Below, one piece after another: positions 1-64,000 of a stretch of DNA of 64,000 nucleotides; the stretch's first letter is position 1, and each line of letters starts with the position of its first letter. Position numbers and translations under genes: made by a program. The DNA is from Alphaproteobacteria bacterium (GTDB lineage: Bacteria; Pseudomonadota; Alphaproteobacteria; ATCC43930; CGMCC-115725). The stretch lies in the NCBI GenBank assembly GCA_028871055.1, contig JAGWON010000002.1:62001-126000 (forward strand), in the 5' to 3' direction. The notes beneath the pieces were generated by a model. That model ran no database searches and had not been told where the DNA came from. It saw nothing but the letters and a program-made list of their open reading frames with translations.

Positions 1-1
1 T

Positions 2-145
2 TTGACCATCGGCACGCCTGTGCTGTTCTCGTCGGTGGCGCACGGCTCGGCGCTCGACATCGCCGGCCAGGGCAAGGCGAGCCACGCCGCCATCGTCGAG
101 GCGGTCGAACGCCTCGTCGGCACCGCACAGGCCAAGGCGGCGTGA
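2..145 (+). CDS. C-terminal end of a PdxA-family dehydrogenase (partial)
   Basis: The window opens inside a reading frame whose last 47 residues are visible, ending at a TGA. They contain the family-typical stretch VAHGSALDIAGQGKA, which corresponds to the C-terminal NAD/metal-site region of 4-hydroxythreonine-4-phosphate dehydrogenase (PdxA) and its PdxA2 paralogues (4-phospho-threonate dehydrogenases). PdxA makes a precursor of pyridoxal phosphate. PdxA2 belongs to sugar-acid catabolism. The visible tail cannot separate the two, so no symbol is given. The canonical family motif is usually SVDHGTALD; here Asp is Ala (VAHGSALD), which leans toward a divergent paralogue. Confidence 0.65.
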   Translation: MTIGTPVLFSSVAHGSALDIAGQGKASHAAIVEAVERLVGTAQAKAA

Positions 146-146
146 G

Positions 147-629
147 CTACGCGTCGCGCCTATAGGCGTGCAGGCGTTCGGTGCGCCGCCAGATCTCGAA
201 GCCGTGGAAGCGGTCGTCGGCTGTCGCCAGCAGCGCGTGGCCGCGCTCGATCGCGCGCGCCAAGGCGTCCACCTCGACATCCTCGCGCCGGAGATGTGGT
301 TTTCGCGATTGAGCAGGTAGCACTTGTACTGCGCCACTTGCGAACTCCCCTTCGCAAGCCATACCGACTCGGCACCGTGAGCCGGCGGTGCGGAGCCGCC
401 AACCGCGCAACCATAAAATTTCCGTGACGCCCAAGGACGTATTCCAGGCATCTGACTTTTCAGCAAATTTTGCCGGCTTGACGCCGCGGCGCTTGATTAA
501 ATCGACGAACGCGCCCATATAGGTCGGGTCAATCGACCTTGGGTCGGCCACGTTCACGCTCCTACCGAGCCAGACCAGGTCCCATCCCAAAAAAGCGTTT
601 TGACCCGAGGCGCATCCGCGCTGCGGCAT
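147..629 (-). CDS. Hypothetical open frame, possibly a decayed gene
   Basis: This 160-codon minus-strand frame lies between the PdxA tail and the cold-shock gene. I do not recognise it. The C-terminal half ([20 protein letters not shown]) reads like real protein, and the middle (about 400-540) is clearly less GC-rich than the surroundings, suggesting foreign or eroding sequence. The start is poorly defined and no Shine-Dalgarno sequence precedes the first ATG. It may be a remnant or two fused fragments rather than a functional gene. Confidence 0.25.
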
Positions 630-648
630 TTTCTATGGAGGGACTTTC

Positions 649-855
649 ATGTCCATCGGTACAGTCAAGTGGTTCAACCCGGTCAAGGGCTACGGTTTCA
701 TTCAGCCCGACGACGGCCAGAAGGACATCTTCGTCCACATCTCGGCGGTCGAGCGTTCCGGCATCGGCAACCTGCAAGAGGGCCAGAAGGTCAGCTTCGA
801 TGTCGAGCGCGGCCAGCAGGGCAAGGTGTCGGCGGTCAATCTCAAATCCGCCTGA
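649..855 (+). CDS. cspA: Cold-shock domain protein (CspA family)
   Basis: A 68-residue single cold-shock domain, the normal full length for the family. It carries the two RNA-binding motifs RNP1 (KGYGFI, residues 14-19) and RNP2 (DIFVHI, residues 27-32) and the usual GTVKWFN start. Such proteins bind single-stranded RNA and DNA in the cytoplasm and act as RNA chaperones. A strong GGAGGG Shine-Dalgarno sits at 637-642, seven bases before the ATG. The gene is monocistronic: a UUCG-capped hairpin follows at 891-912. Alphaproteobacteria carry several csp paralogues, so which member this is cannot be told. Confidence 0.93.
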
Positions 856-890
856 CGCGAATCGTTTTTCGAATCGATTCGACTCGGCAG

Positions 891-921
891 CGGGGCGGCT
901 TCGGCCGCCCCGTTTGCGTTT
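891..921 (+). terminator. Rho-independent terminator after cspA
   Basis: A perfect 9-bp GC stem (891-899 with 904-912) closed by a TTCG tetraloop and followed by a T-rich stretch (TTTGCGTTT). This ends the cspA transcript about 35 bases after its stop codon. Confidence 0.8.
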
Positions 922-927
922 GCAGTC

Positions 928-936
928 TGCTATACT
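928..936 (+). promoter_or_regulatory. Candidate extended -10 promoter for the small basic protein
   Basis: TGCTATACT fits an extended -10 element (TGn followed by TATACT at 931-936). It lies just after the cspA terminator and about 35 bases before the start of the 34-codon basic protein. No good -35 is visible at the standard distance, as expected for extended -10 promoters. Confidence 0.45.
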
Positions 937-968
937 CGCTGCGTTCATTTTAGATCTGGAGGAGATGC

Positions 969-1073
969 GTGGTGAGAAAAGCGAGAAAGTCGAGCAAGAA
1001 GGTTCGTGCCGCCAAGCGCAAGGGCAAGCGCAAGGCCAAACGCCGTAACCAACGCCGCCGCGCGACGCGTTAG
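969..1073 (+). CDS. Very small, extremely basic protein (34 aa)
   Basis: A GTG-initiated frame of 34 codons (GTG at 969 or 972) ending at TAG. It is preceded by a GGAGGAG Shine-Dalgarno at 958-964. It encodes about 11 Arg and 9 Lys and no acidic residue (for example KGKRKAKRR). It has its own candidate extended -10 promoter and is enclosed by hairpins at 891-912 and 1089-1118, so it looks like an independent monocistronic gene. The composition is like nucleoid-binding tails or ribosome-associated basic peptides. I do not recognise a family, and DNA or RNA binding is only an inference from charge. It is too short for routine gene callers. Confidence 0.6.
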   Translation: MVRKARKSSKKVRAAKRKGKRKAKRRNQRRRATR

Positions 1074-1088
1074 CGCGGCGGTCTTCGG

Positions 1089-1125
1089 GAAGGGCGCGAG
1101 CTGCGGTTCGCGCCCTTCGCGTTTC
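1089..1125 (+). terminator. Hairpin after the small basic protein gene
   Basis: An 11-bp perfect inverted repeat, 1089-1099 with 1108-1118, with an 8-base loop, followed by a short T-rich stretch (GCGTTTCT). It begins 15 bases after the stop codon of the basic peptide, which supports that frame being a transcribed unit. Confidence 0.6.
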
Positions 1126-1217
1126 TGGCGGTCGGCGTCGCCCGGCGGCGTTGGTCGCCGGTCGGTCATGCCGAGGCCGCGGTTGTCTTGTCGTCGGCCG
1201 CGGCCTAGATAAGGCCG

Positions 1218-2000
1218 ATGACCCAGCCGTTTCCCACCCTGTTCGTCTCGCACGGCTCGCCGATGCTCGCGGTCGAGCCCGGCGCCACCGGCGAATTCTG
1301 GAAGACGCTCGGCCGCGACCTGCCGCGGCCCCATTCGGTGCTGGCGGTCTCGGCGCACTGGACGACGCGCGAACCGACGGTCAACGCCGCGCCGAAGAAC
1401 GCGACCATCCACGATTTCTACGGCTTTCCCGAGGCGCTCTATCGCATCCATTACGAGGCGCCGGGCGCGCCGGCGCTCGCCGATCGCGTCGTTTCGCTGC
1501 TCGAGGCGGCGGAGATTCCGGTGCGCGTCGATCCGGCGCGCGGCCTCGATCACGGCGCCTGGGTTCCGCTCCAGAACATGTATCCCGACGCCGACATGCC
1601 GGTGGCGCAGCTCTCGGTCCAGCCGCAGCGCGACGCGCGCTGGCATCAGCAGCTCGGCGCGGCGCTGCGGCCGCTCCGGGACGAGGGCGTTCTGGTGCTG
1701 GCGACCGGCGGCGCCGTGCACAATCTGCGCGAGATGGCGCGCGCCGGCGGACCGACGCCGGCCTGGGCGAAGAATTTCGATGACTGGCTCGCCGCGACGC
1801 TCGCCGCCGGCAAGGAAAGCGAGTTCCTCGACTGGGAGACCGCCGCGCCCGAGGCCAAGCGCGCGCAGCCGACGCCCGAGCATTTCCTGCCGATCTTCGT
1901 CGCCTACGGCGCGGCCGGCGAGCACCCCAAGGCCAAGCGCATCAACCAGGGCTTCACGCTCGGCAGCATGAGCATGGCGGCCTACGAATTCGCCGCGTGA
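1218..2000 (+). CDS. DODA-type (LigB-fold) extradiol aromatic ring-opening dioxygenase
   Basis: The 260-residue protein matches the class III extradiol dioxygenase family that includes YgiD/4,5-DOPA dioxygenase. Conserved features are the N-terminal LFVSHGSP (metal-ligand His12), VSAHW (His47), DHGAW (His112) and GGAVHNLREM (His168). Family members cleave catechol rings with a non-haem Fe(II) or Zn centre in the cytoplasm; the natural substrate of the bacterial members is mostly unknown. It overlaps the following MaoC gene by four bases (GTGA), so the two are probably co-translated. Confidence 0.88.
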   Translation: MTQPFPTLFVSHGSPMLAVEPGATGEFWKTLGRDLPRPHSVLAVSAHWTTREPTVNAAPKNATIHDFYGFPEALYRIHYEAPGAPALADRVVSLLEAAEIPVRVDPARGLDHGAWVPLQNMYPDADMPVAQLSVQPQRDARWHQQLGAALRPLRDEGVLVLATGGAVHNLREMARAGGPTPAWAKNFDDWLAATLAAGKESEFLDWETAAPEAKRAQPTPEHFLPIFVAYGAAGEHPKAKRINQGFTLGSMSMAAYEFAA

Positions 2001-2446
2001 CCGCGCCGCGCTATCTCGAGGACTTCGCCGTCGGCCAGAAATTCGGCTCGGGCCGGCTCACCGTCGATGCCGCGTGCATCCGGGGCTTCGCCGCCGAATT
2101 CGATCCGCAGCCCTTCCATCTCGACGAAGCCGCGGCGCGCGCGACGCGCTTCAACGGCCTCGCCGCGAGCGGCTGGCACACCGCGGCGATGACCATGCGC
2201 CTGCTGGTCGACAGCGAGTTCAAGCCGGCGGGCGGCATCCTCGGCGTGCATGTCGAGCTCGATTGGTCGCGGCCGGTGCGGCCGGGCGACGAGTTGCGCG
2301 TCGAGAGCGAGGTGCTCGAGGTGCGGCCGTCGCAATCGCGGCCCGATCAGGGCCTGATGAAGGTGCGGACGACGACCTTCAACCAGAACGACGAGCCGGT
2401 GCAGGCGATGGTCTCGACCGTCGTCGTGCCGAGAAGACCGGCGTAG
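1997..2446 (+). CDS. MaoC-like hot-dog-fold dehydratase
   Basis: A 149-residue single hot-dog domain with the hydratase-2-type segment DPQPFHLDEAAA around residues 35-47 and a conserved GLAASGWHTAA helix start. MaoC proteins hydrate enoyl-CoA or act on related thioesters. The GTG start at 1997 overlaps the TGA of the upstream dioxygenase gene (GTGA), a coupling arrangement that supports this start even without an independent ribosome-binding site. The substrate is unknown. Confidence 0.85.
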   Translation: MTAPRYLEDFAVGQKFGSGRLTVDAACIRGFAAEFDPQPFHLDEAAARATRFNGLAASGWHTAAMTMRLLVDSEFKPAGGILGVHVELDWSRPVRPGDELRVESEVLEVRPSQSRPDQGLMKVRTTTFNQNDEPVQAMVSTVVVPRRPA

Positions 2447-2484
2447 ATACAGCGCAGCGGCCTTCGTCCGCTGCATTTCAATCA

Positions 2485-2590
2485 TGCGTGCTTCGACTGC
2501 GCGCTTCGCGCGCGCTCAGCATGAGGACAATTTGGCGGATGGCATTAAGAAAACGCGCCTCACCCTGAGCTTGTCGAAGGGCGCAAGATG
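2485..2590. repeat. Palindromic intergenic repeat, family 1 (copy a)
   Basis: A pair of inverted modules, GTGCTTCGAC...GCTCAGCATGAGGA and CCTCACCCTGAGC...GTCGAAGGGCGCA, separated by an AT-richer centre. The same two-armed unit recurs at 5896-6010 and 6741-6843. It lies between convergent genes (MaoC and the TPR protein). This is a REP/BIME-like dispersed element. Confidence 0.75.
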
Positions 2591-2615
2591 CCGATCCAGG
2601 CCTGGCCGTGCTCGC

Positions 2616-3029
2616 CTACGGCATCGCCTTGAGTCGCTGCAACCCGGCGCTCGCCTCTTTCATCTTGGGGTCGAGCTTCAGCGCCGTACGGTAATCGGCG
2701 ATGGCCTCGTCGCGCTTGCCGAGTTTCTCGTAGATTTCCGCCCGGGTCTCGATGACCGGCGCATCGTTCGGCGCGAGCAGAAGGGCCATGTCGACGTCAC
2801 GCAGGCCTTCCGTGTCTTTGCCCAGCGCGTGATAGGCCCAGGCGCGATCGTTGTAGGCGAACACCAACATCTTGTTGGTCTGCTTGGGCATCTGGATCAG
2901 AGCGGTGCAGCCGACGATCGCCAGATCAGGGTGGGGGCTGGCGCATTGCGCCGCGTCGGCTTTGAGCGTTTGCGCCCATGCCGGCAGCGCGGCCACCGTC
3001 AACGCCAAACCGATCAGAATCCTGCGCAT
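2616..3029 (-). CDS. Exported TPR-repeat protein
   Basis: The ATG at 3029 gives 137 residues: a signal peptide (RRILIGLALTVAALPAWA, cleavage before Gln20) followed by about two to three tetratricopeptide helices, for example AYNDRAWAYHALG and RAEIYEKLGKRDEAIADY. The protein is probably periplasmic and used for protein-protein contact. A longer frame extends upstream, but its translation overlaps grxD in another frame and has no export signal, so the downstream ATG is preferred. It follows grxD by 22 bases and may be the last gene of the purL-bolA-grxD transcript. Confidence 0.75.
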   Translation of the reverse strand: MRRILIGLALTVAALPAWAQTLKADAAQCASPHPDLAIVGCTALIQMPKQTNKMLVFAYNDRAWAYHALGKDTEGLRDVDMALLLAPNDAPVIETRAEIYEKLGKRDEAIADYRTALKLDPKMKEASAGLQRLKAMP

Positions 3030-3051
3030 CGCCCGATGCTCGCGCCGGCCG

Positions 3052-3390
3052 TCAGGCCTGCGTCGCCACGCCCTTGTCGGCCAGCACCTGCTTGAGCTCG
3101 CCGTTCTCGTACATCTCGCTGACGATGTCGCAGCCGCCGACGAACTCGCCTTTGACGTAGAGCTGCGGAATCGTCGGCCAGTTCGAGAACTCCTTGACGC
3201 CCTGGCGGATCGCCGGATCGGCGAGCACATCGACACCTTTGAACTTGACGCCCATCTGGGTGAGGATCTGCACCACGCGGGCGGAGAAGCCGCATTGCGG
3301 AAACACCGGCGTGCCCTTCATGAACAGCACGACGGGATTGTCGCTGAGGTCCTGCTTGATGCGGTCGGTGACGGTGGCGTCGGTGGTCAT
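3052..3390 (-). CDS. grxD: Monothiol glutaredoxin (Grx4 type)
   Basis: 112 residues with the CGFS active site at 33-36 (FPQCGFS), the glutathione-binding WPTIPQLYV segment and GGCDIV. CGFS glutaredoxins bind a bridging [2Fe-2S] cluster with glutathione and deliver or sense Fe-S clusters. They pair with BolA proteins, and a bolA gene lies immediately upstream. A GAGGAT Shine-Dalgarno precedes the ATG. It lies downstream of purL as in many related genomes. Confidence 0.95.
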
Positions 3391-3417
3391 GTCATCCTCA
3401 TGTTGCGCGAATTCGGT

Positions 3418-3654
3418 TCATTCCTCGGGTGCGCTGGTCTGCAGCGCCAGCGCGTGCAATTCGTTGCCCATGCGGCCCTGGAGCGCGGCATAGACCATCT
3501 GGTGCTGCTGCACCCGGGTCTTGCCCTTGAACGCCGGCGCGACGACGAGCGCGGCATAATGGTCGCCGTCGCCGCGCAGATCCTCGATGGTCACGCGCGC
3601 GCCGGGCAGGCCTTCCTTGATCAGATGTTCGATCGTTCCCGCGTCGAGCGCCAT
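3418..3654 (-). CDS. bolA: BolA family protein
   Basis: 78 residues with the BolA fold signature, including HYAALVVAPAFKGKTRVQQH and the invariant His of QHQMVYAAL. BolA proteins form [2Fe-2S]-bridged heterodimers with monothiol glutaredoxins, and grxD follows 27 bases downstream. The ATG at 3654 (MALDAGTIEHL) is chosen because BolA proteins begin shortly before the first helix; an upstream in-frame ATG would overlap the purL end. The gap to the purL stop is only 8 bases, so it is in the same operon. Confidence 0.92.
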   Translation of the reverse strand: MALDAGTIEHLIKEGLPGARVTIEDLRGDGDHYAALVVAPAFKGKTRVQQHQMVYAALQGRMGNELHALALQTSAPEE

Positions 3655-3662
3655 CCGCGTCC

Positions 3663-5855
<2,193 letters not shown>

Positions 5856-5895
5856 AAAAACCGCGCCTGACCGAAGATGCGCTGGATCGGCGTGG

Positions 5896-6010
5896 TGCGG
5901 CCTTCGACAGGCTTAGGCTGAGGCGATTTTCTCAATGCCATCACCAATATGTCCTCACCCTGAGCGCGACCCGCAGCGAAGCGGAGGGGAGCAGTCGAAG
6001 GGCGCACGAT
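5896..6010. repeat. Palindromic intergenic repeat, family 1 (copy b)
   Basis: Between purL and purQ. The left arm has CCTTCGACAGGCTTAGGCTG and the right arm CCTCACCCTGAGC...GTCGAAGGGCGCACGAT, with an extra insertion in the right arm compared with the other copies. It would form a large hairpin in the purQ-purL messenger. Confidence 0.75.
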
Positions 6011-6019
6011 TGCCGCTGG

Positions 6020-6709
6020 TCACGCCAGCGCCTCGGCGAGCGAGGCGAAGAAGCCCTGGCCGTCGGTCGAGCCCAGCAGCGGATCGGTTGCGTCCTCGGG
6101 ATGCGGCATCAATCCCAAGACGTTGCGCTTCTCGTTGAGGATGCCGGCGATGGCGCGCGCCGAGCCGTTGGCATTGGCGTCGTCGTCGATCTCGCCGTCC
6201 GAGCGGCAATAGCGGAAGGCGACTAGGCCTTCGCCTTCGAGCCGGTCGAGCGTGTCCTTGTCGGCGAAATAGTTGCCGTCGTGATGCGCCACCGGCACGC
6301 GGATCACCTGGCCGGCGTTGTAGCGCCTTGTGTAGACGCTCTGGCTGGTCTCGACCCGCAGGTGCACGTCCTTGCAGTGGAAGCGCAGCGTGCGGTTGAC
6401 CAGCAGCACGCCGGGCAGCAAGCCGGCCTCGGTGACGATCTGGAAGCCGTTGCAGATGCCGAGGACCGGCGTGCCCGTCTCGGCGCGCGCCTTGACCTCG
6501 CGCATGATCGGCGAATGCGCCGCCATGGCGCCGCAGCGCAGGTAGTCGCCATAGGAGAAGCCGCCCGGGATGACGATGAGATCTGCCTTGGGCAGGTCGC
6601 TGTCGCGGTGCCAGACCCGGAGCGGCTCCTTGCCGGTGGCGCGCTTGAGCGCGTCGTGCACGTCCTGCTCGCGATTGGAGCCGGGGAAGAGAATGATCGC
6701 GGCTTGCAT
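6020..6709 (-). CDS. purQ: Phosphoribosylformylglycinamidine synthase, glutaminase subunit
   Basis: 229 residues from the ATG at 6709 ([12 protein letters not shown], the usual PurQ start; a TTG two codons upstream is less likely). A class I glutamine amidotransferase: nucleophile Cys in the GICNGFQ elbow and the His/Glu pair near the C-terminus (PHPED). It supplies ammonia to PurL. No clear Shine-Dalgarno is visible. It is separated from purL by a family 1 repeat and from purS by the HemD-like gene and more repeats. Confidence 0.95.
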
Positions 6710-6740
6710 GGTCAACGCGGCGAAAGCTGCATGGGCGGGT

Positions 6741-6843
6741 TGCGTCCTTCGACAAGCTCAGGATGAGGAAATTTTCTTCGTGGCCCCGCCCGATGCCAAG
6801 CGCCCTTTCGCCTCACCCTGAGCGAAGTCGAAGGGCGCACGAT
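6741..6843. repeat. Palindromic intergenic repeat, family 1 (copy c)
   Basis: The cleanest copy: GTCCTTCGACAAGCTCAGGA on one side and CCTCACCCTGAGCGAAGTCG on the other, about 50 bases apart. Upstream of purQ on the minus strand. Confidence 0.8.
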
Positions 6844-6937
6844 GGAAATGCAGCAATCGAGCCCTTGAGATAGCCCGCGCGGCGCGCCGGTTCAAGGCCG
6901 GCGGGCGGCGACTCGCGGACATCTTCCTTTTGCGTCA

Positions 6938-7083
6938 TGGCCGGGCTTGACCCCATCCACGACTTTTCCTCCGTCATTCCCGCGCACGCGGGAATCCAGA
7001 GCAACGACTGTGCCCTGGCCCTGGACCCCCTGCGCCCCGCCTGCGCGGGGACAAGCTTCGCAGGGGTGACGACGGAAAAGGCT
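6938..7083. repeat. Palindromic repeat, family 2 (GTCATTCCCGCG type)
   Basis: Contains a short GTCATGGCCGGGCTTGAC module, then CGTCATTCCCGCGCACGCGG with its mate GCAGGGGTGACGACGG about 100 bases later. Related copies are at 8494-8597 (inside the larger element 8464-8628) and 18730-18813. This is a dispersed repeat of a kind very common in Hyphomicrobiales; the exact boundaries are approximate. Confidence 0.65.
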
Positions 7084-7118
7084 TAAATGCCCGGAACACG
7101 GCCGGGCATAACATCGTA

Positions 7119-7955
7119 TCAGACCCGAGTGCGGCTCTCGACGCCGAGCGCAGCGACGATGGCATTGACCAGCGGCTTGAGATGAAACGCGCCACCGGCG
7201 GGAGCGATGGCGACGTGGCCGCCGATCTTCTCGACCGCCGCGCTCACCACCGGACCGACCGCGGCGATCTTGGTGCGCGCCAGGCCGTCCCTGAGCCGCG
7301 GCTCGAGTCCGCGCTGGCGTGCCACCGCGGCCAAGCGCTCGAGTTGCGGCGAGCTGGTGAAGGCGATGGCGTCGAGCGTGCCCGCCGCCATTGCCGCGAT
7401 GAGATCGACGACCTGCGCCGCCTCGATATCCGACGCGTAGCGATAGGGCAGCACCGGATCGGCGGTCGCACCCGCCTGCGCCAGGAAATCGAGCAGCGCC
7501 GCGTTGAGATTGTCGGGATAGAGCTGCACGCCGACGGTGCGGCCTTTCAGGTTTTCGGCCGTGAGCGTGGCGATGACGCCGGCGGTCGTCGGCTCGGCCG
7601 CGCTCAATCCCGCCTTGAGGCCGAGCTCGCGCAGCGCCCGCACCGGCTTCGGTCCGCGCGTGATCGTGCGCAGCTTGCCGAGCGCGGCGACGACATCCGC
7701 GTCGATGCCGGCGCGTTGCGCGATGCCCATGAGCCGGCGCAGGCCTTCGCCGGTGAGCAGGATCAGATCGTCGAAGCGGCCGGCGATCAGGCGCCGGAGC
7801 CACGCGTCGGCCGGCGCCGGATCGTCGAGGTCGCGGATCGCCACCAGCGGACAGCGCAGCGTTTCCGCGCCCTGCTCCTCGAGCATGCGCGCGAACAGGT
7901 CGAGCTCGCGGCTCTCGGGCACCGCGATGCGCTTGCCGGTCAGCGGTCCGGTCAT
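7119..7955 (-). CDS. Uroporphyrinogen-III synthase family protein (HemD-like)
   Basis: 278 residues from the ATG at 7955 (MTGPLTGKRIAVPESRELDL). The two Rossmann-like halves of the HemD fold are visible: GKRIAVPESREL ... PLVAIRDL in the first domain, and LKGRTVGVQLYP ... AIAFTSSPQLERL ... VAAVGP-like (KIAAVGPVVSAAV) in the second. HemD cyclises hydroxymethylbilane to uroporphyrinogen III for haem and corrin synthesis. A second hemD homologue is often found in this order, so this may be a specialised paralogue. Its position between purS and purQ is unusual. An AAGG lies about ten bases before the start. Confidence 0.75.
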   Translation of the reverse strand: MTGPLTGKRIAVPESRELDLFARMLEEQGAETLRCPLVAIRDLDDPAPADAWLRRLIAGRFDDLILLTGEGLRRLMGIAQRAGIDADVVAALGKLRTITRGPKPVRALRELGLKAGLSAAEPTTAGVIATLTAENLKGRTVGVQLYPDNLNAALLDFLAQAGATADPVLPYRYASDIEAAQVVDLIAAMAAGTLDAIAFTSSPQLERLAAVARQRGLEPRLRDGLARTKIAAVGPVVSAAVEKIGGHVAIAPAGGAFHLKPLVNAIVAALGVESRTRV

Positions 7956-8026
7956 GCCAAACGCCTTGCAAAAATCATGCTGATCGTACCAACTCCCATC
8001 GCGGTTGGGGGATGTTCTCCTCACCC

Positions 8027-8200
8027 AGCTTTGAGTAAGGCTTGCCCTTCGTCCTTCGAGACACTACGCGCCCACATCCTGAGGAGCGCAGCGTTTCTCG
8101 AAGGAGAGGGCGCGTGGCTCCTCAAGACGAGGGCTCAGGGTTCGCCAACTCAAAGCAACCCTTTCCCCCAATTTGGGAGAGAGGGAAGGGTGAGGGGAAC
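8027..8200. repeat. Repeat nested in a repeat (family 3 interrupted)
   Basis: The arms GCTTTGAGTAAGGCT (to 8042) and GCCAACTCAAAGCAACCCT (8144-8162) form the two halves of a palindrome that is compact at 17321-17408. Here they are about 100 bp apart because a different palindromic element (8043-8142, with CCTTCGAGAC...CTCAAGACGAGG arms) sits between them. The flanking tail CCCTTTCCCCCAATTTGGGA...GTGAGGGG matches the tail of the 17.4-kb copy. Confidence 0.7.
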
Positions 8201-8219
8201 GCCCGCTCGGGACGACCGT

Positions 8220-8465
8220 TTAGCCCTGAACCTCGATCCGATAGCTCTCGATCAGCGTGTTGGCGAGCAATTTCTCGCACATCGCCTCGACCGCGCGCTT
8301 GGCCTTGCCGGGATCGGTCTCGCTCAATTCGAGGTCGATGACCTTGCCCTGGCGCACCTCGCCGACGCCCGAAAAGCCGAGCGAGGCGAGGGCATGCGCG
8401 ATCGCCTTGCCCTGCGGATCGAGCACGCCCGACTTGGGCATGATCTGGACGCGCGCCTTGACCAC
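8220..8465 (-). CDS. purS: Phosphoribosylformylglycinamidine synthase, PurS subunit
   Basis: 81 residues, full length for PurS, beginning MVKARVQIMPKSGVLDPQG, the family consensus (KxxVxVxPKxGVLDPQG). It bridges PurL and PurQ and is needed for ammonia transfer. The start is a GTG at 8465. The last bases of a MITE-like element (8464-8628) abut this start codon, so the native upstream region of purS has been replaced or displaced. Confidence 0.95.
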   Translation of the reverse strand: MVKARVQIMPKSGVLDPQGKAIAHALASLGFSGVGEVRQGKVIDLELSETDPGKAKRAVEAMCEKLLANTLIESYRIEVQG

Positions 8466-8628
8466 TAGAGTGCTATCCGATCCAAATGAATCGTCGTTCC
8501 CGCGAAAGCGGGAACCCAGGGCAAGCGACGTGCTGTTGCCCCCGGATCAAGTCCGGGGCAGGCTCTGGACCCCTGCTTTCGCAGGGGTGACGACAAGGTG
8601 TTTCGACTTGATCGGATCATGCTCTAGT
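8464..8628. mobile_element. MITE-like palindromic element between purC and purS
   Basis: About 165 bp with imperfect terminal inverted repeats: CACTAGAGTGCTATCCGATC at the left and GATCGGATCATGCTCTAGTG at the right. Inside is a family 2 repeat (CGTTCCCGCGAAAGCGGGAA ... CCTGCTTTCGCAGGGGTGACG). It carries no coding sequence. The left end coincides with the purS start codon, and the right end lies within the last codons of purC. A tip with the same TAGAGCATG sequence occurs in the 97-bp repeats at 19.6 and 25.3 kb. Confidence 0.6.
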
Positions 8629-9388
8629 GCACCGCCTGCGGCGCCTTGACGTCGCCGGGCGCGCCTTCGTTGAGGAGGCCGAGCCGGCGCGCCACCTCCT
8701 GATAGGCTTCCTCGACCTTGCCCATGTCGCGGCGGAAGCGGTCCTTGTCGAGCTTCTCGTTGGTCTTCAGGTCCCACAGCCGGCAATTGTCCGGGCTGAT
8801 CTCGTCGGCCAGCACGATGCGCATCTCGTCGCCCTCGTAGAGCCGGCCGAACTCGAGCTTGAAGTCGACGACGCGAATGCCGATGCCGAGGAACAGACCG
8901 GTGAGGAAATCGTTGACGCGCAGCGACAACTGAATGATGTCGTCGAGGTCCTGGGTCGACGCCCAGCCGAAGGCGGTGATGTGCTCCTCCGACACCATCG
9001 GATCGCCGAGCTCGTCCTTCTTGTAGTAGTACTCGACGATCGAGCGCGGCAGCGCCGTGCCTTCCTCGAGGCCGAAGCGCTTGGCGAGCGAGCCGGCGAC
9101 GACGTTCCGGATGACGACTTCAACCGGTATGATCTGCACCTGCTTGACCAGCTGCTCGCGCATGTTGAGCCGGCGCACGAAATGCGTCGGAATGCCGATC
9201 TCGGCTAGGCGCAGCATCAGGTACTCGCTGATGCGGTTGTTGAGCACGCCCTTGCCGGTGATCGTGCCTTTCTTCTGGTTGTTGAAGGCGGTGGCGTCGT
9301 CCTTGAAATACTGCACCAGGGTGCCGGGCTCGGGGCCCTCGAACAGCACCTTGGCCTTGCCTTCGTAGATCTGCTTGCGTCGGGTCAT
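8624..9388 (-). CDS. purC: SAICAR synthetase
   Basis: 254 residues from the ATG at 9388 ([20 protein letters not shown]). Contains the signatures [27 protein letters not shown] and VDFKLEFGR...[14 protein letters not shown], which bind ATP, aspartate and CAIR. It catalyses the ATP-dependent joining of CAIR and aspartate in purine synthesis. It is the first gene of the minus-strand purC-purS-(hemD-like)-purQ-purL-bolA-grxD series. The end of the gene touches the MITE-like element. Confidence 0.97.
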
Positions 9389-9491
9389 GACCAGCCTCGG
9401 CGAGGAAAAAGTAAGCGAGACCTTATATAGCAAGCGCAGCCCGCAACGCCAACGCTGCTGCGCCGCCACAGCCCGAGTCGCGCACAGCTTT

Positions 9492-9914
9492 TCAGGCCAA
9501 ATCGTCGCGTCCGGCCAAGGTCTTGCGCGATCCGGCGGCGCGCACCGCGCGCAGCGTGGCGGCGACGCGGCTCTCGACGCCGAGCTTGCGGTAGATGCGG
9601 CCGATCGTATGGCTGACGGTCTTGGGCGAAATGCCTAGGATACGCCCGATCTCGGCGTCGGTCTTGCCAAAGGCGAGCCAGGCCAGGATTTCCGCCTGGC
9701 GCCGCGTCAGGTCCAACGCCATCAAGTCTTCGGCCCGCAACGGTTTCTGTCCGCCGGGCGTCCGCCGTTTTGCCACGCTTCTCGACTCCGCGTTCAAGCG
9801 CTGACCGGTCCCGCGGTCGGTGATCCGCGTGCCGGGATCGCGGCGGATTATTCGCACGGCGCCGCCGGCCACCAATGGGCAGAATTGCCTATCCGTCTGC
9901 GTGGGCGTCCTCAT
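9492..9914 (-). CDS. HTH-only LuxR-type protein (truncated paralogue of the upstream regulator)
   Basis: 140 residues if started at the ATG at 9914, which overlaps the TGA of the upstream LuxR gene (ATGA). Residues about 60-127 are a LuxR/FixJ DNA-binding domain ([20 protein letters not shown] ... [18 protein letters not shown]) almost identical to that of the neighbour. The first 55 residues are not protein-like. Their DNA (9872-9892) resembles the promoter-region palindrome of the neighbour (11062-11081), so this looks like a duplicate of the promoter plus HTH with the sensor domain deleted. Translation may really begin at MALDLTRRQ, giving a bare DNA-binding domain. A plausible role is as a competitor or modulator of the full-length regulator. 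Confidence 0.7.
9872..9892. promoter_or_regulatory. Second copy of the LuxR-associated palindrome
   Basis: CCAATGGGCAGAATTGCCTA matches 11062-11081 closely, around the core GGGCAGnnnTGCCTAT. It lies inside the predicted 5' part of the HTH-only paralogue, which is what a duplicated operator converted to coding sequence would look like. Confidence 0.45.
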
Positions 9915-10990
9915 GCCGACCCGGCCGCGCGCAGGGCGCGGGCGGCGGCGGCGACGCGGCTCTCGACGCCGAGCTTGCGGTAGATGCGCCCGAGCGTGTG
10001 GCTCACCGTGCGCGGCGAGATGTCGAGAATGGACGCGATCTCGCCGTCGGTCTTGCCGAGGGCGAGCCAGGCGAGAATCTCGGCCTCGCGCCGCGTCAGG
10101 CCGAGCGAAGCCAGGTCCTTGGGCCGCAAGGCGGTGCGGCGCTCTTCCATCACGATGAGCCGCCGGCCGCGATCGTCGAGCAGATGGGCGACGAGGCGCC
10201 GGCTGCCGCGCTCGACGACGAAGGGCCGGCACAGCGTCGGCGGCGTGTCGGCCGCGGCGGCAGGCAGCTCGCCCTGCGCCACCCAGCGCGCCAGCAGATC
10301 GGGCAAGTACGCGTCCGTCGCGCGCGCACCGAAATAATCGACGAGCCACTGTCGCGCACGCGCGGTGGCGATCAGGACGCGGCCGTCGGGCGCGAGCACG
10401 ATGGCGCCGCCGCGCAGCGCGTCGATGCCCCGATGGAGCAGCGCCAGATCGCGGCCGTGGTCGGCATGGGCGGCGGCGATCTCGTAGGCATGCAGCAGAT
10501 GCGGGCGGATGAGATCGAACACGGCGCGGTCGCGCGCGCCGTAATCCTTGCCGCTGCGCACCGCGACGAACGCAACGGTTAGCTCCGCTGGGCTCGGAAT
10601 CTTCGCGCCGATCACGTGCTCGACGCCCATCGGGCGATAGAACTCCGTATACATGCCGCGGCGGCGCCATTCGCAGTCGCTGATGAAGTCGGCGATGGTC
10701 ACGGTCGCGTTCGCGTCGGGCCGCACGAAATAATCGAGGAACGGGTGCTCGCGAATGTGCGCCTCGAAGATGCGCGTGCCGTCCCGTATCGGCGGCACGC
10801 CGCCATAAACCCAGCGGACGCGGCCGCGCGGGATATTGACTTCGTTATAGGCGGCGCATTCGCTCGACGTCAGCGTCAGCAACTCGCGCGCGACGAAGGC
10901 GGCGAAGCCGTCGAGGTCGCGCGCCGCATAAGCGCCGGCGATGAAATCCAGCGCCGCGCGCAAGTCGCGCTTGGTGAGCCCGTCGCCCAT
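9911..10990 (-). CDS. LuxR-family transcriptional regulator
   Basis: 359 residues: an N-terminal region of about 290 residues without a recognised sensor fold and a C-terminal HTH_LuxR domain from about residue 298 ([20 protein letters not shown] ... [18 protein letters not shown]). A good GAGGGGGG ribosome-binding site precedes the ATG. It has no phosphoacceptor receiver domain, so it is not a classical response regulator. It is divergent from the exported-protein gene at 11194, with a GGCAG-N2-CTGCC palindrome between them, which suggests autoregulation and control of the exported cluster. Confidence 0.85.
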   Translation of the reverse strand: MGDGLTKRDLRAALDFIAGAYAARDLDGFAAFVARELLTLTSSECAAYNEVNIPRGRVRWVYGGVPPIRDGTRIFEAHIREHPFLDYFVRPDANATVTIADFISDCEWRRRGMYTEFYRPMGVEHVIGAKIPSPAELTVAFVAVRSGKDYGARDRAVFDLIRPHLLHAYEIAAAHADHGRDLALLHRGIDALRGGAIVLAPDGRVLIATARARQWLVDYFGARATDAYLPDLLARWVAQGELPAAAADTPPTLCRPFVVERGSRRLVAHLLDDRGRRLIVMEERRTALRPKDLASLGLTRREAEILAWLALGKTDGEIASILDISPRTVSHTLGRIYRKLGVESRVAAAARALRAAGSA

Positions 10991-11061
10991 CGCCGGCCCC
11001 CCTCAGGCCACGCGCCATCGACCGAACCCAAGCAAAACGAACGGTAGAACGAGCTAACCAA

Positions 11062-11081
11062 CCATGGGCAGTTCTGCCTAT
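11062..11081. promoter_or_regulatory. Candidate operator between the LuxR gene and the exported-protein cluster
   Basis: CCATGGGCAGTTCTGCCTAT contains the inverted repeat GGCAG-N2-CTGCC. It lies in the 203-bp divergent intergenic region, about 72 bp from the LuxR start and 113 bp from the lipoprotein start, and is repeated at 9872-9892. The binding protein is inferred to be the adjacent LuxR regulator. Confidence 0.5.
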
Positions 11082-11193
11082 TGGCGGTTTCGGCCACGCC
11101 CCACACAATGGCCGAAGACTAGAGAATATGCGCGCGCGCCGCCTGTCAATGGCTGCTGCGGACAGGGCGCGGATCGCGCCGAGGGGAAAAGCC

Positions 11194-11628
11194 ATGGCAT
11201 CGCATCGCGATACCCGGCGCGGCTTGTGCCTCGTCGCCGCGCTGGTCCTGCCGATCCTGCTTGCCGCGTGCGGCGGCGGTCCGCCGCCGCCGATGGTGCT
11301 GAATAGCGACGCGCCGCCGTCGCCGCCGTATACGGGCGTCGACGCTTGCGGCCACCGGCTTCAGATGCCGATGGTCGCGCACGGCACATTCGGCGGTCCG
11401 AGCGCGCCCGGCGGTGGAACCGCCGCTGAGGGCACGATCGTCACGGACGACAAAGGCAACAACTGGGGAGTCACCGGCTCGGGTACCTTGATCGGGCCGG
11501 CGGAGCGCATGCCTGACGGCAACTGGAAGGTTACGCCGCAGTCCGGTGCCACGCCGTCCATGGATTTCCCCTGTCCGCCGCCGTCGACGCGACCGATGGC
11601 GCCGACGCCGTCGGGGTCTCAAGGGTGA
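11194..11628 (+). CDS. Exported lipoprotein with PCPPP...PSGSQG tail
   Basis: 144 residues from ATG 11194 (GAGGGGA just upstream). A signal peptide with lipobox LAAC (Cys26) predicts membrane anchoring. The mature part has a Cys52-started domain (MVAHGTFGG ... DDKGNNWGV ... GNWKVTPQSGA) that aligns well with the product of 16011-16427, followed by PCPPP (126-130) and the terminal PTPSGSQG. No known family is recognised. It is the first gene of a plus-strand run of exported proteins, divergent from the LuxR pair. Confidence 0.8.
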   Translation: MASHRDTRRGLCLVAALVLPILLAACGGGPPPPMVLNSDAPPSPPYTGVDACGHRLQMPMVAHGTFGGPSAPGGGTAAEGTIVTDDKGNNWGVTGSGTLIGPAERMPDGNWKVTPQSGATPSMDFPCPPPSTRPMAPTPSGSQG

Positions 11629-11657
11629 GGTGACTTCCACCGCGTAAACGCGAAATC

Positions 11658-11666
11658 GGGGGGGGG
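11658..11666 (+). promoter_or_regulatory. Nine-G tract at the ribosome-binding position
   Basis: A run of nine G residues stands where the Shine-Dalgarno of the next gene (ATG 11672) should be, with a spacing of five bases. It may serve as the ribosome-binding site. Homopolymer slippage could change its strength. Confidence 0.4.
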
Positions 11667-11671
11667 CGACA

Positions 11672-12853
11672 ATGCGCATGAACTGGATCGTGGCGCCGCT
11701 GGTCGCGGCGAGTATGGGTTTGGCGATCGGCTCGTCGATGCCTGGGGCAAAGGCCCAGCCAGCCGGTGGTGGCGGCGTCGCGCCGGTCGGCACCACGACG
11801 CCGGCGATTGCGCCGCCGACGGCGCCGATTCAGGACACATCGGCACCGCCCACGACGCCGCCCGTCAACGACCCGATCGTCCAGACCGATCTGACGATCG
11901 GCAAGCCGCCCAACACGCAGGACATCACCATCGTCGAGCACAAATGCAAGAATCCCAAGACCGGAAAGGACGTCGCCAGCTATCTCGGCTTCGACCAGAC
12001 GACGGGCGCGATGGTGGGCGAGTTCACCAAGCGGCCGCCGAGCGATCCCAAGTCGGCGTTCAGTCCGTGGAAGGGACCGACCCCCGTCGCTGGACCGTGT
12101 CCGCCCAAGACGCTGGTGATGGTGATTCCCAAGAAGCCGCCGGCGACGACGGGCGGCGTCAAGATCAGGCCGAACTGGATGTTCAGCGGCGGCCTCGGCG
12201 GCACCGTCCTCGTTCCCAACGTCAAGTTCGACTATCTCGGCACCGGCGTCGGCCCCGGCGCGTCCCAGACGCTCAGCCCGGCCCGCGTCATGCCGACGCT
12301 CGAGTTCGATGCCCGGCATCCGATCGGCAACGGCATGGCAATCGGCGCCTCGGGCAACTTCATGCTGCCGATCAGCGGCGCCAGCACCAAGAACGTGACG
12401 GCGAACGTTCCCGGCACGCTCAGCTACACGCAAGGGCTCGCGGCCAATGCGTTCGTCAACTGGCTCTATGAGTTCTGCGATTGGGCGGCAGCGAGTGAGG
12501 AGGACTATTACGACTGCCTCGACTGGGCCGATTACCAGGCGCCGATCCGCGTCCGGTTCATCCTTGGCGCCGGATTCGCGCTCGACCAATGGAAGGCAAG
12601 CGAGGTCTTCCCCGGCAACGGCGACAATTTCAGCACCGGCTGGCAGACCAACATCGAGCCGTCGTTCCAGGCCGGTGTGTCGCTGAAGAGCCCCTATCTC
12701 GGCGGCGGTTGGACGCAGCTGCTGGTCACCGACACGTTGGGCGGCGGCACCAAGACCATGCCGGGCGGCAACGCCGCGTCGTTCGGCACCGCCAAGTTCG
12801 GCAACAACGTCGGCGTGACGCTCAAATACGTGCTGCCGTTCGGCGATCCGTGA
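11672..12853 (+). CDS. Probable outer-membrane beta-barrel protein with N-terminal CPP domain
   Basis: 393 residues: signal peptide (cleavage near AKAQ), a Pro/Thr-rich linker to about residue 75, a short Cys domain (HKCKNPKTGKDVASYLGFDQ ... GPCPPKT) resembling the small exported proteins nearby, then about 240 residues of alternating Gly/aromatic beta segments. The C-terminus (VGVTLKYVLPF) is typical of OmpA/OmpW-like barrels, although two further residues (GDP... end) follow the Phe. The fold is inferred from pattern only. It may anchor or export the neighbouring PSGSQG proteins. Confidence 0.65.
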   Translation: MRMNWIVAPLVAASMGLAIGSSMPGAKAQPAGGGGVAPVGTTTPAIAPPTAPIQDTSAPPTTPPVNDPIVQTDLTIGKPPNTQDITIVEHKCKNPKTGKDVASYLGFDQTTGAMVGEFTKRPPSDPKSAFSPWKGPTPVAGPCPPKTLVMVIPKKPPATTGGVKIRPNWMFSGGLGGTVLVPNVKFDYLGTGVGPGASQTLSPARVMPTLEFDARHPIGNGMAIGASGNFMLPISGASTKNVTANVPGTLSYTQGLAANAFVNWLYEFCDWAAASEEDYYDCLDWADYQAPIRVRFILGAGFALDQWKASEVFPGNGDNFSTGWQTNIEPSFQAGVSLKSPYLGGGWTQLLVTDTLGGGTKTMPGGNAASFGTAKFGNNVGVTLKYVLPFGDP

Positions 12854-12906
12854 ACGCGGTTGGTGGGACATTTTGATAGCGGCGTCGGCCGCAGGAGGGC
12901 TTCACG

Positions 12907-13908
12907 ATGAGACGCTTGGTTTTTGCACTTCTCGCCCTGGTTGCTTTTGTCAGCGTCGCGCACGCGGCCGACGTGCCCGGCAGCAAGGACCCGCCGTTCC
13001 TGAAGCGGTTCAAGGGATCCGAGATCGTCGTCTATGTGACTCGAAGCTTCGACCAGTACACGGTCTTGGTCGATAACGACCTGAAGAAGAAAACCGTCGA
13101 AGGCGCGGTAACGCGGATCATGTATCGCGTGCCGCTCGGTCATACCGCATTCGAGCTGCTGCGCAACTATGAACAGGCGTTCAAGGAAGCTGGGTTCGCT
13201 ATCACCGGCGAGATCGCGCCGTGCAAAACCGAATATGGGATCGTTGGGACGGAAGACTTCGTCTACGGTCAGGTGCAGACGCCGCTCGATACCAATCCTT
13301 ATAGCAACGGCTCGAGCACCAATCACGGGCCCGACGGGCCGATGTGCTATTTCTCGGCGCACGGCACCGCCGACGGCAAGGACATCACCGCGAGCGTGAT
13401 CGCGATCGAGAAGCATGCGAACCCGGCCTTCAAGGCGCCCGGCGCTCCTCCCGTCGTCATGAAAGTGGGCGAAATTCTGGTCGGCGTTGATATCGTCGCC
13501 GCCAAGGCGGTCGAGAATCAAATGGTCGTGGTCAAGGCGGCCGACATGGCCGACGCGCTGGCGACCAAGGGCAAGGTCGACCTCTACGGCGTCTACTTCG
13601 ATACCGACAAGGCGATCGTCAAGCCGGAGAGCAAGCCGACGCTCGACGAGGTCGCGAACCTCTTGAAGATCGACCGCTCGCTCAAGCTCGAGATTGCCGG
13701 CCACACCGACAACACCGGCGACAAGGCGCACAACCAGAAGCTCTCCGAAGACCGCGCCAAGGCGGTGGTCGACGCGCTGGTCAAGCAATACGGCATCGAT
13801 CCCAAGCGGCTTCAGGCCAAAGGCTATGGCGATACCAAGCCGGTGGCGTCGAACGACACCGATGCCGGCCGCGCCAAGAATCGCCGCGTCGAGCTGCGCA
13901 AACTCTGA
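12907..13908 (+). CDS. OmpA-family protein with DUF4892-like N-terminal domain
   Basis: 333 residues: signal peptide (to AHAAD), an N-terminal domain around FLKRFKGSEIVVYVTRSFDQ similar to those joined to OmpA domains in other proteobacteria, and a C-terminal OmpA peptidoglycan-binding domain from about residue 225. The latter shows YFDTDKAIVKPES, IAGHTDNTGD, NQKLSEDRA and GRAKNRRVEL. It should tether the outer membrane to peptidoglycan. A CAGGAGGG ribosome-binding site precedes the ATG, and the gene sits 53 bases after the barrel gene, so the two probably work together. Confidence 0.85.
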   Translation: MRRLVFALLALVAFVSVAHAADVPGSKDPPFLKRFKGSEIVVYVTRSFDQYTVLVDNDLKKKTVEGAVTRIMYRVPLGHTAFELLRNYEQAFKEAGFAITGEIAPCKTEYGIVGTEDFVYGQVQTPLDTNPYSNGSSTNHGPDGPMCYFSAHGTADGKDITASVIAIEKHANPAFKAPGAPPVVMKVGEILVGVDIVAAKAVENQMVVVKAADMADALATKGKVDLYGVYFDTDKAIVKPESKPTLDEVANLLKIDRSLKLEIAGHTDNTGDKAHNQKLSEDRAKAVVDALVKQYGIDPKRLQAKGYGDTKPVASNDTDAGRAKNRRVELRKL

Positions 13909-13940
13909 CGCGCAACGATCAGCCGGGGGAGGGTGACAAA

Positions 13941-14858
13941 ATGAGTGCACGGCTCACGATGGCGCGGCTGGCGGCGGGGACCGTCATCGCCGCGTCGCTG
14001 CTCGGCGCCGGCGGCGCGCGGGCCGCCGATCTCTACAACAACACCAACGGCTATGCGGTGACGAACGGGCCGCGGGCGGCGAACGTGTTCACGCTGCGCG
14101 CACCGGCGCAGATCACCCAGCTCATCACCTATCACTGGAACGGCGGCCGCGGCGCGCCGGCCGGCACGATTGCGCTGCGCGATAGGAATGGTCGCACCTA
14201 CGGTCCGTTCCGCGCGCATGCCACGTCGGGCCAGAACAACGCGCCCAACGTCAACTGGATCGCCGATATCAATATTCGGCTTCCGGCGGGCACATACCAG
14301 GTGATCGATTCCAATTCCGCCACGTGGTCGCAGAACGCGCAATCGGGCTATCGCGGCTTCGCCATCGTGCGCGGCACGCTGCTTGCCGCGGCGCCGCAAC
14401 CCGCTCCGAATTTTGGCAATGCGCCGCGGCCACCGGCGCCAAGTCCCGCGCCGGCGCCGCAGCCGGCGGCCGGTTTGCCGCTGCCCAGCCCATGCCATGG
14501 CAATTCGGCGAGCTTTCTCGAGCTCGCCAAGCCGGTCTGCTCCGGCCCGCCCGGCACCACGATCACGCTCTATGTCAGTCGCAACGGGCTGAAGGTTCGG
14601 CCGACCGCGGCGCAGTTCAAACGCGGACCGATCGGCCAAATGCTGTTCGGCAATACGATGCTGCCCTACGGGCCGATGCTGTTGCAGGAGCCGCTCGCGC
14701 TCGCGGCGGGGAACGGCTTGCAGCCGGGCAGCCGCTACACGACGACGATACCGCCGGGCGCCTGCGCCACGGGCCGCAATCACATCTGGTACTTCGACGT
14801 CTATGCCGTCGTTGGCGGCCGGCCGGAGGATATCGACGTGGTCGGGGTCCGTTGCTGA
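13941..14858 (+). CDS. Exported protein with Pro/Ala linker, function unknown
   Basis: 305 residues: signal peptide ending ARAAD, a first domain of about 130 residues (ITYHWNGGRGAPAGTIALRD ... GTYQVIDSN) that looks like a beta-sandwich, a Pro/Ala-rich linker (about 150-180), and a second domain with paired Cys (PCHGN, PVCSG, ACATG, GVRC). The gene has a GGGGGAGGG ribosome-binding site and follows the OmpA gene by 32 bases. No family is recognised. Co-transcription with the exported cluster is likely. Confidence 0.7.
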   Translation: MSARLTMARLAAGTVIAASLLGAGGARAADLYNNTNGYAVTNGPRAANVFTLRAPAQITQLITYHWNGGRGAPAGTIALRDRNGRTYGPFRAHATSGQNNAPNVNWIADINIRLPAGTYQVIDSNSATWSQNAQSGYRGFAIVRGTLLAAAPQPAPNFGNAPRPPAPSPAPAPQPAAGLPLPSPCHGNSASFLELAKPVCSGPPGTTITLYVSRNGLKVRPTAAQFKRGPIGQMLFGNTMLPYGPMLLQEPLALAAGNGLQPGSRYTTTIPPGACATGRNHIWYFDVYAVVGGRPEDIDVVGVRC

Positions 14859-14921
14859 GCGCCGCGCTTCGGCATCACCAGCTGCTGGTGAGGCCAACCC
14901 ACTGCGGATATTGGAGGGATT

Positions 14922-15287
14922 ATGAAGACCTATGCGTACGCACTCTTTGCCGTCGCCGCGCTTGGACTGACAGGCGGCCAAACCGCGCACGCCCAAGTCA
15001 TGGTTTCAGGCGCCGACTGCTTTACGGCGCACATGGTGGGCGGCGACAAGCAGGTGACCTGGATCGACGTCAAGACGCAAAAGCCGGCCGTTCCGCCCGA
15101 AGGCGACTATCAAGCCACCGGACGCGGCATGCCAGCATCGCTGAGCGTCTCGCAAGGCGCACGCGACATCCCGGATTTCACGCATCTATACAATCCCGAG
15201 ACGGGTCAGGAGTATGAGCTGATCGCCTGTCCGCCGAAGGGCACGCAGCAGCCGATGCAATATCAGACGCCGGGATCTAACGGCTAG
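14922..15287 (+). CDS. Small exported protein, CPP-motif family member
   Basis: 121 residues: signal peptide (ALGLTGGQTAHA), then a mature protein with WIDVKTQKP near residue 47 and YNPETGQEYELIACPP near the end, closing QTPGSNG. The W-I-D-x-x-T and NPxTG...CPP patterns recur in the neighbours at 15364 and 16746 and in the N-terminal domain of the barrel protein, so this is a divergent member of the same group. A GGAGGG ribosome-binding site lies six bases before the ATG. Confidence 0.7.
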   Translation: MKTYAYALFAVAALGLTGGQTAHAQVMVSGADCFTAHMVGGDKQVTWIDVKTQKPAVPPEGDYQATGRGMPASLSVSQGARDIPDFTHLYNPETGQEYELIACPPKGTQQPMQYQTPGSNG

Positions 15288-15363
15288 GTGCCGCATCGGC
15301 CGCTTTGGCGTCACCGGCTGCCGGTGACGCGCGCGGCGCATGCATGGATCGGAGCAGACGACG

Positions 15364-15834
15364 ATGATTAAGGTTTCTCTCTCCCCGTTGAATAGGGTCG
15401 CAGCCTGCGCGATCGCCGTGTCGATCGCGGCATTCGGCGTCGGCCGGTTCTCGGACGCGCACGCCCAAACCGCGGCGAGCGGCGGCGGCGATTGCTGGCA
15501 CGATACGACGACTGGACAACAAGTTCTGGTCGGACCCGTAGACACCACTAATGATGACCGATTCGACCTCCATCACGGGGCGAATGTTGTTCAGCTCAGA
15601 AACGGACACGAGGCTGAACAACGGTCAGATGGTTCCTGGATTGACATCACGACTGGACAACAAGTTCTGGTCGGACCCGTAGACATCACTGATGATGACC
15701 GATTCAACCTCCATCACGGGGCGAATGTTGTTCAGCTAACAGGTGGGCATGAGGCAGAACGCGTTCCATGTCCGCCGCCGGCGGCGCCGACGCTTCCGGT
15801 GCAGCCGATGGCGCCGAGCGGCTCGCAAGGCTGA
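15364..15834 (+). CDS. Exported two-repeat protein with PSGSQG tail
   Basis: 156 residues from ATG 15364; an in-frame ATG at 15340 is less likely because the signal peptide begins here (to DAHAQ). The mature protein has two tandem 47-residue units, each with TTGQQVLVGPVD, a DDRF segment and HHGANVVQL, then RVPCPPP and the tail PTLPVQPMAPSGSQG. The tail is identical over PTLPVQPMAPSG to the protein at 16746. Codon choice in the repeats (CCC/GGA/ACA/CAT) is less GC-biased than in the flanks. Function unknown; repeats of this kind often bind ligands or surfaces. Confidence 0.75.
   Translation: MIKVSLSPLNRVAACAIAVSIAAFGVGRFSDAHAQTAASGGGDCWHDTTTGQQVLVGPVDTTNDDRFDLHHGANVVQLRNGHEAEQRSDGSWIDITTGQQVLVGPVDITDDDRFNLHHGANVVQLTGGHEAERVPCPPPAAPTLPVQPMAPSGSQG
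15508..15737 (+). repeat. Intragenic tandem repeat, 141-bp period
   Basis: 15508-15596 and 15649-15737 differ at only three of 89 positions. The high DNA identity, including third codon positions, indicates a recent duplication or ongoing homogenisation. Confidence 0.9.
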
Positions 15835-16010
15835 TCGATGGGCGACGATGCGCGTCCGCTCGCTGGCGCGCCCTAAGACCGCGAGGTCGCGTCCCGGCAC
15901 GGGGCCAGACCGCGTGGCCGTTTCGCCGGCTTCGCCGCGCGTGTAGAATTGAACCCGCCGGGACAGGGGAGACCGCGGGGGCGGTCGGTGAACCCGGCGA
16001 AGGGGTCATC

Positions 16011-16427
16011 ATGCTCATGCTGAACGGGATTCGACCGCGTGCGGTCGTTGTCGGCGCGGCGCTCTGTGCGTTGATCGGCGCGGCGAGCGATTCCGCCCGC
16101 GCCCAGGCGTCGGCCTCCGTCAACAACGGCTGCGGCGGTTCGCTCAGTTTGCCGGTGGTCGCGCACGGCAACTGGACTGGCGAGAATGCGCCCACCGGCG
16201 GCCCCGCCGACGAAAAGGTCGTCAAGGACTTCCAGGGCAATACCTGGGCGGTCGACAGCCACGGCAACGTCATCGGCCCGGCCACGTATTCGCCCAAGTA
16301 CGGCGGCGGGTGGAACGTCACGCCGCAGACCGGTGCCAAGCCCTGGGGCCTGTCGATGCCATGCCCGCCGCCGAAGACGATACCGTTCGTGCCGCTGATC
16401 ATGCAGCCGAGCGGATCGCAAGGCTGA
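16011..16427 (+). CDS. Exported protein with PSGSQG tail, paralogue of the 11194 lipoprotein
   Basis: 138 residues from ATG 16011 (GAAGGGG upstream). Signal peptide to SARAQ with no lipobox, then Cys41 and a domain matching the product of 11194-11628 (PVVAHGNWTG ... FQGNTWAVDSHGNVIGP ... GWNVTPQTGAKPW), then MPCPPP and QPSGSQG. The paralogue pair brackets the repeat-protein gene, pointing to local duplication. Periplasmic or secreted; function unknown. Confidence 0.75.
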   Translation: MLMLNGIRPRAVVVGAALCALIGAASDSARAQASASVNNGCGGSLSLPVVAHGNWTGENAPTGGPADEKVVKDFQGNTWAVDSHGNVIGPATYSPKYGGGWNVTPQTGAKPWGLSMPCPPPKTIPFVPLIMQPSGSQG

Positions 16428-16557
16428 CGCGGCTCGCTCGCCGATCAGGCTATCGGCGGCGCGGCGTATTTCGCCGTGTGGGTTTGTCTCGTGCGGTGGC
16501 TTGCGTTCCACAACGATCATGCTCGGACCGCGAGCGTGAATCGGTTCATCCGGGCCT

Positions 16558-16730
16558 AACAGGGTGCTGAAAAACACTCAGGAGGTCATTGCGATGAGGC
16601 CGAAGGCCGACGCGGCAATCCAGCAACGATGGATTTCCGCTGTCTTTCTGGATCGCCACGGCACCGCAGCGCTGCGCTTGCAGCGCCTCGCGATGACGGC
16701 GGAAAGATTTTTGCAGCAGCCTGCTACGTC
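16558..16730. mobile_element. MITE-like element with family 4 (GTCATTGCGA) core
   Basis: Terminal inverted repeats ACAGGGTGCTGAAAAAC and, reading inward on the other strand, GCAGGCTGCTGCAAAAAT enclose a GTCATTGCGATGAGGC...CCTCGCGATGACGG palindrome. No coding capacity is evident. It lies between two exported-protein genes, just before the ribosome-binding site of the next one. A related core is at 50990-51105. Confidence 0.55.
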
Positions 16731-16745
16731 ACCAAGGAGGGCGAC

Positions 16746-17204
16746 ATGGTGAGGGGTTTATTTTCGCGGTCGATCCGGATCGCGGCATCCGCGGCCTTCC
16801 TGGCGGTGGCGGCCTTGTTGACGAGCGGCGTCTTCGAGACCGCCCAAGCCCAAACCGCCGCTGGATGGAGCTCGGGACAAATCGCATCAGATTCCTGTTG
16901 GGTCAACGTCGCCACCGGAGTTCATCCGCGGACTGGACCACCAGGATGGGACGGCATATCAGACCACGTGTCCTATGGTGGGCGTGCGTGGGCGCAGTTG
17001 CCAGATGGCGGCTGGATCAATGTTGCTACCGGAGTTCATCCGCACACCGGACCACCAGGATGGGACGGCATATCAGACCACGTGTCCTATGGTGGGCGTG
17101 CGTGGGTGAGAGTTCCCTGTCCGCCGCCGGCGAAGCAGACGCCGCCGGCGACGGTGCCGACGCTTCCGGTCCAGCCGATGGCGCCGAGCGGACCGCAAGG
17201 CTGA
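16746..17204 (+). CDS. Exported two-repeat protein with PSGPQG tail
   Basis: 152 residues from ATG 16746 (AAGGAGGG upstream). Signal peptide to AQAQ, then two 38-residue units (NVATGVHP, TGPPGWDGISDHVSYGGRAW), followed by RVPCPPP and PTLPVQPMAPSGPQG. The repeat scaffold (W-x-N/D-x-x-TG ... GP ... GG ... DGGW) parallels that of the 15364 protein, although the sequences and unit lengths differ. It is the last member of the run. Function unknown. Confidence 0.75.
   Translation: MVRGLFSRSIRIAASAAFLAVAALLTSGVFETAQAQTAAGWSSGQIASDSCWVNVATGVHPRTGPPGWDGISDHVSYGGRAWAQLPDGGWINVATGVHPHTGPPGWDGISDHVSYGGRAWVRVPCPPPAKQTPPATVPTLPVQPMAPSGPQG
16914..17106 (+). repeat. Intragenic tandem repeat, 114-bp period
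   Basis: 16914-16992 and 17028-17106 differ at about three of 79 positions, clustered in one stretch (CGCGGACTGG versus CGCACACCGG). This is near-perfect DNA identity, as in the neighbouring repeat gene. Confidence 0.9.
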
Positions 17205-17320
17205 CGGATGAGCGGTCGGGCCGATTGCTGGTTTCAACCGCGCGCCTGCGGCGTGTCACCGAGACAACCGGTGCACGCGTTCACCGAGCGCAGAATCCGA
17301 TCAAGCAGAGGCATCCGCTC

Positions 17321-17408
17321 ATCCAGCTTTGAGTAAGGCTCGGCTGCGCCGCGCCAACTCAAAGCAACCCTCTCCCTCGCCTTCGGGGGAGATGGCAGGG
17401 TGAGGGGT
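17321..17408. repeat. Palindromic repeat, family 3 (uninterrupted copy)
   Basis: GCTTTGAGTAAGGCT and GCCAACTCAAAGCA are a 9-bp perfect inverted repeat with a short GC centre, followed by CCCTCTCCCTCGCCTTCGGG...GTGAGGGG. It marks the boundary between the exported cluster and the NRDE gene. Compare the interrupted copy at 8027-8200. Confidence 0.75.
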
Positions 17409-17438
17409 GTCAACGTTTCGATCTGGATGGATGTCGCT

Positions 17439-18194
17439 CTAGACCGCGATGTCGCGCCATGGCGCCGATTTCGGCTGCCAGGCGGCGAAGCGGAACGCAG
17501 GCTTCCGCCCGGGCCGATTGGGCCCGGGCAACGCAACGAGTGCGCTCGACACCGTGCCGAAGCCCTCGGGCGTCAGGAAGCGCATCGAATTGGCGGCGCC
17601 GTCGTTGGGATCGGGCCGGTCGTCGGCCAGCAGCGCCTCCCAGGACGACCACGCGTCGGCGGCGGGATCGGGCGGCGTCGCGCGCGCGAACAGCGGCCGA
17701 TAGCGCTTCAGGCGCGGCGTGTCGTCGTCCAGGTCGCCGGCGGCGATCATCGCCAGTCCGGGCTCGATCTCGCGTAGCTCGAGCGGCAGCGCGCCCGCCG
17801 GATCGGCGTGCTTGAGCCAGAACGCCTCACGATTGTCGGCGAGGATCAGGTTGAAGGTGCGATAGGCCTTGGGATCGAGATCGGCCAGAGCGTGCGCCGC
17901 CGCCGCCGCGTCGGCATGGTCGAGCGCCTCGAGCACCAGCTCGCCGCGCGAGCGCACGCCGGGCGCCGGACCGAGCGAGCCGAAGCGGTTAAGAATGCCG
18001 GCGAGCACGCCGTGATCGTTGATGCCGAACCACGAGCCGCCCGCCAGCTCGTCGAGCCCGGCGACCACCTCGGGCCGGTCGCGCCAGTGCCGCGCCGGCG
18101 GCTGCCACGGCCGGCCGATCATCTCGTCGCGGTTGGCGGCCACCAGCACCGGCCAGTCATGGCCCGGCCGGCGCAGGATCACGAAGGTGCACAT
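17439..18194 (-). CDS. NRDE family protein (TANGO2-like)
   Basis: 251 residues beginning MCTFVILRRPG, with the family-naming NRDE motif in VAANRDEMIGRPWQPP and GSWFGINDHGVLAGILNR. The family belongs to the N-terminal-nucleophile fold with Cys2 conserved. The biochemical role in bacteria is unsettled, and haem trafficking has been proposed for eukaryotic TANGO2. It is convergent with the exported cluster and divergent from the ATP synthase zeta-type gene. Confidence 0.9.
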   Translation of the reverse strand: MCTFVILRRPGHDWPVLVAANRDEMIGRPWQPPARHWRDRPEVVAGLDELAGGSWFGINDHGVLAGILNRFGSLGPAPGVRSRGELVLEALDHADAAAAAHALADLDPKAYRTFNLILADNREAFWLKHADPAGALPLELREIEPGLAMIAAGDLDDDTPRLKRYRPLFARATPPDPAADAWSSWEALLADDRPDPNDGAANSMRFLTPEGFGTVSSALVALPGPNRPGRKPAFRFAAWQPKSAPWRDIAV

Positions 18195-18369
18195 GCGGGC
18201 GCGATGATGGACTGCCGCGTGCGCTTTGTGTAGGGCCGCTCATCCCCACCCTAACCCTCCCCCCTCGAGGGGGAGGGAATGGGAGGGGGCCGACCGCGAT
18301 TAACCGTCGGCGAGGAGCGCGTTAATACGCAGATGCGATTGGGAAGGAGAGTGTTCTACACTCCACCGC

Positions 18370-18699
18370 ATGACCACATTCGACGAACGCGAGAAGGGCG
18401 AAGAGGCGAAATTCCACCGCGACCAGGAACTCGCCTTCAAGGCGCGGGCGCGGCGCAATCACCTGTTCGGATTATGGGCGGCGGGGAAACTCGGCCTCGG
18501 CGGCGACGCCGCCGAGAATTATGCGCGCGAGCTGATGGCCGCGGCCTTCGGCAAGCACGGCGACGAGGCGGTGCTGGCCAAGATCGAAGCCGACTTCAAG
18601 GCCAAGGGCGTCGACGTCACGCTCGACGCCGCGCGGCTGCGCCTCGAGCTCGACCGCTGCCTGGCCGAGGCCAAGAAGCAGCTCGGCGTTCCGCGGTAG
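18370..18699 (+). CDS. DUF1476 / F1F0-ATP synthase inhibitory zeta-type subunit
   Basis: 109 residues with the alphaproteobacterial DUF1476 pattern (TTFDEREKGEEAKFHRDQEL, FKARARRNHLFGLWAAGKLG). The Paracoccus member inhibits ATP hydrolysis by F1. Length is normal. In related genomes the gene lies in the purB-purC neighbourhood. Here it stands alone between two accessory blocks. Confidence 0.9.
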   Translation: MTTFDEREKGEEAKFHRDQELAFKARARRNHLFGLWAAGKLGLGGDAAENYARELMAAAFGKHGDEAVLAKIEADFKAKGVDVTLDAARLRLELDRCLAEAKKQLGVPR

Positions 18700-18729
18700 C
18701 GCACGACGCATTGAGGCTGACACACCCCG

Positions 18730-18813
18730 TTCGTCACCCCGCGCAAGCGGGGGTCCAGGGGCAGTGGATTCCCGCTCCCCGCCTGCGCGGGGACAAGCTT
18801 CGCGGCAACGACG
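18730..18813. repeat. Palindromic repeat, family 2
   Basis: CGTCACCCCGCGCAAGCGGG...GGGTCCAGGGGCAG followed by CGCCTGCGCGGGGACAAGCT. Related to the copies at 6938-7083 and within 8464-8628. The remaining sequence to 18939 shows nothing recognisable. Confidence 0.6.
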
Positions 18814-18939
18814 ATCTCGATGCGGCGATACGATTTAAACGCGATCTGCTCCAGGCAGCGCGACCGCGGCCGAGGCAGCGCTTGCTCCCCCGGCCGCAGC
18901 CGGCTCCCCACGTCCCGTCGTCGAAGACGTTCGCCGGCT

Positions 18940-19413
18940 TCAGCGGGCGCTTGCGGTTGACGTCTTGATCTGCTGCAACAGGCCGGCGACCCGCTTCTGC
19001 GCCATCGGCGGCAGCTTCGAGGCGTCGATCTGGGCGAGATTGGCGGGCGAGCCGACGACGATCACGCCGACCATGCCGAGGGCCAAGTGCGGCTGGCACT
19101 TGTAGACGTAGACACCGGGCGTGGTGAAGGTGACCGTGGCGTTCTGACTCATCTTGCCCGCGAACGGCTGCGCACCGGCCGGGATCATGCCGGGAAGCGA
19201 CTGTACGTCGTGGCCCTTGTCGTCGGCGACGAAGGTCACGGTGTCGCCCGGCTTGATCGTGACGAGCTGGGGCTCGAAGACGAAGAAGCCGTCGGGGCCC
19301 TTGTTGAGCTCCTTCACCACCACATTGGCGGCGAAGCTCGGCGCGGCAAAAATCACCGCGGCAATCGCGACCGCGAGTGCGCCGAAGGTCTTTTTCATCG
19401 TGTTGGTCATCAT
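18940..19413 (-). CDS. Pseudoazurin (blue copper protein)
   Basis: 157 residues: signal peptide to about residue 29 (PSFAA), then the cupredoxin domain with copper ligands His68 (KGHDV), Cys106 and His109 (YKCQPH) and Met114 (LALGMVG). Pseudoazurin carries electrons in the periplasm to copper nitrite reductase or nitrous oxide reductase. The AAGGAAA before ATG 19413 supports this start. A perfect FNR box lies at 19474-19487, centred about 67 bp upstream of the ATG, so anaerobic induction is likely. No denitrification enzyme is in the window. Confidence 0.93.
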   Translation of the reverse strand: MMTNTMKKTFGALAVAIAAVIFAAPSFAANVVVKELNKGPDGFFVFEPQLVTIKPGDTVTFVADDKGHDVQSLPGMIPAGAQPFAGKMSQNATVTFTTPGVYVYKCQPHLALGMVGVIVVGSPANLAQIDASKLPPMAQKRVAGLLQQIKTSTASAR

Positions 19414-19473
19414 CGGTTTCCTTGTGAGTAGGGATCGGCGCGGACCTTGTCGCGCGGCGGCGCGCGCCGGATG

Positions 19474-19487
19474 TTGATTCAGATCAA
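19474..19487. promoter_or_regulatory. FNR/Anr box upstream of pseudoazurin
   Basis: TTGATTCAGATCAA is a perfect TTGAT-N4-ATCAA site. With the centre at -41.5, transcription would start near 19439, leaving a 26-base leader. This is the class II arrangement for oxygen-sensitive activation. Confidence 0.85.
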
Positions 19488-19574
19488 ATCACGGCCGCGA
19501 ACGGGCCGGCTGCGACGCCTTGCCACACGGAGTGACGAACATGCGACGCGGTCGCATGGCCGCCAGGCGGCCTA

Positions 19575-19671
19575 GAGCGAATTTTTGTGACGTTGAATGA
19601 TCTGACCGTCGCCCTCGCTTGCGCGGGAACGACGAAGACAATGTGATTCTACCTGCGCAAAACATGCTCTA
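19575..19671 (-). repeat. 97-bp inverted-repeat copy (left end of the cytochrome block)
   Basis: This is the reverse complement of 25295-25391 with only two adjacent mismatches in 97 positions. The unit has GAGC-ended termini (TAGAGCATGTTTTG... and ...AAATTCGCTC) and an internal CGTCGTTCCC...GAGGGCGACG hairpin. From 19672 to 19876 I see only a short CCCTCTCCCGC-type hairpin and no gene. Confidence 0.9.
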
Positions 19672-19876
19672 ACGCGCAATGCCATCCGATCGGATCGGAA
19701 AGCCCCTCTCCCGCTTCGTGGGCGAGGGACTTCTCCGGCCGACCTGAAATCATCGTGCCCCAGGGAACATTCGGTTGCCGGTTTCCGCGCCGGGCGATCA
19801 GAAAGCAGCGGGGGCAAGAGCGAAAGTCCGCCGATCGAGTCGCCATGCCGCTGGCATGGCGCACCGACGGCCTGCG

Positions 19877-20773
19877 CTATTGTACGAAAGCGCGGCCTTC
19901 GCGGCTTTGCACGAAGCCGTTTGACGACGGCACGCCGGGCAACAGTTCCGCGAGCCGGGGGATGGCTTCCGCGGCGGCGGCGCGCTCGTCGAGCACGCCG
20001 CGGAAGACGCGCGCCACGGCAACCATATCGGCGGACATCGGCGAAAGCCGGAACCAGTTGACGCCCGCCTTGCGCAACGCGGGGAGCTCGCCGAGCAGAT
20101 TGCAGCAGGTATAGGAGAGGACCTGCATCCCGTTCACCGCAAGGAACGGTTTCCCCTCGAGCGTCGTGACGACGAGGCCGTCGGGATCGTTGCCGCAGAC
20201 GAACTCGCAGCCGTCCTTGTGCAGATGGTGGGCGCGCGCATGAAAGCACCGCGCCGAAATGGCGAGCGGCATGCGGCCGAAGGCGAAGACCTCGATGTCG
20301 ATTTTCCGACTTGTCGCCAGCCGCGCGATGCTGGCGAGCGACAGCTCGGGCGGCAGGCAGGCGCGCACGGCGCCCTTGCCGGCAAGGTAGGCGAGCGTGC
20401 TTTCGTTGTAGATGTTGATGAGCGGGCCGAGGACATGGGGCGTACCCGCGACGGCACCCAGCAGGCCGATGTCGTTCAGCTCGACGACGAGATCGCCGCC
20501 CGCGCACATCTCGCGCATCGCGCCGGCGTCGCGCTCGTTGGTGACGAGCGCCAGGCTCGAATGGATGACCGTCTTGCCCGCTCCGCGCAGGCGGTCGACC
20601 ACCGTCGCATGATGGGGCGCGAGAAAAGGCTGCCGTTTGGAACAGACCACCTCGCCGACATAGACGGCATCGACGTCGGCCTCGTCGGCGATGCGAAAAT
20701 AGAAATCGCGCCAGCGCTCGGGCTCCCAATTGAACAGCACCGGGCCGAGCGTGAGGCGGGCTTTCACCGCCAT
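19877..20773 (-). CDS. ubiV: UbiV, oxygen-independent ubiquinone hydroxylation subunit (U32 peptidase fold)
   Basis: 298 residues of the U32 family. Four Cys suited to a [4Fe-4S] cluster are seen: VVCSKR near residue 44, ARCFHARAHHL, and DGCEFVC. UbiV works with UbiU to hydroxylate the ubiquinone ring without oxygen, using prephenate as oxygen donor, together with UbiT. The gene overlaps ubiU by 10 bases and is the last of ubiTUV. Its presence says the cell makes ubiquinone under anoxia. Confidence 0.92.
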   Translation of the reverse strand: MAVKARLTLGPVLFNWEPERWRDFYFRIADEADVDAVYVGEVVCSKRQPFLAPHHATVVDRLRGAGKTVIHSSLALVTNERDAGAMREMCAGGDLVVELNDIGLLGAVAGTPHVLGPLINIYNESTLAYLAGKGAVRACLPPELSLASIARLATSRKIDIEVFAFGRMPLAISARCFHARAHHLHKDGCEFVCGNDPDGLVVTTLEGKPFLAVNGMQVLSYTCCNLLGELPALRKAGVNWFRLSPMSADMVAVARVFRGVLDERAAAAEAIPRLAELLPGVPSSNGFVQSREGRAFVQ

Positions 20774-21750
20774 CTCCGCTCGTAGGCGCCGGCGCTCAGG
20801 CGCCGTCCTTCCGCGGTCCGGTCGAGGCGCTGGACCACTTCGGCAGGCACTTCGCGGCCGCTTTCAAGCGCGTCGAGCAGGGCGCGGAACGATGCGACCA
20901 CGCTCGCGATATAGGCCCGTCCCCGCTGTCGTCCTTCGATCTTGAGGGCGGTCACGCCGGCCGCCTTCAGCTCGGCCAGAATCGTCGCGGTGTTGAGGCT
21001 TGCCGGCTCCTCGAAGAGATAGGTGGCTTCGCCGTTCGCGATGAACCGTCCCTTGCACAAGGTGGGATAACCGGCGGTTTCGTCCGGGTGGAAACGGTTG
21101 ATGATCGACCCGCCGAGCCGGGCGATGACATCGTCGCCGTCGCGTTCGTAGCGTACTTGGCTGGTCGGCGAGCAAACGCCGGCGGCGTTGGCCGACTCGC
21201 CGGTGACGTAGGCGGAAAGCGCGCAACGCCCCTCCGCCATCGGGCACATCACGCTGTAGGCGAAGGTTTCGGTTTCGACCGCGATCGTCCGGTTGAGGGT
21301 GGCGATTTCGGCGACCGTCAGCATCCGCGGCAGGACGACGCGGCGCACCCCGAAGGCCTTGGCATAGAAATCGATGGCCGCGGCGTGCGACGCGCCCGCC
21401 TGCACGGACAAATGGATCCTCAGCTTGGGAAAGCGCCGCGCCGTGTCCGCGAGCAGGCCGATGTCGGCCAGGATGACGGCATCGGCGCCCAGATCGACGG
21501 CGTTGGCGACCGCCCGCCGCCAGATTTTTTCGGCGCCGGCGCGGGGAAAGGTGTTGACCGCGACATAGACCTTGCAGTTGCCGTCATGCGCCAGCCTGAT
21601 CCCGTCCCGCAGTTCGTCCGGGCTGAAATTCAGGCCGGGAAAATTGCGGGCGTTGGTCTCGTCGCGAAACCCGACATAGGCGGCGTCGGCACCTGCTTCG
21701 ACCGCAGCGCGCAAGGCAGCCGGATTTCCTGCGGGACAGACGAGTTCCAT
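20764..21750 (-). CDS. ubiU: UbiU, oxygen-independent ubiquinone hydroxylation subunit (U32 peptidase fold)
   Basis: 328 residues from ATG 21750 (MELVCPAGNPAALRAAVEAG, the U32 consensus start). Conserved Cys for the [4Fe-4S] cluster: SVMCPMAEGRC, GVCSP and TLCKGRF. It forms a heterodimer with UbiV. It starts two bases after the ubiT stop, so the three genes are translationally linked. A longer frame open to 22470 overlaps ubiT and is ignored. Confidence 0.93.
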   Translation of the reverse strand: MELVCPAGNPAALRAAVEAGADAAYVGFRDETNARNFPGLNFSPDELRDGIRLAHDGNCKVYVAVNTFPRAGAEKIWRRAVANAVDLGADAVILADIGLLADTARRFPKLRIHLSVQAGASHAAAIDFYAKAFGVRRVVLPRMLTVAEIATLNRTIAVETETFAYSVMCPMAEGRCALSAYVTGESANAAGVCSPTSQVRYERDGDDVIARLGGSIINRFHPDETAGYPTLCKGRFIANGEATYLFEEPASLNTATILAELKAAGVTALKIEGRQRGRAYIASVVASFRALLDALESGREVPAEVVQRLDRTAEGRRLSAGAYERRWR

Positions 21751-21752
21751 CG

Positions 21753-22388
21753 TCACGCCTTTTCGTCCGGGGTGTTCGAACCTGCGGCCGCGGCAAGCCG
21801 TCGCATCCGGCGCGAGGCGGTGCGACGCTCCACGCCCTGGGCGACCGCCGCCACGGTTTGCCGGATGCGGCGCGCCGGCTTGGCGAACGGCCCCAGCAGA
21901 CCGAGCATGTCGTCGAACAAGTCGATATCCTCGCTGTCGAGCGCGTTGCGCAGCAGCAGAATGGCGCTGGTATCGCTGCTGATCGACAGGTCGCGCGAAA
22001 AGAACATGGTGTCGCCGTCGACGTCGCCGTCGAGCAGTTCCACCAGGCGGCTGAGCTGTCCGGCGACGGAAGCAGTGGCCAGCTTCCGGTCGGCGCCCGT
22101 TGCCAGTCGCAGGCTCGGCAGGCGCGGCGCCTCTTCGATGGTCAGCAGCAGCGCACAGGGTATGTCGGCGATTTCGATGAGGATCCTCGCGCCGGCGCTC
22201 GGCGCGAGGCGCGCGACGAGGCCGCGGTGGCGGCGGGCAATCGTCCGCACCGTCAGGGCGAGGCCGGCATCGAGCAGCAGCATCGGCGAGGCGGTGAGCG
22301 CGAGGCGAAGCGAGGCGGAACGCAGCCGTGTCCGCACGCTGGAGCGACGCAAGGGTGCCGGGAGCCTTATCGACGTCTCTCGTCGCAT
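21753..22388 (-). CDS. ubiT: UbiT, SCP2-domain lipid-binding accessory factor
   Basis: 211 residues from ATG 22388 (MRRETSIRLPAPLRRSSVRT). The SCP2 domain covers roughly residues 45-140 (LALTVRTIARRHRG ... RLVELLDGDVDGDTMFFSRD). UbiT binds hydrophobic ubiquinone intermediates for the anaerobic pathway. Identification rests on the domain plus the adjacent ubiU and ubiV. The C-terminal 40 residues are Arg/Ala-rich. An upstream in-frame ATG at 22451 would add 21 residues and is possible. Confidence 0.85.
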   Translation of the reverse strand: MRRETSIRLPAPLRRSSVRTRLRSASLRLALTASPMLLLDAGLALTVRTIARRHRGLVARLAPSAGARILIEIADIPCALLLTIEEAPRLPSLRLATGADRKLATASVAGQLSRLVELLDGDVDGDTMFFSRDLSISSDTSAILLLRNALDSEDIDLFDDMLGLLGPFAKPARRIRQTVAAVAQGVERRTASRRMRRLAAAAGSNTPDEKA

Positions 22389-22616
22389 CAGCCCGTCGTC
22401 CGTGACCAGAACGCCCAAACGATCCTCCACTCCCCGGCGTCGACCCGGCACCCCTTATAGCCGTCGCCATGTCGGCGCGACAGCGGCATGAGTTGGCGGT
22501 GCTTCGGTGGCTGCGAACAAGGCGCAGATTCGACGCTGCGACAACCGGTCCCGCGCCAGCCGATCAGCAGTCTTTATTCAAACCAATTCAAATCAAGCGC
22601 GCCGGCCCGCGGCTCG

Positions 22617-23279
22617 CTACAGCGAGCCGACATAGGTGGCGATCTGCTGGATCTCCTCCGGCGTCAGGTTCTTGGAGTTCTCGTGCATGATCTCGTTGGC
22701 GCGCGCCTTCGAGATGAAGTTGTCGAGCTGGTCCGCGATATAGCCCGGATGCTGGCCGGCGAGGCGCGGAATGATCGAGGCGCCTTCGCCGTTCTTGCCG
22801 TGGCAGGACTGGCACGCCGGCACTTTGCGGTCGGGAATGCCGTCCTTGAAGATCTTCCCGCCCTCGGCGATGAGCGTCGGGTCGCCGGTCGTGCCGGGCG
22901 CCGGCTTCTGCGACGAGAAATAATCGGCGAGGCCGTCGATGGTCGGGTCGGTCAGCGTCGCCGCCATGCCCCACATGTAGGTATGCGCGTGCGGATCGGC
23001 GCGGGTGTGGTCGCGGAAGGCCTTGAGCTGGGCGGCGATGTAGTCCTTCTGCTGGCCGGCGAGGTTGGGGAACCTCGGCGACACGCTGCGGCCGTGGAAG
23101 CCGTGGCACGACGTGCAGACGTGGACGGTGCCTTGGACCACGGATTGCTCGTTGGCGGCGGATTGCTCGCTGGTCGGCTGGCCGGCATTGCACGCCGCCA
23201 GCACGAGCGCAAGCGGGATGGCGATCGCCCAGCGGAAGTTTGCGCGCGTTGCGTCGGTCCGGTCCGTTTGGAGTGTCAT
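22617..23279 (-). CDS. Di-haem c4-type cytochrome, lipoprotein
   Basis: 220 residues with a lipobox (LAAC, Cys30) and two haem sites, CTSCH (55-59) and CQSCH (156-160). Each is in a c4-like domain ending PNLAGQQKDYIAAQLKAF or PRLAGQHPGYIADQLDNF. It should be membrane-tethered in the periplasm and shuttle electrons. It lies 15 bases after the Cyc2-like gene, so they are co-transcribed, and is followed after 228 bases by ubiT on the same strand. Confidence 0.9.
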   Translation of the reverse strand: MTLQTDRTDATRANFRWAIAIPLALVLAACNAGQPTSEQSAANEQSVVQGTVHVCTSCHGFHGRSVSPRFPNLAGQQKDYIAAQLKAFRDHTRADPHAHTYMWGMAATLTDPTIDGLADYFSSQKPAPGTTGDPTLIAEGGKIFKDGIPDRKVPACQSCHGKNGEGASIIPRLAGQHPGYIADQLDNFISKARANEIMHENSKNLTPEEIQQIATYVGSL

Positions 23280-23294
23280 TTTTGTCCCCCGCGC

Positions 23295-24650
23295 TCAGAA
23301 CGTCAACCACACGAACCCGTACAACGTATTGTTGTCGGCCGCGTTGCGCCCGGCGCCATTGTAGTTGGTCGTCGCGCCGTTGAACTTCGTGTACCAGATA
23401 TATTGCAGCCCGAACTTCACGTTGAGCCACGGCCAGAAATCAGGGCCGCCGTGGTTGAACGGAATGTAATCGGCCTCGACTGTCCACCAATCGCTGTTCG
23501 GACTGTTGTTGGCCGAGGTGGAGGAATAGAGACCCGGGTCACCAGAACCCTGGATGCGCGAATAGGCCAAGGTTCCGAAATAGGTCTGCTCGTACGAATA
23601 GGTCGCCTTGGCGTTGAAGCTATGCAGCTGGTCGTTCCGGTTGGTCGAGCTGCCCTGCGCGAAGCTCGACTTCAGGTTCTGGTGCTCGGTGATATAGGAC
23701 ACCTGTGCCGAGGCGCGGTGCACGTCAGACAGCCACTGGTATTGCGCGTCAAAGCCGAGATCGGTCTTGTCATTGGTGCCGAACTGCGTCACGCGGCCGG
23801 GATTGATCGAAGCGTCCATGCCGAAGGTGCCGATCTCGAACGAGTTCGGGCCCCATTGCGGCTGGAGCGCCAGGCGCCAATAGGGCGCCATGCCCCTGAA
23901 TGAGTCGGTGCCGTTCGGAGCGATGCCAAGCGCCATATCGGTGTCCTGGGAGAGCGTGTGGTAGCCGCCGACCTCGGCATAGACCAGCCGATTCCAGGAT
24001 ACATACCCGTTCAGTCCCAAGACCTGCTGCGAGTAGGTGCCCTCGATGATCGTCTTGTTCGACGGGGTGAGGGAGAGGCTGGAACTCTGGAAGGGATAGC
24101 GCCACGCCGGCGTCGTGTTCCACAGGTCGGTGACCGATGGATTGTTATTGACGCTAATGCCGAACACGGTCTCGTTGCCGTAGATTGTGGTCGCGTGGGC
24201 CCATCGGACGTCGCTGTTGTCCCAATGGAAGCTTCGGGCCGGATCGTTGTACGTCATCTGCACGAAAGCGCCGAGGCCGTAATCGCCGAGGATCCGTCCA
24301 CCGTAGAAGATGCTGCCGGTGTTCAACGAGAAATTGTTGTTGGGTCCGTAATGCGTCTTCGCGCCGCCTGACTGGCCGGCCTGGGTATGGGTGTAGTCCT
24401 CGACGATCATCATGGCGAGCGGCGGCAGATTCGACTGGCCGCCGCCGAAGGTGTAGCCGTTGAGCTTGAAGAGGCGGCCATAGGGCGTCAGCTCGGGAAA
24501 GCCGTTATGGCAGGCGGCGCATTGCTGGCCGGTCTGACGCGCGAAGCTCGGCAAGGCGTTGGCCGGCGCCACGGCGAAGAACAATGAAACGACACCCATT
24601 CCTGCGAGCGCGATGCTGCGCCGCAGATACGCTCCGAATCCCCCACCCAT
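23295..24650 (-). CDS. Fused monohaem cytochrome-porin (Cyc2-like outer-membrane protein)
   Basis: 451 residues from ATG 24650 (AGGGG upstream; an ATG at 24716 would add 22 residues and blur the signal peptide). After a signal peptide to about residue 32 comes PSFARQTGQQCAACH (haem Cys44, Cys47, His48) and LTPYGRLFKLNGY, matching the conserved cytochrome segment of Cyc2 proteins. About 380 residues of beta-barrel with Tyr/Trp/Asn-rich strands follow, ending FVWLTF with the C-terminal Phe expected of outer-membrane proteins. Some Cyc2 proteins oxidise Fe(II) at the cell surface; others have unknown donors. A perfect FNR box lies 106 bp upstream. Confidence 0.82.
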   Translation of the reverse strand: MGGGFGAYLRRSIALAGMGVVSLFFAVAPANALPSFARQTGQQCAACHNGFPELTPYGRLFKLNGYTFGGGQSNLPPLAMMIVEDYTHTQAGQSGGAKTHYGPNNNFSLNTGSIFYGGRILGDYGLGAFVQMTYNDPARSFHWDNSDVRWAHATTIYGNETVFGISVNNNPSVTDLWNTTPAWRYPFQSSSLSLTPSNKTIIEGTYSQQVLGLNGYVSWNRLVYAEVGGYHTLSQDTDMALGIAPNGTDSFRGMAPYWRLALQPQWGPNSFEIGTFGMDASINPGRVTQFGTNDKTDLGFDAQYQWLSDVHRASAQVSYITEHQNLKSSFAQGSSTNRNDQLHSFNAKATYSYEQTYFGTLAYSRIQGSGDPGLYSSTSANNSPNSDWWTVEADYIPFNHGGPDFWPWLNVKFGLQYIWYTKFNGATTNYNGAGRNAADNNTLYGFVWLTF

Positions 24651-24755
24651 CGTTCTGATCCCCCTGAAAAGACACATAAAAAACGCAACCGCGAGGCAGA
24701 AACGTTTGCGCTGCACAATTGGTTGCGACTTTCCTGAAGATTCTTTCGAGCGACA

Positions 24756-24769
24756 TTGATCTAGATCAA
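24756..24769. promoter_or_regulatory. FNR/Anr box in the divergent cytochrome promoter
   Basis: TTGATCTAGATCAA is a fully symmetrical FNR site between the Cyc2-like gene (minus) and the small cytochrome c gene (plus). Placed at -41.5 it would give starts near 24721 on the minus strand and 24804 on the plus strand, both compatible with the gene starts, so one dimer may serve both directions. Confidence 0.85.
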
Positions 24770-24850
24770 TATCCTTCCGCAGAAATCGCGTTTATGACCA
24801 TTTTTCGCGGATAGCGACGGAAGGTCGCGGGTGCAAAGGGGAAACTCATC

Positions 24851-25231
24851 GTGAACGCAGCAAAGTTGTTCATTGCCATCTTCGCGGCGGCGCTGTCGGT
24901 GCCGGCCGCGCTGGCGCAAGGTCCGGGCAATCCCGACGCGGGCAAGCTCGTGTTCCTGCAATGCAAGGGGTGCCACAGCCTCGATCCCGGCAAGAACGGC
25001 ATCGGTCCCAGCCTGCATGGCGTCTTCGGCCGCAAGGCGGGCACAGAGGCCGGCTACAACTATTCGCCGGCGATGAAGAGCTCGGGCGTGGTGTGGAGCG
25101 ATGACACGCTGTTTAAATATCTCGCCAATCCGAAGGCGTTCATCCCCGGCGACAAGATGCCGTTTCCCGGATTGCCCGACGCGCAGAAGCGCAGCGACGT
25201 CATCGCTTATTTGAAACAGGCGACACAATGA
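24851..25231 (+). CDS. Small class I cytochrome c (c550/c2 type)
   Basis: 126 residues from a GTG at 24851 (AAAGGGGAA upstream): signal peptide to LAQG, haem site CKGCH (38-42), GPSLHGVFGRKAG and distal Met in GDKMPFPG. A soluble periplasmic electron carrier. It is divergent from the Cyc2-like gene across an FNR box, so probably a redox partner of that protein or of the c4 cytochrome. A weak hairpin (25243-25262) with a T6 run 12 bases later may terminate it. Confidence 0.92.
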   Translation: MNAAKLFIAIFAAALSVPAALAQGPGNPDAGKLVFLQCKGCHSLDPGKNGIGPSLHGVFGRKAGTEAGYNYSPAMKSSGVVWSDDTLFKYLANPKAFIPGDKMPFPGLPDAQKRSDVIAYLKQATQ

Positions 25232-25294
25232 CGGGGCGCGACACGGCGTCGCACGTCGCCGTCGCCGCGTCTCTTTTTTCCGTTGGGCTCGGTT

Positions 25295-25391
25295 TAGAGC
25301 ATGTTTTGCTGAGGTAGAATCACATTGTCTTCGTCGTTCCCGCGCAAGCGAGGGCGACGGTCAGATCATTCAACGTCACAAAAATTCGCTC
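25295..25391 (+). repeat. 97-bp inverted-repeat copy (right end of the cytochrome block)
   Basis: The opposite-orientation partner of 19575-19671, 95 of 97 bases identical. The two enclose ubiV, ubiU, ubiT, both cytochrome genes and the porin gene (about 5.6 kb). It sits just beyond the 3' end of purB. Confidence 0.9.
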
Positions 25392-25434
25392 GAGCGTGAC
25401 GGGCTGATTGGCGCGTGTCCGTTCGCGGCCCGGC

Positions 25435-26733
<1,299 letters not shown>

Positions 26734-26817
26734 CGGTTCGCGGCTCTCTCGACAGGCGATAGCACGGCGGAGAGGCGGGGTAAACCTTACCGTTGTTCTC
26801 GCCTCGAAAGGCGCGCC

Positions 26818-26852
26818 AAAAAACGGTCCGGCGCGCGACGCGCACCGGACCG
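26818..26852 (-). terminator. Rho-independent terminator after the beta-propeller gene
   Basis: Read on the minus strand, an 8-bp stem CGGTCCGG/CCGGACCG (26845-26852 with 26824-26831) is followed directly by six T. It starts about 37 bases after the stop codon at 26889. Confidence 0.85.
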
Positions 26853-26888
26853 CGGAACCTTTCGCGTTGAAGGTGGCTTGTTAGCGGC

Positions 26889-27923
26889 CTATTTCGTGGC
26901 GGATTGCGCGACGGGCTTGTAGACGTAGATTGCTGCTGCGCCGCCGGCATAGGCGTAGACGTTGTGCGTGTCGGTATCGACCGCGCCGCTATGTGTCGGT
27001 CCTTTGGGGCCGGCCTTGACCGTCGTCAGATACTTCTCATCCTTGATCGAGTAGACGTCGAAGCCCGGAATGCCACTCTCGAACGCGTACGCGAGACCAA
27101 GGCCGGGATCGTCGACGACCGCATCGGCACCGGCGGTCTCCGGCAGCGGCTTTTCGATCAGCAGCGACTTGGGATCGACGATGTAGATGACGTGGTTCGT
27201 CGTGCCGACCCAGATCGCCTGGTGGCCGGCGTCCCAGAACATGCCCTTGGTACCGCCGAACTTGTTCTGCTTGAGCTGATAATCCGCGACCTTGCTGATC
27301 TTGCCGGTATTCGGATCGAGCGTTTCGACGTCAGAATCGTCCGTGGCGTAGATCGTGCCGTTGATGAGCGCGGCAACATCGGGTCCGTTCTCCGGCTTCG
27401 CCGGATCGAGCGGATACTTGGCGACGAACTTGGGATGCGCGCCCGTGGTGTATTCCTCGATCCAGTTGTTGTCGTCTGAGGCGACGTAGAGCCGCTTGTT
27501 CGCCGGATCGATGAAGGTGCCGTCGGGTGAAGTGCCCTTGGTGGCGACGCGGCTCACGATCTTCCAGTCGTGCTTGTTGATGACGACGATCTGGTTGACC
27601 TTGCCGGCGCCGGAACCTTCGGCCGCCGTCTCGTAGACGTAGTTCTTGTCGAATGACATCGTGTTCGGCGCTTTGATGTCCTGGAACGCATGCACGACTT
27701 TGTTGGTCTTGGTGTCGATGACCGCCATGCCGTGATCCTTGAGCGACACGTAGACGTTCTGGTTCGACGGATCGAAGGCGACCCAGTCGCCATGACCCGG
27801 CTTGGTCGGCAGCGGAATCTTCGTCACCAGCTTGAACGTATAAGGCGTGCCAGCGAAGCTCGTGCCGATCGCGAGACCGCTCAGCAGGGCCGCGCTAACA
27901 AGCACTTTGCTCAATCCCGACAT
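26889..27923 (-). CDS. Exported YVTN/beta-propeller repeat protein
   Basis: 344 residues from ATG 27923 (GGGAGGAAG upstream): signal peptide (to GTSFAG), then six to seven propeller blades with repeats such as VAFDPSNQNVYVSLKDHG, TFIDPANKRLYVASDD and VDTDTHNVYAYAGGA. Similar periplasmic propellers bind ligands or partner proteins, and some accompany redox enzymes. It is monocistronic, with a strong terminator. No catalytic motif is seen. Confidence 0.82.
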   Translation of the reverse strand: MSGLSKVLVSAALLSGLAIGTSFAGTPYTFKLVTKIPLPTKPGHGDWVAFDPSNQNVYVSLKDHGMAVIDTKTNKVVHAFQDIKAPNTMSFDKNYVYETAAEGSGAGKVNQIVVINKHDWKIVSRVATKGTSPDGTFIDPANKRLYVASDDNNWIEEYTTGAHPKFVAKYPLDPAKPENGPDVAALINGTIYATDDSDVETLDPNTGKISKVADYQLKQNKFGGTKGMFWDAGHQAIWVGTTNHVIYIVDPKSLLIEKPLPETAGADAVVDDPGLGLAYAFESGIPGFDVYSIKDEKYLTTVKAGPKGPTHSGAVDTDTHNVYAYAGGAAAIYVYKPVAQSATK

Positions 27924-28108
27924 GACTTCCTCCCTCATCTTGTTTGGTTCGTTGTCGATTTCGCCGTCGTGAGAACGGCGAACCATGGTGGCATACCAAA
28001 CCTCGGGGCCTGCATGAAAAGCGGTTTAAGTGCGCGGCCGCCGGTGTCGGCCATCCAAGCCGGCTAAATTTTCCGTTAACCGCGGAAGAACCGCGCGCGG
28101 TGCGACGG

Positions 28109-28747
28109 TCAGCGTTGCGCCGGGCCGTGGCGGGCGAGCAGCCGCTCGCGCGACATCCAGACGGAACGGCGCGCGCGGATCAGGCGGGCGTGGCCGAGTC
28201 CGGCCGGATTGAACGCCCACAGCAGCATGCCGAGCAGGCAGGTTTCGCCTAGCCCATGCAGCCATTCGGTCGGCGAGGCCGAGCCTTCCGCGATGGTATC
28301 GAAGCCGCAGCCGGCGAACGGTGCATCCAGCAGCCGCCCGTCGAAGCGCAGGCAGCCGCGCAGCGCGACAAATTCGGGCACGGTGCCGGCCTGTGCTGCG
28401 GCCGCCAGCGCGCGCAGGCTCGCCCGCGTGCAGTGCGCCGCCGCCGCAGCCCAGCGCAGCGTCAGCCCGGCCGGCGGAATCGTCGGCACGTGCTCGTTCC
28501 AGAGGTGCAGGTCGAGCAGCGGATCGCCGCGCCGGATGCGTGTGCCGTCAGAAAGATCGAGATCGCGCGGCGCTCGGGTCGGCGCGATGCGCAGGAGGCA
28601 ATCGGGTTGCGCGGTGAACTCGACGATGCCGTATCGGCGCCGCAGATGGGCGTCGAGGGCGAAGACCGAACGGCGCAGGACACCGGCCCGCGGCTGAGCC
28701 CACGGCTCGGTGGCAACGGCGGTGCCAACGGTCAGGTGTTCAATCAT
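28109..28747 (-). CDS. YkoP-like domain protein, function unknown
   Basis: 212 residues from ATG 28747. The central segment DGTRIRRGDPLLDLHLWNEH resembles the YkoP-type domain found alone or attached to polysaccharide deacetylases. There is a Cys/His-containing middle and no signal peptide. The identification is from one motif and is tentative. An upstream in-frame extension to 29059 has atypical composition and is not preferred. Confidence 0.55.
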   Translation of the reverse strand: MIEHLTVGTAVATEPWAQPRAGVLRRSVFALDAHLRRRYGIVEFTAQPDCLLRIAPTRAPRDLDLSDGTRIRRGDPLLDLHLWNEHVPTIPPAGLTLRWAAAAAHCTRASLRALAAAAQAGTVPEFVALRGCLRFDGRLLDAPFAGCGFDTIAEGSASPTEWLHGLGETCLLGMLLWAFNPAGLGHARLIRARRSVWMSRERLLARHGPAQR

Positions 28748-28916
28748 TCCGCCTCGAAGGGCTTTGCCCTGCCGCGACCAGCCGGAACGCAGATTCGTAT
28801 TGGAACACCTCCGGCGCCTTCCAATCAATCCCCGTCGTGATGGTCGTTCCGCGCTGGCATGGGTTATGCCCCGCAAAAGCGCGAGGGCTGCGATGCGGTT
28901 TTCGGGGGACCGAGCG

Positions 28917-29105
28917 ATGATGCGGATCGGCGGGGCGGCGCAGGCGGCCATCCTGGCGGCGGGCGTGATGGCGGCGGCGTGCATCGGTTTCGGCTTGGCG
29001 CGCGTAGTGCCGGTGGGCGAGGCGCAATTCGAGGTCCAGGTCGAAGAGGGCCTCGGCACCTTCGACCGGCTGCCTGTGCGGTGGGTGTCTCTGCGCCGGC
29101 GCTAG
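28917..29105 (+). CDS. Possible small membrane protein
   Basis: 62 residues from ATG 28917, with a GGGGGAC seven bases upstream. A single hydrophobic segment (AAILAAGVMAAACIGFGLAR) is followed by an acidic tail ending WVSLRRR. It fills the gap between the YkoP-like gene and the palindrome at 29205. No family is recognised; it could be non-coding. Confidence 0.35.
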   Translation: MMRIGGAAQAAILAAGVMAAACIGFGLARVVPVGEAQFEVQVEEGLGTFDRLPVRWVSLRRR

Positions 29106-29204
29106 GCAGCGCTCGGGAGCGCGGGCTCCGGCGGCAACGGTTGATGCCGGTGCGGGCCGCGGCGTCAATCCGCGTCACGCCAACCGATGCCCTTGATTCA
29201 CTAT

Positions 29205-29218
29205 TGATCATATGATCA
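29205..29218. promoter_or_regulatory. Palindromic operator candidate upstream of the four-gene catabolic operon
   Basis: TGATCATATGATCA is a perfect 14-bp palindrome in an AT-rich island 126 bp before the Gfo/Idh start. The form is like operators of GntR/FCD or similar repressors. No regulator gene is adjacent, so the protein is unknown. Confidence 0.6.
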
Positions 29219-29343
29219 GTTATAAAGCGAAAGGTCACAACCGGGCTCGCGCCGCTCCGGCGAAAATAATGACGACGACCAAGGCCACTGATATTGAAGG
29301 AAACGAGCGGATCGGGGCAGCCAACCGTCATGCGCGAGGATCC

Positions 29344-30339
29344 GTGCTGAACGCGGCGGTCATCGGTCTCGGGTGGTGGGGTCAGACGGTCGTTGAAATT
29401 TTGCACGACAGCGCGAAGTTGCGGCCGATCAAGGCCATGACCCGCAGCGCCGGCGGTACCGCATATGCGCGCCAGCACGGTCTGCAGGTTTCCGGCGAAT
29501 ATACGGAAATCCTCGGTGATCCGGACATCGACGCGGTGATCCTCTGCACGCCGCACACCACGCATTTCGAGCAGATCGTCCTGGCCGCCGTCGCCAAGAA
29601 GCACGTGTTCTGCGAGAAGCCGCTGACGCTGACGCGCCGCGAGGCCGCGCGCGCGGTCGAGGCCTGCAACGAAAACGGCGTCGTGCTCGGCGTCGGCCAC
29701 GAGCGCCGCTTCGATGCGCCGATCATCGAGATGCATCGGCGGCTCGACAGCGGCGAGCTCGGCGTCCCGCTCCAGATCGAAGCGAATTTCCATCAGGACA
29801 AATTCCTCGATCTGCCGTCCACCAACTGGCGCCTGTCGAGCGACGAGGCGCCGGCCGGTCCGATGACCGCGACCGGCATCCATATGCTCGATCTGGCGGT
29901 GAGCTTCCTCGGACCGGCCGAGCGCGCGATGGCGAACGTCGTGCGCCACGACGGCTTGTTGGCGAACGGCGATACGCTGGGCATGTTGATCACCTTCAAA
30001 TGCGGCGCCAACGCCCTGATCAGCGCAATTCTGGCAACGCCGTATGACGGGCGGTTTGCCCTCTACGGCAGCAAAGGTTGGGCCGAAATGCGGGATTTGA
30101 GCCATCCCGACGCGCCGACCGGTTCGTCCTTGACGATCTGCGGCAAGAACGGCGAGCGTTCCAGCATGCAATATCCGGCTGTATCGGCGGTGCGTGCCAA
30201 CCTCGAGGCTTTTGCCGATGCGGCGCGCGGCGGAGCCCCTTATCCGACGCCGCAGAGCGAGATGATTGCGACCATCGCCGCGCTCGAAGCGGTGGTCAAA
30301 TCGGCGCGAACCGGCCAGGTCGAGGCCGTCGAGGGATAG
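29344..30339 (+). CDS. Gfo/Idh/MocA-family NAD(P)-dependent oxidoreductase
   Basis: 331 residues from a GTG at 29344, chosen because a GAGGA lies just upstream and family members begin a few residues before the GxGxxG loop (AAVIGLGWWG). Also seen are HVFCEKPLTLT (the EKP motif with catalytic Lys) and GIHMLDLAVSFLG. Earlier ATGs (29212, 29269) would add an unrelated tail. Substrates of the family are sugars, inositols and related compounds. First gene of an operon with an M24-fold protein, a PEP-synthase-like protein and a hydroxyacid dehydrogenase. Confidence 0.88.
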   Translation: MLNAAVIGLGWWGQTVVEILHDSAKLRPIKAMTRSAGGTAYARQHGLQVSGEYTEILGDPDIDAVILCTPHTTHFEQIVLAAVAKKHVFCEKPLTLTRREAARAVEACNENGVVLGVGHERRFDAPIIEMHRRLDSGELGVPLQIEANFHQDKFLDLPSTNWRLSSDEAPAGPMTATGIHMLDLAVSFLGPAERAMANVVRHDGLLANGDTLGMLITFKCGANALISAILATPYDGRFALYGSKGWAEMRDLSHPDAPTGSSLTICGKNGERSSMQYPAVSAVRANLEAFADAARGGAPYPTPQSEMIATIAALEAVVKSARTGQVEAVEG

Positions 30340-30389
30340 ACGAGCCGGGAACGGCGACAAAACACTTTGATTCACTGGAGGAGACGAAC

Positions 30390-31664
30390 ATGGCGAGCTT
30401 CGGTGCGGTGGGGTTGGACTGGCAGCAACGCGTCAATTGGGACCGGTTGCGCAAATACCGGCTCGAGCGCGCGCGCGAGCGCATGAAGGCTCACGGCCTG
30501 GGCGCACTTCTCCTCATGTATGACGAGAACGTGCGCTACGTGACGAGCACGCTGACGCCGGGCTGGAACCGCCTCAAGCCCGGCTTGCGCTACGCCATGC
30601 TGTGCGGCGACGACGCGCCGATTCTTTTCGAGCAGGGCGACATCGGCATGCAGATCGAGCGCCATTCGCCCTGGATTCCGAAACAGAACGTCCGTTGGTC
30701 CTACGCCTGGATCAAGGGCGCCGCCGGCCCGGCGTCGACCCAGCAGGTCAAGAAATTCACCGCCGCGGTCGTGCAGGAGATGAAGAAGGCCGGCGTCGGC
30801 GGCATGAAGCTGGGCGTCGATTTCGTCGACATCAACATGCTGCAGGCTTTCAAGGATGCCAAGATCGACTGGACCGACGGCATGACGCCGATGATGGAAG
30901 CGCGCGCGGTCAAGAACGAGGACGAGCAGGAATGCATGCGCATGGTGGGCGCCATCGGCGATGCCGCGCACTGGGAATGCATGAAGTTCCTGAAGCCGGG
31001 CCTGACCGAGAACCAGGTCACGGCGCATATCATGCAGTTTCTCTATTCGATCCCGGGCATGGAGGACGTCGAGGACGTGATCGTCTCGTCCGGCCCGAAC
31101 ACGTGGCCGAACTGGCGCAACTTCTCCGACCGCATCATCAAGCCGGGCGACATCGTGTTCATGGATTTGGCGGCGCTGACCTGGAACGGTTACAAGTCTT
31201 GCTACTACCGCACCTATTGCGTCGGCAAGGAACCCAGCCGGGAGCAGAAGGACGTCTATGCCACCGCGCTCAAATGGCTCTACGACGCGATCAAGGCGGT
31301 GAAGGCCGGCACGACGACGCGGGAGATCGCGTCGAAATGGCCGTCGGCGCAGGAAGCATGGGGATATAAGGAGGAGGATCAGGCGGCTGCCAATCTGTGG
31401 GGCCACGGTCTCGGCCTCGCGCAATACGACCAGCCGGTGATCTCGCGTATCTGGTCGCTCGACCATCCGGTCGAGATCAAGCCCGGCATGGTGTTCGCGC
31501 TTGAAACCCAGCACGGCAAGCCGTTCCAGTGGGGCGTACGCATCGAGGAGATGCTGATCGTGCATCCCGACCGCACCGAGCTGATCTCTCACTTCCCGGT
31601 GGAGCAGATCACCGTGGTCGACCCGATGCCGGGCTATTCGACGCTCGGGATCGGCGGGGTCTGA
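30390..31664 (+). CDS. M24-fold (Xaa-Pro aminopeptidase/creatinase-like) enzyme with altered metal site
   Basis: 424 residues from ATG 30390 (GGAGGAG upstream). An N-terminal creatinase-like domain (to about 170) and a C-terminal pita-bread domain. Metal-ligand positions are Asp259 (FMDLAAL), His339 (LWGHGLG), Glu372 (FALETQHG) and Glu386. The second Asp of the usual GYxSDxTRT is Cys271 (GYKSCYYRT). The site may therefore bind one metal or a different metal. M24-fold relatives include creatinase, ectoine hydrolase and the DMSP lyase DddP, so a non-peptidase role in small-molecule breakdown fits the operon better than peptide hydrolysis. Confidence 0.82.
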   Translation: MASFGAVGLDWQQRVNWDRLRKYRLERARERMKAHGLGALLLMYDENVRYVTSTLTPGWNRLKPGLRYAMLCGDDAPILFEQGDIGMQIERHSPWIPKQNVRWSYAWIKGAAGPASTQQVKKFTAAVVQEMKKAGVGGMKLGVDFVDINMLQAFKDAKIDWTDGMTPMMEARAVKNEDEQECMRMVGAIGDAAHWECMKFLKPGLTENQVTAHIMQFLYSIPGMEDVEDVIVSSGPNTWPNWRNFSDRIIKPGDIVFMDLAALTWNGYKSCYYRTYCVGKEPSREQKDVYATALKWLYDAIKAVKAGTTTREIASKWPSAQEAWGYKEEDQAAANLWGHGLGLAQYDQPVISRIWSLDHPVEIKPGMVFALETQHGKPFQWGVRIEEMLIVHPDRTELISHFPVEQITVVDPMPGYSTLGIGGV

Positions 31665-31723
31665 CGCAACTTCGGCGCCGCTGGCCGGCGACGGCGCGTG
31701 CGACGGTGCCGAATAGGGGAACG

Positions 31724-33052
31724 ATGATGGATCTGATAGTTCCGCTGAGTGTCCAGGAAGCGGCCGACGCCGGACGGTTCGGGCCGAAGGCGGCCAATCT
31801 CGCCGCACTGTGCCACGCCGGCTTGCCGGTCCCGCCGGGATTCTGCGTCGACGCCGAGGCCTATCGTCGGCAGGTCGCCGCGCTCGGCTTGCAGGAGACC
31901 GCGCGCGGCGCGTTCACCGCGCAGGGTCCGGCGGCGCGCCACCACGCGCTCGACATGAAGTTGGCGCTGCTCGACCAGCCGATCGCCCCGGCCGTGCTCG
32001 CACCGCTGCTCGCCGCTTGGCGGACGGTGATGGCGCCGCCGGACACGCTCGGCGTGGTGCGCTCGTCGGCTTTGGTCGAGGACCGTTTCGGCTCCAGCTT
32101 CGCCGGCCAGTTCGAGAGTTATCTCGGCTTGGACGGCGAGGCCGATTTCCAGACGGCGGTCCGGGCCTGCTGGGCGGCGCTGTGGTCGACGCGCGCGCTG
32201 CGCTACATGGCGACCCACGACCTCGATCCGGCCGATACCGCGATGGCGGTTCTGCTCCAACCTCTCGTGCGCGCCGTCGCCGCGGGCGGCGGACTGAGCC
32301 GGACTGCCGACGGCGAAATGCTGGTGAACGCCGCGTGGGGCCTCGGCTCGACCGTTGCCCAGGGCGAAGTCACGCCCGACCGCATCGTCTTCAGTCGCGC
32401 GGGCGAAGTTCTCGCCATCGATGTCGGCCGCAACGAGCACCGCCAAGACTGCGTCCACGGTCATGGCGCGGCGGGTCGCACGATGCCTGGAGCTCTCGCC
32501 GGAGAGCCCTGTCTGAACGAGGCGCAAGCGGCCGAGCTCGGGCGGCTGTTGCGGCAGACGGAAAACGTCATCGGGATGCCGGTCGAGATCGAATGGGCGC
32601 TCGACGACGCGGGATTCAAGCTGTTGCAGGCGCGGCCGCTGCAAGTCGGTGCAACCGTTGTGCCCGACGATGTCTGGCTCAAGCATCCGCAGCTCCATGG
32701 CAATCCTGCCGGCATCGGCTGGGGAACGGGGCGCGCTTGCGTGGTGACCTGCGAATGCGAGCTGACCCGCGTCGGTCCAGGCGACGTTCTCGTCACCAAG
32801 ATTGCCAGTCCGGCGCTGAGCCACGTGCTGCCGCTGGTCGGCGGCGTGGTCGCCGAGCTCGGCGGCAGCACCTCGCATCTTGCCTCGCTCGCCCGCGAGC
32901 GCGGCATCCCGATGGTGCTCGGCGTCTTCGACGCCACCCGGCGCATTCCCGACGGCGCGATGGTCGCGGTCGACGGCGTCGCCGGCGTGGTACGCTGGAT
33001 GCACCGAAGCGAGTCTTCGTTCGCGGGATTGCAGGCGGGGAACGTGGGATGA
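31724..33052 (+). CDS. PEP synthase/PPDK-like protein lacking the PEP-binding barrel
   Basis: 442 residues from ATG 31724 (AGGGGA upstream). An N-terminal ATP-grasp domain of the PPDK/PEP-synthase type (GRFGPKAANLAAL, VVRSSALVEDRFGSSFAGQF, EIEWALDD) is followed by the mobile phosphohistidine domain with GGSTSHLASLARERGIP (His385). The C-terminal TIM barrel that binds PEP or pyruvate is missing. Proteins of this layout phosphorylate other acceptors, such as rifampin phosphotransferase or phenylphosphate synthase subunits. The acceptor here is unknown, perhaps an intermediate of the operon's pathway. Confidence 0.82.
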   Translation: MMDLIVPLSVQEAADAGRFGPKAANLAALCHAGLPVPPGFCVDAEAYRRQVAALGLQETARGAFTAQGPAARHHALDMKLALLDQPIAPAVLAPLLAAWRTVMAPPDTLGVVRSSALVEDRFGSSFAGQFESYLGLDGEADFQTAVRACWAALWSTRALRYMATHDLDPADTAMAVLLQPLVRAVAAGGGLSRTADGEMLVNAAWGLGSTVAQGEVTPDRIVFSRAGEVLAIDVGRNEHRQDCVHGHGAAGRTMPGALAGEPCLNEAQAAELGRLLRQTENVIGMPVEIEWALDDAGFKLLQARPLQVGATVVPDDVWLKHPQLHGNPAGIGWGTGRACVVTCECELTRVGPGDVLVTKIASPALSHVLPLVGGVVAELGGSTSHLASLARERGIPMVLGVFDATRRIPDGAMVAVDGVAGVVRWMHRSESSFAGLQAGNVG

Positions 33053-34038
33053 GCGGAAAGGCGAAGGTCGTCATCACCGATTACGTCTGGGAATTCCTGG
33101 ACGTCGAGACCAGGACGCTCGCCGGACTGGCCGATCTGGTGGCGCTCAAGACCAAGACCCCTGCCGAGTTCCTGCCCGAAGCCGCCGATGCGGATGCGAT
33201 CCTCAACACCTACGCCGGGCCGATCACCGCCGCCGACATGGCGCGCATGCCGAAATGCAAGATCATCGCCCGCTACGGCATCGGGGTCGATACGATCGAT
33301 CTCGATGCCGCCACCCGCGCCGGCATCATCGTCACCAACAATCCGACCTACTGCATCGAGGAAGTGGCCGAGCACGCCATGGCGCTGCTGCTGGCCTGCG
33401 CGCGCAAGACGGCGTTCTACGACCGCCTGGTGCGCGCGGGACATTGGGCGGTGCCGCCGGGCAAGCCGATGTTCCGCATCGCGGGCAGCACGCTGGGGTT
33501 GGTCGGTTTCGGCAACATTGCGCGACAGGTTGCGATCCGCGCCGCCGCTTTCGGCATGAACGTGCTGTTCGCCGATCCGTACGTGAAGGACCGCCAATTC
33601 GATGTGCCGGGAAAGAAAATGGATTTGCGCGATATGCTGCGCGCCGCGGACTTCGTTTCGCTGCATCCGCCGCTGGTGCCGGAAACCCGCAAGATGATCA
33701 ACGACGACACGCTCGGGCAAATGAAGCCGACGGCATACTTGATCAATTGCGCGCGCGGACCGGTGATCGACACCGATGCGTTGGTCCGCGCGCTCGATCG
33801 CAAGACGATCGCCGGCTGCGCGCTCGACACCACCGATCCCGAACCATTGCCCGATGCGCATCCCCTGCGCGGTCGCGACAACGTCGTCATCAACCCGCAC
33901 GCCGCCTGGTACAGCGAACAGGCCATGGTCGGGCTTCAAGCGGGTGCGCCCGGCGAAGTCCGCCGCGTGTTGAGCGGCGAGTGGCCGATCAATGTGGTGA
34001 ACCGCGCGGTCAAGGGAAAGAACCGCGCCGGCCTCTGA
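33049..34038 (+). CDS. D-isomer-specific 2-hydroxyacid dehydrogenase
   Basis: 329 residues. The ATG overlaps the preceding TGA (ATGA). The NAD-binding fold shows STLGLVGFGNIARQ, and catalytic Arg, Glu and His are present in CARGPVID, DTTDPEP and NPHAAWYSE. Close to the phosphoglycerate dehydrogenase/C-terminal-binding-protein branch. It would interconvert a 2-oxoacid and D-2-hydroxyacid. Last gene of the operon, translationally coupled to the phosphotransferase-like protein. Confidence 0.9.
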   Translation: MSGKAKVVITDYVWEFLDVETRTLAGLADLVALKTKTPAEFLPEAADADAILNTYAGPITAADMARMPKCKIIARYGIGVDTIDLDAATRAGIIVTNNPTYCIEEVAEHAMALLLACARKTAFYDRLVRAGHWAVPPGKPMFRIAGSTLGLVGFGNIARQVAIRAAAFGMNVLFADPYVKDRQFDVPGKKMDLRDMLRAADFVSLHPPLVPETRKMINDDTLGQMKPTAYLINCARGPVIDTDALVRALDRKTIAGCALDTTDPEPLPDAHPLRGRDNVVINPHAAWYSEQAMVGLQAGAPGEVRRVLSGEWPINVVNRAVKGKNRAGL

Positions 34039-34191
34039 CGGGGCGAATTCCATGCGTTCAGCGCGCGACGGCCTCGATCGTCCGGCGCCGATCGCGAGTC
34101 TTTGAGGCAAAATTCCCCTGCGCGGTCTGGCGGAACCCGCGGCCGCGGTCTAGCATTCAATTCGGTGACCGTGGCTGACGGGAGGAACGTC

Positions 34192-35061
34192 ATGGCGGAA
34201 ACCATCCGTAATCCGATCGAATGGGGCGTCGACCAGTTGCGGCATGCGGCACACGGCGCCGCCGCTGCCGGGCGCAAGGTCCGGCACGTCGAAGAGCGCT
34301 TGCACGCGCCGCAGCCGGCTGTGCGGCGTATTGCCGTCGCCGACCTGTGGGACGCGTTGGTGCGCGGCGCCGAGGATTTCGGCGTCGTCCGCAGCGACGT
34401 GGTCTTTCTCTGCGCCTTCTATCCGCTCGCCGGCCTCCTGTTGTGGAAGGTCGTCTACGGCGCCGGGATGGTGCACATGCTGTTCCCGCTCGTCGCCGGC
34501 TTCGCCCTGCTCGGTCCGCTGGCCGCGGTCGGGCTGCTCGAAATGAGCCGCGTGCGGGAGCGCGGCGAGATGGCGACGTTCGCGACCGCCTTCCGCGTCG
34601 TGCATGCGCCGTCATTCGGCGCGATCGTCATGCTGGGCATTCTCCTGCTGGCGATCTTCCTGGTGTGGCTGGGCGCGGCGGCGCTGATCTACCGCTTCAC
34701 GCTCGGTCCGGCGTTGCCGGTGTCGCTCGGCAGCTTCCTCGACGCCGTGTTCACGACGCCGCAAGGCTGGACGATGATTGTCGCGGGCGTGGGCGTCGGC
34801 TTCCTGTTCGCGGCGCTGGTCTTCGTGATCAGCGTCGTGTCGTTCGCGCTGCTGCTGGATCGCGATACCGGGCTCGATACCGCAGTGTCGACCTCGATCC
34901 GCGTGGTGCGCGAGAATCCCGGACCGATGGCGGCGTGGGGCGTGGTGACGGCCGGCGGCCTGGTGATCGGCTCGCTGCCGCTGCTGCTCGGCCTGGTGGC
35001 CGTCTTCCCGATCCTCGGCCACGCCACCTGGCACCTCTATCGCAAGGTGGTGCGGCGCTGA
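34192..35061 (+). CDS. DUF2189 integral membrane protein
   Basis: 289 residues from ATG 34192 (GGAGG upstream). After about 65 soluble residues come six predicted membrane segments, with ADLWDALVRGAEDFGVVRSD before the first, as in DUF2189 proteins. The function of the family is unknown. It lies outside the preceding operon (153-bp gap). Confidence 0.8.
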   Translation: MAETIRNPIEWGVDQLRHAAHGAAAAGRKVRHVEERLHAPQPAVRRIAVADLWDALVRGAEDFGVVRSDVVFLCAFYPLAGLLLWKVVYGAGMVHMLFPLVAGFALLGPLAAVGLLEMSRVRERGEMATFATAFRVVHAPSFGAIVMLGILLLAIFLVWLGAAALIYRFTLGPALPVSLGSFLDAVFTTPQGWTMIVAGVGVGFLFAALVFVISVVSFALLLDRDTGLDTAVSTSIRVVRENPGPMAAWGVVTAGGLVIGSLPLLLGLVAVFPILGHATWHLYRKVVRR

Positions 35062-35152
35062 GCCGGCCGCGGCCTGCCGGCTAAAATCCGGGTTAGGCGG
35101 CACCACAGAGTGATCACATGCCGGCCGGGCGGGGGCCGGTCATGCTGACGAC

Positions 35153-36769
35153 ATGGTGGAGATGTCGACCCCGGCGCCGCTTGCGGCGACGGTGCGCCTG
35201 CGACTTTTCTATCTTGCCGCTGGCGCGATCGGCACGCTGATCGTTTTCGGTATGCGGTTGGCGCTCGCCAGCCGCGTCGAATTCTGCGGCTGGCGCGACG
35301 CCTGTTTCTACGACACGCTCGCCCGGCAGCTCGCGGATCACCGCGGCTTCGTCGTGCCCTTCGTCTGGAACTACCAGGTCGGCGATATCAACCTGCCGAA
35401 CCCGGCGCTCGAATATTGGCGGCCGGGGATGAGCCTCATCCTGGCGCTGCCGGCGGTATTCGACCGCAGCGTTACGCTGTTCTCGGGCGCGGTGCTGGAC
35501 GCGCTGGCGACAGTGATGCTGAGCCTGTCGGCGGCGTGGCTCGCCTGGCGGACGACGGCAGACCGCATGGCCACGCTGCTCGCTTATCTCCTCTGCCTGT
35601 CGCTGGCGCCGCTGTGGACGATGCCGCTGACACCCGATTCCGCGCTGTTCTACGCCGTGGCCGTGGCGTGGTTCCTGGCGTTGGTGGCGGTCGAGCGCCG
35701 CAGTCTCGGCGTCGAGCTGTTCGGCGTCGCCCTGATCGGCGTCGCCTATTTCATCCGTAACGACGCAATCGTACTGGGCGCCGCGCTCGCAGGCATCGTC
35801 GTGCTGCGGCTAGTCGCGGCACGCGGCGCCGATTTCGGCGACGAAGCGCGCCGCGCGGTCGTACTGGGCATTGCGTTCGTTGCCGCGTTGCTGCCGACGC
35901 ACCTGCTGCTTTATGCGGTCAACGGACATTTCCTCAATTCCGCCATCGACCGGGTGATCTTCCTCGACAGCTTGGACGATTTCCGCCGCTATGGCGGTGC
36001 CGTCGACTTCGCTACCTGGAGCGACGCTGGCGTGGCCGCGCTCGTCAAGGTTCGGCTCGTGGCGCTGTTCACGACGCTGCGCGCGCTGTTCCTGATGTGC
36101 GGACAGTTCCCGACGCTGCTGGCGCTGCTCGGCGCGGCGATCGTCGCAATGCGCCGGCGCAGCCGGTACGGCGGGTGGTTCATCGGCCCGGCCCTGTTCT
36201 TCGTCGCGCTCCTCGCCAGCTACATCATGGTGCTGCCGGTCATCGCCGACCACGCGGTGCCGCGTAGCGCAGCGGCGCTGCTGCCGGCCTGCGCGGTGCT
36301 CGCCGTCATTGCCGTGCGCGAGACGGTGGCGTCGGCGCGGACCGGCGCCCTGATGGTCGGCGCGGCGATGATTCTTGGCGCGATCCACGGTCTGAGCATG
36401 GCGCACGGCCTGCTCGATCATTTCCATCAGCTCCACACGCAATACTTGGCCGAGGCACAGCTGATCGAAGACAACGTCGGGAAGGGCAGGCGCATCATCG
36501 CCATGGTTGAGAATCCCGCGCCGTTCACCGCCACCACCGGCATCCCGTCGGTGCCGTTGCCGAACAACGGCGTCGCCGCGGCGAAGCAGGCGATCGCCCA
36601 CTACGACGTGACTGCCGTGGTTGCGCCCGAGTGGCAAGGCGGCCGCGCACTGGCGGCGGCGCTGAGCGCAACCGATATCAGCGGCGTGCCGGGAACGACG
36701 GAGATCGTCATCGCCGTGCCGCCGCAGCATGCGGCCGATCGTCAGACTGGCGCGACCGCGAGCAGATAG
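35153..36769 (+). CDS. Polytopic membrane protein, probable GT-C-type glycosyltransferase
   Basis: 538 residues with about ten hydrophobic segments and a soluble C-terminal tail. The first periplasmic loop has paired acidic residues (GWRDACFYDTLARQLADHRG), the layout of GT-C enzymes that use polyprenyl-phosphate sugars. No definite family motif is seen. It is convergent with, and overlaps by 28 bases, the HAD-UbiA gene. That enzyme class makes polyprenyl-phosphate pentose donors, so a shared pathway is plausible. Confidence 0.6.
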   Translation: MVEMSTPAPLAATVRLRLFYLAAGAIGTLIVFGMRLALASRVEFCGWRDACFYDTLARQLADHRGFVVPFVWNYQVGDINLPNPALEYWRPGMSLILALPAVFDRSVTLFSGAVLDALATVMLSLSAAWLAWRTTADRMATLLAYLLCLSLAPLWTMPLTPDSALFYAVAVAWFLALVAVERRSLGVELFGVALIGVAYFIRNDAIVLGAALAGIVVLRLVAARGADFGDEARRAVVLGIAFVAALLPTHLLLYAVNGHFLNSAIDRVIFLDSLDDFRRYGGAVDFATWSDAGVAALVKVRLVALFTTLRALFLMCGQFPTLLALLGAAIVAMRRRSRYGGWFIGPALFFVALLASYIMVLPVIADHAVPRSAAALLPACAVLAVIAVRETVASARTGALMVGAAMILGAIHGLSMAHGLLDHFHQLHTQYLAEAQLIEDNVGKGRRIIAMVENPAPFTATTGIPSVPLPNNGVAAAKQAIAHYDVTAVVAPEWQGGRALAAALSATDISGVPGTTEIVIAVPPQHAADRQTGATASR

Positions 36770-38271
36770 ACGACCGCGAGCAGGACGGCGACGCCCTGGG
36801 ACACCCAATCCCGACTGGCGTAGACGACTGGATCGTCGAGCATGTAGCCGCGGCTCGTCGCCAGCCACAGCCGGCACTGCCAGAACAGCAGCAACGGAAC
36901 CATCGCCCAAAGCCATTGCGGGTGGCTCCACTGGGTCGACTCCGCGTTATTCTCGACGTAAAGCGCGAGCACCATGCTCGAGACGAAGCTCGCGCCGATG
37001 CCCATCATTTCGAGCATGCGCTGGTCGTCGGCGAGATAGCCGCGACGGCGCAACCGATCCTCCTTCTCGCGGCGGACCGAGATCATCTCGGCGTCGCGCT
37101 TGGTGCAGGCGAGGCTGAAGAACAGGAAGCTCGAGAACATCATCAGCCAGAGCGAGACCGGATGGTCGCTGGCGATGCCGCCGCCGAACAGCCGGATCGA
37201 ATAGAGCGCGGCGAGGCCGAAGACGTCGACCAACGGCTTCTCCTTGAGCTTGAGCGAATAGACCAACGACAGCAGGACATAGGCGCCGACAACGCCGGCG
37301 GCGGCCGCGCCGCAGCGTAGCGCCAGTAACCCGCTGGCGACGATCAGCGGCGGCGCGAACGCGGCGCCGTACACGACCGGCAGATCGCCGCTGGCGAAGG
37401 GACGGTAACGCTTGCGCGGATGACGACGATCGGCGGCAAGATCGGTCAGATCGTTGATGAGGTAGATGCCCGATGCCGCGCAACAGAACGCGGCGAACAT
37501 GAAGAGTGCGGAGAGCCAGCCCGATCCGTCGGTCAGCGCGCCGGCGGCCAAAATCGGAATGAAGACCAGCAGGTTCTTCGACCATTGATGCGGTCGCAGC
37601 GCACGCCGGAGCGCGCTCAGCCGCGGGCGCGCGGCGCCGATCCGCGCCTCGACCGGCGTCCCGGCGCGAGCCGCACGGACGATGCCGTGGCGCGAATTGG
37701 CGAAAACCGCGCCGGCTGCCTTGTGCCAGATGGCGAGATCGCTGCGGTCGCTGCCGACGTAGCAGAACCGGCGCTCGCCGAACGTGGCGCAGAGCCGCGC
37801 CGCCTTGGTGTCGCCGCGCAGGTTGGTGCCGCCGTCGGAGGCAATCACCTCGTCGAACAGGCCGAGATGCGCGTTGACCGCGTCGGCGAGGCGGCGATCG
37901 GCGGCCGTCGCCAGGACGAGCCGGCGGCCGCTCACGCGCTGCGCGCGCAGATACGTCAGCAGCGCCTCGTCGTAGGGCAGCGTCGCGACGTCGAGCGGCA
38001 CGGCCTGCGCGAGCTGCTGCTTCAGATGGGCACCACCCCGGCGCAGCCAGCCCGGCAGGCGGCGCAGCAAGCGCCACCGCGTGGCGGCGACTAGCAACTG
38101 TTCGTGCAGCGCGTCGGTACGCAGCAGCGTGCCGTCGAGATCGACGCACAGGGGAAGGTCGTGCCGTACGCCGGCGGCCTCCAGCGGCGAAGCGGCCCCG
38201 TCGTGAGGAGCCGCGTTGCCAACATCGGCGCCGCCGATGTCCAGGATCGAAGCGCTCGACGCGGCACACAT
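36742..38271 (-). CDS. HAD phosphatase-UbiA prenyltransferase fusion
   Basis: 509 residues. Residues about 40-225 form a HAD domain (CVDLDGTLLRTD, then a YVGSDRSDLAIW motif IV). About 230-505 is a UbiA-type membrane domain with NDLTDLAADRRHPRKRYRP (the NDxxDxxxD motif) and LKEKPLVDVFGLA. Relatives are decaprenyl-phosphate phosphoribosyltransferases, which make the precursor of decaprenyl-phosphoryl arabinose; the HAD part could remove the 5-phosphate. A comparable fusion is known around arabinosylation genes in rhizobia. Confidence 0.85.
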   Translation of the reverse strand: MCAASSASILDIGGADVGNAAPHDGAASPLEAAGVRHDLPLCVDLDGTLLRTDALHEQLLVAATRWRLLRRLPGWLRRGGAHLKQQLAQAVPLDVATLPYDEALLTYLRAQRVSGRRLVLATAADRRLADAVNAHLGLFDEVIASDGGTNLRGDTKAARLCATFGERRFCYVGSDRSDLAIWHKAAGAVFANSRHGIVRAARAGTPVEARIGAARPRLSALRRALRPHQWSKNLLVFIPILAAGALTDGSGWLSALFMFAAFCCAASGIYLINDLTDLAADRRHPRKRYRPFASGDLPVVYGAAFAPPLIVASGLLALRCGAAAAGVVGAYVLLSLVYSLKLKEKPLVDVFGLAALYSIRLFGGGIASDHPVSLWLMMFSSFLFFSLACTKRDAEMISVRREKEDRLRRRGYLADDQRMLEMMGIGASFVSSMVLALYVENNAESTQWSHPQWLWAMVPLLLFWQCRLWLATSRGYMLDDPVVYASRDWVSQGVAVLLAVVYLLAVAPV

Positions 38272-38417
38272 GGGTTACACCGAACCACCGTCACCGGCTC
38301 CGGAATCCGGTCGGTTACCCTCGCGGGTTCGCTCGGTGCGGAGAAGTGACAAATCTGTTGTTTCACGGCCCGCACCGCTGTGGCATCCGTGAGGCCGAGC
38401 GGCCGCGCCGACACACG

Positions 38418-39110
38418 CTACAGCAGCCCTAGACTCTTGAAGCTCGCATGCTTGCCGCGGCCGATGACGACGTGGTCGTGCAACGCGATGCCGACCGCGC
38501 CGACCGCCTTGGCGACGGCGCGCGTCATCTCGATGTCGCCCGGCGACGGCGTCGGATCGCCCGACGGATGGTTGTGCACCATGATGATCGCCGACGCGCC
38601 CAATTCGAGCGCGCGCTTCGCCACCTCGCGCGGATAGACCGGCACGTGATCGACGGTGCCGCGCTGCTGGCGCTCATCGGCGATGAGCGCGTTCTTGCGG
38701 TCGAGGAAGAGAAGGCGGAACTCCTCGGTCTCGGAAAATCCGGCGGCGGTCGTGCAGTAGTCCATGAGCTTGTCCCACGAGCCGATCACCGGCCGCGACG
38801 CGATCTCGCCGCGCAGCATGCGCGAGGCCGCCGCGCGCACCGCCAGGAGTTGCGCCGCCGCCGCGTCGCCCATGCCCGGCACCGCCGCCAGCGCCGCGCG
38901 CGACGCGCCCAAGACGCCGGCGAGGCCACCAAAGCGCTTCAACAGGTCCTTGGCCAGCGGCTTGGTGTCGCCGCGGGCATTGGCGCCGGTGAGCAGGAAT
39001 TCCAGGAGCTCGTAGTCGGGCAGGGATTCCGCGCCGGCCTCGAGCAGCCGCGCGCGCAGCCGGGCGCGATGGCCGTGATAATGCGGCTTCGGTTTCGGCG
39101 GCTCCCCCAT
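38418..39110 (-). CDS. radC: RadC/JAB1-type (MPN) domain protein
   Basis: 230 residues from ATG 39110 (MGEPPKPKPHYHGHRARLRA). An N-terminal helix-hairpin-helix region (VPGMGDAAAAQLLAVRAA) and the JAMM metal site IIMVHNHPSGDPTPSPGD. Despite the name, a repair role is not established; the fold is that of a metalloprotease. It is often located near map in alphaproteobacteria; here map is 3.5 kb away. Confidence 0.92.
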   Translation of the reverse strand: MGEPPKPKPHYHGHRARLRARLLEAGAESLPDYELLEFLLTGANARGDTKPLAKDLLKRFGGLAGVLGASRAALAAVPGMGDAAAAQLLAVRAAASRMLRGEIASRPVIGSWDKLMDYCTTAAGFSETEEFRLLFLDRKNALIADERQQRGTVDHVPVYPREVAKRALELGASAIIMVHNHPSGDPTPSPGDIEMTRAVAKAVGAVGIALHDHVVIGRGKHASFKSLGLL

Positions 39111-39299
39111 CGGCCTAAGGCTAGAGAAAAGCCGCACGGCCCGCCAGTCGGCGGCAGCAGCGGCGGTTTTGCACGCTGTCCCGCGCGCCGAATTTGGTCT
39201 GCGTCCGGCGCCACAGCCGGCCCGGCGCGGGCTTGCATGACCGGGCGTTAACCATCGCCCGTTCACCCCTTGGCAACCATGCCCGCCTAGGCTTGTCGC

Positions 39300-39785
39300 A
39301 TGCTCCGGCTTGAATCAGCCATCCTGCGGCGCTTCTACGCCGATTGGGACGTGCGGCGCCGCGGCCGTGAATTTCCGGCCCGCCGCGATTTCGATCCGTG
39401 CGATCTCGCCTATGCACTGGGTTACGTCTCGCTGATGGACGTGCTGCGCGATCCGCTGCGCTTCCGCTTTCGCCTGCACGCCACCGGCATTGCCGAGCGA
39501 ACCGGCGCGGAATTGACCGGAAAATTCGTCCACGAGATGAAGGACCTTCGCCACCGTGACATGGCGGCTGCCCACTTCCGCGAAGTCGTGGAGACGCGTC
39601 GGCCGGTGGCGAATATCCGACGCGCCTATGTCACCGACCGGCGGATATGGAACTGCGAGGTTCTGGTGGCGCCGTTATCGAGCAACGGCTCGGACATCGA
39701 CATGCTGATCAGCTGCATCGCCTGGGACGAGGCGCGCCCGCCGGGGCTCGAGCGGGCCGGCGCCGGCTCCGAAGCGGTACCGTAG
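39300..39785 (+). CDS. PAS-domain protein (PAS_5/DUF1457 type)
   Basis: 161 residues forming a single PAS-like domain with the alphaproteobacterial hallmark FDPCDLAYALGYVSLMDVLR and FRFRLHATGIAERTG. No output domain. Such proteins are common in the order and of unknown ligand. Divergent from radC. Confidence 0.8.
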   Translation: MLRLESAILRRFYADWDVRRRGREFPARRDFDPCDLAYALGYVSLMDVLRDPLRFRFRLHATGIAERTGAELTGKFVHEMKDLRHRDMAAAHFREVVETRRPVANIRRAYVTDRRIWNCEVLVAPLSSNGSDIDMLISCIAWDEARPPGLERAGAGSEAVP

Positions 39786-39869
39786 CCGGCCGACGGCGCT
39801 GGACGGTCGCACGGCTCGCGAACCGCGCCGGCTGCGGCTAGAATTGGGCGGCCCGCGAAGGAGCTGCCG

Positions 39870-40646
39870 ATGCCGCGCCGGTTCGTCGATCTCTCGATGT
39901 ATCTCGAAAACGACGTGCGGTCGGATCCGCCCGGCTACGAGCCGAGGATCGAATATATCCGCCACAAGGACAGCGCCAAGGACGTGGTCGCGTTCTTCCC
40001 CGGCCTGAAGGAGGAGGACCTGCCCGAGGGCGAGGGCTGGGCCATCGAGTGGATCCGGCTGATGACACACAACGGCACGCATCTCGACGCGCCCTATCAC
40101 TTCCACTCGACGATGAACAAAGGCGAACGCGCCATCGCCATCGACGAGGTGCCGCTTGACTGGTGCTTCCGGCCCAGTGTGAAGCTCGACTTCCGCCGCT
40201 TTCCGGATGGGTACGTGGTGACGCCGGCGGACGTCGAGGCCGAGCTCGCCCGCATCGGCCACACGCTGGCGCCGCTCGACATCGTCGTCGTCAACACCCG
40301 CGCCGGCAGCCGCTATGGCCAGGCGGATTACGTCTCGGCCGGCTGTGGCATGGGACGCGATGCCACGCTCTATTTGCTCGATCGCGGCGTGCGCCTGACC
40401 GGCACCGACGGCTGGAGCTGGGACGCGCCGTTCGTCCATACCAAGGTGAAGTTCGCCGCGACCCACGATGCGAGCCTGATCTGGGAGGGCCACAAGGCGA
40501 GCCGCGACATCGGCTATTGCCACCTCGAGAAGCTGCACAATCTCGAGGCGCTGCCCGGCGACGGCTTCACGATCGCCTGCTTTCCGGTGAAGATCCGCGG
40601 CGCCTCCGCCGGCTGGACGCGGGCGGTGGCGATCTTCGAGGAGTAG
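39870..40646 (+). CDS. Cyclase-family metal hydrolase (kynurenine formamidase-like)
   Basis: 258 residues with the family motif [12 protein letters not shown] (HxGTHxDxPxH) around residue 69 and further ligands in GCGMGRD and the C-terminal half. Family members hydrolyse amides or lactones (kynurenine formamidase, isatin hydrolase). A GAAGGAGC lies before the ATG. No tryptophan-pathway genes are nearby, so the substrate is open. Confidence 0.88.
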
Positions 40647-40774
40647 ACATAAGGCGGCTTGGTCCAGCCCCACGCCGCCGCAAATTCGCCCGACTTTGCC
40701 GCGTTTGGCCCGCAATTAGGTCCCAATGGCGAGTTACCTTGGCCTGCGAAAGCTGCAGCACGCGGGCGTCCTGG

Positions 40775-42169
40775 ATGCCGGTTTCATGGCGGCCTTTCCG
40801 TAAATTTCTTGCGCCGGTGATTTGCTGCGGAACGCTTTGCGGCTGCGCGGCGGTGCCGCCGGTCAATCGGGCGATCGACAACGCGCCGACGGAAACGCCG
40901 ACCGTGGCTGGCGCACAGGGTCCGCTGTCGCCGGCACAAAGCAAGGCGATCATCGATCGTCTCGAAGCGCAGGAGAAGGGATCGGACCTGCTCGAGCGGC
41001 ATCTGGCGATCGAGCGCGCGCTCGCCGGTGCGCCTTTGATCGCGGGCAACCGAACCAGGCTGCTCGAGAACGGGCCGCCGACCTTCAGTGCCATCTTCAA
41101 GACGATCCGCGCCGCCAAGCGCTATGTCTTTCTCGAATACTATATCTTCGAGAACGTCACGAGCGACAACGAACGGCTCGGCGATCTCCTGCTTGCCAAG
41201 CGGAACGAAGGTGTCGAGATCGCGATCATCTACGACGGCTATGGTTCGGTCGACACGCCGAGCGCCTTCTTCGACCGGCTCAAGGCCGCCGGCGTCAAGG
41301 TTGTCGAATTTCATCCGCTCAATCCGCTGAAGGCGCAGAACGGCTATTCGATCAACGATCGCGACCATCGCAAGATTCTGGTCGCCGACGGCGTCACCGC
41401 CATCGTCGGCGGCGTCAATCTCTATACCGTCTACCAGAGTCATCCTCATGCGGGCCTGGTCGCGTCGCAGGGCCCGAGCCCCGAGACTTGGCACGATACC
41501 GATGTCGAGATCGCCGGGCCGGCGGCCCAGCAATTGCAGCAGATCTTTCTCGATCACTGGCTCGCCGAGGGCGGAACGCCGCTGCCCCCGATCGCGAATG
41601 CGCCGCCGCATGCCGTCGGCGACGACGTCGTCCGCATCATCGGCAGCGATCACAACGACACCATTCCCCGTTACAACGCGACGCTGCTCTCGGCGATTCG
41701 AAGCGCCGACAAGACGGTATGGCTGACGACGGCCTATTTCGTCCCCACCGAGGACGAGAAGCACGATCTCGAAGCGGCGGCGCGCCGCGGCGTCGACGTC
41801 CGCCTGATGTTGCCGGGCAAAAGCGATTCCGCGCTGGCGTTGGCCGCCGGCCACGCCGCTTATGACGATCTGCTCGAGGCCGGCGTCAAGATTTTCGAGA
41901 TGCGGGACGGCGTGCTGCACTCCAAGTGCGCCGTCGTCGATGGCGTCTGGTCGACGGTCGGCTCGTCGAATTTCGACCACCGCAGCATCCTGTTCAACGA
42001 CGAGGTCGACGCCGTGATCCTTGGGCACGGCACGGCGCAGCAGCTGGCGGCGCAATTCGAGAAAGACGAGGCGTCGGCGCGCCAAATCACGCTGGCGGCA
42101 TGGGAGGACCGCTCGCTGATGGAGAGGATTCGCGAACTCTATTCCCGCGTCGTCCAGGACCTGCTCTAG
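40775..42169 (+). CDS. Phospholipase-D family lipoprotein (cardiolipin-synthase-like)
   Basis: 464 residues from ATG 40775. A short signal segment with a lipobox (TLCGC) predicts a lipid anchor, unlike standard membrane-spanning cardiolipin synthases. Two HKD motifs: DHRKILVADG and LHSKCAVVDGVWSTVGSSNFD, the second followed by the usual GSSNFD. It transfers phosphatidyl groups or hydrolyses phosphodiesters. Start choice is uncertain; no strong Shine-Dalgarno is visible. Confidence 0.85.
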   Translation: MPVSWRPFRKFLAPVICCGTLCGCAAVPPVNRAIDNAPTETPTVAGAQGPLSPAQSKAIIDRLEAQEKGSDLLERHLAIERALAGAPLIAGNRTRLLENGPPTFSAIFKTIRAAKRYVFLEYYIFENVTSDNERLGDLLLAKRNEGVEIAIIYDGYGSVDTPSAFFDRLKAAGVKVVEFHPLNPLKAQNGYSINDRDHRKILVADGVTAIVGGVNLYTVYQSHPHAGLVASQGPSPETWHDTDVEIAGPAAQQLQQIFLDHWLAEGGTPLPPIANAPPHAVGDDVVRIIGSDHNDTIPRYNATLLSAIRSADKTVWLTTAYFVPTEDEKHDLEAAARRGVDVRLMLPGKSDSALALAAGHAAYDDLLEAGVKIFEMRDGVLHSKCAVVDGVWSTVGSSNFDHRSILFNDEVDAVILGHGTAQQLAAQFEKDEASARQITLAAWEDRSLMERIRELYSRVVQDLL

Positions 42170-42214
42170 CCGTTACGCCGGTGCCCGACGATCTTCGACG
42201 ACGCGGCATGCGGC

Positions 42215-42616
42215 TCAGAGGAATCCCGAATGGACCCAATTACAGGCGACGCCGGCGTTGGTGTATAGGTTCTCGAGCGGCGGCGGGAAGTTGAAGTACT
42301 CGTACACCGTGCGCCATTGCCGAGCGTCGGCGTCATAGACGTACAGATCGACGGTGCTGGCGTCCTTGCCGTGCAGCTTGCCGCAATCGCTGTCTGCGAC
42401 CGCCCACAAGAGAATTTCGCTGCCCTTGCACAGCTGCTGCCGGAAGGTGACGTACCGCGTGCCGTCCTTATTGGTGATATGCACGCTGTCGAGGTCCAAG
42501 CAGACCTCACCCGATCCCGACCAGCGTTCGGCGCGCGCGACGGACGGCGCGCCGACCATGGCGGCCGCCGTCAGGACAACGGCAAGGATGCGGATGATCG
42601 AATGCCACGGCCCCAT
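42215..42616 (-). CDS. Small exported protein, function unknown
   Basis: 133 residues: signal peptide (to VARA), then a mature domain with four Cys (EVCLDLDS, QQLCKGSE, SDCGKLHG, VACNWVHSG) likely to form two disulfides. It is 36 bases downstream of map on the same strand, with the start embedded in the gap region. Unrecognised family; one of the many small exported proteins in this region. Confidence 0.65.
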   Translation of the reverse strand: MGPWHSIIRILAVVLTAAAMVGAPSVARAERWSGSGEVCLDLDSVHITNKDGTRYVTFRQQLCKGSEILLWAVADSDCGKLHGKDASTVDLYVYDADARQWRTVYEYFNFPPPLENLYTNAGVACNWVHSGFL

Positions 42617-42652
42617 CTCTTCCCCCCTTGGCGATGATCCCGAAGGCCGAGT

Positions 42653-43486
42653 TTAGGGTCCGTACGGCGGCTTGGTCCAGCCCTTGGGCGACAGCGTGAA
42701 GATCTCGTGGCCGGTCGCCGTGACGCCGATGGTGTGCTCGAACTGCGCCGACAGCGACCTGTCCTTGGTCACCGCGGTCCAGCCGTCGCCGAGGATCTTC
42801 ACCTCCCAGCGGCCCGCGTTGATCATCGGCTCGACGGTGAAGAGCATGCCCTCGCGCAGCGCCAGGCCCTCGCCGGGCCGGCCGAAATGCAAGATCGACG
42901 GCGCGTCGTGGAAGACGCGGCCGATGCCGTGGCCGCAGAAATCGCGCACCACCGAGAAGCGGAAGGATTCGGCGTAAGCCTGGATGGCGTGGCCGATGTC
43001 GCCGAGGGTCGCGCCCGGCTTGACCACCGCGATCCCGCGCATCATCGCCTCATAGGTGACGTCGACCAGCTTCTTCGCCTTGACGCTGACCTTGTCGCCG
43101 ACCAGGAACATGCGGCTGCTGTCGCCGTACCAGCCGTCGACGATCGGCGTCACATCGATGTTGAGGATGTCGCCTTCCTCGAGCACGCGGTCGCCGGGAA
43201 TGCCGTGGCAGACGACGTGGTTGATCGACGTGCAGATCGAGCGCGGAAAGCCGCGATAGCCCAGCGGGGCCGATCGCGCATCATGGTCGCGGGTGAAATC
43301 CGCACAGAGTCGGTCGAGTTCGCCTGTGGTCACGCCCGGCCTCACATAGGGCGTGATGAAATCGAGCACCTCGGCGGCCAGCCGTCCGGCCTTGCGCATG
43401 CCGGCGAAATCCTCCGGCCCGTGCAGGCGGATGCGGCGCTCCTCGGGCTCGGCGCGGCGCAGGGCAGGGGAAATCTGGTCATTCAT
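42653..43486 (-). CDS. map: Methionine aminopeptidase, type I
   Basis: 277 residues from ATG 43486 (MNDQISPALRR). All metal ligands are present in the M24A pattern: DVTPIVDGWYGD, CGHGIG, TVEPMI and QFEHT. It removes the N-terminal Met of new proteins in the cytoplasm. The N-terminal 20 residues are a little longer than in E. coli, as is usual for alphaproteobacteria. Confidence 0.96.
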   Translation of the reverse strand: MNDQISPALRRAEPEERRIRLHGPEDFAGMRKAGRLAAEVLDFITPYVRPGVTTGELDRLCADFTRDHDARSAPLGYRGFPRSICTSINHVVCHGIPGDRVLEEGDILNIDVTPIVDGWYGDSSRMFLVGDKVSVKAKKLVDVTYEAMMRGIAVVKPGATLGDIGHAIQAYAESFRFSVVRDFCGHGIGRVFHDAPSILHFGRPGEGLALREGMLFTVEPMINAGRWEVKILGDGWTAVTKDRSLSAQFEHTIGVTATGHEIFTLSPKGWTKPPYGP

Positions 43487-43639
43487 GCTGCTGTCATAGG
43501 TAATCGCTTTGCGACCGGCTCGCAAGGCGATGGCGCCATCGAATATCAATCCGCCGATGACCTCGATTCGCGGGCTCGGCCGCGGCGTTCCGAGTGCGCT
43601 CGCCGCCGCGGCGCTGGAGCGCCCCGCCCCGCGGCCACC

Positions 43640-44164
43640 CTACTCCCAGGTCAGCCAGTAGCGGGTTTCGGCATAGGATTCGGACTCGATGGTGGATGGC
43701 GGTTGATGGTCGCCTTGGCCGAAATATTGAATCCACAGGGTCGTATAGAAGGTGCTGAACGGCGCAATCGTTACCGGCTTCGCCGTCGTGTCGTTCCCGG
43801 CTCCATAAGCGACCGCCTTGATTTGCAGCGCCTTGCCGGTGTCGTTGACGACGAGCTCTTCCGGCTGCGGTCTCCGGCGCAGTTCCGCCTCGACGCCGTT
43901 CGCGAAGCGATAGGTCCGGCTGCCGATCAGCTGCGCGCGCTTGACCGCGATGTCATGCGCGCCGGTGACTTCGAATACGACCGTGGTGAAGGAGTCGGGG
44001 AGCATGATGCTCGCGACCGAGAGCAGCAACGCCAACGCCGCACCGGCCGCAAACCGAAATCGTTTCTTCCAGAAAGCGACGATCAGCAGGAGCACTGCGG
44101 CGCCGAGAAATCCGACAATAAAGCCGGTTTGGATCGTGTCGAACAGATCGTAATCGATCAGCAT
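43640..44164 (-). CDS. Membrane-anchored protein, function unknown
   Basis: 174 residues: two N-terminal membrane helices (TIQTGFIVGFLGAAVLLLIV and FAAGAALALLLSVASIML), then about 110 residues outside the membrane (TVVFEVTGAHDIAVKRAQLI ... WIQYFGQGDHQPPSTIE). No family is recognised. It lies upstream of map on the same strand after a 153-bp gap. Confidence 0.6.
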   Translation of the reverse strand: MLIDYDLFDTIQTGFIVGFLGAAVLLLIVAFWKKRFRFAAGAALALLLSVASIMLPDSFTTVVFEVTGAHDIAVKRAQLIGSRTYRFANGVEAELRRRPQPEELVVNDTGKALQIKAVAYGAGNDTTAKPVTIAPFSTFYTTLWIQYFGQGDHQPPSTIESESYAETRYWLTWE

Positions 44165-44379
44165 GGAGTTAATCCCAAATCCGGCGTCATTCGGCCTCGC
44201 CGAGTGCCTTGGCTGAAATTATTCACGGGACAGGCCCTTTGCAAAAGCCCGCAAGACGATGGCCGGAGCCGGTAAATTTTAGTATATTGAGGCGTTTTCG
44301 CGCAGAGATTTCAGAGATTTCCCGGCGTGCGTGCGCGGCGTCGAAAAGCCGGTTGGTTTCATGCCCGGAGAGGTGTGCA

Positions 44380-44679
44380 ATGCGATTGCGTTCTTCGATC
44401 ATTCTCGTTGCCGGGCTCGCAATCCTGGCGTGGTCCGGTTGGAGCGCTCACGGCGGCGCGGCTCCGTCCTCGGCATCGGCACCGCGCGGCGAAACGGTCG
44501 CCCGCCTGCTGGCGTCGCTCGAGTCAAAGGCGCCGCCGCGCGTGTCACATCGGATCGACGGCGTGAACGTCGCCGACCGCTGTGGCTCAACGCAATACTA
44601 CTGTAACGCGCCGACGCCCACCTGCTGCTGGAGCCAGAGCAAGGGGTATTACTGCGCGATCGACGTCAACCACTGCTGA
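44380..44679 (+). CDS. Small exported Cys-rich protein
   Basis: 99 residues from ATG 44380 (GAGAGG upstream). Signal peptide (SIILVAGLAILAWSG), then a short linker and a C-terminal Cys module DRCGSTQYYCNAPTPTCCWS plus GYYCAIDVNHC, seven Cys in 33 residues. The CC pair and spacing resemble granulin- or knottin-like disulfide folds. It is transcribed toward the minus-strand island of exported proteins. Function unknown. Confidence 0.65.
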   Translation: MRLRSSIILVAGLAILAWSGWSAHGGAAPSSASAPRGETVARLLASLESKAPPRVSHRIDGVNVADRCGSTQYYCNAPTPTCCWSQSKGYYCAIDVNHC

Positions 44680-44706
44680 AGGGCGCCGGCTGAGCCGCGG
44701 CAGCGG

Positions 44707-44997
44707 CTATTTCTCGGACAGCGTCCAGGTCAGTCCCGCATCCGGAATGTCGTCGTCCTCTTCGACGGCGGCGCCGTTGTCGCTGCGGACCGCGCGCAGC
44801 TTGTGGCGGCCGGTTGCCACCGGAATGGTGCACGTCGTGCGGTCGGCCGTGTTGCAGCCGTAATTGCCGTCGACCGACACGGTGACATAGGAGCTGGTGT
44901 TGTTGACGACCGTCAGCGTCGCCGCGCGGGCGGCCGGGGCGACGAAAAGGGAAAGTCCCGCGACGGTAAGGCCCAGGATCCATCGATTGGCACGCAT
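44707..44997 (-). CDS. Small exported protein with RWIL-type signal peptide
   Basis: 96 residues: signal peptide MRANRWILGLTVAGLSLF to AARA, then a beta-rich domain (TLTVVNNTSSYVTVSVDG, TGRHKLRAV) with two Cys. The fold could be a small Ig-like or thaumatin-like sandwich. Last gene of a seven-gene minus-strand run. Its signal peptide closely matches that of the next gene upstream. Confidence 0.65.
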   Translation of the reverse strand: MRANRWILGLTVAGLSLFVAPAARAATLTVVNNTSSYVTVSVDGNYGCNTADRTTCTIPVATGRHKLRAVRSDNGAAVEEDDDIPDAGLTWTLSEK

Positions 44998-45034
44998 GGT
45001 GGCCTCCGGGAGAGTTCCGATCCGGCCGTCACTG

Positions 45035-45466
45035 CTACAAGTCCAGGGCGGTGGGGCAGGGGATGCTCAAACTCTCAATATTCGTCATGCTGGCGCCCGT
45101 GCCCGTATAGGTAACGATCTCACACGACACCTTGGGGCTGATATTCAACTGGAATTGACAGTTTCGATTGCCGACGACGGCGTTCGTGCAACCAAGGACG
45201 TCATCGGTAGAGCCGCCAATGACAATCGAACGCGTGATGGGATTATCGTCATAAATCGCGACGTGACTCCGGCCTTCGAAACTGATTGTCCAGGCGCCGA
45301 ATTGCACCGGGTTGTTGGCGTCGAGCCGCGCGCCGTTCCAGATCACGCCGACGACCCGGGCAGGATAATTTTTTTTGTTCTGCCAGTCCTGCACCGTCCC
45401 CGCCCGCGCCGGTGCCGCGAGTGCGACGACAGCTATTGTAGAAAGTATCCATCGGCTCGCGCGCAT
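45035..45466 (-). CDS. Small exported protein with RWIL-type signal peptide
   Basis: 143 residues: signal peptide MRASRWILSTIAVVALAAPA, then a beta-rich mature part (VWNGARLDANNPVQFG-like segments) with four Cys (LGCTN, NRNCQF, VSCEIV, IPCPTA). Unrecognised. It is 18 bases downstream of the next gene in the same run. Confidence 0.62.
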   Translation of the reverse strand: MRASRWILSTIAVVALAAPARAGTVQDWQNKKNYPARVVGVIWNGARLDANNPVQFGAWTISFEGRSHVAIYDDNPITRSIVIGGSTDDVLGCTNAVVGNRNCQFQLNISPKVSCEIVTYTGTGASMTNIESLSIPCPTALDL

Positions 45467-45484
45467 TGCTTCGACCTCCGCGGT

Positions 45485-45829
45485 TTAGAATTTCGGTTTT
45501 GCCGGAGCGGGCTTGCACGTCCCGGCCGAGCCGTCGGCCCACTGTATGGCGCCAGTCACGCGATCGATATTGCCGCTATTACGAGGATGGAAGGTGATGG
45601 CCTTGTCCGTAACGGTGACAGAGCCCAACGACGTGCAATCCGGTCCGCCTGGAAATCTTATGCACGCCGTTTGGTTTGATAAGTTGACCTCTACTGTCAC
45701 CGGCGTCTGGCCATACTGGGGCGCGCCGGTGCAAAGCAGGGTCAGCACCTCGGCACGTGCCGCCGCGGCGAGCGCAAGGAACGCAAGCGCGGCGGCGAGC
45801 ACCGGCAGAGTCCATCGGCTCGTCGTCAT
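45485..45829 (-). CDS. Small exported protein, member 1 of a three-paralogue family
   Basis: 114 residues: signal peptide (MTTSRWTLPVLAAALAFLAL to ARA), then AEVLTLLCTG ... VTVEVNLSNQT ... VTVTDKAITF ... GNIDRVTGAIQ ... GTCKPAPAKPKF. This order of motifs (AEVxxLxC, DLT/NLS, TDxxI, IDRxTG, C, KPxF/L) is shared with the genes at 46096 and 46437. The start overlaps the upstream stop (ATGA). Function unknown; periplasmic or secreted. Confidence 0.68.
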   Translation of the reverse strand: MTTSRWTLPVLAAALAFLALAAAARAEVLTLLCTGAPQYGQTPVTVEVNLSNQTACIRFPGGPDCTSLGSVTVTDKAITFHPRNSGNIDRVTGAIQWADGSAGTCKPAPAKPKF

Positions 45830-46059
45830 TTGCTCAAACCAGATGTTTCCTCACATGTCGTGACTGTGCGCCAGCGATCGGTGGTCGCTTCGAAGCTGCG
45901 ATACCGCTCGCATTCCCTCTGGGTATCGTAGGGTCCGTAGGCCTTGCGGTTGCCCTTGGCGTCGACGGTCACGAAACCCCAGGACGCCAACGCCGGAACC
46001 GCGGTGCCGATCAGCATGAGGATCGCGGCAACCACTGAAATCAGCCATTTCGGTTTCAT
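45826..46059 (-). CDS. Small exported protein
   Basis: 77 residues: signal peptide (MKPKWLISVVAAILMLIGTA to ALAS), then WGFVTVDAKGNRKAYGPYDT, Cys near RECERY and TTCEE. Its TGA overlaps the next ATG (ATGA), showing the run is a true operon. The DAKGNRKAYGPYDTQRECE stretch is typical of short DUF-type exported proteins but I cannot name the family. Confidence 0.62.
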   Translation of the reverse strand: MKPKWLISVVAAILMLIGTAVPALASWGFVTVDAKGNRKAYGPYDTQRECERYRSFEATTDRWRTVTTCEETSGLSK

Positions 46060-46095
46060 CTTGCCCTCGCTTGACCGATATCCTCCAGGACGCTC

Positions 46096-46437
46096 CTAAA
46101 GCACCGGCTTGCCGGCGCGCTGGCACGTGGCCGTCGTTCCAGCGCCAAAGTCCGCGATGCCGAGCAGGCGGTCGATCCTGATGCCGGGATTGACGATGAT
46201 CGTGCGGTCGGTGATCTGCGCCGGCGTGAAAGCGCCACCCGATCCGCCCGCTAGGTAAGTCCTGGCCGTGTGCGCAGTCAAATCGATGTCAAAGATGACC
46301 TTGTGTCCGTCGTTGGTGTCGCACACGAGCATCACCACCTCCGCCCGCGCCGGCGCGGCGGGGGCGAGCAACGCGAACGCGGCGGCGAGCACCGCGATGA
46401 TCCGTCGTCCCGCGCAAGTCGAAAGCCCGCGTCGCAT
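46096..46437 (-). CDS. Small exported protein, member 2 of a three-paralogue family
   Basis: 113 residues from ATG 46437, which shares one base with the stop of the upstream paralogue (TAATG). Signal peptide to ARA, then AEVVMLVCDTNDG ... FDIDLTAHTART ... AQITDRTIIV ... IRIDRLLGI ... ATCQRAGKPVL. Clear homologue of its upstream neighbour. Confidence 0.7.
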   Translation of the reverse strand: MRRGLSTCAGRRIIAVLAAAFALLAPAAPARAEVVMLVCDTNDGHKVIFDIDLTAHTARTYLAGGSGGAFTPAQITDRTIIVNPGIRIDRLLGIADFGAGTTATCQRAGKPVL

Positions 46438-46784
46438 TAGAGCACCGGCTTTCCCTCGACCCGGCTGCACATCCCGGCATTGGGCCGCCAGCCGAGTTGC
46501 GGCGTATATTGATCCCAGACGCCGGTTCTTCGATCGATCCGCTGCTGCCATCCGGCGATGTAACCCGGATAGGTTATCGTCCGGTCGGTGATGTCGGCGT
46601 GAACGGTGCGCGGCGGATTTCCGGTCACCACGGTTACCGTGGACGCCGTCAGATCGACGTCGAGCGTAAAGTCGAGATTGCTGGAGCCTCCCGCGTAATG
46701 GCAGCGCAGCGTGGCGACCTCGGCGCTCGCCGGCGCGGCGAGGGTCGCCAGAGCCGCAGCGAGCACGACCGTCAATCGCCGCAT
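46437..46784 (-). CDS. Small exported protein, member 3 of a three-paralogue family
   Basis: 115 residues from ATG 46784: signal peptide (MRRLTVVLAAALATLAAPAS), then AEVATLRCHYAGG ... FTLDVDLTASTV ... ADITDRTITY ... QRIDRRTGVW ... GMCSRVEGKPVL. The GKPVL terminus is identical to that of member 2. The three genes probably arose by tandem duplication followed by insertion of the 77-aa gene. Confidence 0.7.
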   Translation of the reverse strand: MRRLTVVLAAALATLAAPASAEVATLRCHYAGGSSNLDFTLDVDLTASTVTVVTGNPPRTVHADITDRTITYPGYIAGWQQRIDRRTGVWDQYTPQLGWRPNAGMCSRVEGKPVL

Positions 46785-46828
46785 GTCCGCCTTGTCGGCT
46801 GCCGGTGCGACGCCTCGGGCGGATATGC

Positions 46829-47173
46829 TTATTTGGCGTCGGCGCACGTCGCCACCGCGTAGCATTTCATTTGGCCGTTCGTACAGTCGCCGGTGCAGCA
46901 CTTGTTGCCCGATCCGCAACCGCTGTCGTCGGTGCAGGCGCCGCAGAACGAGTAGACCTTGATGTCGGCCCGATGCCACGGGCTGCTGGCCGGAGTGTCT
47001 CCGAAGGCGCGGCCAATTGTTGCCGCTTGCGCTTGGGCCGACACGATCGGTCCGGGAGAACTGTCGCCGCCAGCCCACGCGCCAGCGCTACTCGCCAGTA
47101 GCACCGCGGTCACGACAAGTGGCGACACCGCGGCGAGCCGCTTGCGGATTGCCACGCAATGATGGAAACGCAT
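46829..47173 (-). CDS. Small exported Cys-rich protein
   Basis: 114 residues from ATG 47173: signal peptide to about AWAGG, then a C-terminal Cys module YSFCGACTDDSGCGSGNKCC followed by TGDC, MKCYA and TCADAK. This is a compact disulfide-rich fold, perhaps related in type to the Cys module of the protein at 44380. First gene of the seven-gene minus-strand run of exported proteins. Confidence 0.65.
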   Translation of the reverse strand: MRFHHCVAIRKRLAAVSPLVVTAVLLASSAGAWAGGDSSPGPIVSAQAQAATIGRAFGDTPASSPWHRADIKVYSFCGACTDDSGCGSGNKCCTGDCTNGQMKCYAVATCADAK

Positions 47174-47326
47174 CGCCCATCCCCCTCGGCGATGATGTCG
47201 CAAGATAAAAGTCTGCGCCTTTCGCGGATCGCTGGCAAGAAACCCTGCCGGGGTGCCGACCGCCGCAACATTCTCCGGCACCGCGGGCCGTTGTCAGCCG
47301 CCGCGAATCGGGGCTAAATCGCGCGG

Positions 47327-48091
47327 ATGAGCGACATCCCGGCCGCGGACAAGGTCTATACCGCCTGCGTTCTGATCATCGGCAACGAGATCCTGTCCGG
47401 CCGGACGCAGGACACCAACCTGGCGTATATCGCGCAGGGCCTGGCGCAGATCGGCGTCGTGCTCAAGGAGGCGCGCGTCATCCCCGACGTCTGCGACACC
47501 ATCGCGGCGACGGTGAACGAGCTGCGCGCGAAATATGATTACGTGTTCACCACGGGCGGCATCGGCCCGACGCACGACGACATCACCGCCGAATGCGTCG
47601 CCAAGGCGTTCGGCGTCCAGAACACGCTCCATCCCGAGGCGCACCGCATTCTCCAATCCGTCATCAAGCCGGAAGATCTGAACGAGGCGCGGCTTCGGAT
47701 GGCGCACACGCCGCAGGGCGCAACGCTGATCGTCAACGTCGTGTCGCGCGTGCCCGGCTTCAAGATGGAAAACGTGTACGTGATGGCCGGGATTCCGCGC
47801 GTCATGCAGGCCATGTTCGACGCGGTGAAGCCGACGCTCAAAGGCGGACCGCCGGTGCTGTCGCGCACGGTGAGTTGCGATCTGCCCGAAGGCATCATCG
47901 CCAAGGGGCTGGGCGAGGTGCAAACGCGCTATCCCGACCTCGACATCGGCTCCTATCCCGCCTTCCGCCGCGGCGGCGGCTTCCATGTGAGCCTGGTCTT
48001 GCGCGGCCGCGATGCCGCGTTGCTCGACCGGGCGGCGGGTGAGGTGGCGGCGATGGTCAAGGGCTTGGGCGGGAATCCTGCCCTCGAATAG
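47327..48091 (+). CDS. CinA-type MoaB/Mog-domain protein (competence/damage-inducible protein A N-terminal domain)
   Basis: 254 residues: MoaB/Mog fold with LIIGNEILSGRTQDTN and FTTGGIGPTHDDIT, plus the following CinA-specific half (VMAGIPRVMQAMF). The separate C-terminal nicotinamide-nucleotide deamidase domain of full CinA is absent. This stand-alone form is usual in alphaproteobacteria. The exact role is not settled. Confidence 0.92.
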   Translation: MSDIPAADKVYTACVLIIGNEILSGRTQDTNLAYIAQGLAQIGVVLKEARVIPDVCDTIAATVNELRAKYDYVFTTGGIGPTHDDITAECVAKAFGVQNTLHPEAHRILQSVIKPEDLNEARLRMAHTPQGATLIVNVVSRVPGFKMENVYVMAGIPRVMQAMFDAVKPTLKGGPPVLSRTVSCDLPEGIIAKGLGEVQTRYPDLDIGSYPAFRRGGGFHVSLVLRGRDAALLDRAAGEVAAMVKGLGGNPALE

Positions 48092-48131
48092 GCCCGATTC
48101 GGGCTGATAGGATGCCCGAGCCGTGAAACGT

Positions 48132-48218
48132 GCCCGCGTGGCGGAACGGTAGACGCAACGGACTTAAAATCCGTGCCGGGAAACCGGAGTGCTGGTTCGA
48201 ATCCAGCCGCGGGCACCA
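48132..48218 (+). tRNA. tRNA-Leu (anticodon UAA)
   Basis: A class II tRNA of 87 bases with CCA encoded. The acceptor stem GCCCGCG (48132-48138) pairs with CGCGGGC (48208-48214). The anticodon stem ACGGA/TCCGT encloses loop CTTAAAA, anticodon TAA at 48165-48167. A long variable arm (GCCGGGAAACCGG) and a T arm with GGTTCGAATCC are present. Confidence 0.97.
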
Positions 48219-48539
48219 CTGGCGATCACCCGTAGGGCACCCGCTTCGCCGTTCAGGACCGATGAAGGAACCGTTATAGGCTATTGATCTTACAATTATT
48301 TGTGCACTCCAAAAGCGGCGGTTTGCGACCGTTTCGAGACAGCTATGGAAATAGCGCGTCGGCTCAGCTACTTATAGTGAAATACAACCGGGCCAATCAC
48401 GGCATCGGGGGACCGTCCGGGCGGCCGGCGAAACGCCGGAAACTCCAGTTTGCATAAGTATTTAGCGGATTTCTCTGGCTCAGCCGGCAGGGCGCTTCAA
48501 GGATTTCGCGGGCTCGGCGCCCGCCTTCGGAGGGCATGA
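48219..48539. other. Gene-free, comparatively AT-rich stretch downstream of tRNA-Leu
   Basis: No convincing gene on either strand. The part from about 48270 to 48400 is clearly less GC-rich than the flanks. A perfect hairpin CCGGCG-AAA-CGCCGG is at 48425-48439 without a T run. No repeat of the tRNA 3' end was found, so an attachment site is not supported. It may hold the promoter of the next gene or an unannotated RNA. Confidence 0.5.
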
Positions 48540-49028
48540 ATGACGACTCGCAGCAAAGCCGCGCCCAAGAAGAAACCGGCGGCCAAAAAGGCCGCATTGC
48601 CGGCCCGGAAGGTCGCTGCATTGAAGAAGCCGGCGACGCCGTTGCCGCTGCCGCCGCGTCCGGGCATGCCGGCGCGGCCGCTGCCCGGCCAGCTGGCGCG
48701 GCCGATGGGTCCGACGCCCGGTTTCGGCGCCAAGCCAGGCGCGGCCAAGCCGACTGCCAAGCCGGCCGCGGCGCGTCCGGGTGGCGCGGCCGAGAGCCCG
48801 GCGCGCCAGGCGTTGGCGCAGCAGGCCGAGGAACGGCGCAAGGCCGCGACGCGCAAGCTGTTCGCGCGGCTCCGGTCGCTCGAGGCGATCATCGGCGCCG
48901 ATCTGCGCAAGCGCGGCAGCCTGCTGCTGTCGCAGGCGGTCGATCAGTGGTACGCCGAGGCGATCAGCGCCACCGCCACCGACGTCAGCATCACCAATGC
49001 CGCGCGGGCGGTGATTTCGCACATCTAA
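48540..49028 (+). CDS. Lys/Ala/Pro-rich histone-like protein, function unknown
   Basis: 162 residues. The first 35 are histone-H1-like (SKAAPKKKPAAKKAALPARK), followed by a Pro/Gly/Ala-rich linker to about 85 and a helical C-terminal domain (RKLFARLRSLEAIIGADLRK ... WYAEAIS). The N-terminus suggests DNA binding; the C-terminal domain is not recognised. A GGAGGGC lies just before the ATG. Confidence 0.65.
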   Translation: MTTRSKAAPKKKPAAKKAALPARKVAALKKPATPLPLPPRPGMPARPLPGQLARPMGPTPGFGAKPGAAKPTAKPAAARPGGAAESPARQALAQQAEERRKAATRKLFARLRSLEAIIGADLRKRGSLLLSQAVDQWYAEAISATATDVSITNAARAVISHI

Positions 49029-49043
49029 CGCGGATTCTTCCGC

Positions 49044-49166
49044 GTTATGGCCGGGCTTGACCCGGCCATCCACGACTTCAAGACGTGGATGCCCGGCACA
49101 GGGCTTGTTCTCGGGCCGGCCATCAGCCGGACCCGTGGGCCTGGCATGACACGGGATTTTTGCGTC
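49044..49166. repeat. Palindromic repeat, family 5 (ATGGCCGGGCTTGACC type)
   Basis: TTATGGCCGGGCTTGACCCG, GCCATCCACGACTT, then an inverted GGGCCGGCCATCAGCC and GGGCCTGGCATGACACGG. A short related piece is at 6938-6960. It separates two convergent genes. Confidence 0.6.
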
Positions 49167-49184
49167 ACCCGCGCTGCGTAGCGT

Positions 49185-50879
<1,695 letters not shown>

Positions 50880-50989
50880 GCCCGTTTCCTCCCGTGCGTT
50901 TTGCCCGCGATCTTAGGGCAAAGCGCCGGGCGCGGGAACGGTCACGCGCGGGATCGGGCTGCGTCATGCCCGGTGACGAAAAGCGCTTA

Positions 50990-51105
50990 GCCGGTCATTG
51001 CGAGCAGGCCGAAGGCCGACGCGGCAACCCACAGCACAGATTTGCTGGATCGCCACCGCCCCGCCGCGCTGCGCTCGCGGGGCCTCGCGATGACGAAGGA
51101 AGCCG
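50990..51105. repeat. Palindromic repeat, family 4 (GTCATTGCGA type)
   Basis: GGTCATTGCGAGCAGGCCGA ... GCTGGATCGCCACC ... GGCCTCGCGATGACGAAGG. It shares the core with the MITE-like element at 16558-16730 but without clear terminal repeats. Located between the ctpA 3' end and the acyl-CoA synthetase 5' end. Confidence 0.65.
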
Positions 51106-51118
51106 TTCCTGCGAGCCG

Positions 51119-52543
51119 TCAGCGCTCGGCGGTGTGCTCTTCCGACCGGAACAGCGCCAGGCCGCGCAACAAGTCGACGGCGCGCACGAACTGATAATCG
51201 CTGTCGGTGCCGACCAGGTTGGGCTCGAGCGCAGCGTTGGCGGGCAGCGGCACCGGCTTGGCGCCGGGCGGCAGGTTGTCGGGCTTGGCCGCGGCGCCGG
51301 GCGCGGCCGGCTTGGCCGCCGGCGCATTGTCGTTGGCCGGCGCCGCCGGCGCGGCGGCGGCATGCCCGTCCGGATTCTTGAACGCGCCCTTGAGGTCCTC
51401 CTCGCGCACCACCGGCCCGAGCGCGATCTTCTCGATTTTGGCCGGCGGCACGACGACGTCGGGCTTGATGCCGGTGCCCTGGATCGAGCGGCCCGACGGC
51501 GTGTAGTAGAGCGCGGTGGTCAGGCGGATGGCGCCGCCGCTCCCCTTCACCGGCAGGATGGTCTGGACCGAGCCCTTGCCGAAGGAGCGCGTGCCCATGA
51601 TCACCGCGCGATGCGTGTCCTGGAGCGCGCCGGCGACGATCTCGGACGCCGAGGCCGAGCCGCCGTTGATCAGCACCACCATCGGCACGTCGCCGGGCAC
51701 CATATCCTTGCTCGCCTCGGCGTTGTAGCGGCGCGTATCCGCCGCCACGCGGCCCTTGATCGAGACGATCTCGCCCTTGGCGATAAAGGTGTTGGAGACC
51801 GTCACGGCCTCGTCCAGCAGACCACCCGGATTGTTGCGCAGGTCGAGCACGACGCCGGCGAGCTTGTTATGCGACTTGGCCCTCAGGTCCTTGATCGCGG
51901 AGGCCAGCGCGCTGCCCGTGCGCTCGGAGAAGGTGGCGACGCGGATATAACCGATGTTGCCGTCCACCAGCCGCGATTTGACCGGATCGACCTTGATGTC
52001 GGCGCGCGTCAGCGTCAGCTCAAACGGCTGGGCGCCCTGGCGCCGCATGGTGAGCGTCACGTGGCTGCCGATCGGGCCGCGCAGCTTGTCGACCGCCTGC
52101 GACAGGGTCATGTCGGTCACCGGCGCGTTGTCGATGGCGACGATCAGGTCGCCGGGCAGGATGCCGGCTTTGGCTGCGGGCGTATCGTCGATCGGCGACA
52201 CCACCTTCACCAGGCCGTTGTCCATCGTCACCTGCATGCCGAGGCCGCCGAACTCGCCCCGGGTCTGCACCATCATTTCCTTGAATTCCTTGGCGTCCAT
52301 GTAGCTCGAATGCGGGTCGAGGTTGGACAGCATGCCCTGGATGCTGCCCTCGACCAGCTTCTTGTCGCTGACCGGCTTGACGTAATTGGCCCTCACTTCG
52401 TTGAACACCTCGGCATAGAGCGCGAGCATCTTCGACGACACGGCCTGTTCGGGCGCGGCGATGGTCACGCCGGCCGCGAGCGCGGCGAGAACGAGAACGG
52501 CACTGCCGGCGCCGAGCAGGAAGAAGCGAAGCGATCGATTCAT
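51119..52543 (-). CDS. ctpA: Carboxy-terminal processing protease (S41)
   Basis: 474 residues: N-terminal signal anchor (FFLLGAGSAVLVLAALAAGV), a PDZ domain around GGLGMQVTMDNGLVKVVSPI, the catalytic Ser in INGGSASASEI and the Lys in GTRSFGKGSVQ. The Ala/Pro-rich C-terminal 90 residues are variable. It is a periplasmic protease trimming envelope proteins. Its ATG overlaps the cupin stop (ATGA), so the two are coupled. Confidence 0.94.
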   Translation of the reverse strand: MNRSLRFFLLGAGSAVLVLAALAAGVTIAAPEQAVSSKMLALYAEVFNEVRANYVKPVSDKKLVEGSIQGMLSNLDPHSSYMDAKEFKEMMVQTRGEFGGLGMQVTMDNGLVKVVSPIDDTPAAKAGILPGDLIVAIDNAPVTDMTLSQAVDKLRGPIGSHVTLTMRRQGAQPFELTLTRADIKVDPVKSRLVDGNIGYIRVATFSERTGSALASAIKDLRAKSHNKLAGVVLDLRNNPGGLLDEAVTVSNTFIAKGEIVSIKGRVAADTRRYNAEASKDMVPGDVPMVVLINGGSASASEIVAGALQDTHRAVIMGTRSFGKGSVQTILPVKGSGGAIRLTTALYYTPSGRSIQGTGIKPDVVVPPAKIEKIALGPVVREEDLKGAFKNPDGHAAAAPAAPANDNAPAAKPAAPGAAAKPDNLPPGAKPVPLPANAALEPNLVGTDSDYQFVRAVDLLRGLALFRSEEHTAER

Positions 52544-52887
52544 GATTTGCCTACCGGATTGAAATCGTATGTGCCGACCCCTTGCAGGATCGCGAACTTG
52601 CAGCGGCCGCCGTCCTTGCCGGCGACGCGGTGCGCGCGCTTGGGCGGCACCACGCCGGTCTGGCCCGGACCGATCTCGAAGCGCGCGGCGGGCGCCCGCG
52701 TCTCGACCACGACCACACCCTCCATGCCGAAATAGGTGTCGGACACGGCGCTGTGCCAGTGCCAGGGAATCTCCTGGCCGGCGCCGACCGTGAATACCGT
52801 CATGCGCAGGTCCGGCGTCGTCGCCAGAACCTCGACGGATTCAATGACATAGGGCCGTGCCGACGGCTGTGACGCGGACATGATCAT
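52540..52887 (-). CDS. Small single-domain cupin
   Basis: About 115 residues with a cupin barrel: IPWHWHSAVSDTYFGMEG (metal ligands His, His, Glu) and a second motif with PPKRAHRVAG. The start is ATG 52887 or 52881; a TTG lies at 52896. Its TGA overlaps the ctpA ATG. Metal-binding small cupins have diverse roles; none can be assigned. Confidence 0.85.
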   Translation of the reverse strand: MIMSASQPSARPYVIESVEVLATTPDLRMTVFTVGAGQEIPWHWHSAVSDTYFGMEGVVVVETRAPAARFEIGPGQTGVVPPKRAHRVAGKDGGRCKFAILQGVGTYDFNPVGKS

Positions 52888-52932
52888 CTGGGCCAAGTCG
52901 ACAGATTAGCCCGCCGGAACGCCGGCGCAAAG

Positions 52933-55900
52933 TCATTCCGCGGCGTGCGCCTCGGGCGCGGGGGCGCGGAAGGCGGCCATGAGCGCCGCCTCGCGCGCCT
53001 TGGCGGTGACGATCGACCGCTCCTTGATATGGCCGAAGCCGCGGATGCGCTCGGGGACGCGGGCGATCTCGACGGCCAGCGCGTGGTTGGCCGGCGTCAG
53101 GCCACGGACGAGCTCGCCAATCACGTCGCGGTACTCGGCGATCAGCCGCCGCTCCATCCGCCGTTCGGGCGTGCGGCCGAACGGATCCCAGGCGCTGCCG
53201 CGCAGGAACTTGAGCCGCGCCAGGAGGCGGAAGGCGGTGAACATCCACGGGCCGAAGGCCTGCTTCTGCAACTCGCCGGTCGCCGGGTCGCGCTTGGCCA
53301 GGGTCGGCGGCGCCAGGTGGAATTCGAGCCGGTAGTTGCCGGCGAACTGGTGGTGCAGCTTTTTCAGGAATTCGCCGTCGGTGTAGAGCCGTGCCACCTC
53401 GTACTCGTCCTTGTAGGCCATGAGCTTGAACAGGTTCTCGGCCACCGCCTCGGCGAGCTCCGACCGGTTTCCCATGCGCGCACGCTCGGCGCGCTCGACC
53501 TCGCCGACGAAATCGCGATAGCGCGCGGCGTAGGCGGCGTCCTGGTACCGGGTCAGGAATGCGCTGCGGCGCTCGACCAGCGGGACGAGACCCTTGGCCG
53601 GCTTCGGCATCTCGATCGGCGCCGGATGGACGAGCGCTTCGACCCGGCGATGGTCGTGCGCCGCGAGCCGGCCCCAGGCGAAGGCGTGCTTGTTCATCTC
53701 GACCGCGACGCCGTTCAGCTCGATGGCGCGCTCGATCGCCTCGGCGCCGATTGGCACTAGGCCTTTCTGCACCGCATAGCCGAGCATGAAGAGGTTTGAC
53801 GCGATGCTGTCACCCAACAGCGCGGTCGCCAGGCCGGTGGCGTCGACGAACTCGGCATTCGCGTCGCCCGCCGCGTTCCGGATCGCCTTGGTCAGCGCCG
53901 CGGTCTCGAAATCGACGTCGGGGTTCATCACGAAAGCGGCGGTCGGCTGGTAGTCGCTGTTGACGACGCAGTGCGTCACGCCGTGTTCGATCCGGGCGAG
54001 CGCGGTCGGGCTTGCGGCCACCACCATGTCGCAGCCGAGCACCAGGTCGGCGCCGGCGGCGGCGACGCGCACCGCGTGCAGGTCTTCGGGGTTGGGCGCG
54101 ATCCGGACGTGGCTCAGCACCGCGCCGTTCTTCTGCGCCAGGCCGGTGAAGTCGAGCACGCTGCAGCCCTTGCCGTCGAGATGCGCCGCCATGCCGAGGA
54201 GTGCGCCGACGGTGATGACGCCGGTGCCGCCGATGCCGGCGATCAGGATGTTATAGGGCTCGCCCAGCGGCTTCGGCGCCGGCGGCGGCAGCGCCGCGAC
54301 GTGCTCGGCGATCGAGCGCAGTTGGCGCTTGGCCTCGAGCCGCCGCAGCTCGCCGCCGTGCACGGTGACGAAGCTCGGGCAGAAGCCCTTGAGACACGAG
54401 AAGTCCTTGTTGCAGCTCGACTGGTCGATGGTGCGCTTGCGGCCGAACTCGGTCTCGAGCGGCTTGACCGCGACGCAATTCGATTTCTCGGAGCAGTCGC
54501 CGCAACCCTCGCATACCGCGTCGTTGATGAAGACACGCTTCGCCGGATCGGGATAGGTGCCGCGCTTGCGGCGCCGGCGCTTCTCGGCGGCGCAGGTCTG
54601 GTCGTAGATCAGGATGGTCAGGCCAGCGATGTCCCGCAGCTCCCGTTGAACGGTATCGAGCTCGTCGCGGTGGCGCACGTCGATGTCGGACGCGAAGGTG
54701 CCGCTCGGATACTTGCCCGGCTCGTCGGTAACGACGACGATCTTCGTGGCGCCTTCGGCGGCGACCTGGCGCGCGATCTGGCCGACGGTGAGCTGGCCTT
54801 CGACCGGCTGGCCGCCGGTCATGGCGACGGCGTCGTTGTAGAGGATCTTATAGGTGATGTTGACGCCGGCGACCGCCGCGGCGCGGATCGCCAGCAGTCC
54901 CGAATGCGAATAGGTGCCATCGCCCAGATTCTGGAAGACGTGCTTGTCCTCGGTGAACGGCGCCTGGCCGATCCACGCCGCGCCTTCGCCGCCCATGTGG
55001 CTGTAGGTCGCGGTCGCGCGCGGCATCCAGATCGCCATGAAGTGGCAGCCGATGCCGGCGAGCGCGCGGCTGCCTTCGGGCACGCGGGTCGAGGTGTTGT
55101 GCGGACAGCCGGCGCAGAAATAGGGCAGGCGTTGCGACGTGTGACCAGCTTCGGCAATGGACTCGAACGACAGCAGCCGCTGCAGCCGCTGCTCGATCTC
55201 CGGCGTCACAGCGTTCAGGCGCTTGAGCCGCGTCACCAGCGCGCGCGCCACCATGGTCGGCGTGAGCTCGCCGGCGCTCGGCAGCAGCGAAGCACCCGTC
55301 TCGTCGGTCTTGCCGACAATGCGTGGCCGCTTCGCGGCATCGAGGTTGTACAGCGCGCGCATCAACTGATCTTCGACGAAGCCGCGCTTTTCCTCGACGA
55401 CCAAGACCTCGTCGAGCCCCTCGGCGAAGCGCCGCGCGCCGTCGCTTTCGAGCGGCCAGGCCATGCCGACCTTGTAGAGGCGGAAACCGAGGGCGAGGCA
55501 CTGCGCCTCGCTCAAGCCGAGGTCGTCGAGCGCCTGGCGCAGATCGAGATAGGCCTTGCCCGTCGCCATGATGCCGAGCCGCGCGTGCGGCGGCGCGAAG
55601 ACCAGACGATCGAGCGGATTCGCGCGGGCAAAGGCGGCGACCGCCGCCATCTTGGGGCCGTGCAGGCGGCGCTCCTGTTCCAAGGCCGTGTCGGGCCAGC
55701 GGATGTTGAGCCCGCCCGGCGGCGGCGCGAAATCGCGCGGCACGACCAGCTTCATGCGTTGCGGATCGACCACGATCGAGGCCGAGCTTTCGACCGTCTC
55801 TGAAATCGCCTTGAAGCCGACCCAGACGCCGGCGAAGCGCGACAAAGCGAAGCCATAGAGGCCGTAGTCGAGATACTCCTGGATCGTGGCGGGGTTCAGC

Positions 55901-56409
55901 AGCGGCATCATCGCGGCGAGGAACAGCTGTTCGCTCTGGTGCGCCGTGGTCGATGACTGGCAGCCGTGATCGTCGCCGGCGATGGCGAGCACGCCGCCGT
56001 GCAGCGAGGTGCCGGCGAAGTTGGCGTGCTTGAACGGGTCCATCGAGCGATCGACGCCCGGACCCTTGCCGTACCAGATGCCGAAGACGCCGTCGAACTT
56101 CGCCGTCGGATAAAGATTGACTTGCTGGCTGCCCCACAGCGCGGTGGCGGCGAGATCCTCGTTGACGCCGGGCTGGAAGTGGATGTCGTGCGCCGCGAGA
56201 TGACGGCGTGCCTGGTGCAGCGCCGTGTCGTAGGCGGCCAGCGGTGAGCCGCGATAGCCGGAGATGAATCCGGCGGTCTTGAGGCCGGCGGCGCGGTCGC
56301 GCTCCTGCTGCATCATCGGCAGGCGCACCAGAGCCTGTACGCCCGACAGGTAAACCCGTCCCGACGGCAGCGTGTATTTGTCTTCCAGCGTTACCGGCGC
56401 GACCGTCAT
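52933..56409 (-). CDS. Fused indolepyruvate ferredoxin oxidoreductase (IorA-IorB type)
   Basis: 1158 residues from ATG 56409 (MTVAPVTLEDKYTLPSGRVY). Order: pyrimidine/TPP-binding domains with FISGYRGSPLAAYD and, in the middle, YSHMGGEGAAWIGQAP; a Cys-rich iron-sulfur section near 633-680 (CEGCGDCSEKSNC and SSCNKDFSCLKGFC); a gamma domain from about 716 (ILIAGIGGTGVITVGALLG); and a C-terminal DUF6537-like region. It decarboxylates aryl or branched 2-oxoacids to acyl-CoA with ferredoxin as acceptor. The fused aerobic-tolerant form is common in alphaproteobacteria. No ferredoxin gene is adjacent. Confidence 0.93.
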   Translation of the reverse strand: MTVAPVTLEDKYTLPSGRVYLSGVQALVRLPMMQQERDRAAGLKTAGFISGYRGSPLAAYDTALHQARRHLAAHDIHFQPGVNEDLAATALWGSQQVNLYPTAKFDGVFGIWYGKGPGVDRSMDPFKHANFAGTSLHGGVLAIAGDDHGCQSSTTAHQSEQLFLAAMMPLLNPATIQEYLDYGLYGFALSRFAGVWVGFKAISETVESSASIVVDPQRMKLVVPRDFAPPPGGLNIRWPDTALEQERRLHGPKMAAVAAFARANPLDRLVFAPPHARLGIMATGKAYLDLRQALDDLGLSEAQCLALGFRLYKVGMAWPLESDGARRFAEGLDEVLVVEEKRGFVEDQLMRALYNLDAAKRPRIVGKTDETGASLLPSAGELTPTMVARALVTRLKRLNAVTPEIEQRLQRLLSFESIAEAGHTSQRLPYFCAGCPHNTSTRVPEGSRALAGIGCHFMAIWMPRATATYSHMGGEGAAWIGQAPFTEDKHVFQNLGDGTYSHSGLLAIRAAAVAGVNITYKILYNDAVAMTGGQPVEGQLTVGQIARQVAAEGATKIVVVTDEPGKYPSGTFASDIDVRHRDELDTVQRELRDIAGLTILIYDQTCAAEKRRRRKRGTYPDPAKRVFINDAVCEGCGDCSEKSNCVAVKPLETEFGRKRTIDQSSCNKDFSCLKGFCPSFVTVHGGELRRLEAKRQLRSIAEHVAALPPPAPKPLGEPYNILIAGIGGTGVITVGALLGMAAHLDGKGCSVLDFTGLAQKNGAVLSHVRIAPNPEDLHAVRVAAAGADLVLGCDMVVAASPTALARIEHGVTHCVVNSDYQPTAAFVMNPDVDFETAALTKAIRNAAGDANAEFVDATGLATALLGDSIASNLFMLGYAVQKGLVPIGAEAIERAIELNGVAVEMNKHAFAWGRLAAHDHRRVEALVHPAPIEMPKPAKGLVPLVERRSAFLTRYQDAAYAARYRDFVGEVERAERARMGNRSELAEAVAENLFKLMAYKDEYEVARLYTDGEFLKKLHHQFAGNYRLEFHLAPPTLAKRDPATGELQKQAFGPWMFTAFRLLARLKFLRGSAWDPFGRTPERRMERRLIAEYRDVIGELVRGLTPANHALAVEIARVPERIRGFGHIKERSIVTAKAREAALMAAFRAPAPEAHAAE

Positions 56410-56709
56410 GCCCGATGTCCGTCTCCCACTTGAGAGAGTAGGAACTCCCGACGGGCAAGACAATGAGGCTTACCGAATTACCCGGCCGGGGCAGCGGACG
56501 TGATAAAAATTCGTCCGCCGCGCCCGGCTGGAAAGTTATGGTCCATTCGGCGTCGATCGCAGTGACCGGCGCCGAGAATCCACGCGGGTCATCCGCGCGC
56601 CGGCGTGCGACCCGCGGATGGCTGGCGTTACCCTAGCGGTCCAACCCGGCGAACGACGTCGGTGTGCCGACGCCGCTCGGCGCCTGATTGTGCGCCGCCC
56701 CTTGCGGGC
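56410..56709. other. Intergenic region, 300 bp, no gene seen
   Basis: Between the fused oxidoreductase and the Gly-rich gene. It has a CGCGGGTC...GACCCGCG inverted repeat (about 56583-56620) that could be a transcription stop for the Gly-rich gene or part of a repeat. It should also carry the oxidoreductase promoter; no consensus hexamers stand out. Confidence 0.5.
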
Positions 56710-57033
56710 TCATTTCACGTCGCCGGACCGATCGGTGCCCAAGTCGCGGTCCGTCGCATTGAGACCGTTGGTATGGGCGGCGCCTTGCGAGCTCATCACG
56801 TCCCCGGCTCGGTTGGTACCGAGGTCACGGTCCGTGGAATTGGGACCGTTCGAATGGGCCACGCCCTGCGAACCGATGTGCGACCCGGAATTGCCGCCGA
56901 AGCCGCCAAACCCTCCGCCGCCTGGACCACCGCCACCGCCACCCCCACCGCCACCGGGGCCAGCCAGAGCGAGCGGCGCGCTCGTCGCCAGCACGGCCAA
57001 CGCCGCGCAAGCACCTACTGTGAGTCGTCGCAT
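56710..57033 (-). CDS. Exported Gly-rich protein with two DRDLGT repeats
   Basis: 107 residues: signal peptide (MRRLTVGACAALAVLATSAP to ALAG), a Gly-rich segment of about 25 residues, then two 25-residue repeats, SQGVAHSNGPNSTDRDLGTN and SQGAAHTNGLNATDRDLGTD, each ending R(A/S)GDV. Similar short exported proteins with SQG...DRD repeats occur in related genomes, function unknown. The repeats are diverged at DNA level, so older than those of the 15-17 kb cluster. Confidence 0.7.
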   Translation of the reverse strand: MRRLTVGACAALAVLATSAPLALAGPGGGGGGGGGGPGGGGFGGFGGNSGSHIGSQGVAHSNGPNSTDRDLGTNRAGDVMSSQGAAHTNGLNATDRDLGTDRSGDVK

Positions 57034-57206
57034 GGTGTTTCTCCCTGCGGGTTGATACGCGCGTTCCCGCGAGGAACGCGAGCCGTTCGCCGTTCCAAGG
57101 CGACGGCCGACCTTGATGCGCGAGATATTGAACCGGCGGTCGGACCGACCGAGTGACAATTCTGGGGCACGCGGTGCCCCGGCGGTTCAGCGCCATAATC
57201 GGCGGG

Positions 57207-58367
57207 TCAGCGCCAGAGCTGTTTCGACGCCAGCCGCGCGCCGTCGCGCATCGCCTCGAACTTGGCCCACACCACGGTCGGATGGACCTCGGTGCGATAG
57301 GTCGCCTGCGACGAGAATCCGCAATCGGCGCCGGCGATGACGTTCTCGCGGCCGACTAATTTGGCGTAGCGGATGAGTCGTTCGGCGATCCACTCCGGAT
57401 GCTCGACGATGTTGCTGGCATGGGTGATGACACCGGGGATCAGCACCTTGCCTTCCGGCAGCTCGACGCGCTCCCACAGATGATACTCGTGCTCATGGCG
57501 CGGATTGGCGGCCTCGAAGCTGTAGGCGCCGGCCTTCACCTTGAGCATGTAGCCGACGACGTCGCCGAGCGAAGCTTCGTGGATGCGCGGGCCCTCGTTG
57601 ATGCCGTAACAGGTGTGGAAGCGGACCTTCTCGGCCGGAATGCCTGCGAGCGCGGCGTTCACCGCCTCGATGTAGAGCTCGGCGCGGTTTCGCCGCTGCG
57701 CGTCGTCGAGCTCGGGATCGACGAAGCGATCGGTGAGGAATGGATCGTCGACCTGGAGCAGCATTCCGGCGTCGACGATCGCCTTGTATTCGACGCCGAG
57801 CGCGGCGGCGACCGCGGCGAAGAATTCCTCGTCGCTCTTGTAGTATTCGTTGCCGCCGACGCCGCTCGGCGCGACCGACGGCATGAACGCGGTGCGCGCG
57901 CCCGCAGCCTTCATCGCCGCCTTGAGGTTCGCGATGTCGCGCTGGAGCGCCGCGGTGCCGCGATAACTCACCGGTCCGACGCAGACCATCGGCACGATCG
58001 GCGACACTGCGCCGCCGAGCATCGCCTGCTTGAAATACTCCTCGTAGTATTCGGGGAACGCGGCGCGCTCGGCCGCAAAGAACGCGCGCTTCTGATTGGG
58101 CCGCGGCTCGAAGCCCGCGAGCCGCTCGGTGACATAGGTGAAGAAGCCCGGCTTCGATTGCTCGCCGTCGGCGACGATGTCGATGCCGGCGGCGACCTGG
58201 CGCCTGACGCAATCGGCGACGGCCTGCGTGACGCGCTGGTCATAGGCGGCGGTGTCGTAGGGCCGGCCGCCGAGTTTCGCCTTCATCAGGTCAAGCAGGC
58301 CGTGCGGCCGCGGCAGGCTGCCGACATGCGTCGTTTGGATGTGATCGGTATTCTGCTGGATCGTCAT
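57207..58367 (-). CDS. Short MetE-like (cobalamin-independent) methyltransferase 1
   Basis: 386 residues from ATG 58367, matching only the C-terminal catalytic barrel of methionine synthase MetE. Zinc-ligand positions are kept: HTCYG (His-x-Cys), SFEAANP (Glu) and AGADCGF (second Cys). Also present is the TTHVGSLPRP start typical of stand-alone MetE-C proteins. Without the N-terminal half, folate polyglutamate use is doubtful; such proteins may take methyl groups from other donors. Last gene of a four-gene minus-strand operon. Confidence 0.82.
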   Translation of the reverse strand: MTIQQNTDHIQTTHVGSLPRPHGLLDLMKAKLGGRPYDTAAYDQRVTQAVADCVRRQVAAGIDIVADGEQSKPGFFTYVTERLAGFEPRPNQKRAFFAAERAAFPEYYEEYFKQAMLGGAVSPIVPMVCVGPVSYRGTAALQRDIANLKAAMKAAGARTAFMPSVAPSGVGGNEYYKSDEEFFAAVAAALGVEYKAIVDAGMLLQVDDPFLTDRFVDPELDDAQRRNRAELYIEAVNAALAGIPAEKVRFHTCYGINEGPRIHEASLGDVVGYMLKVKAGAYSFEAANPRHEHEYHLWERVELPEGKVLIPGVITHASNIVEHPEWIAERLIRYAKLVGRENVIAGADCGFSSQATYRTEVHPTVVWAKFEAMRDGARLASKQLWR

Positions 58368-58377
58368 GGCGCTTCCA

Positions 58378-59562
58378 TCATTTGCTCTTGCCGTTGGCGT
58401 CGACCGCCGTCGCGATGGTCCCCAACTCGACATTCTCGAGGCGGCCGTTCACCCGGCGCACCACGTGCAGGTATTCGTTCTGCACGATGTCGCGCGTCGC
58501 CGGGTCGATGGCGATCGGGCCGCGCGGGCTGTTCGGATTTTTGTAATGGCGCAGCAGGTCGAGCGTCTTCTCGGGTTCGAGCTTGCCGTGTTGCGCCTTG
58601 ATCGCCTGGAAGATCGCGTCCATCGCATCCCAGGCGGCGACGCCGACGAAATTGGGCACGGTGTTGGCGCCGTATTCCTTCTTCCACGCGGCGACGAAAG
58701 CCTTGTTCGCCGGCCTGGTTGCCGCCGCCGAGTAATGCGTCACCGTCGCGACGCCGAGGGCGGCGTCGCCCATGTTGGGCAGCTCGTCGTCCGGCACGAT
58801 CGACTCGCCGGAGCCGATAAGCTTGGCGCCGGCCCGGGCGAGGCCGATGTCGGCGAAGGCCTTCATCACCGTGGTCGCCGACCGGCCGCCCGGCACGAAG
58901 ATCATCACCACCTGGGGCTTGGCGTCCTTGATCCGCTGAAGATAGGGCGAGTAGTCGGCGTCTTGCACCGGCGTGCGAATGCTGCCGAGGACGGTGCCGC
59001 CGGCCGCCTTGAACGCCGCGGTGAACGCCTTCTCCGCGTCCCAGCCGGGCGCGTAGTCGCTGACCAGCGTGTACGCGGTCTTGTAATGCTTGGCCGCCCA
59101 GGCGCCGAGCGGCACGACCGATTGCACGATCGTGAACGAAAAGCGGACCGCGTATGGAAACTTCGCGGTCACCACCGGCGTCGCGGCGTTGGTGATGGCG
59201 AACGGGATTTTCGCCTGATCCGCCACGGCCGCGGTCGCCATGCCGTTGGGCGTGAAGGAGCCGCCGGCGAGCAGATCGACGCGATCGCGCGTCACCAGCT
59301 CCTGGGCGAGCTGCTTAGAGCGATCGGGATTGAGGCCGCCGTCGTCGCGGTTGATGAGCTCGATCCTGACGCCGTTCGGCAGGTCCTTCCGGTGCAGCTT
59401 GATGTAGAGGCGGAAACCCTTGTCGGTGTACTCGCCGAAGCTCGCCTGCGCACCGCTGAAGGTGTCGACGACGCCGATCTTTACCGTCTGGGCGCCGGCT
59501 GGCGCAGCAGCGGCGATCGCCGCTCCGGCAATGAGTCCCAGCGCGCACACCAATGCTTTCAT
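58378..59562 (-). CDS. ABC transporter substrate-binding protein (branched-chain amino acid/amide type)
   Basis: 394 residues: signal peptide (to PAGAQ), then a Leu/Ile/Val-type periplasmic binding fold (VKIGVVDTFSGAQASFGEYT, YTLVSDYAPGWDAEKAFTAA). The type binds amino acids, amides, aromatic acids or urea-like compounds. No permease or ATPase gene is visible, so it must use a transporter coded elsewhere. It sits between two MetE-like genes, suggesting its ligand is their substrate. Confidence 0.88.
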   Translation of the reverse strand: MKALVCALGLIAGAAIAAAAPAGAQTVKIGVVDTFSGAQASFGEYTDKGFRLYIKLHRKDLPNGVRIELINRDDGGLNPDRSKQLAQELVTRDRVDLLAGGSFTPNGMATAAVADQAKIPFAITNAATPVVTAKFPYAVRFSFTIVQSVVPLGAWAAKHYKTAYTLVSDYAPGWDAEKAFTAAFKAAGGTVLGSIRTPVQDADYSPYLQRIKDAKPQVVMIFVPGGRSATTVMKAFADIGLARAGAKLIGSGESIVPDDELPNMGDAALGVATVTHYSAAATRPANKAFVAAWKKEYGANTVPNFVGVAAWDAMDAIFQAIKAQHGKLEPEKTLDLLRHYKNPNSPRGPIAIDPATRDIVQNEYLHVVRRVNGRLENVELGTIATAVDANGKSK

Positions 59563-59601
59563 CGGTTCCTCCTGGTTTGGCCGGCGCCGGTGCGCCGCGG
59601 G

Positions 59602-60744
59602 TTACGCACGTCCCCAGACATCGCGCGCGACGTCGACGATCAGCTCCAGCTTTCGCCGCTCGTCGTCGATCGTGACCGGGTTCCCCAGGTAATTGCTGGA
59701 GAAGCCGCATTGGGGACTCAGGCAGAGATTCTCGATCGGGACGAGCTTCGCCGCCTCGTCGATGCGCCGCTTCAACAGCTCGGGCGATTCGAGTTCGGGC
59801 GTCTTGGTCGAGACCAGTCCGAGAACGACGGTCTTCTCCTTCGGCATGAAGCGCAACGGCGCGAAGCTTCCGGCGCGCGGCGAATCATATTCGAGAAAGA
59901 ACGCGTCGACCTTGAGGTTGCCGAACAGGTACTCGGCCACGGGATCGTAGCCGCCTTCGGCGAGCCAGTGGCCCTGGTAGTTGCCGCGGCAGCTATGCAT
60001 CGCGAGGGTCATTCCCACCGGCCGCGCCTCGCAAATCCGGTTGATCGTCCAGACGTAGGCCTTCATTACGGCGTCCGGATCATCGCCCCGGGCCTTGAAC
60101 GCACCGCGCTGGCGCACGTCGCAGAGGCAGGCGGTCACGACCTCGTCGAGCTGGACATAGGTGGCGCCGGCCGCTCCCAGCGCCGCGAGCTCGGCGATAT
60201 AGGCGTCGGCGAGGTCGTCCCACAGGCCGGCCAGGTCCGGATAGGCGGCGCGGTCGACCCGGTCGCGGCTGGTGAAATGATAGAGCGTCTGCGGCGCCGG
60301 CATCGTCACCTTGGGAGTCTGCCGCGTGACCGACTTGAGGTACCGGAACGGCTCGAGATTCACGCTGCTTCGCCAGCGGATCCTGCCCTTGACGTCGATG
60401 CGCGGCGCCGGCATGGCATGGCCGGTTTTGTCGCGAAAATCGGTGAACGAGCCGCCATAATTTCCTTCGACGCCGTCGAGCGAAAGCAGGAACTCGCTCC
60501 ACCAGATGCGGCGACGGAACTCGCCGTCGGTGATCGAGCGCAGTCCGGCGCTTTCCTGCAGGGCGACAGCGTCGCGGATGCACCGGTCCTCGAGCTGGCG
60601 CAGCGCCGCGTTCTGATGCGGCGCGAAGTTGTGGTCGCGATCGTGCGCTCCGAGCAGCCGCTCGCGCGCCGCCATCAGGCCGTCGGGCCGCTTGAGGCTG
60701 CCGACGTGATCGGCGCGGAACGGCGGTTTGGTTCTTTCGGCCAT
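59602..60744 (-). CDS. Short MetE-like methyltransferase 2
   Basis: 380 residues from ATG 60744 (MAERTKPPFRADHVGSLKRP). The barrel carries MHSCRGN (His-x-Cys), FFLEYDS (Glu) and LSPQCGFSS (Cys), so the zinc site looks intact. It is distinct from its neighbours at 57207 and 60774, so these are old paralogues rather than a recent duplication. 39 bases separate it from the binding-protein gene. Confidence 0.82.
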   Translation of the reverse strand: MAERTKPPFRADHVGSLKRPDGLMAARERLLGAHDRDHNFAPHQNAALRQLEDRCIRDAVALQESAGLRSITDGEFRRRIWWSEFLLSLDGVEGNYGGSFTDFRDKTGHAMPAPRIDVKGRIRWRSSVNLEPFRYLKSVTRQTPKVTMPAPQTLYHFTSRDRVDRAAYPDLAGLWDDLADAYIAELAALGAAGATYVQLDEVVTACLCDVRQRGAFKARGDDPDAVMKAYVWTINRICEARPVGMTLAMHSCRGNYQGHWLAEGGYDPVAEYLFGNLKVDAFFLEYDSPRAGSFAPLRFMPKEKTVVLGLVSTKTPELESPELLKRRIDEAAKLVPIENLCLSPQCGFSSNYLGNPVTIDDERRKLELIVDVARDVWGRA

Positions 60745-60773
60745 GAACAGGATCTCTCTTGCTCGCGCGGCGG

Positions 60774-61817
60774 CTATGCGATTCCCGCGGCGGCGGCGTG
60801 GATGCGCAGCAGCTCGGGAATGGTTTCCGGCGGCCGGCGACCGAAACCGCATTCGGTGGCGATGGCGAAATTCTTCCAGTAGCGCTCCGCTGTCGCCAAC
60901 CGCCGCCGCGTGCCGGCGAGGCTGTCGGTGTAATGCACGAGGCCGAGGGCGAGCTCGGTCTCGGCCTCGAGCCTGAGATTGGCCAACGGCGCGAAATAGG
61001 CGTCGTCGTCGCGGTCGCGCGGCACCGGCATGTGGATGAGCTGGATCGGCCGCGCGATGGCGCGGGTGAGGCGGTTCGCCATCTCCGCCATGTCGCCCAT
61101 GTCGGTCGGCTCGACGACGTGGCGATGGTTGCTGTCGCCGTAGCAGAAGTGGAACAGCAGATCGACGCCGTTCGGCACACGGTCGGCGAGACCAGCGAGG
61201 ATTTTGGCGAAGTTCGCCGCCATTGCGTCCTTGGATAAGCCATAGACGCCGGTCTCGTTGCGCGCGAGCCGCGCGAACACCGCCGAGGCGACGTCGAACT
61301 GGATGGCGAGATCGGCGCGCGGGATGGCGGCGGCGAGTTTGTCGATCTCGCGCGCCACCGCCGCGTTGTAGAGCGGATCGACCACCGCCTGCAGGTCTTC
61401 GGCGATGAACAGCCACAGCACCGAATGGGCGGGGACGAGATCGACCTGGAAGCGGGTGCCGCGCCGGATCGTGCCGGCGTCGCGCAGACGACGAAAGACG
61501 TCGTAGGACCGACGCGCGATATCGGCATAGAAGAGATTGTCGAAGCGGAGGTCGGCGGCCGAACGGCCGGGCTTCAGGCGGTAGCGCCGGCGCGGCGGCG
61601 CCGTCGCATGCAGTCGAAAGACCTCGTCAGACGGCTCGAGCGCCGGATTGGCGGCGAACACCGGCTCGAGCCAGGTGATCCAGTCGCGCCGCTCGCCGGT
61701 CTCGCCATCGGGCAGGCGCATGACGCGGTCGCCCAGCGCCGCGGCTACGGTTGCGAACACCTCGGCCGCATCGCGCAGCGGCACGCTGCCGACGAGATGG
61801 ACGTTACGCGGTGGCAC
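60774..61817 (-). CDS. Short MetE-like protein 3 (divergent)
   Basis: 347 residues from a GTG at 61817 (MPPRNVHLVGSVPL). It retains HFCYGDSNH (His-x-Cys) and TECGFGRR (Cys), but the Glu ligand region reads IHMPVPRDR, so that ligand is not apparent. First gene of the operon; the GTG overlaps a 21-codon upstream frame with a strong ribosome-binding site (61804-61869). No in-frame ATG lies upstream before a stop. It may be a homologous but functionally altered subunit. Confidence 0.75.
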   Translation of the reverse strand: MPPRNVHLVGSVPLRDAAEVFATVAAALGDRVMRLPDGETGERRDWITWLEPVFAANPALEPSDEVFRLHATAPPRRRYRLKPGRSAADLRFDNLFYADIARRSYDVFRRLRDAGTIRRGTRFQVDLVPAHSVLWLFIAEDLQAVVDPLYNAAVAREIDKLAAAIPRADLAIQFDVASAVFARLARNETGVYGLSKDAMAANFAKILAGLADRVPNGVDLLFHFCYGDSNHRHVVEPTDMGDMAEMANRLTRAIARPIQLIHMPVPRDRDDDAYFAPLANLRLEAETELALGLVHYTDSLAGTRRRLATAERYWKNFAIATECGFGRRPPETIPELLRIHAAAAGIA

Positions 61818-61869
61818 CGGGCGCCCGATCGATGCGGTCGCCGCGGCGCATCGTTATCTCGCGCGCCAT
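61804..61869 (-). CDS. Short upstream frame overlapping the first MetE-like gene
   Basis: 21 codons starting at ATG 61869, five bases after a strong GGGAGGAG, and ending TAA at 61804, about ten bases inside the MetE-like 3 frame. The main gene has a GTG and no Shine-Dalgarno of its own, so translation probably reaches it by termination-reinitiation. Alternatively the two frames are one gene broken by a frameshift. Confidence 0.45.
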   Translation of the reverse strand: MAREITMRRGDRIDRAPGATA

Positions 61870-61884
61870 CACGGCTCCTCCCTG

Positions 61885-61916
61885 TTTCTTACAATATTGT
61901 ATTGATATAATAACGT
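61885..61916. promoter_or_regulatory. AT-rich divergent control region with ACAATATTGT palindrome
   Basis: A block of about 30 bp of very low GC (TTCTTACAATATTGTATTGA then TATAATAACG) between the MetE-like operon and the IclR gene. ACAATATTGT at 61891-61900 is a perfect palindrome, and TATAAT at 61906-61911 is a full -10 match for the plus strand. Such sites are typical IclR operators; binding is inferred. Confidence 0.6.
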
Positions 61917-61943
61917 TTGAGTCAACGCAGGAGCATCCCGCAC

Positions 61944-62765
61944 GTGGCCGACCTTCGCAAAGGCATCCAGTCGATCGAGGTCGGATTCCGCGTCCTCGAA
62001 TGCCTCGAGCGCGCGCTGACGCCGTTGTCGCTGACCGAGATCGCGCAGACGACCGGCATGGCCGCCAGCAAGGTTCATTTCTATCTGATCAGCTTCGCGC
62101 GGGTCGGCCTCGTGACGCAGGATGCCTACGGCGGCCGATATCGATTGGGGCCGGCGGCGTTGCGGCTTGGATTGTCGGCTCTGGCCCAGCTCGACATTCT
62201 CGAGCTGGCACGCCGCGAGATTGCGAATTTGCGCGAGCGCACAGGCGACACGGTGTTTCTATCGGTCTGGGGAACGCGCGGGCCGACGGTGGTAAGCCGG
62301 CTCGACGGGCGCAAGATCGCGCCGCTCGAGGTGCGAGTTGGCGCCGTGATGCCGGTGCTGACCTCGGCGACCGGCAAGTCGTTCCTCGCCCGGCTGCCGC
62401 GCCGGGTCACGGCGAAATTCGTGCGGCGCGAGCTGGATTCCGTGGCCGTGGACGGCGCACCGCGTAATCTTCGAGACGTCGAGCACCTGATCGCCGACGC
62501 GCAAGCCGAAGGCGTCACGAGCGCGCTCGGCACGGTGATCCCCGGTATTCTCACCTTCGCCGCGCCGGTCGTCGATTACGAGGGTGCGGCGCGTTGCGTC
62601 GTCACCATCATGGGCTATTCGGGCCAGATGGATCGCGATCCGCGCGGCGCCGCGGCCGACGCGCTGCGCGACTGCGCGCGCGCCGCTTCGCGGGCTGCAG
62701 GTTTCACCGGCGACATCTGGAAGCCGCAGCCCGGCCGGGACGGGATAAAATCCCGCCGACGGTAG
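61944..62765 (+). CDS. IclR-family transcriptional regulator
   Basis: 273 residues from a GTG at 61944, with AGGAG nine bases before it; a TTG at 61917 is also possible. N-terminal winged helix (IQSIEVGFRVLECLERALTP, LTEIAQTTGMAASKVHFYL) and a C-terminal effector domain (ATGKSFLARLP, GILTFAAPVVDYEG). Such proteins control catabolic operons in response to aromatic or organic acids. Divergent from the MetE-like operon and 13 bases upstream of the flavin monooxygenase. Confidence 0.92.
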   Translation: MADLRKGIQSIEVGFRVLECLERALTPLSLTEIAQTTGMAASKVHFYLISFARVGLVTQDAYGGRYRLGPAALRLGLSALAQLDILELARREIANLRERTGDTVFLSVWGTRGPTVVSRLDGRKIAPLEVRVGAVMPVLTSATGKSFLARLPRRVTAKFVRRELDSVAVDGAPRNLRDVEHLIADAQAEGVTSALGTVIPGILTFAAPVVDYEGAARCVVTIMGYSGQMDRDPRGAAADALRDCARAASRAAGFTGDIWKPQPGRDGIKSRRR

Positions 62766-62778
62766 AGGGCGGGATCGG

Positions 62779-64000
62779 GTGAGCGAGACATTCGACGCCG
62801 ATGTCGTCGTCGCCGGCGGCGGGCCGTGCGGCCTGATGCTGGCGAACGAGCTCGGACGGCGCGGCGTACGGACGTTGCTGCTGACCGAGAAGCCGTCGAC
62901 CACGACCTTTCCGCAGGCCAACGCGACCCAGGCGCGCACCATGGAGCATTACCGCCGCCTCGGCTTCGCGGCGAAGGTGCGCGCGCTGGGCCTGCCGCCC
63001 GATTATCCGACCGACGTCACCTATTGGACGCGCTTTGCCAAGCACGAGCTGGCGCGCTTCGCCCTGCCGGCGTCGGGCCGGGCGCAGGATCTGGCGAGAC
63101 AGCTCGGCGGCTCGTGGAGCGCGGCCGAGCTGCCGCATCGCTGCTCGCAGATCTACATCGAGCGCGTGCTGCGCGAGGAGGCGGAGAAGCATCGATCGGT
63201 ACGGCTGCAGTTCGGCTCGCGCATGACCGGCTTCACCGATCGTGGCGACCGCGTCGAAGTCGCCGCCGAGCCGGCTGCGGGCGGTGCGCCGCGCGTCGTC
63301 ACCGGCCGTTATCTCATTGCCGCCGATGGACCGCGCAGCCTCGCGCGCAAGGCGCTCGGTATCTCGTATCTCGGCGAGAGCGGCGCGGTGCGCGAATACA
63401 TGGGCGGGCCGCAGCATGCGATCCATTTTCGCTCACGTGATTTGCTGGGATGCATCGCCGGCGCCAAGGCGTGGCAATACATCAGCGTCAACCGCGACCG
63501 CCGGGGCGTGCTGCTGCCGCTCGATGGGGCGCAGAGCTTCGTCTTCCATGCCCAGCTCAAGCCCGGCGAGACCGGGCGTGAATTTAGCGACACCGAGGCG
63601 CGCGCGCTGTTCTTCGCCGCGCTCGGCGCCGAATGCGACCTGGAGATGGTCGAGCGCCGTAGCTGGACCGCGGGCTACACGCTGGTCGCCGAGCGCTTTG
63701 GCTCCGGACGCGTGTTGCTCGGCGGCGACGCGGTGCATCTGTTCACGCCGACCGGCGGCCTCGGCTACAACACCGCGGTCGAGGATGCCGTCAATCTCGG
63801 CTGGAAGCTCGCGGCGCTGGTGCACGGCTGGGGCGGTCCCGGGCTGTTCGCGAGCTACGAGGCCGAGCGCAAGCCAGTGGCGCAGCGCAACACTGCCTAT
63901 GCGCGCGGCTTCGCGGACTCGGTCGGACTCTACCAAATTCCCGACGAGTTCGAAGACGGGACGCCGGAAGGCGAAGCCGCGCGGCGCGCAGCTGGCGCCT
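62779..64000 (+). CDS. FAD-dependent aromatic monooxygenase (partial, runs off the window)
   Basis: From GTG 62779, 407 residues are visible and the frame is open at the end. N-terminal FAD-binding AGGGPCGLMLANELGRRG, and GDAVHLFTPTGGLGYNTAVE (the second flavin motif of the PheA/TfdB/MhpA class). The class hydroxylates phenolic rings with NAD(P)H and O2. It is 13 bases after iclR and probably co-transcribed, so regulation by the same effector is likely. The full length is expected to be 500-600 residues. Confidence 0.9.
   Translation, partial: MSETFDADVVVAGGGPCGLMLANELGRRGVRTLLLTEKPSTTTFPQANATQARTMEHYRRLGFAAKVRALGLPPDYPTDVTYWTRFAKHELARFALPASGRAQDLARQLGGSWSAAELPHRCSQIYIERVLREEAEKHRSVRLQFGSRMTGFTDRGDRVEVAAEPAAGGAPRVVTGRYLIAADGPRSLARKALGISYLGESGAVREYMGGPQHAIHFRSRDLLGCIAGAKAWQYISVNRDRRGVLLPLDGAQSFVFHAQLKPGETGREFSDTEARALFFAALGAECDLEMVERRSWTAGYTLVAERFGSGRVLLGGDAVHLFTPTGGLGYNTAVEDAVNLGWKLAALVHGWGGPGLFASYEAERKPVAQRNTAYARGFADSVGLYQIPDEFEDGTPEGEAARRAAGA

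What the first reader, a model, noticed from the sequence alone, without database searches (positions are those of the whole stretch)
10991..17204. LuxR-controlled cluster of exported proteins sharing a PCPPP...PSG(S/P)QG tail
Four proteins (11194, 15364, 16011, 16746) end with PCPPP, a Pro-rich linker and PSGSQG or PSGPQG. A fifth (14922) and the barrel protein (11672) carry related CPP domains. They are co-directional with an outer-membrane barrel, an OmpA-type tether and another exported protein, and divergent from a LuxR pair across a palindrome. The common tail with otherwise different bodies looks like a sorting, anchoring or partner-recognition signal for a surface system I cannot match to a described one.
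Basis: partly seen in the sequence, partly recalled or inferred. Interest (0 to 1): 0.8.

Follow-up and report, generated by a model that had tools for sequence, protein, structure and literature searches.

The report
Private cluster of tailed exported proteins
Two related bacterial genomes carry a private gene cluster for exported proteins that share a cysteine-started, proline-rich tail; the cluster is real and matched no described system searched here, but the tail looks more like part of duplicated protein families than a new sorting signal.

Summary
The observation largely holds. Four exported proteins (11194, 15364, 16011, 16746) end PCPPP-(Pro-rich)-PSG[S/P]QG; a DNA pattern drawn from those ends matches only these 4 sites in the 3.07-Mb genome. 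The palindrome occurs twice genome-wide, once before each LuxR-type gene here, and persists in the one of three congeners that has the cluster.

The bodies form two groups, 11194/16011 and 15364/16746 plus an unlinked paralogue. Tails of 15364, 16011 and 16746 agree almost fully at synonymous sites, and 15364/16746 past the stop codon, so copying explains part of the sharing. The OmpA N-part and 13941 were not found in that congener. The paralogue stands alone and ends PSPPGG. The tails show no membrane helix or basic end, unlike known C-terminal sorting signals.

Best reading: a lineage-private, LuxR-controlled envelope cluster of small exported proteins whose tail starts at a conserved cysteine and probably serves as flexible spacer or docking segment. 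No function is shown. Interest is moderate.

The parts
9492..9776 (-). LuxR-type HTH protein, about 94 aa from a GTG at 9776 (start inferred); no sensor domain
   Evidence: Pfam GerE 4.6e-16 in this frame; frame and sequence
9872..9891 (-). palindrome TAGGCAATTCTGCCCATTGG, before the HTH gene
   Evidence: one of 2 matches in the whole genome; 16-nt core exact
9911..10990 (-). LuxR-family regulator, 359 aa, N-terminal part without family, GerE HTH
   Evidence: GerE 9e-17
11065..11084 (+). palindrome TGGGCAGTTCTGCCTATTGG between regulator and first exported gene, probable operator
   Evidence: second of 2 genome matches; present at the same place in the sister species
11194..11628 (+). P1: probable lipoprotein (LLAAC), group A body, tail PCPPPSTRPMAPTPSGSQG
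   Evidence: orthologue in sister species
11569..11625 (+). P1 tail, from PC
11672..12853 (+). exported protein: Pro-rich stretch, Cys92...Cys143 PCPPK segment, beta-barrel-like C-terminal part
   Evidence: no family; beta-type alternation after residue 165; fold not predicted
12907..13908 (+). DUF4892-like plus OmpA domain protein, signal peptide, no lipobox
   Evidence: OmpA 4.8e-26; DUF4892 0.002, below cut-off; relative in another genus passes the DUF4892 cut-off
13941..14858 (+). exported orphan protein, 305 aa, no tail
   Evidence: found in 1 of 43 genomes of the order, its own
14922..15287 (+). exported 121-aa family member, end ACPPKGTQQPMQYQTPGSNG
   Evidence: body related to the unlinked paralogue, z 6.3
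15364..15834 (+). P2: group B body (internal repeat, spacing 141 nt), tail ...PSGSQG
15766..15831 (+). P2 tail
16011..16427 (+). P3: group A body, tail ...PSGSQG
   Evidence: z 19.8 to P1
16359..16424 (+). P3 tail
16746..17204 (+). P4: group B body (internal tandem repeat, period 114 nt), tail ...PSGPQG
17115..17201 (+). P4 tail

Best explanation
A lineage-private envelope cluster under its own LuxR-type switch. Shown: the gene order, the two rare palindromes, paralogy and narrow distribution in the genomes searched; export signals are read from the sequence. Inferred: LuxR-type protein(s) bind the palindromes and control themselves and the divergent exported genes. Also inferred: the products sit in or on the outer envelope, as a lipoprotein (P1), a barrel-like protein with a Cys...PCPPK segment, and a peptidoglycan-binding OmpA protein, with several small secreted paralogues. 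In these paralogues the 'tail' begins at the second of two conserved Cys of the body (probable disulfide), so PCPPP closes a small beta-rich module and the Pro-rich stretch to PSGxQG is a flexible C-terminal extension. It most likely serves as spacer or docking segment to a partner (barrel or matrix). It spread within the family by duplication and copying of gene 3' ends, and is not a signal cut by a processing enzyme.
For: Tail DNA pattern: 4 of 4 genome matches lie here. Palindrome: 2 of 2 genome matches lie before the two LuxR-type genes; present in congener G002, which has the cluster, absent from G001 and G003, which lack it. Two body groups by shuffled alignment. In 7 of 7 family members one Cys lies at the body start and one in the CPP motif. 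DNA-level likeness of tails. P1 against its sister-species orthologue: tail 13 of 19, rest 76 of 125 identical, so the tail is hardly more conserved than the rest. Beta strands in a low-confidence P2 model.
Against: No structure of usable confidence (mean pLDDT 56.6 and 35.2), so module, disulfide and barrel are unproven. Homology between body groups A and B is not shown (12 of 12 comparisons z 2.8 or less), so the tail shared across them remains partly unexplained. P1 keeps PSGSQG with 4 of 6 codons different, which argues for selection on the tail itself. The palindrome pattern is not perfectly specific: 1 match in G011 and 1 control match in G003 among 8 further genomes. Operator binding and co-transcription were not tested; promoter and terminator scans found fewer sites than shuffles (0 against 0.9 and 2 against 4.9).
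Confidence: 0.45

Rival explanations
1. The tail is neutral: a leftover C-terminal linker carried along by gene duplication and 3'-end conversion, with no role of its own.
For: Tails of 15364/16746 are 88% alike over 73 nt including bases past the stop codon, and the last codons of 15364/16011/16746 agree almost fully at synonymous sites. The orthologous tail ends PSGNAG in the sister species and the unlinked paralogue ends PSPPGG.
Against: P1 keeps PSGSQG with 4 of 6 codons different; terminal Gly in 7 of 7.
Confidence: 0.3
2. The tail is a dedicated sorting, anchoring or partner-recognition tag read by the barrel/OmpA assembly.
For: Shared by two unlike body groups in one cluster; confined to the cluster in its strict form; barrel and P1 adjacent also in the sister species.
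Against: No hydrophobic helix or basic end, unlike the tripartite signals described in PMC11980579 (passages seen); no NCBIfam C-terminal-signal model passes its cut-off. OmpA N-part and 13941 not found in the sister species; the unlinked paralogue has no such partners in the 3.4 kb held.
Confidence: 0.15
3. The small proteins are secreted antagonists (bacteriocin-like) rather than structural envelope proteins.
For: 15364 has a weak match to the BLB8/JUQZ-1 family (E 0.0011, 19.2 bits against a cut-off of 40), whose JUQZ-1 is called a bacteriocin in the title of PMC11747845 (listing only); small, exported, duplicated and variable.
Against: Only 1 of 7 family members matches and no stretch passes on its own; lipoprotein and OmpA neighbours fit an envelope role better (inference). 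An immunity gene was not sought.
Confidence: 0.05

Closest known systems
C-terminal sorting signals (PEP-CTERM, GlyGly-CTERM, MYXO-CTERM, LPXTG)
   Same: Short shared C-terminal motif on several exported proteins of one genome; MYXO-CTERM also has an invariant Cys (PMC11980579, passages seen)
   Different: No transmembrane helix and no basic cluster after the motif (read from sequence); soluble Pro-rich end; four strict members only; bodies in two paralogous groups
DUF4892-OmpA proteins (PF16234 plus PF00691)
   Same: The 12907 protein has an OmpA domain (4.8e-26) and a sub-threshold DUF4892 match; the only other relative of its N-part in 43 genomes of the order (G014) passes both cut-offs
   Different: That relative stands without barrel or tail genes in the 11 kb taken; the window protein's own DUF4892 match is below cut-off
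LuxR/GerE regulators with divergent target genes
   Same: GerE HTH, divergent gene cluster, palindrome between them
   Different: N-terminal part without family; a second bare HTH gene with its own palindrome; in G002 one short regulator that seems to lack the sensor part
BLB8/JUQZ-1 family (NF053514)
   Same: Weak match of 15364 (E 0.0011)
   Different: Below cut-off, 1 of 7 members

Membership tests
PEP-CTERM/GlyGly-CTERM/MYXO-CTERM/LPXTG-type sorting signal | motif followed by hydrophobic helix and basic end | tested here: not met
   Read from the tails listed (no transmembrane predictor was run); definition from passages of PMC11980579
PEP-CTERM/GlyGly-CTERM/MYXO-CTERM/LPXTG-type sorting signal | match to the curated NCBIfam models | tested here: not met
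   No such model among the hits of the 7 family members at E up to 1 (filters drop most hits above 0.1); the one anchoring-domain hit (lipo-invert, 16.1 bits in 11194) is below its cut-off of 37 and lies at residues 3-32
LuxR/GerE regulators | C-terminal GerE HTH | tested here: met
   9e-17 and 4.6e-16, above cut-off
LuxR/GerE regulators | binding of the palindrome and control of the divergent genes | not testable with these tools
   Only placement, rarity and conservation shown
DUF4892-OmpA proteins | OmpA peptidoglycan-binding domain | tested here: met
   91.4 bits against 27.2
DUF4892-OmpA proteins | DUF4892 domain above cut-off | tested here: not met
   18.1 bits against 28.8; relative in G014 46.7 bits
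Outer-membrane beta-barrel (11672) | match to a barrel family or confident barrel model | tested here: inconclusive
   No family, model pLDDT 35, but 52 amphipathic windows against 16.4 +/- 8.5 in shuffles, 1 of 500 reaching it
BLB8/JUQZ-1 family | score above curated cut-off | tested here: not met
   19.2 against 40 bits

The most novel reading that the evidence does not exclude
A private docking tag: Cys-Pro-rich linker-PSGxQG with a free C-terminal glycine is recognised by the barrel protein's own Cys...PCPPK segment or its loops, so that unlike small modules are presented on one LuxR-switched outer-membrane scaffold in a single bacterial lineage.
Probability: 0.12. Interest if true: 0.65.

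Novelty: new variant of a known kind. Interest (0 to 1): 0.36.

Why it matters
If the docking reading held, it would be a soluble C-terminal recruitment tag in a Gram-negative bacterium that does not use the helix-plus-basic-end design of known signals. In the more likely case it is an example of how envelope gene clusters under a private regulator arise, expand by duplication and come and go within one genus.

Tried and rejected
Known families for the small proteins: no Pfam or NCBIfam hit that passes a cut-off and no PHROGs hit at E 0.1. Solved-structure sequence search with 13941, 11672 and alignment A3: best E 0.34, none, and 0.8. AlphaFold models were poor; the fold search with the P2 model gave 0 matches at E 0.001 or less and was not interpreted. 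The barrel model was not searched, and 13941 was not modelled.

Plasmid and phage origin: barrel, no match in plasmids or phages; 16011, no match in plasmids; the other proteins were not tried there. Base composition inside the cluster (GC 0.62-0.70) is like the first 30 kb of the window (0.59-0.71), so recent foreign origin is not supported. Rfam: 0 matches at gathering scores for 9000-18000.

Outside family hits. In the class search (385 genomes drawn from a larger group), 4 other genomes matched at 3.0e-5 to 8.9e-4, none reaching the end of the profile (last position 114 of 131). One (G355) was opened and is a small protein without CPP; G094, G246 and G058 were not opened. That search scored at most 11 candidates per genome, so it is less sensitive. 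In one search, G034 matched at 1.4e-4 and was opened: a 364-aa protein without this tail. Rejected as relatives.

Sister species G002: it might lack genes only by contig breakage. The N-part of the OmpA protein and 13941 had no match in any held G002 contig, and contig C2 runs from the barrel end straight into TPR, 188-aa and NRDE-like genes. G002 is 85% complete with 7% contamination; joining C157 to C2 as one locus is inference.

The genome-contig scan used only two short N-terminal peptide patterns of the barrel and may leave out records of this genome, so its single locus is not proof of absence elsewhere.

Papers. PSGSQG and REEB11 returned 0 papers. Passages only of PMC11980579 and PMC7716261 were seen. 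PMC3237569, PMC3325183 and PMC11747845 were seen in listings only.
Full report
What is there. The window lies in a 3.07-Mb genome (G000, 33 contigs, 99% complete). Between a purC-like and an NRDE-type gene (names recalled from the sequence, not from a call) lie two LuxR-type genes on the minus strand and eight exported-protein genes on the plus strand. Of Pfam and NCBIfam, only the OmpA domain of 12907 and the GerE HTH of the two regulators pass a curated cut-off; PHROGs gives none for the seven other exported proteins at E 0.1.

The tail. 11194 ends PCPPPSTRPMAPTPSGSQG, 15364 PCPPPAAPTLPVQPMAPSGSQG, 16011 PCPPPKTIPFVPLIMQPSGSQG, 16746 PCPPPAKQTPPATVPTLPVQPMAPSGPQG; 14922 ends ACPPKGTQQPMQYQTPGSNG. 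A degenerate pattern for P-x-G-x-Q-G-TGA, drawn from the four tails, occurs 4 times in the whole genome, all four here, with 0 control hits. The strict tail is therefore real and specific to the locus.

The bodies. With signal peptide and tail removed, 500-shuffle alignments give two groups. Group A is 11194, its sister-species orthologue and 16011 (z 13.8 to 27.7). Group B is 15364, 16746 and an unlinked paralogue on contig C1 (z 5.3, 14.2, 16.2), with 14922 joined to that paralogue only (z 6.3; against 15364 and 16746 z 1.3 and 0.3). The 12 comparisons between the groups are z -1.0 to 2.8. The barrel's Cys segment against the seven others is z -0.3 to 2.9, and profile comparison gives 26.8% probability (E 0.00069) over a stretch that contains the CPP motif itself; the relation of the barrel segment is a lead only. 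In 7 of 7 family members one Cys opens the body and another is the C of PCPPP or ACPPK. I infer a disulfide-closed module followed by a flexible end. 15364 and 16746 each contain an internal repeat (spacing 141 and 114 nt).

How the tail came to be shared. The last 73 nt of 15364 and 16746, running past the stop codon, are 88% identical, and 15364, 16011 and 16746 end CCG AGC GG[A/C] [T/C]CG CAA GGC TGA. That is likeness at DNA level, as left by copying. 11194 differs: CCG TCG GGG TCT CAA GGG TGA encodes the same PSGSQG with 4 of 6 codons changed, so the residues outlived their codons there. Between 11194 and its sister orthologue the tail is 13 of 19 and the rest 76 of 125 identical: hardly more conserved than the rest. 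All 7 members end in Gly.

Regulation. The palindrome pattern YRGGCARNNYTGCCYRNYRG has 2 matches in the genome and 0 control matches: 11065-11084 and 9872-9891, one before each LuxR-type gene. The pattern was drawn from these sites, so the two home matches are by construction; the information is that there are no others. Among 8 further genomes it has 1 match in G002, between regulator and first exported gene, none in G001 and G003, and 1 in G011 with a different sequence that I did not open; the control pattern had 1 match, in G003.

Distribution and history. The barrel is found in 2 of 61 genomes (own and G002). The tail family matched 3 of 61, own, G002 and the rejected G034. 13941 is found in 1 of 43 genomes of the order, and the N-part of the OmpA protein in 2 of 43, own and G014; the G014 gene has no barrel or tail gene in the 11 kb taken. 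One pattern-based scan of genome contigs, with two short N-terminal barrel peptides, found only the REEB11 contig. G001 and G003 have purC about 150 and 115 nt from NRDE, with none of the cluster genes between. G001 keeps about 45 nt that match the end of the HTH gene including its stop, which hints at loss there rather than gain elsewhere; no tree was made. G002 has purC, one short regulator that seems to lack the sensor part, P1, barrel, then (next contig) barrel end, a TPR gene and a 188-aa gene before NRDE.

The unlinked paralogue (L007) lies beside a ligA-like gene (name recalled) with no barrel or OmpA gene in the 3.4 kb held, and ends PCPPPATPPPPTVPNVPMQPSPPGG.

Mechanism. I commit to a LuxR-switched envelope cluster with small exported modules bearing a Cys-started, Pro-rich spacer or docking tail (0.45). 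Steps shown: gene order, motif rarity, palindrome placement, paralogy, distribution in the genomes searched. Read from sequence: signal peptides, lipobox. Inferred: operator function, operon, disulfide, barrel, surface location, docking. Known C-terminal sorting signals need a hydrophobic helix and a basic end (PMC11980579, passages), which these tails lack, so membership in that kind is rejected. That does not exclude a tag of another design.

Structure. AlphaFold gave mean pLDDT 56.6 for 15364 and 35.2 for 11672; a fold search with the former found nothing at E 0.001. The C-terminal part of 11672 has more amphipathic 10-residue windows (52) than 499 of 500 shuffles (mean 16.4), compatible with membrane strands.

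Noticed in passing
window 16575-16705: Intergenic palindromic repeat between 16011 and 16746: 9 matches in the genome counting itself, 78-100% identical, some partial.
   Followed up: partly
L013:2595-3068 (G002): Sister-species regulator looks like a fusion of the first codons of the long LuxR gene to an HTH like the short one, the sensor part missing.
   Followed up: partly
L012:150-1395 (G002): In the sister species the same slot holds a TPR protein and a 188-aa orphan with a signal-like N-terminus instead of the OmpA-to-16746 genes, so the slot seems to turn over quickly.
   Followed up: partly
window 14863-14900 and 15295-15335: Two similar hairpin-like sequences (ATCACCAGCTGCTGGTGA and GTCACCGGCTGCCGGTGAC) in consecutive intergenic gaps of the cluster, read from the sequence.
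   Followed up: no
L020:12660-12720 (G001): About 45 nt matching the 3' end of the HTH gene remain next to purC in a species without the cluster, a possible deletion scar.
   Followed up: partly
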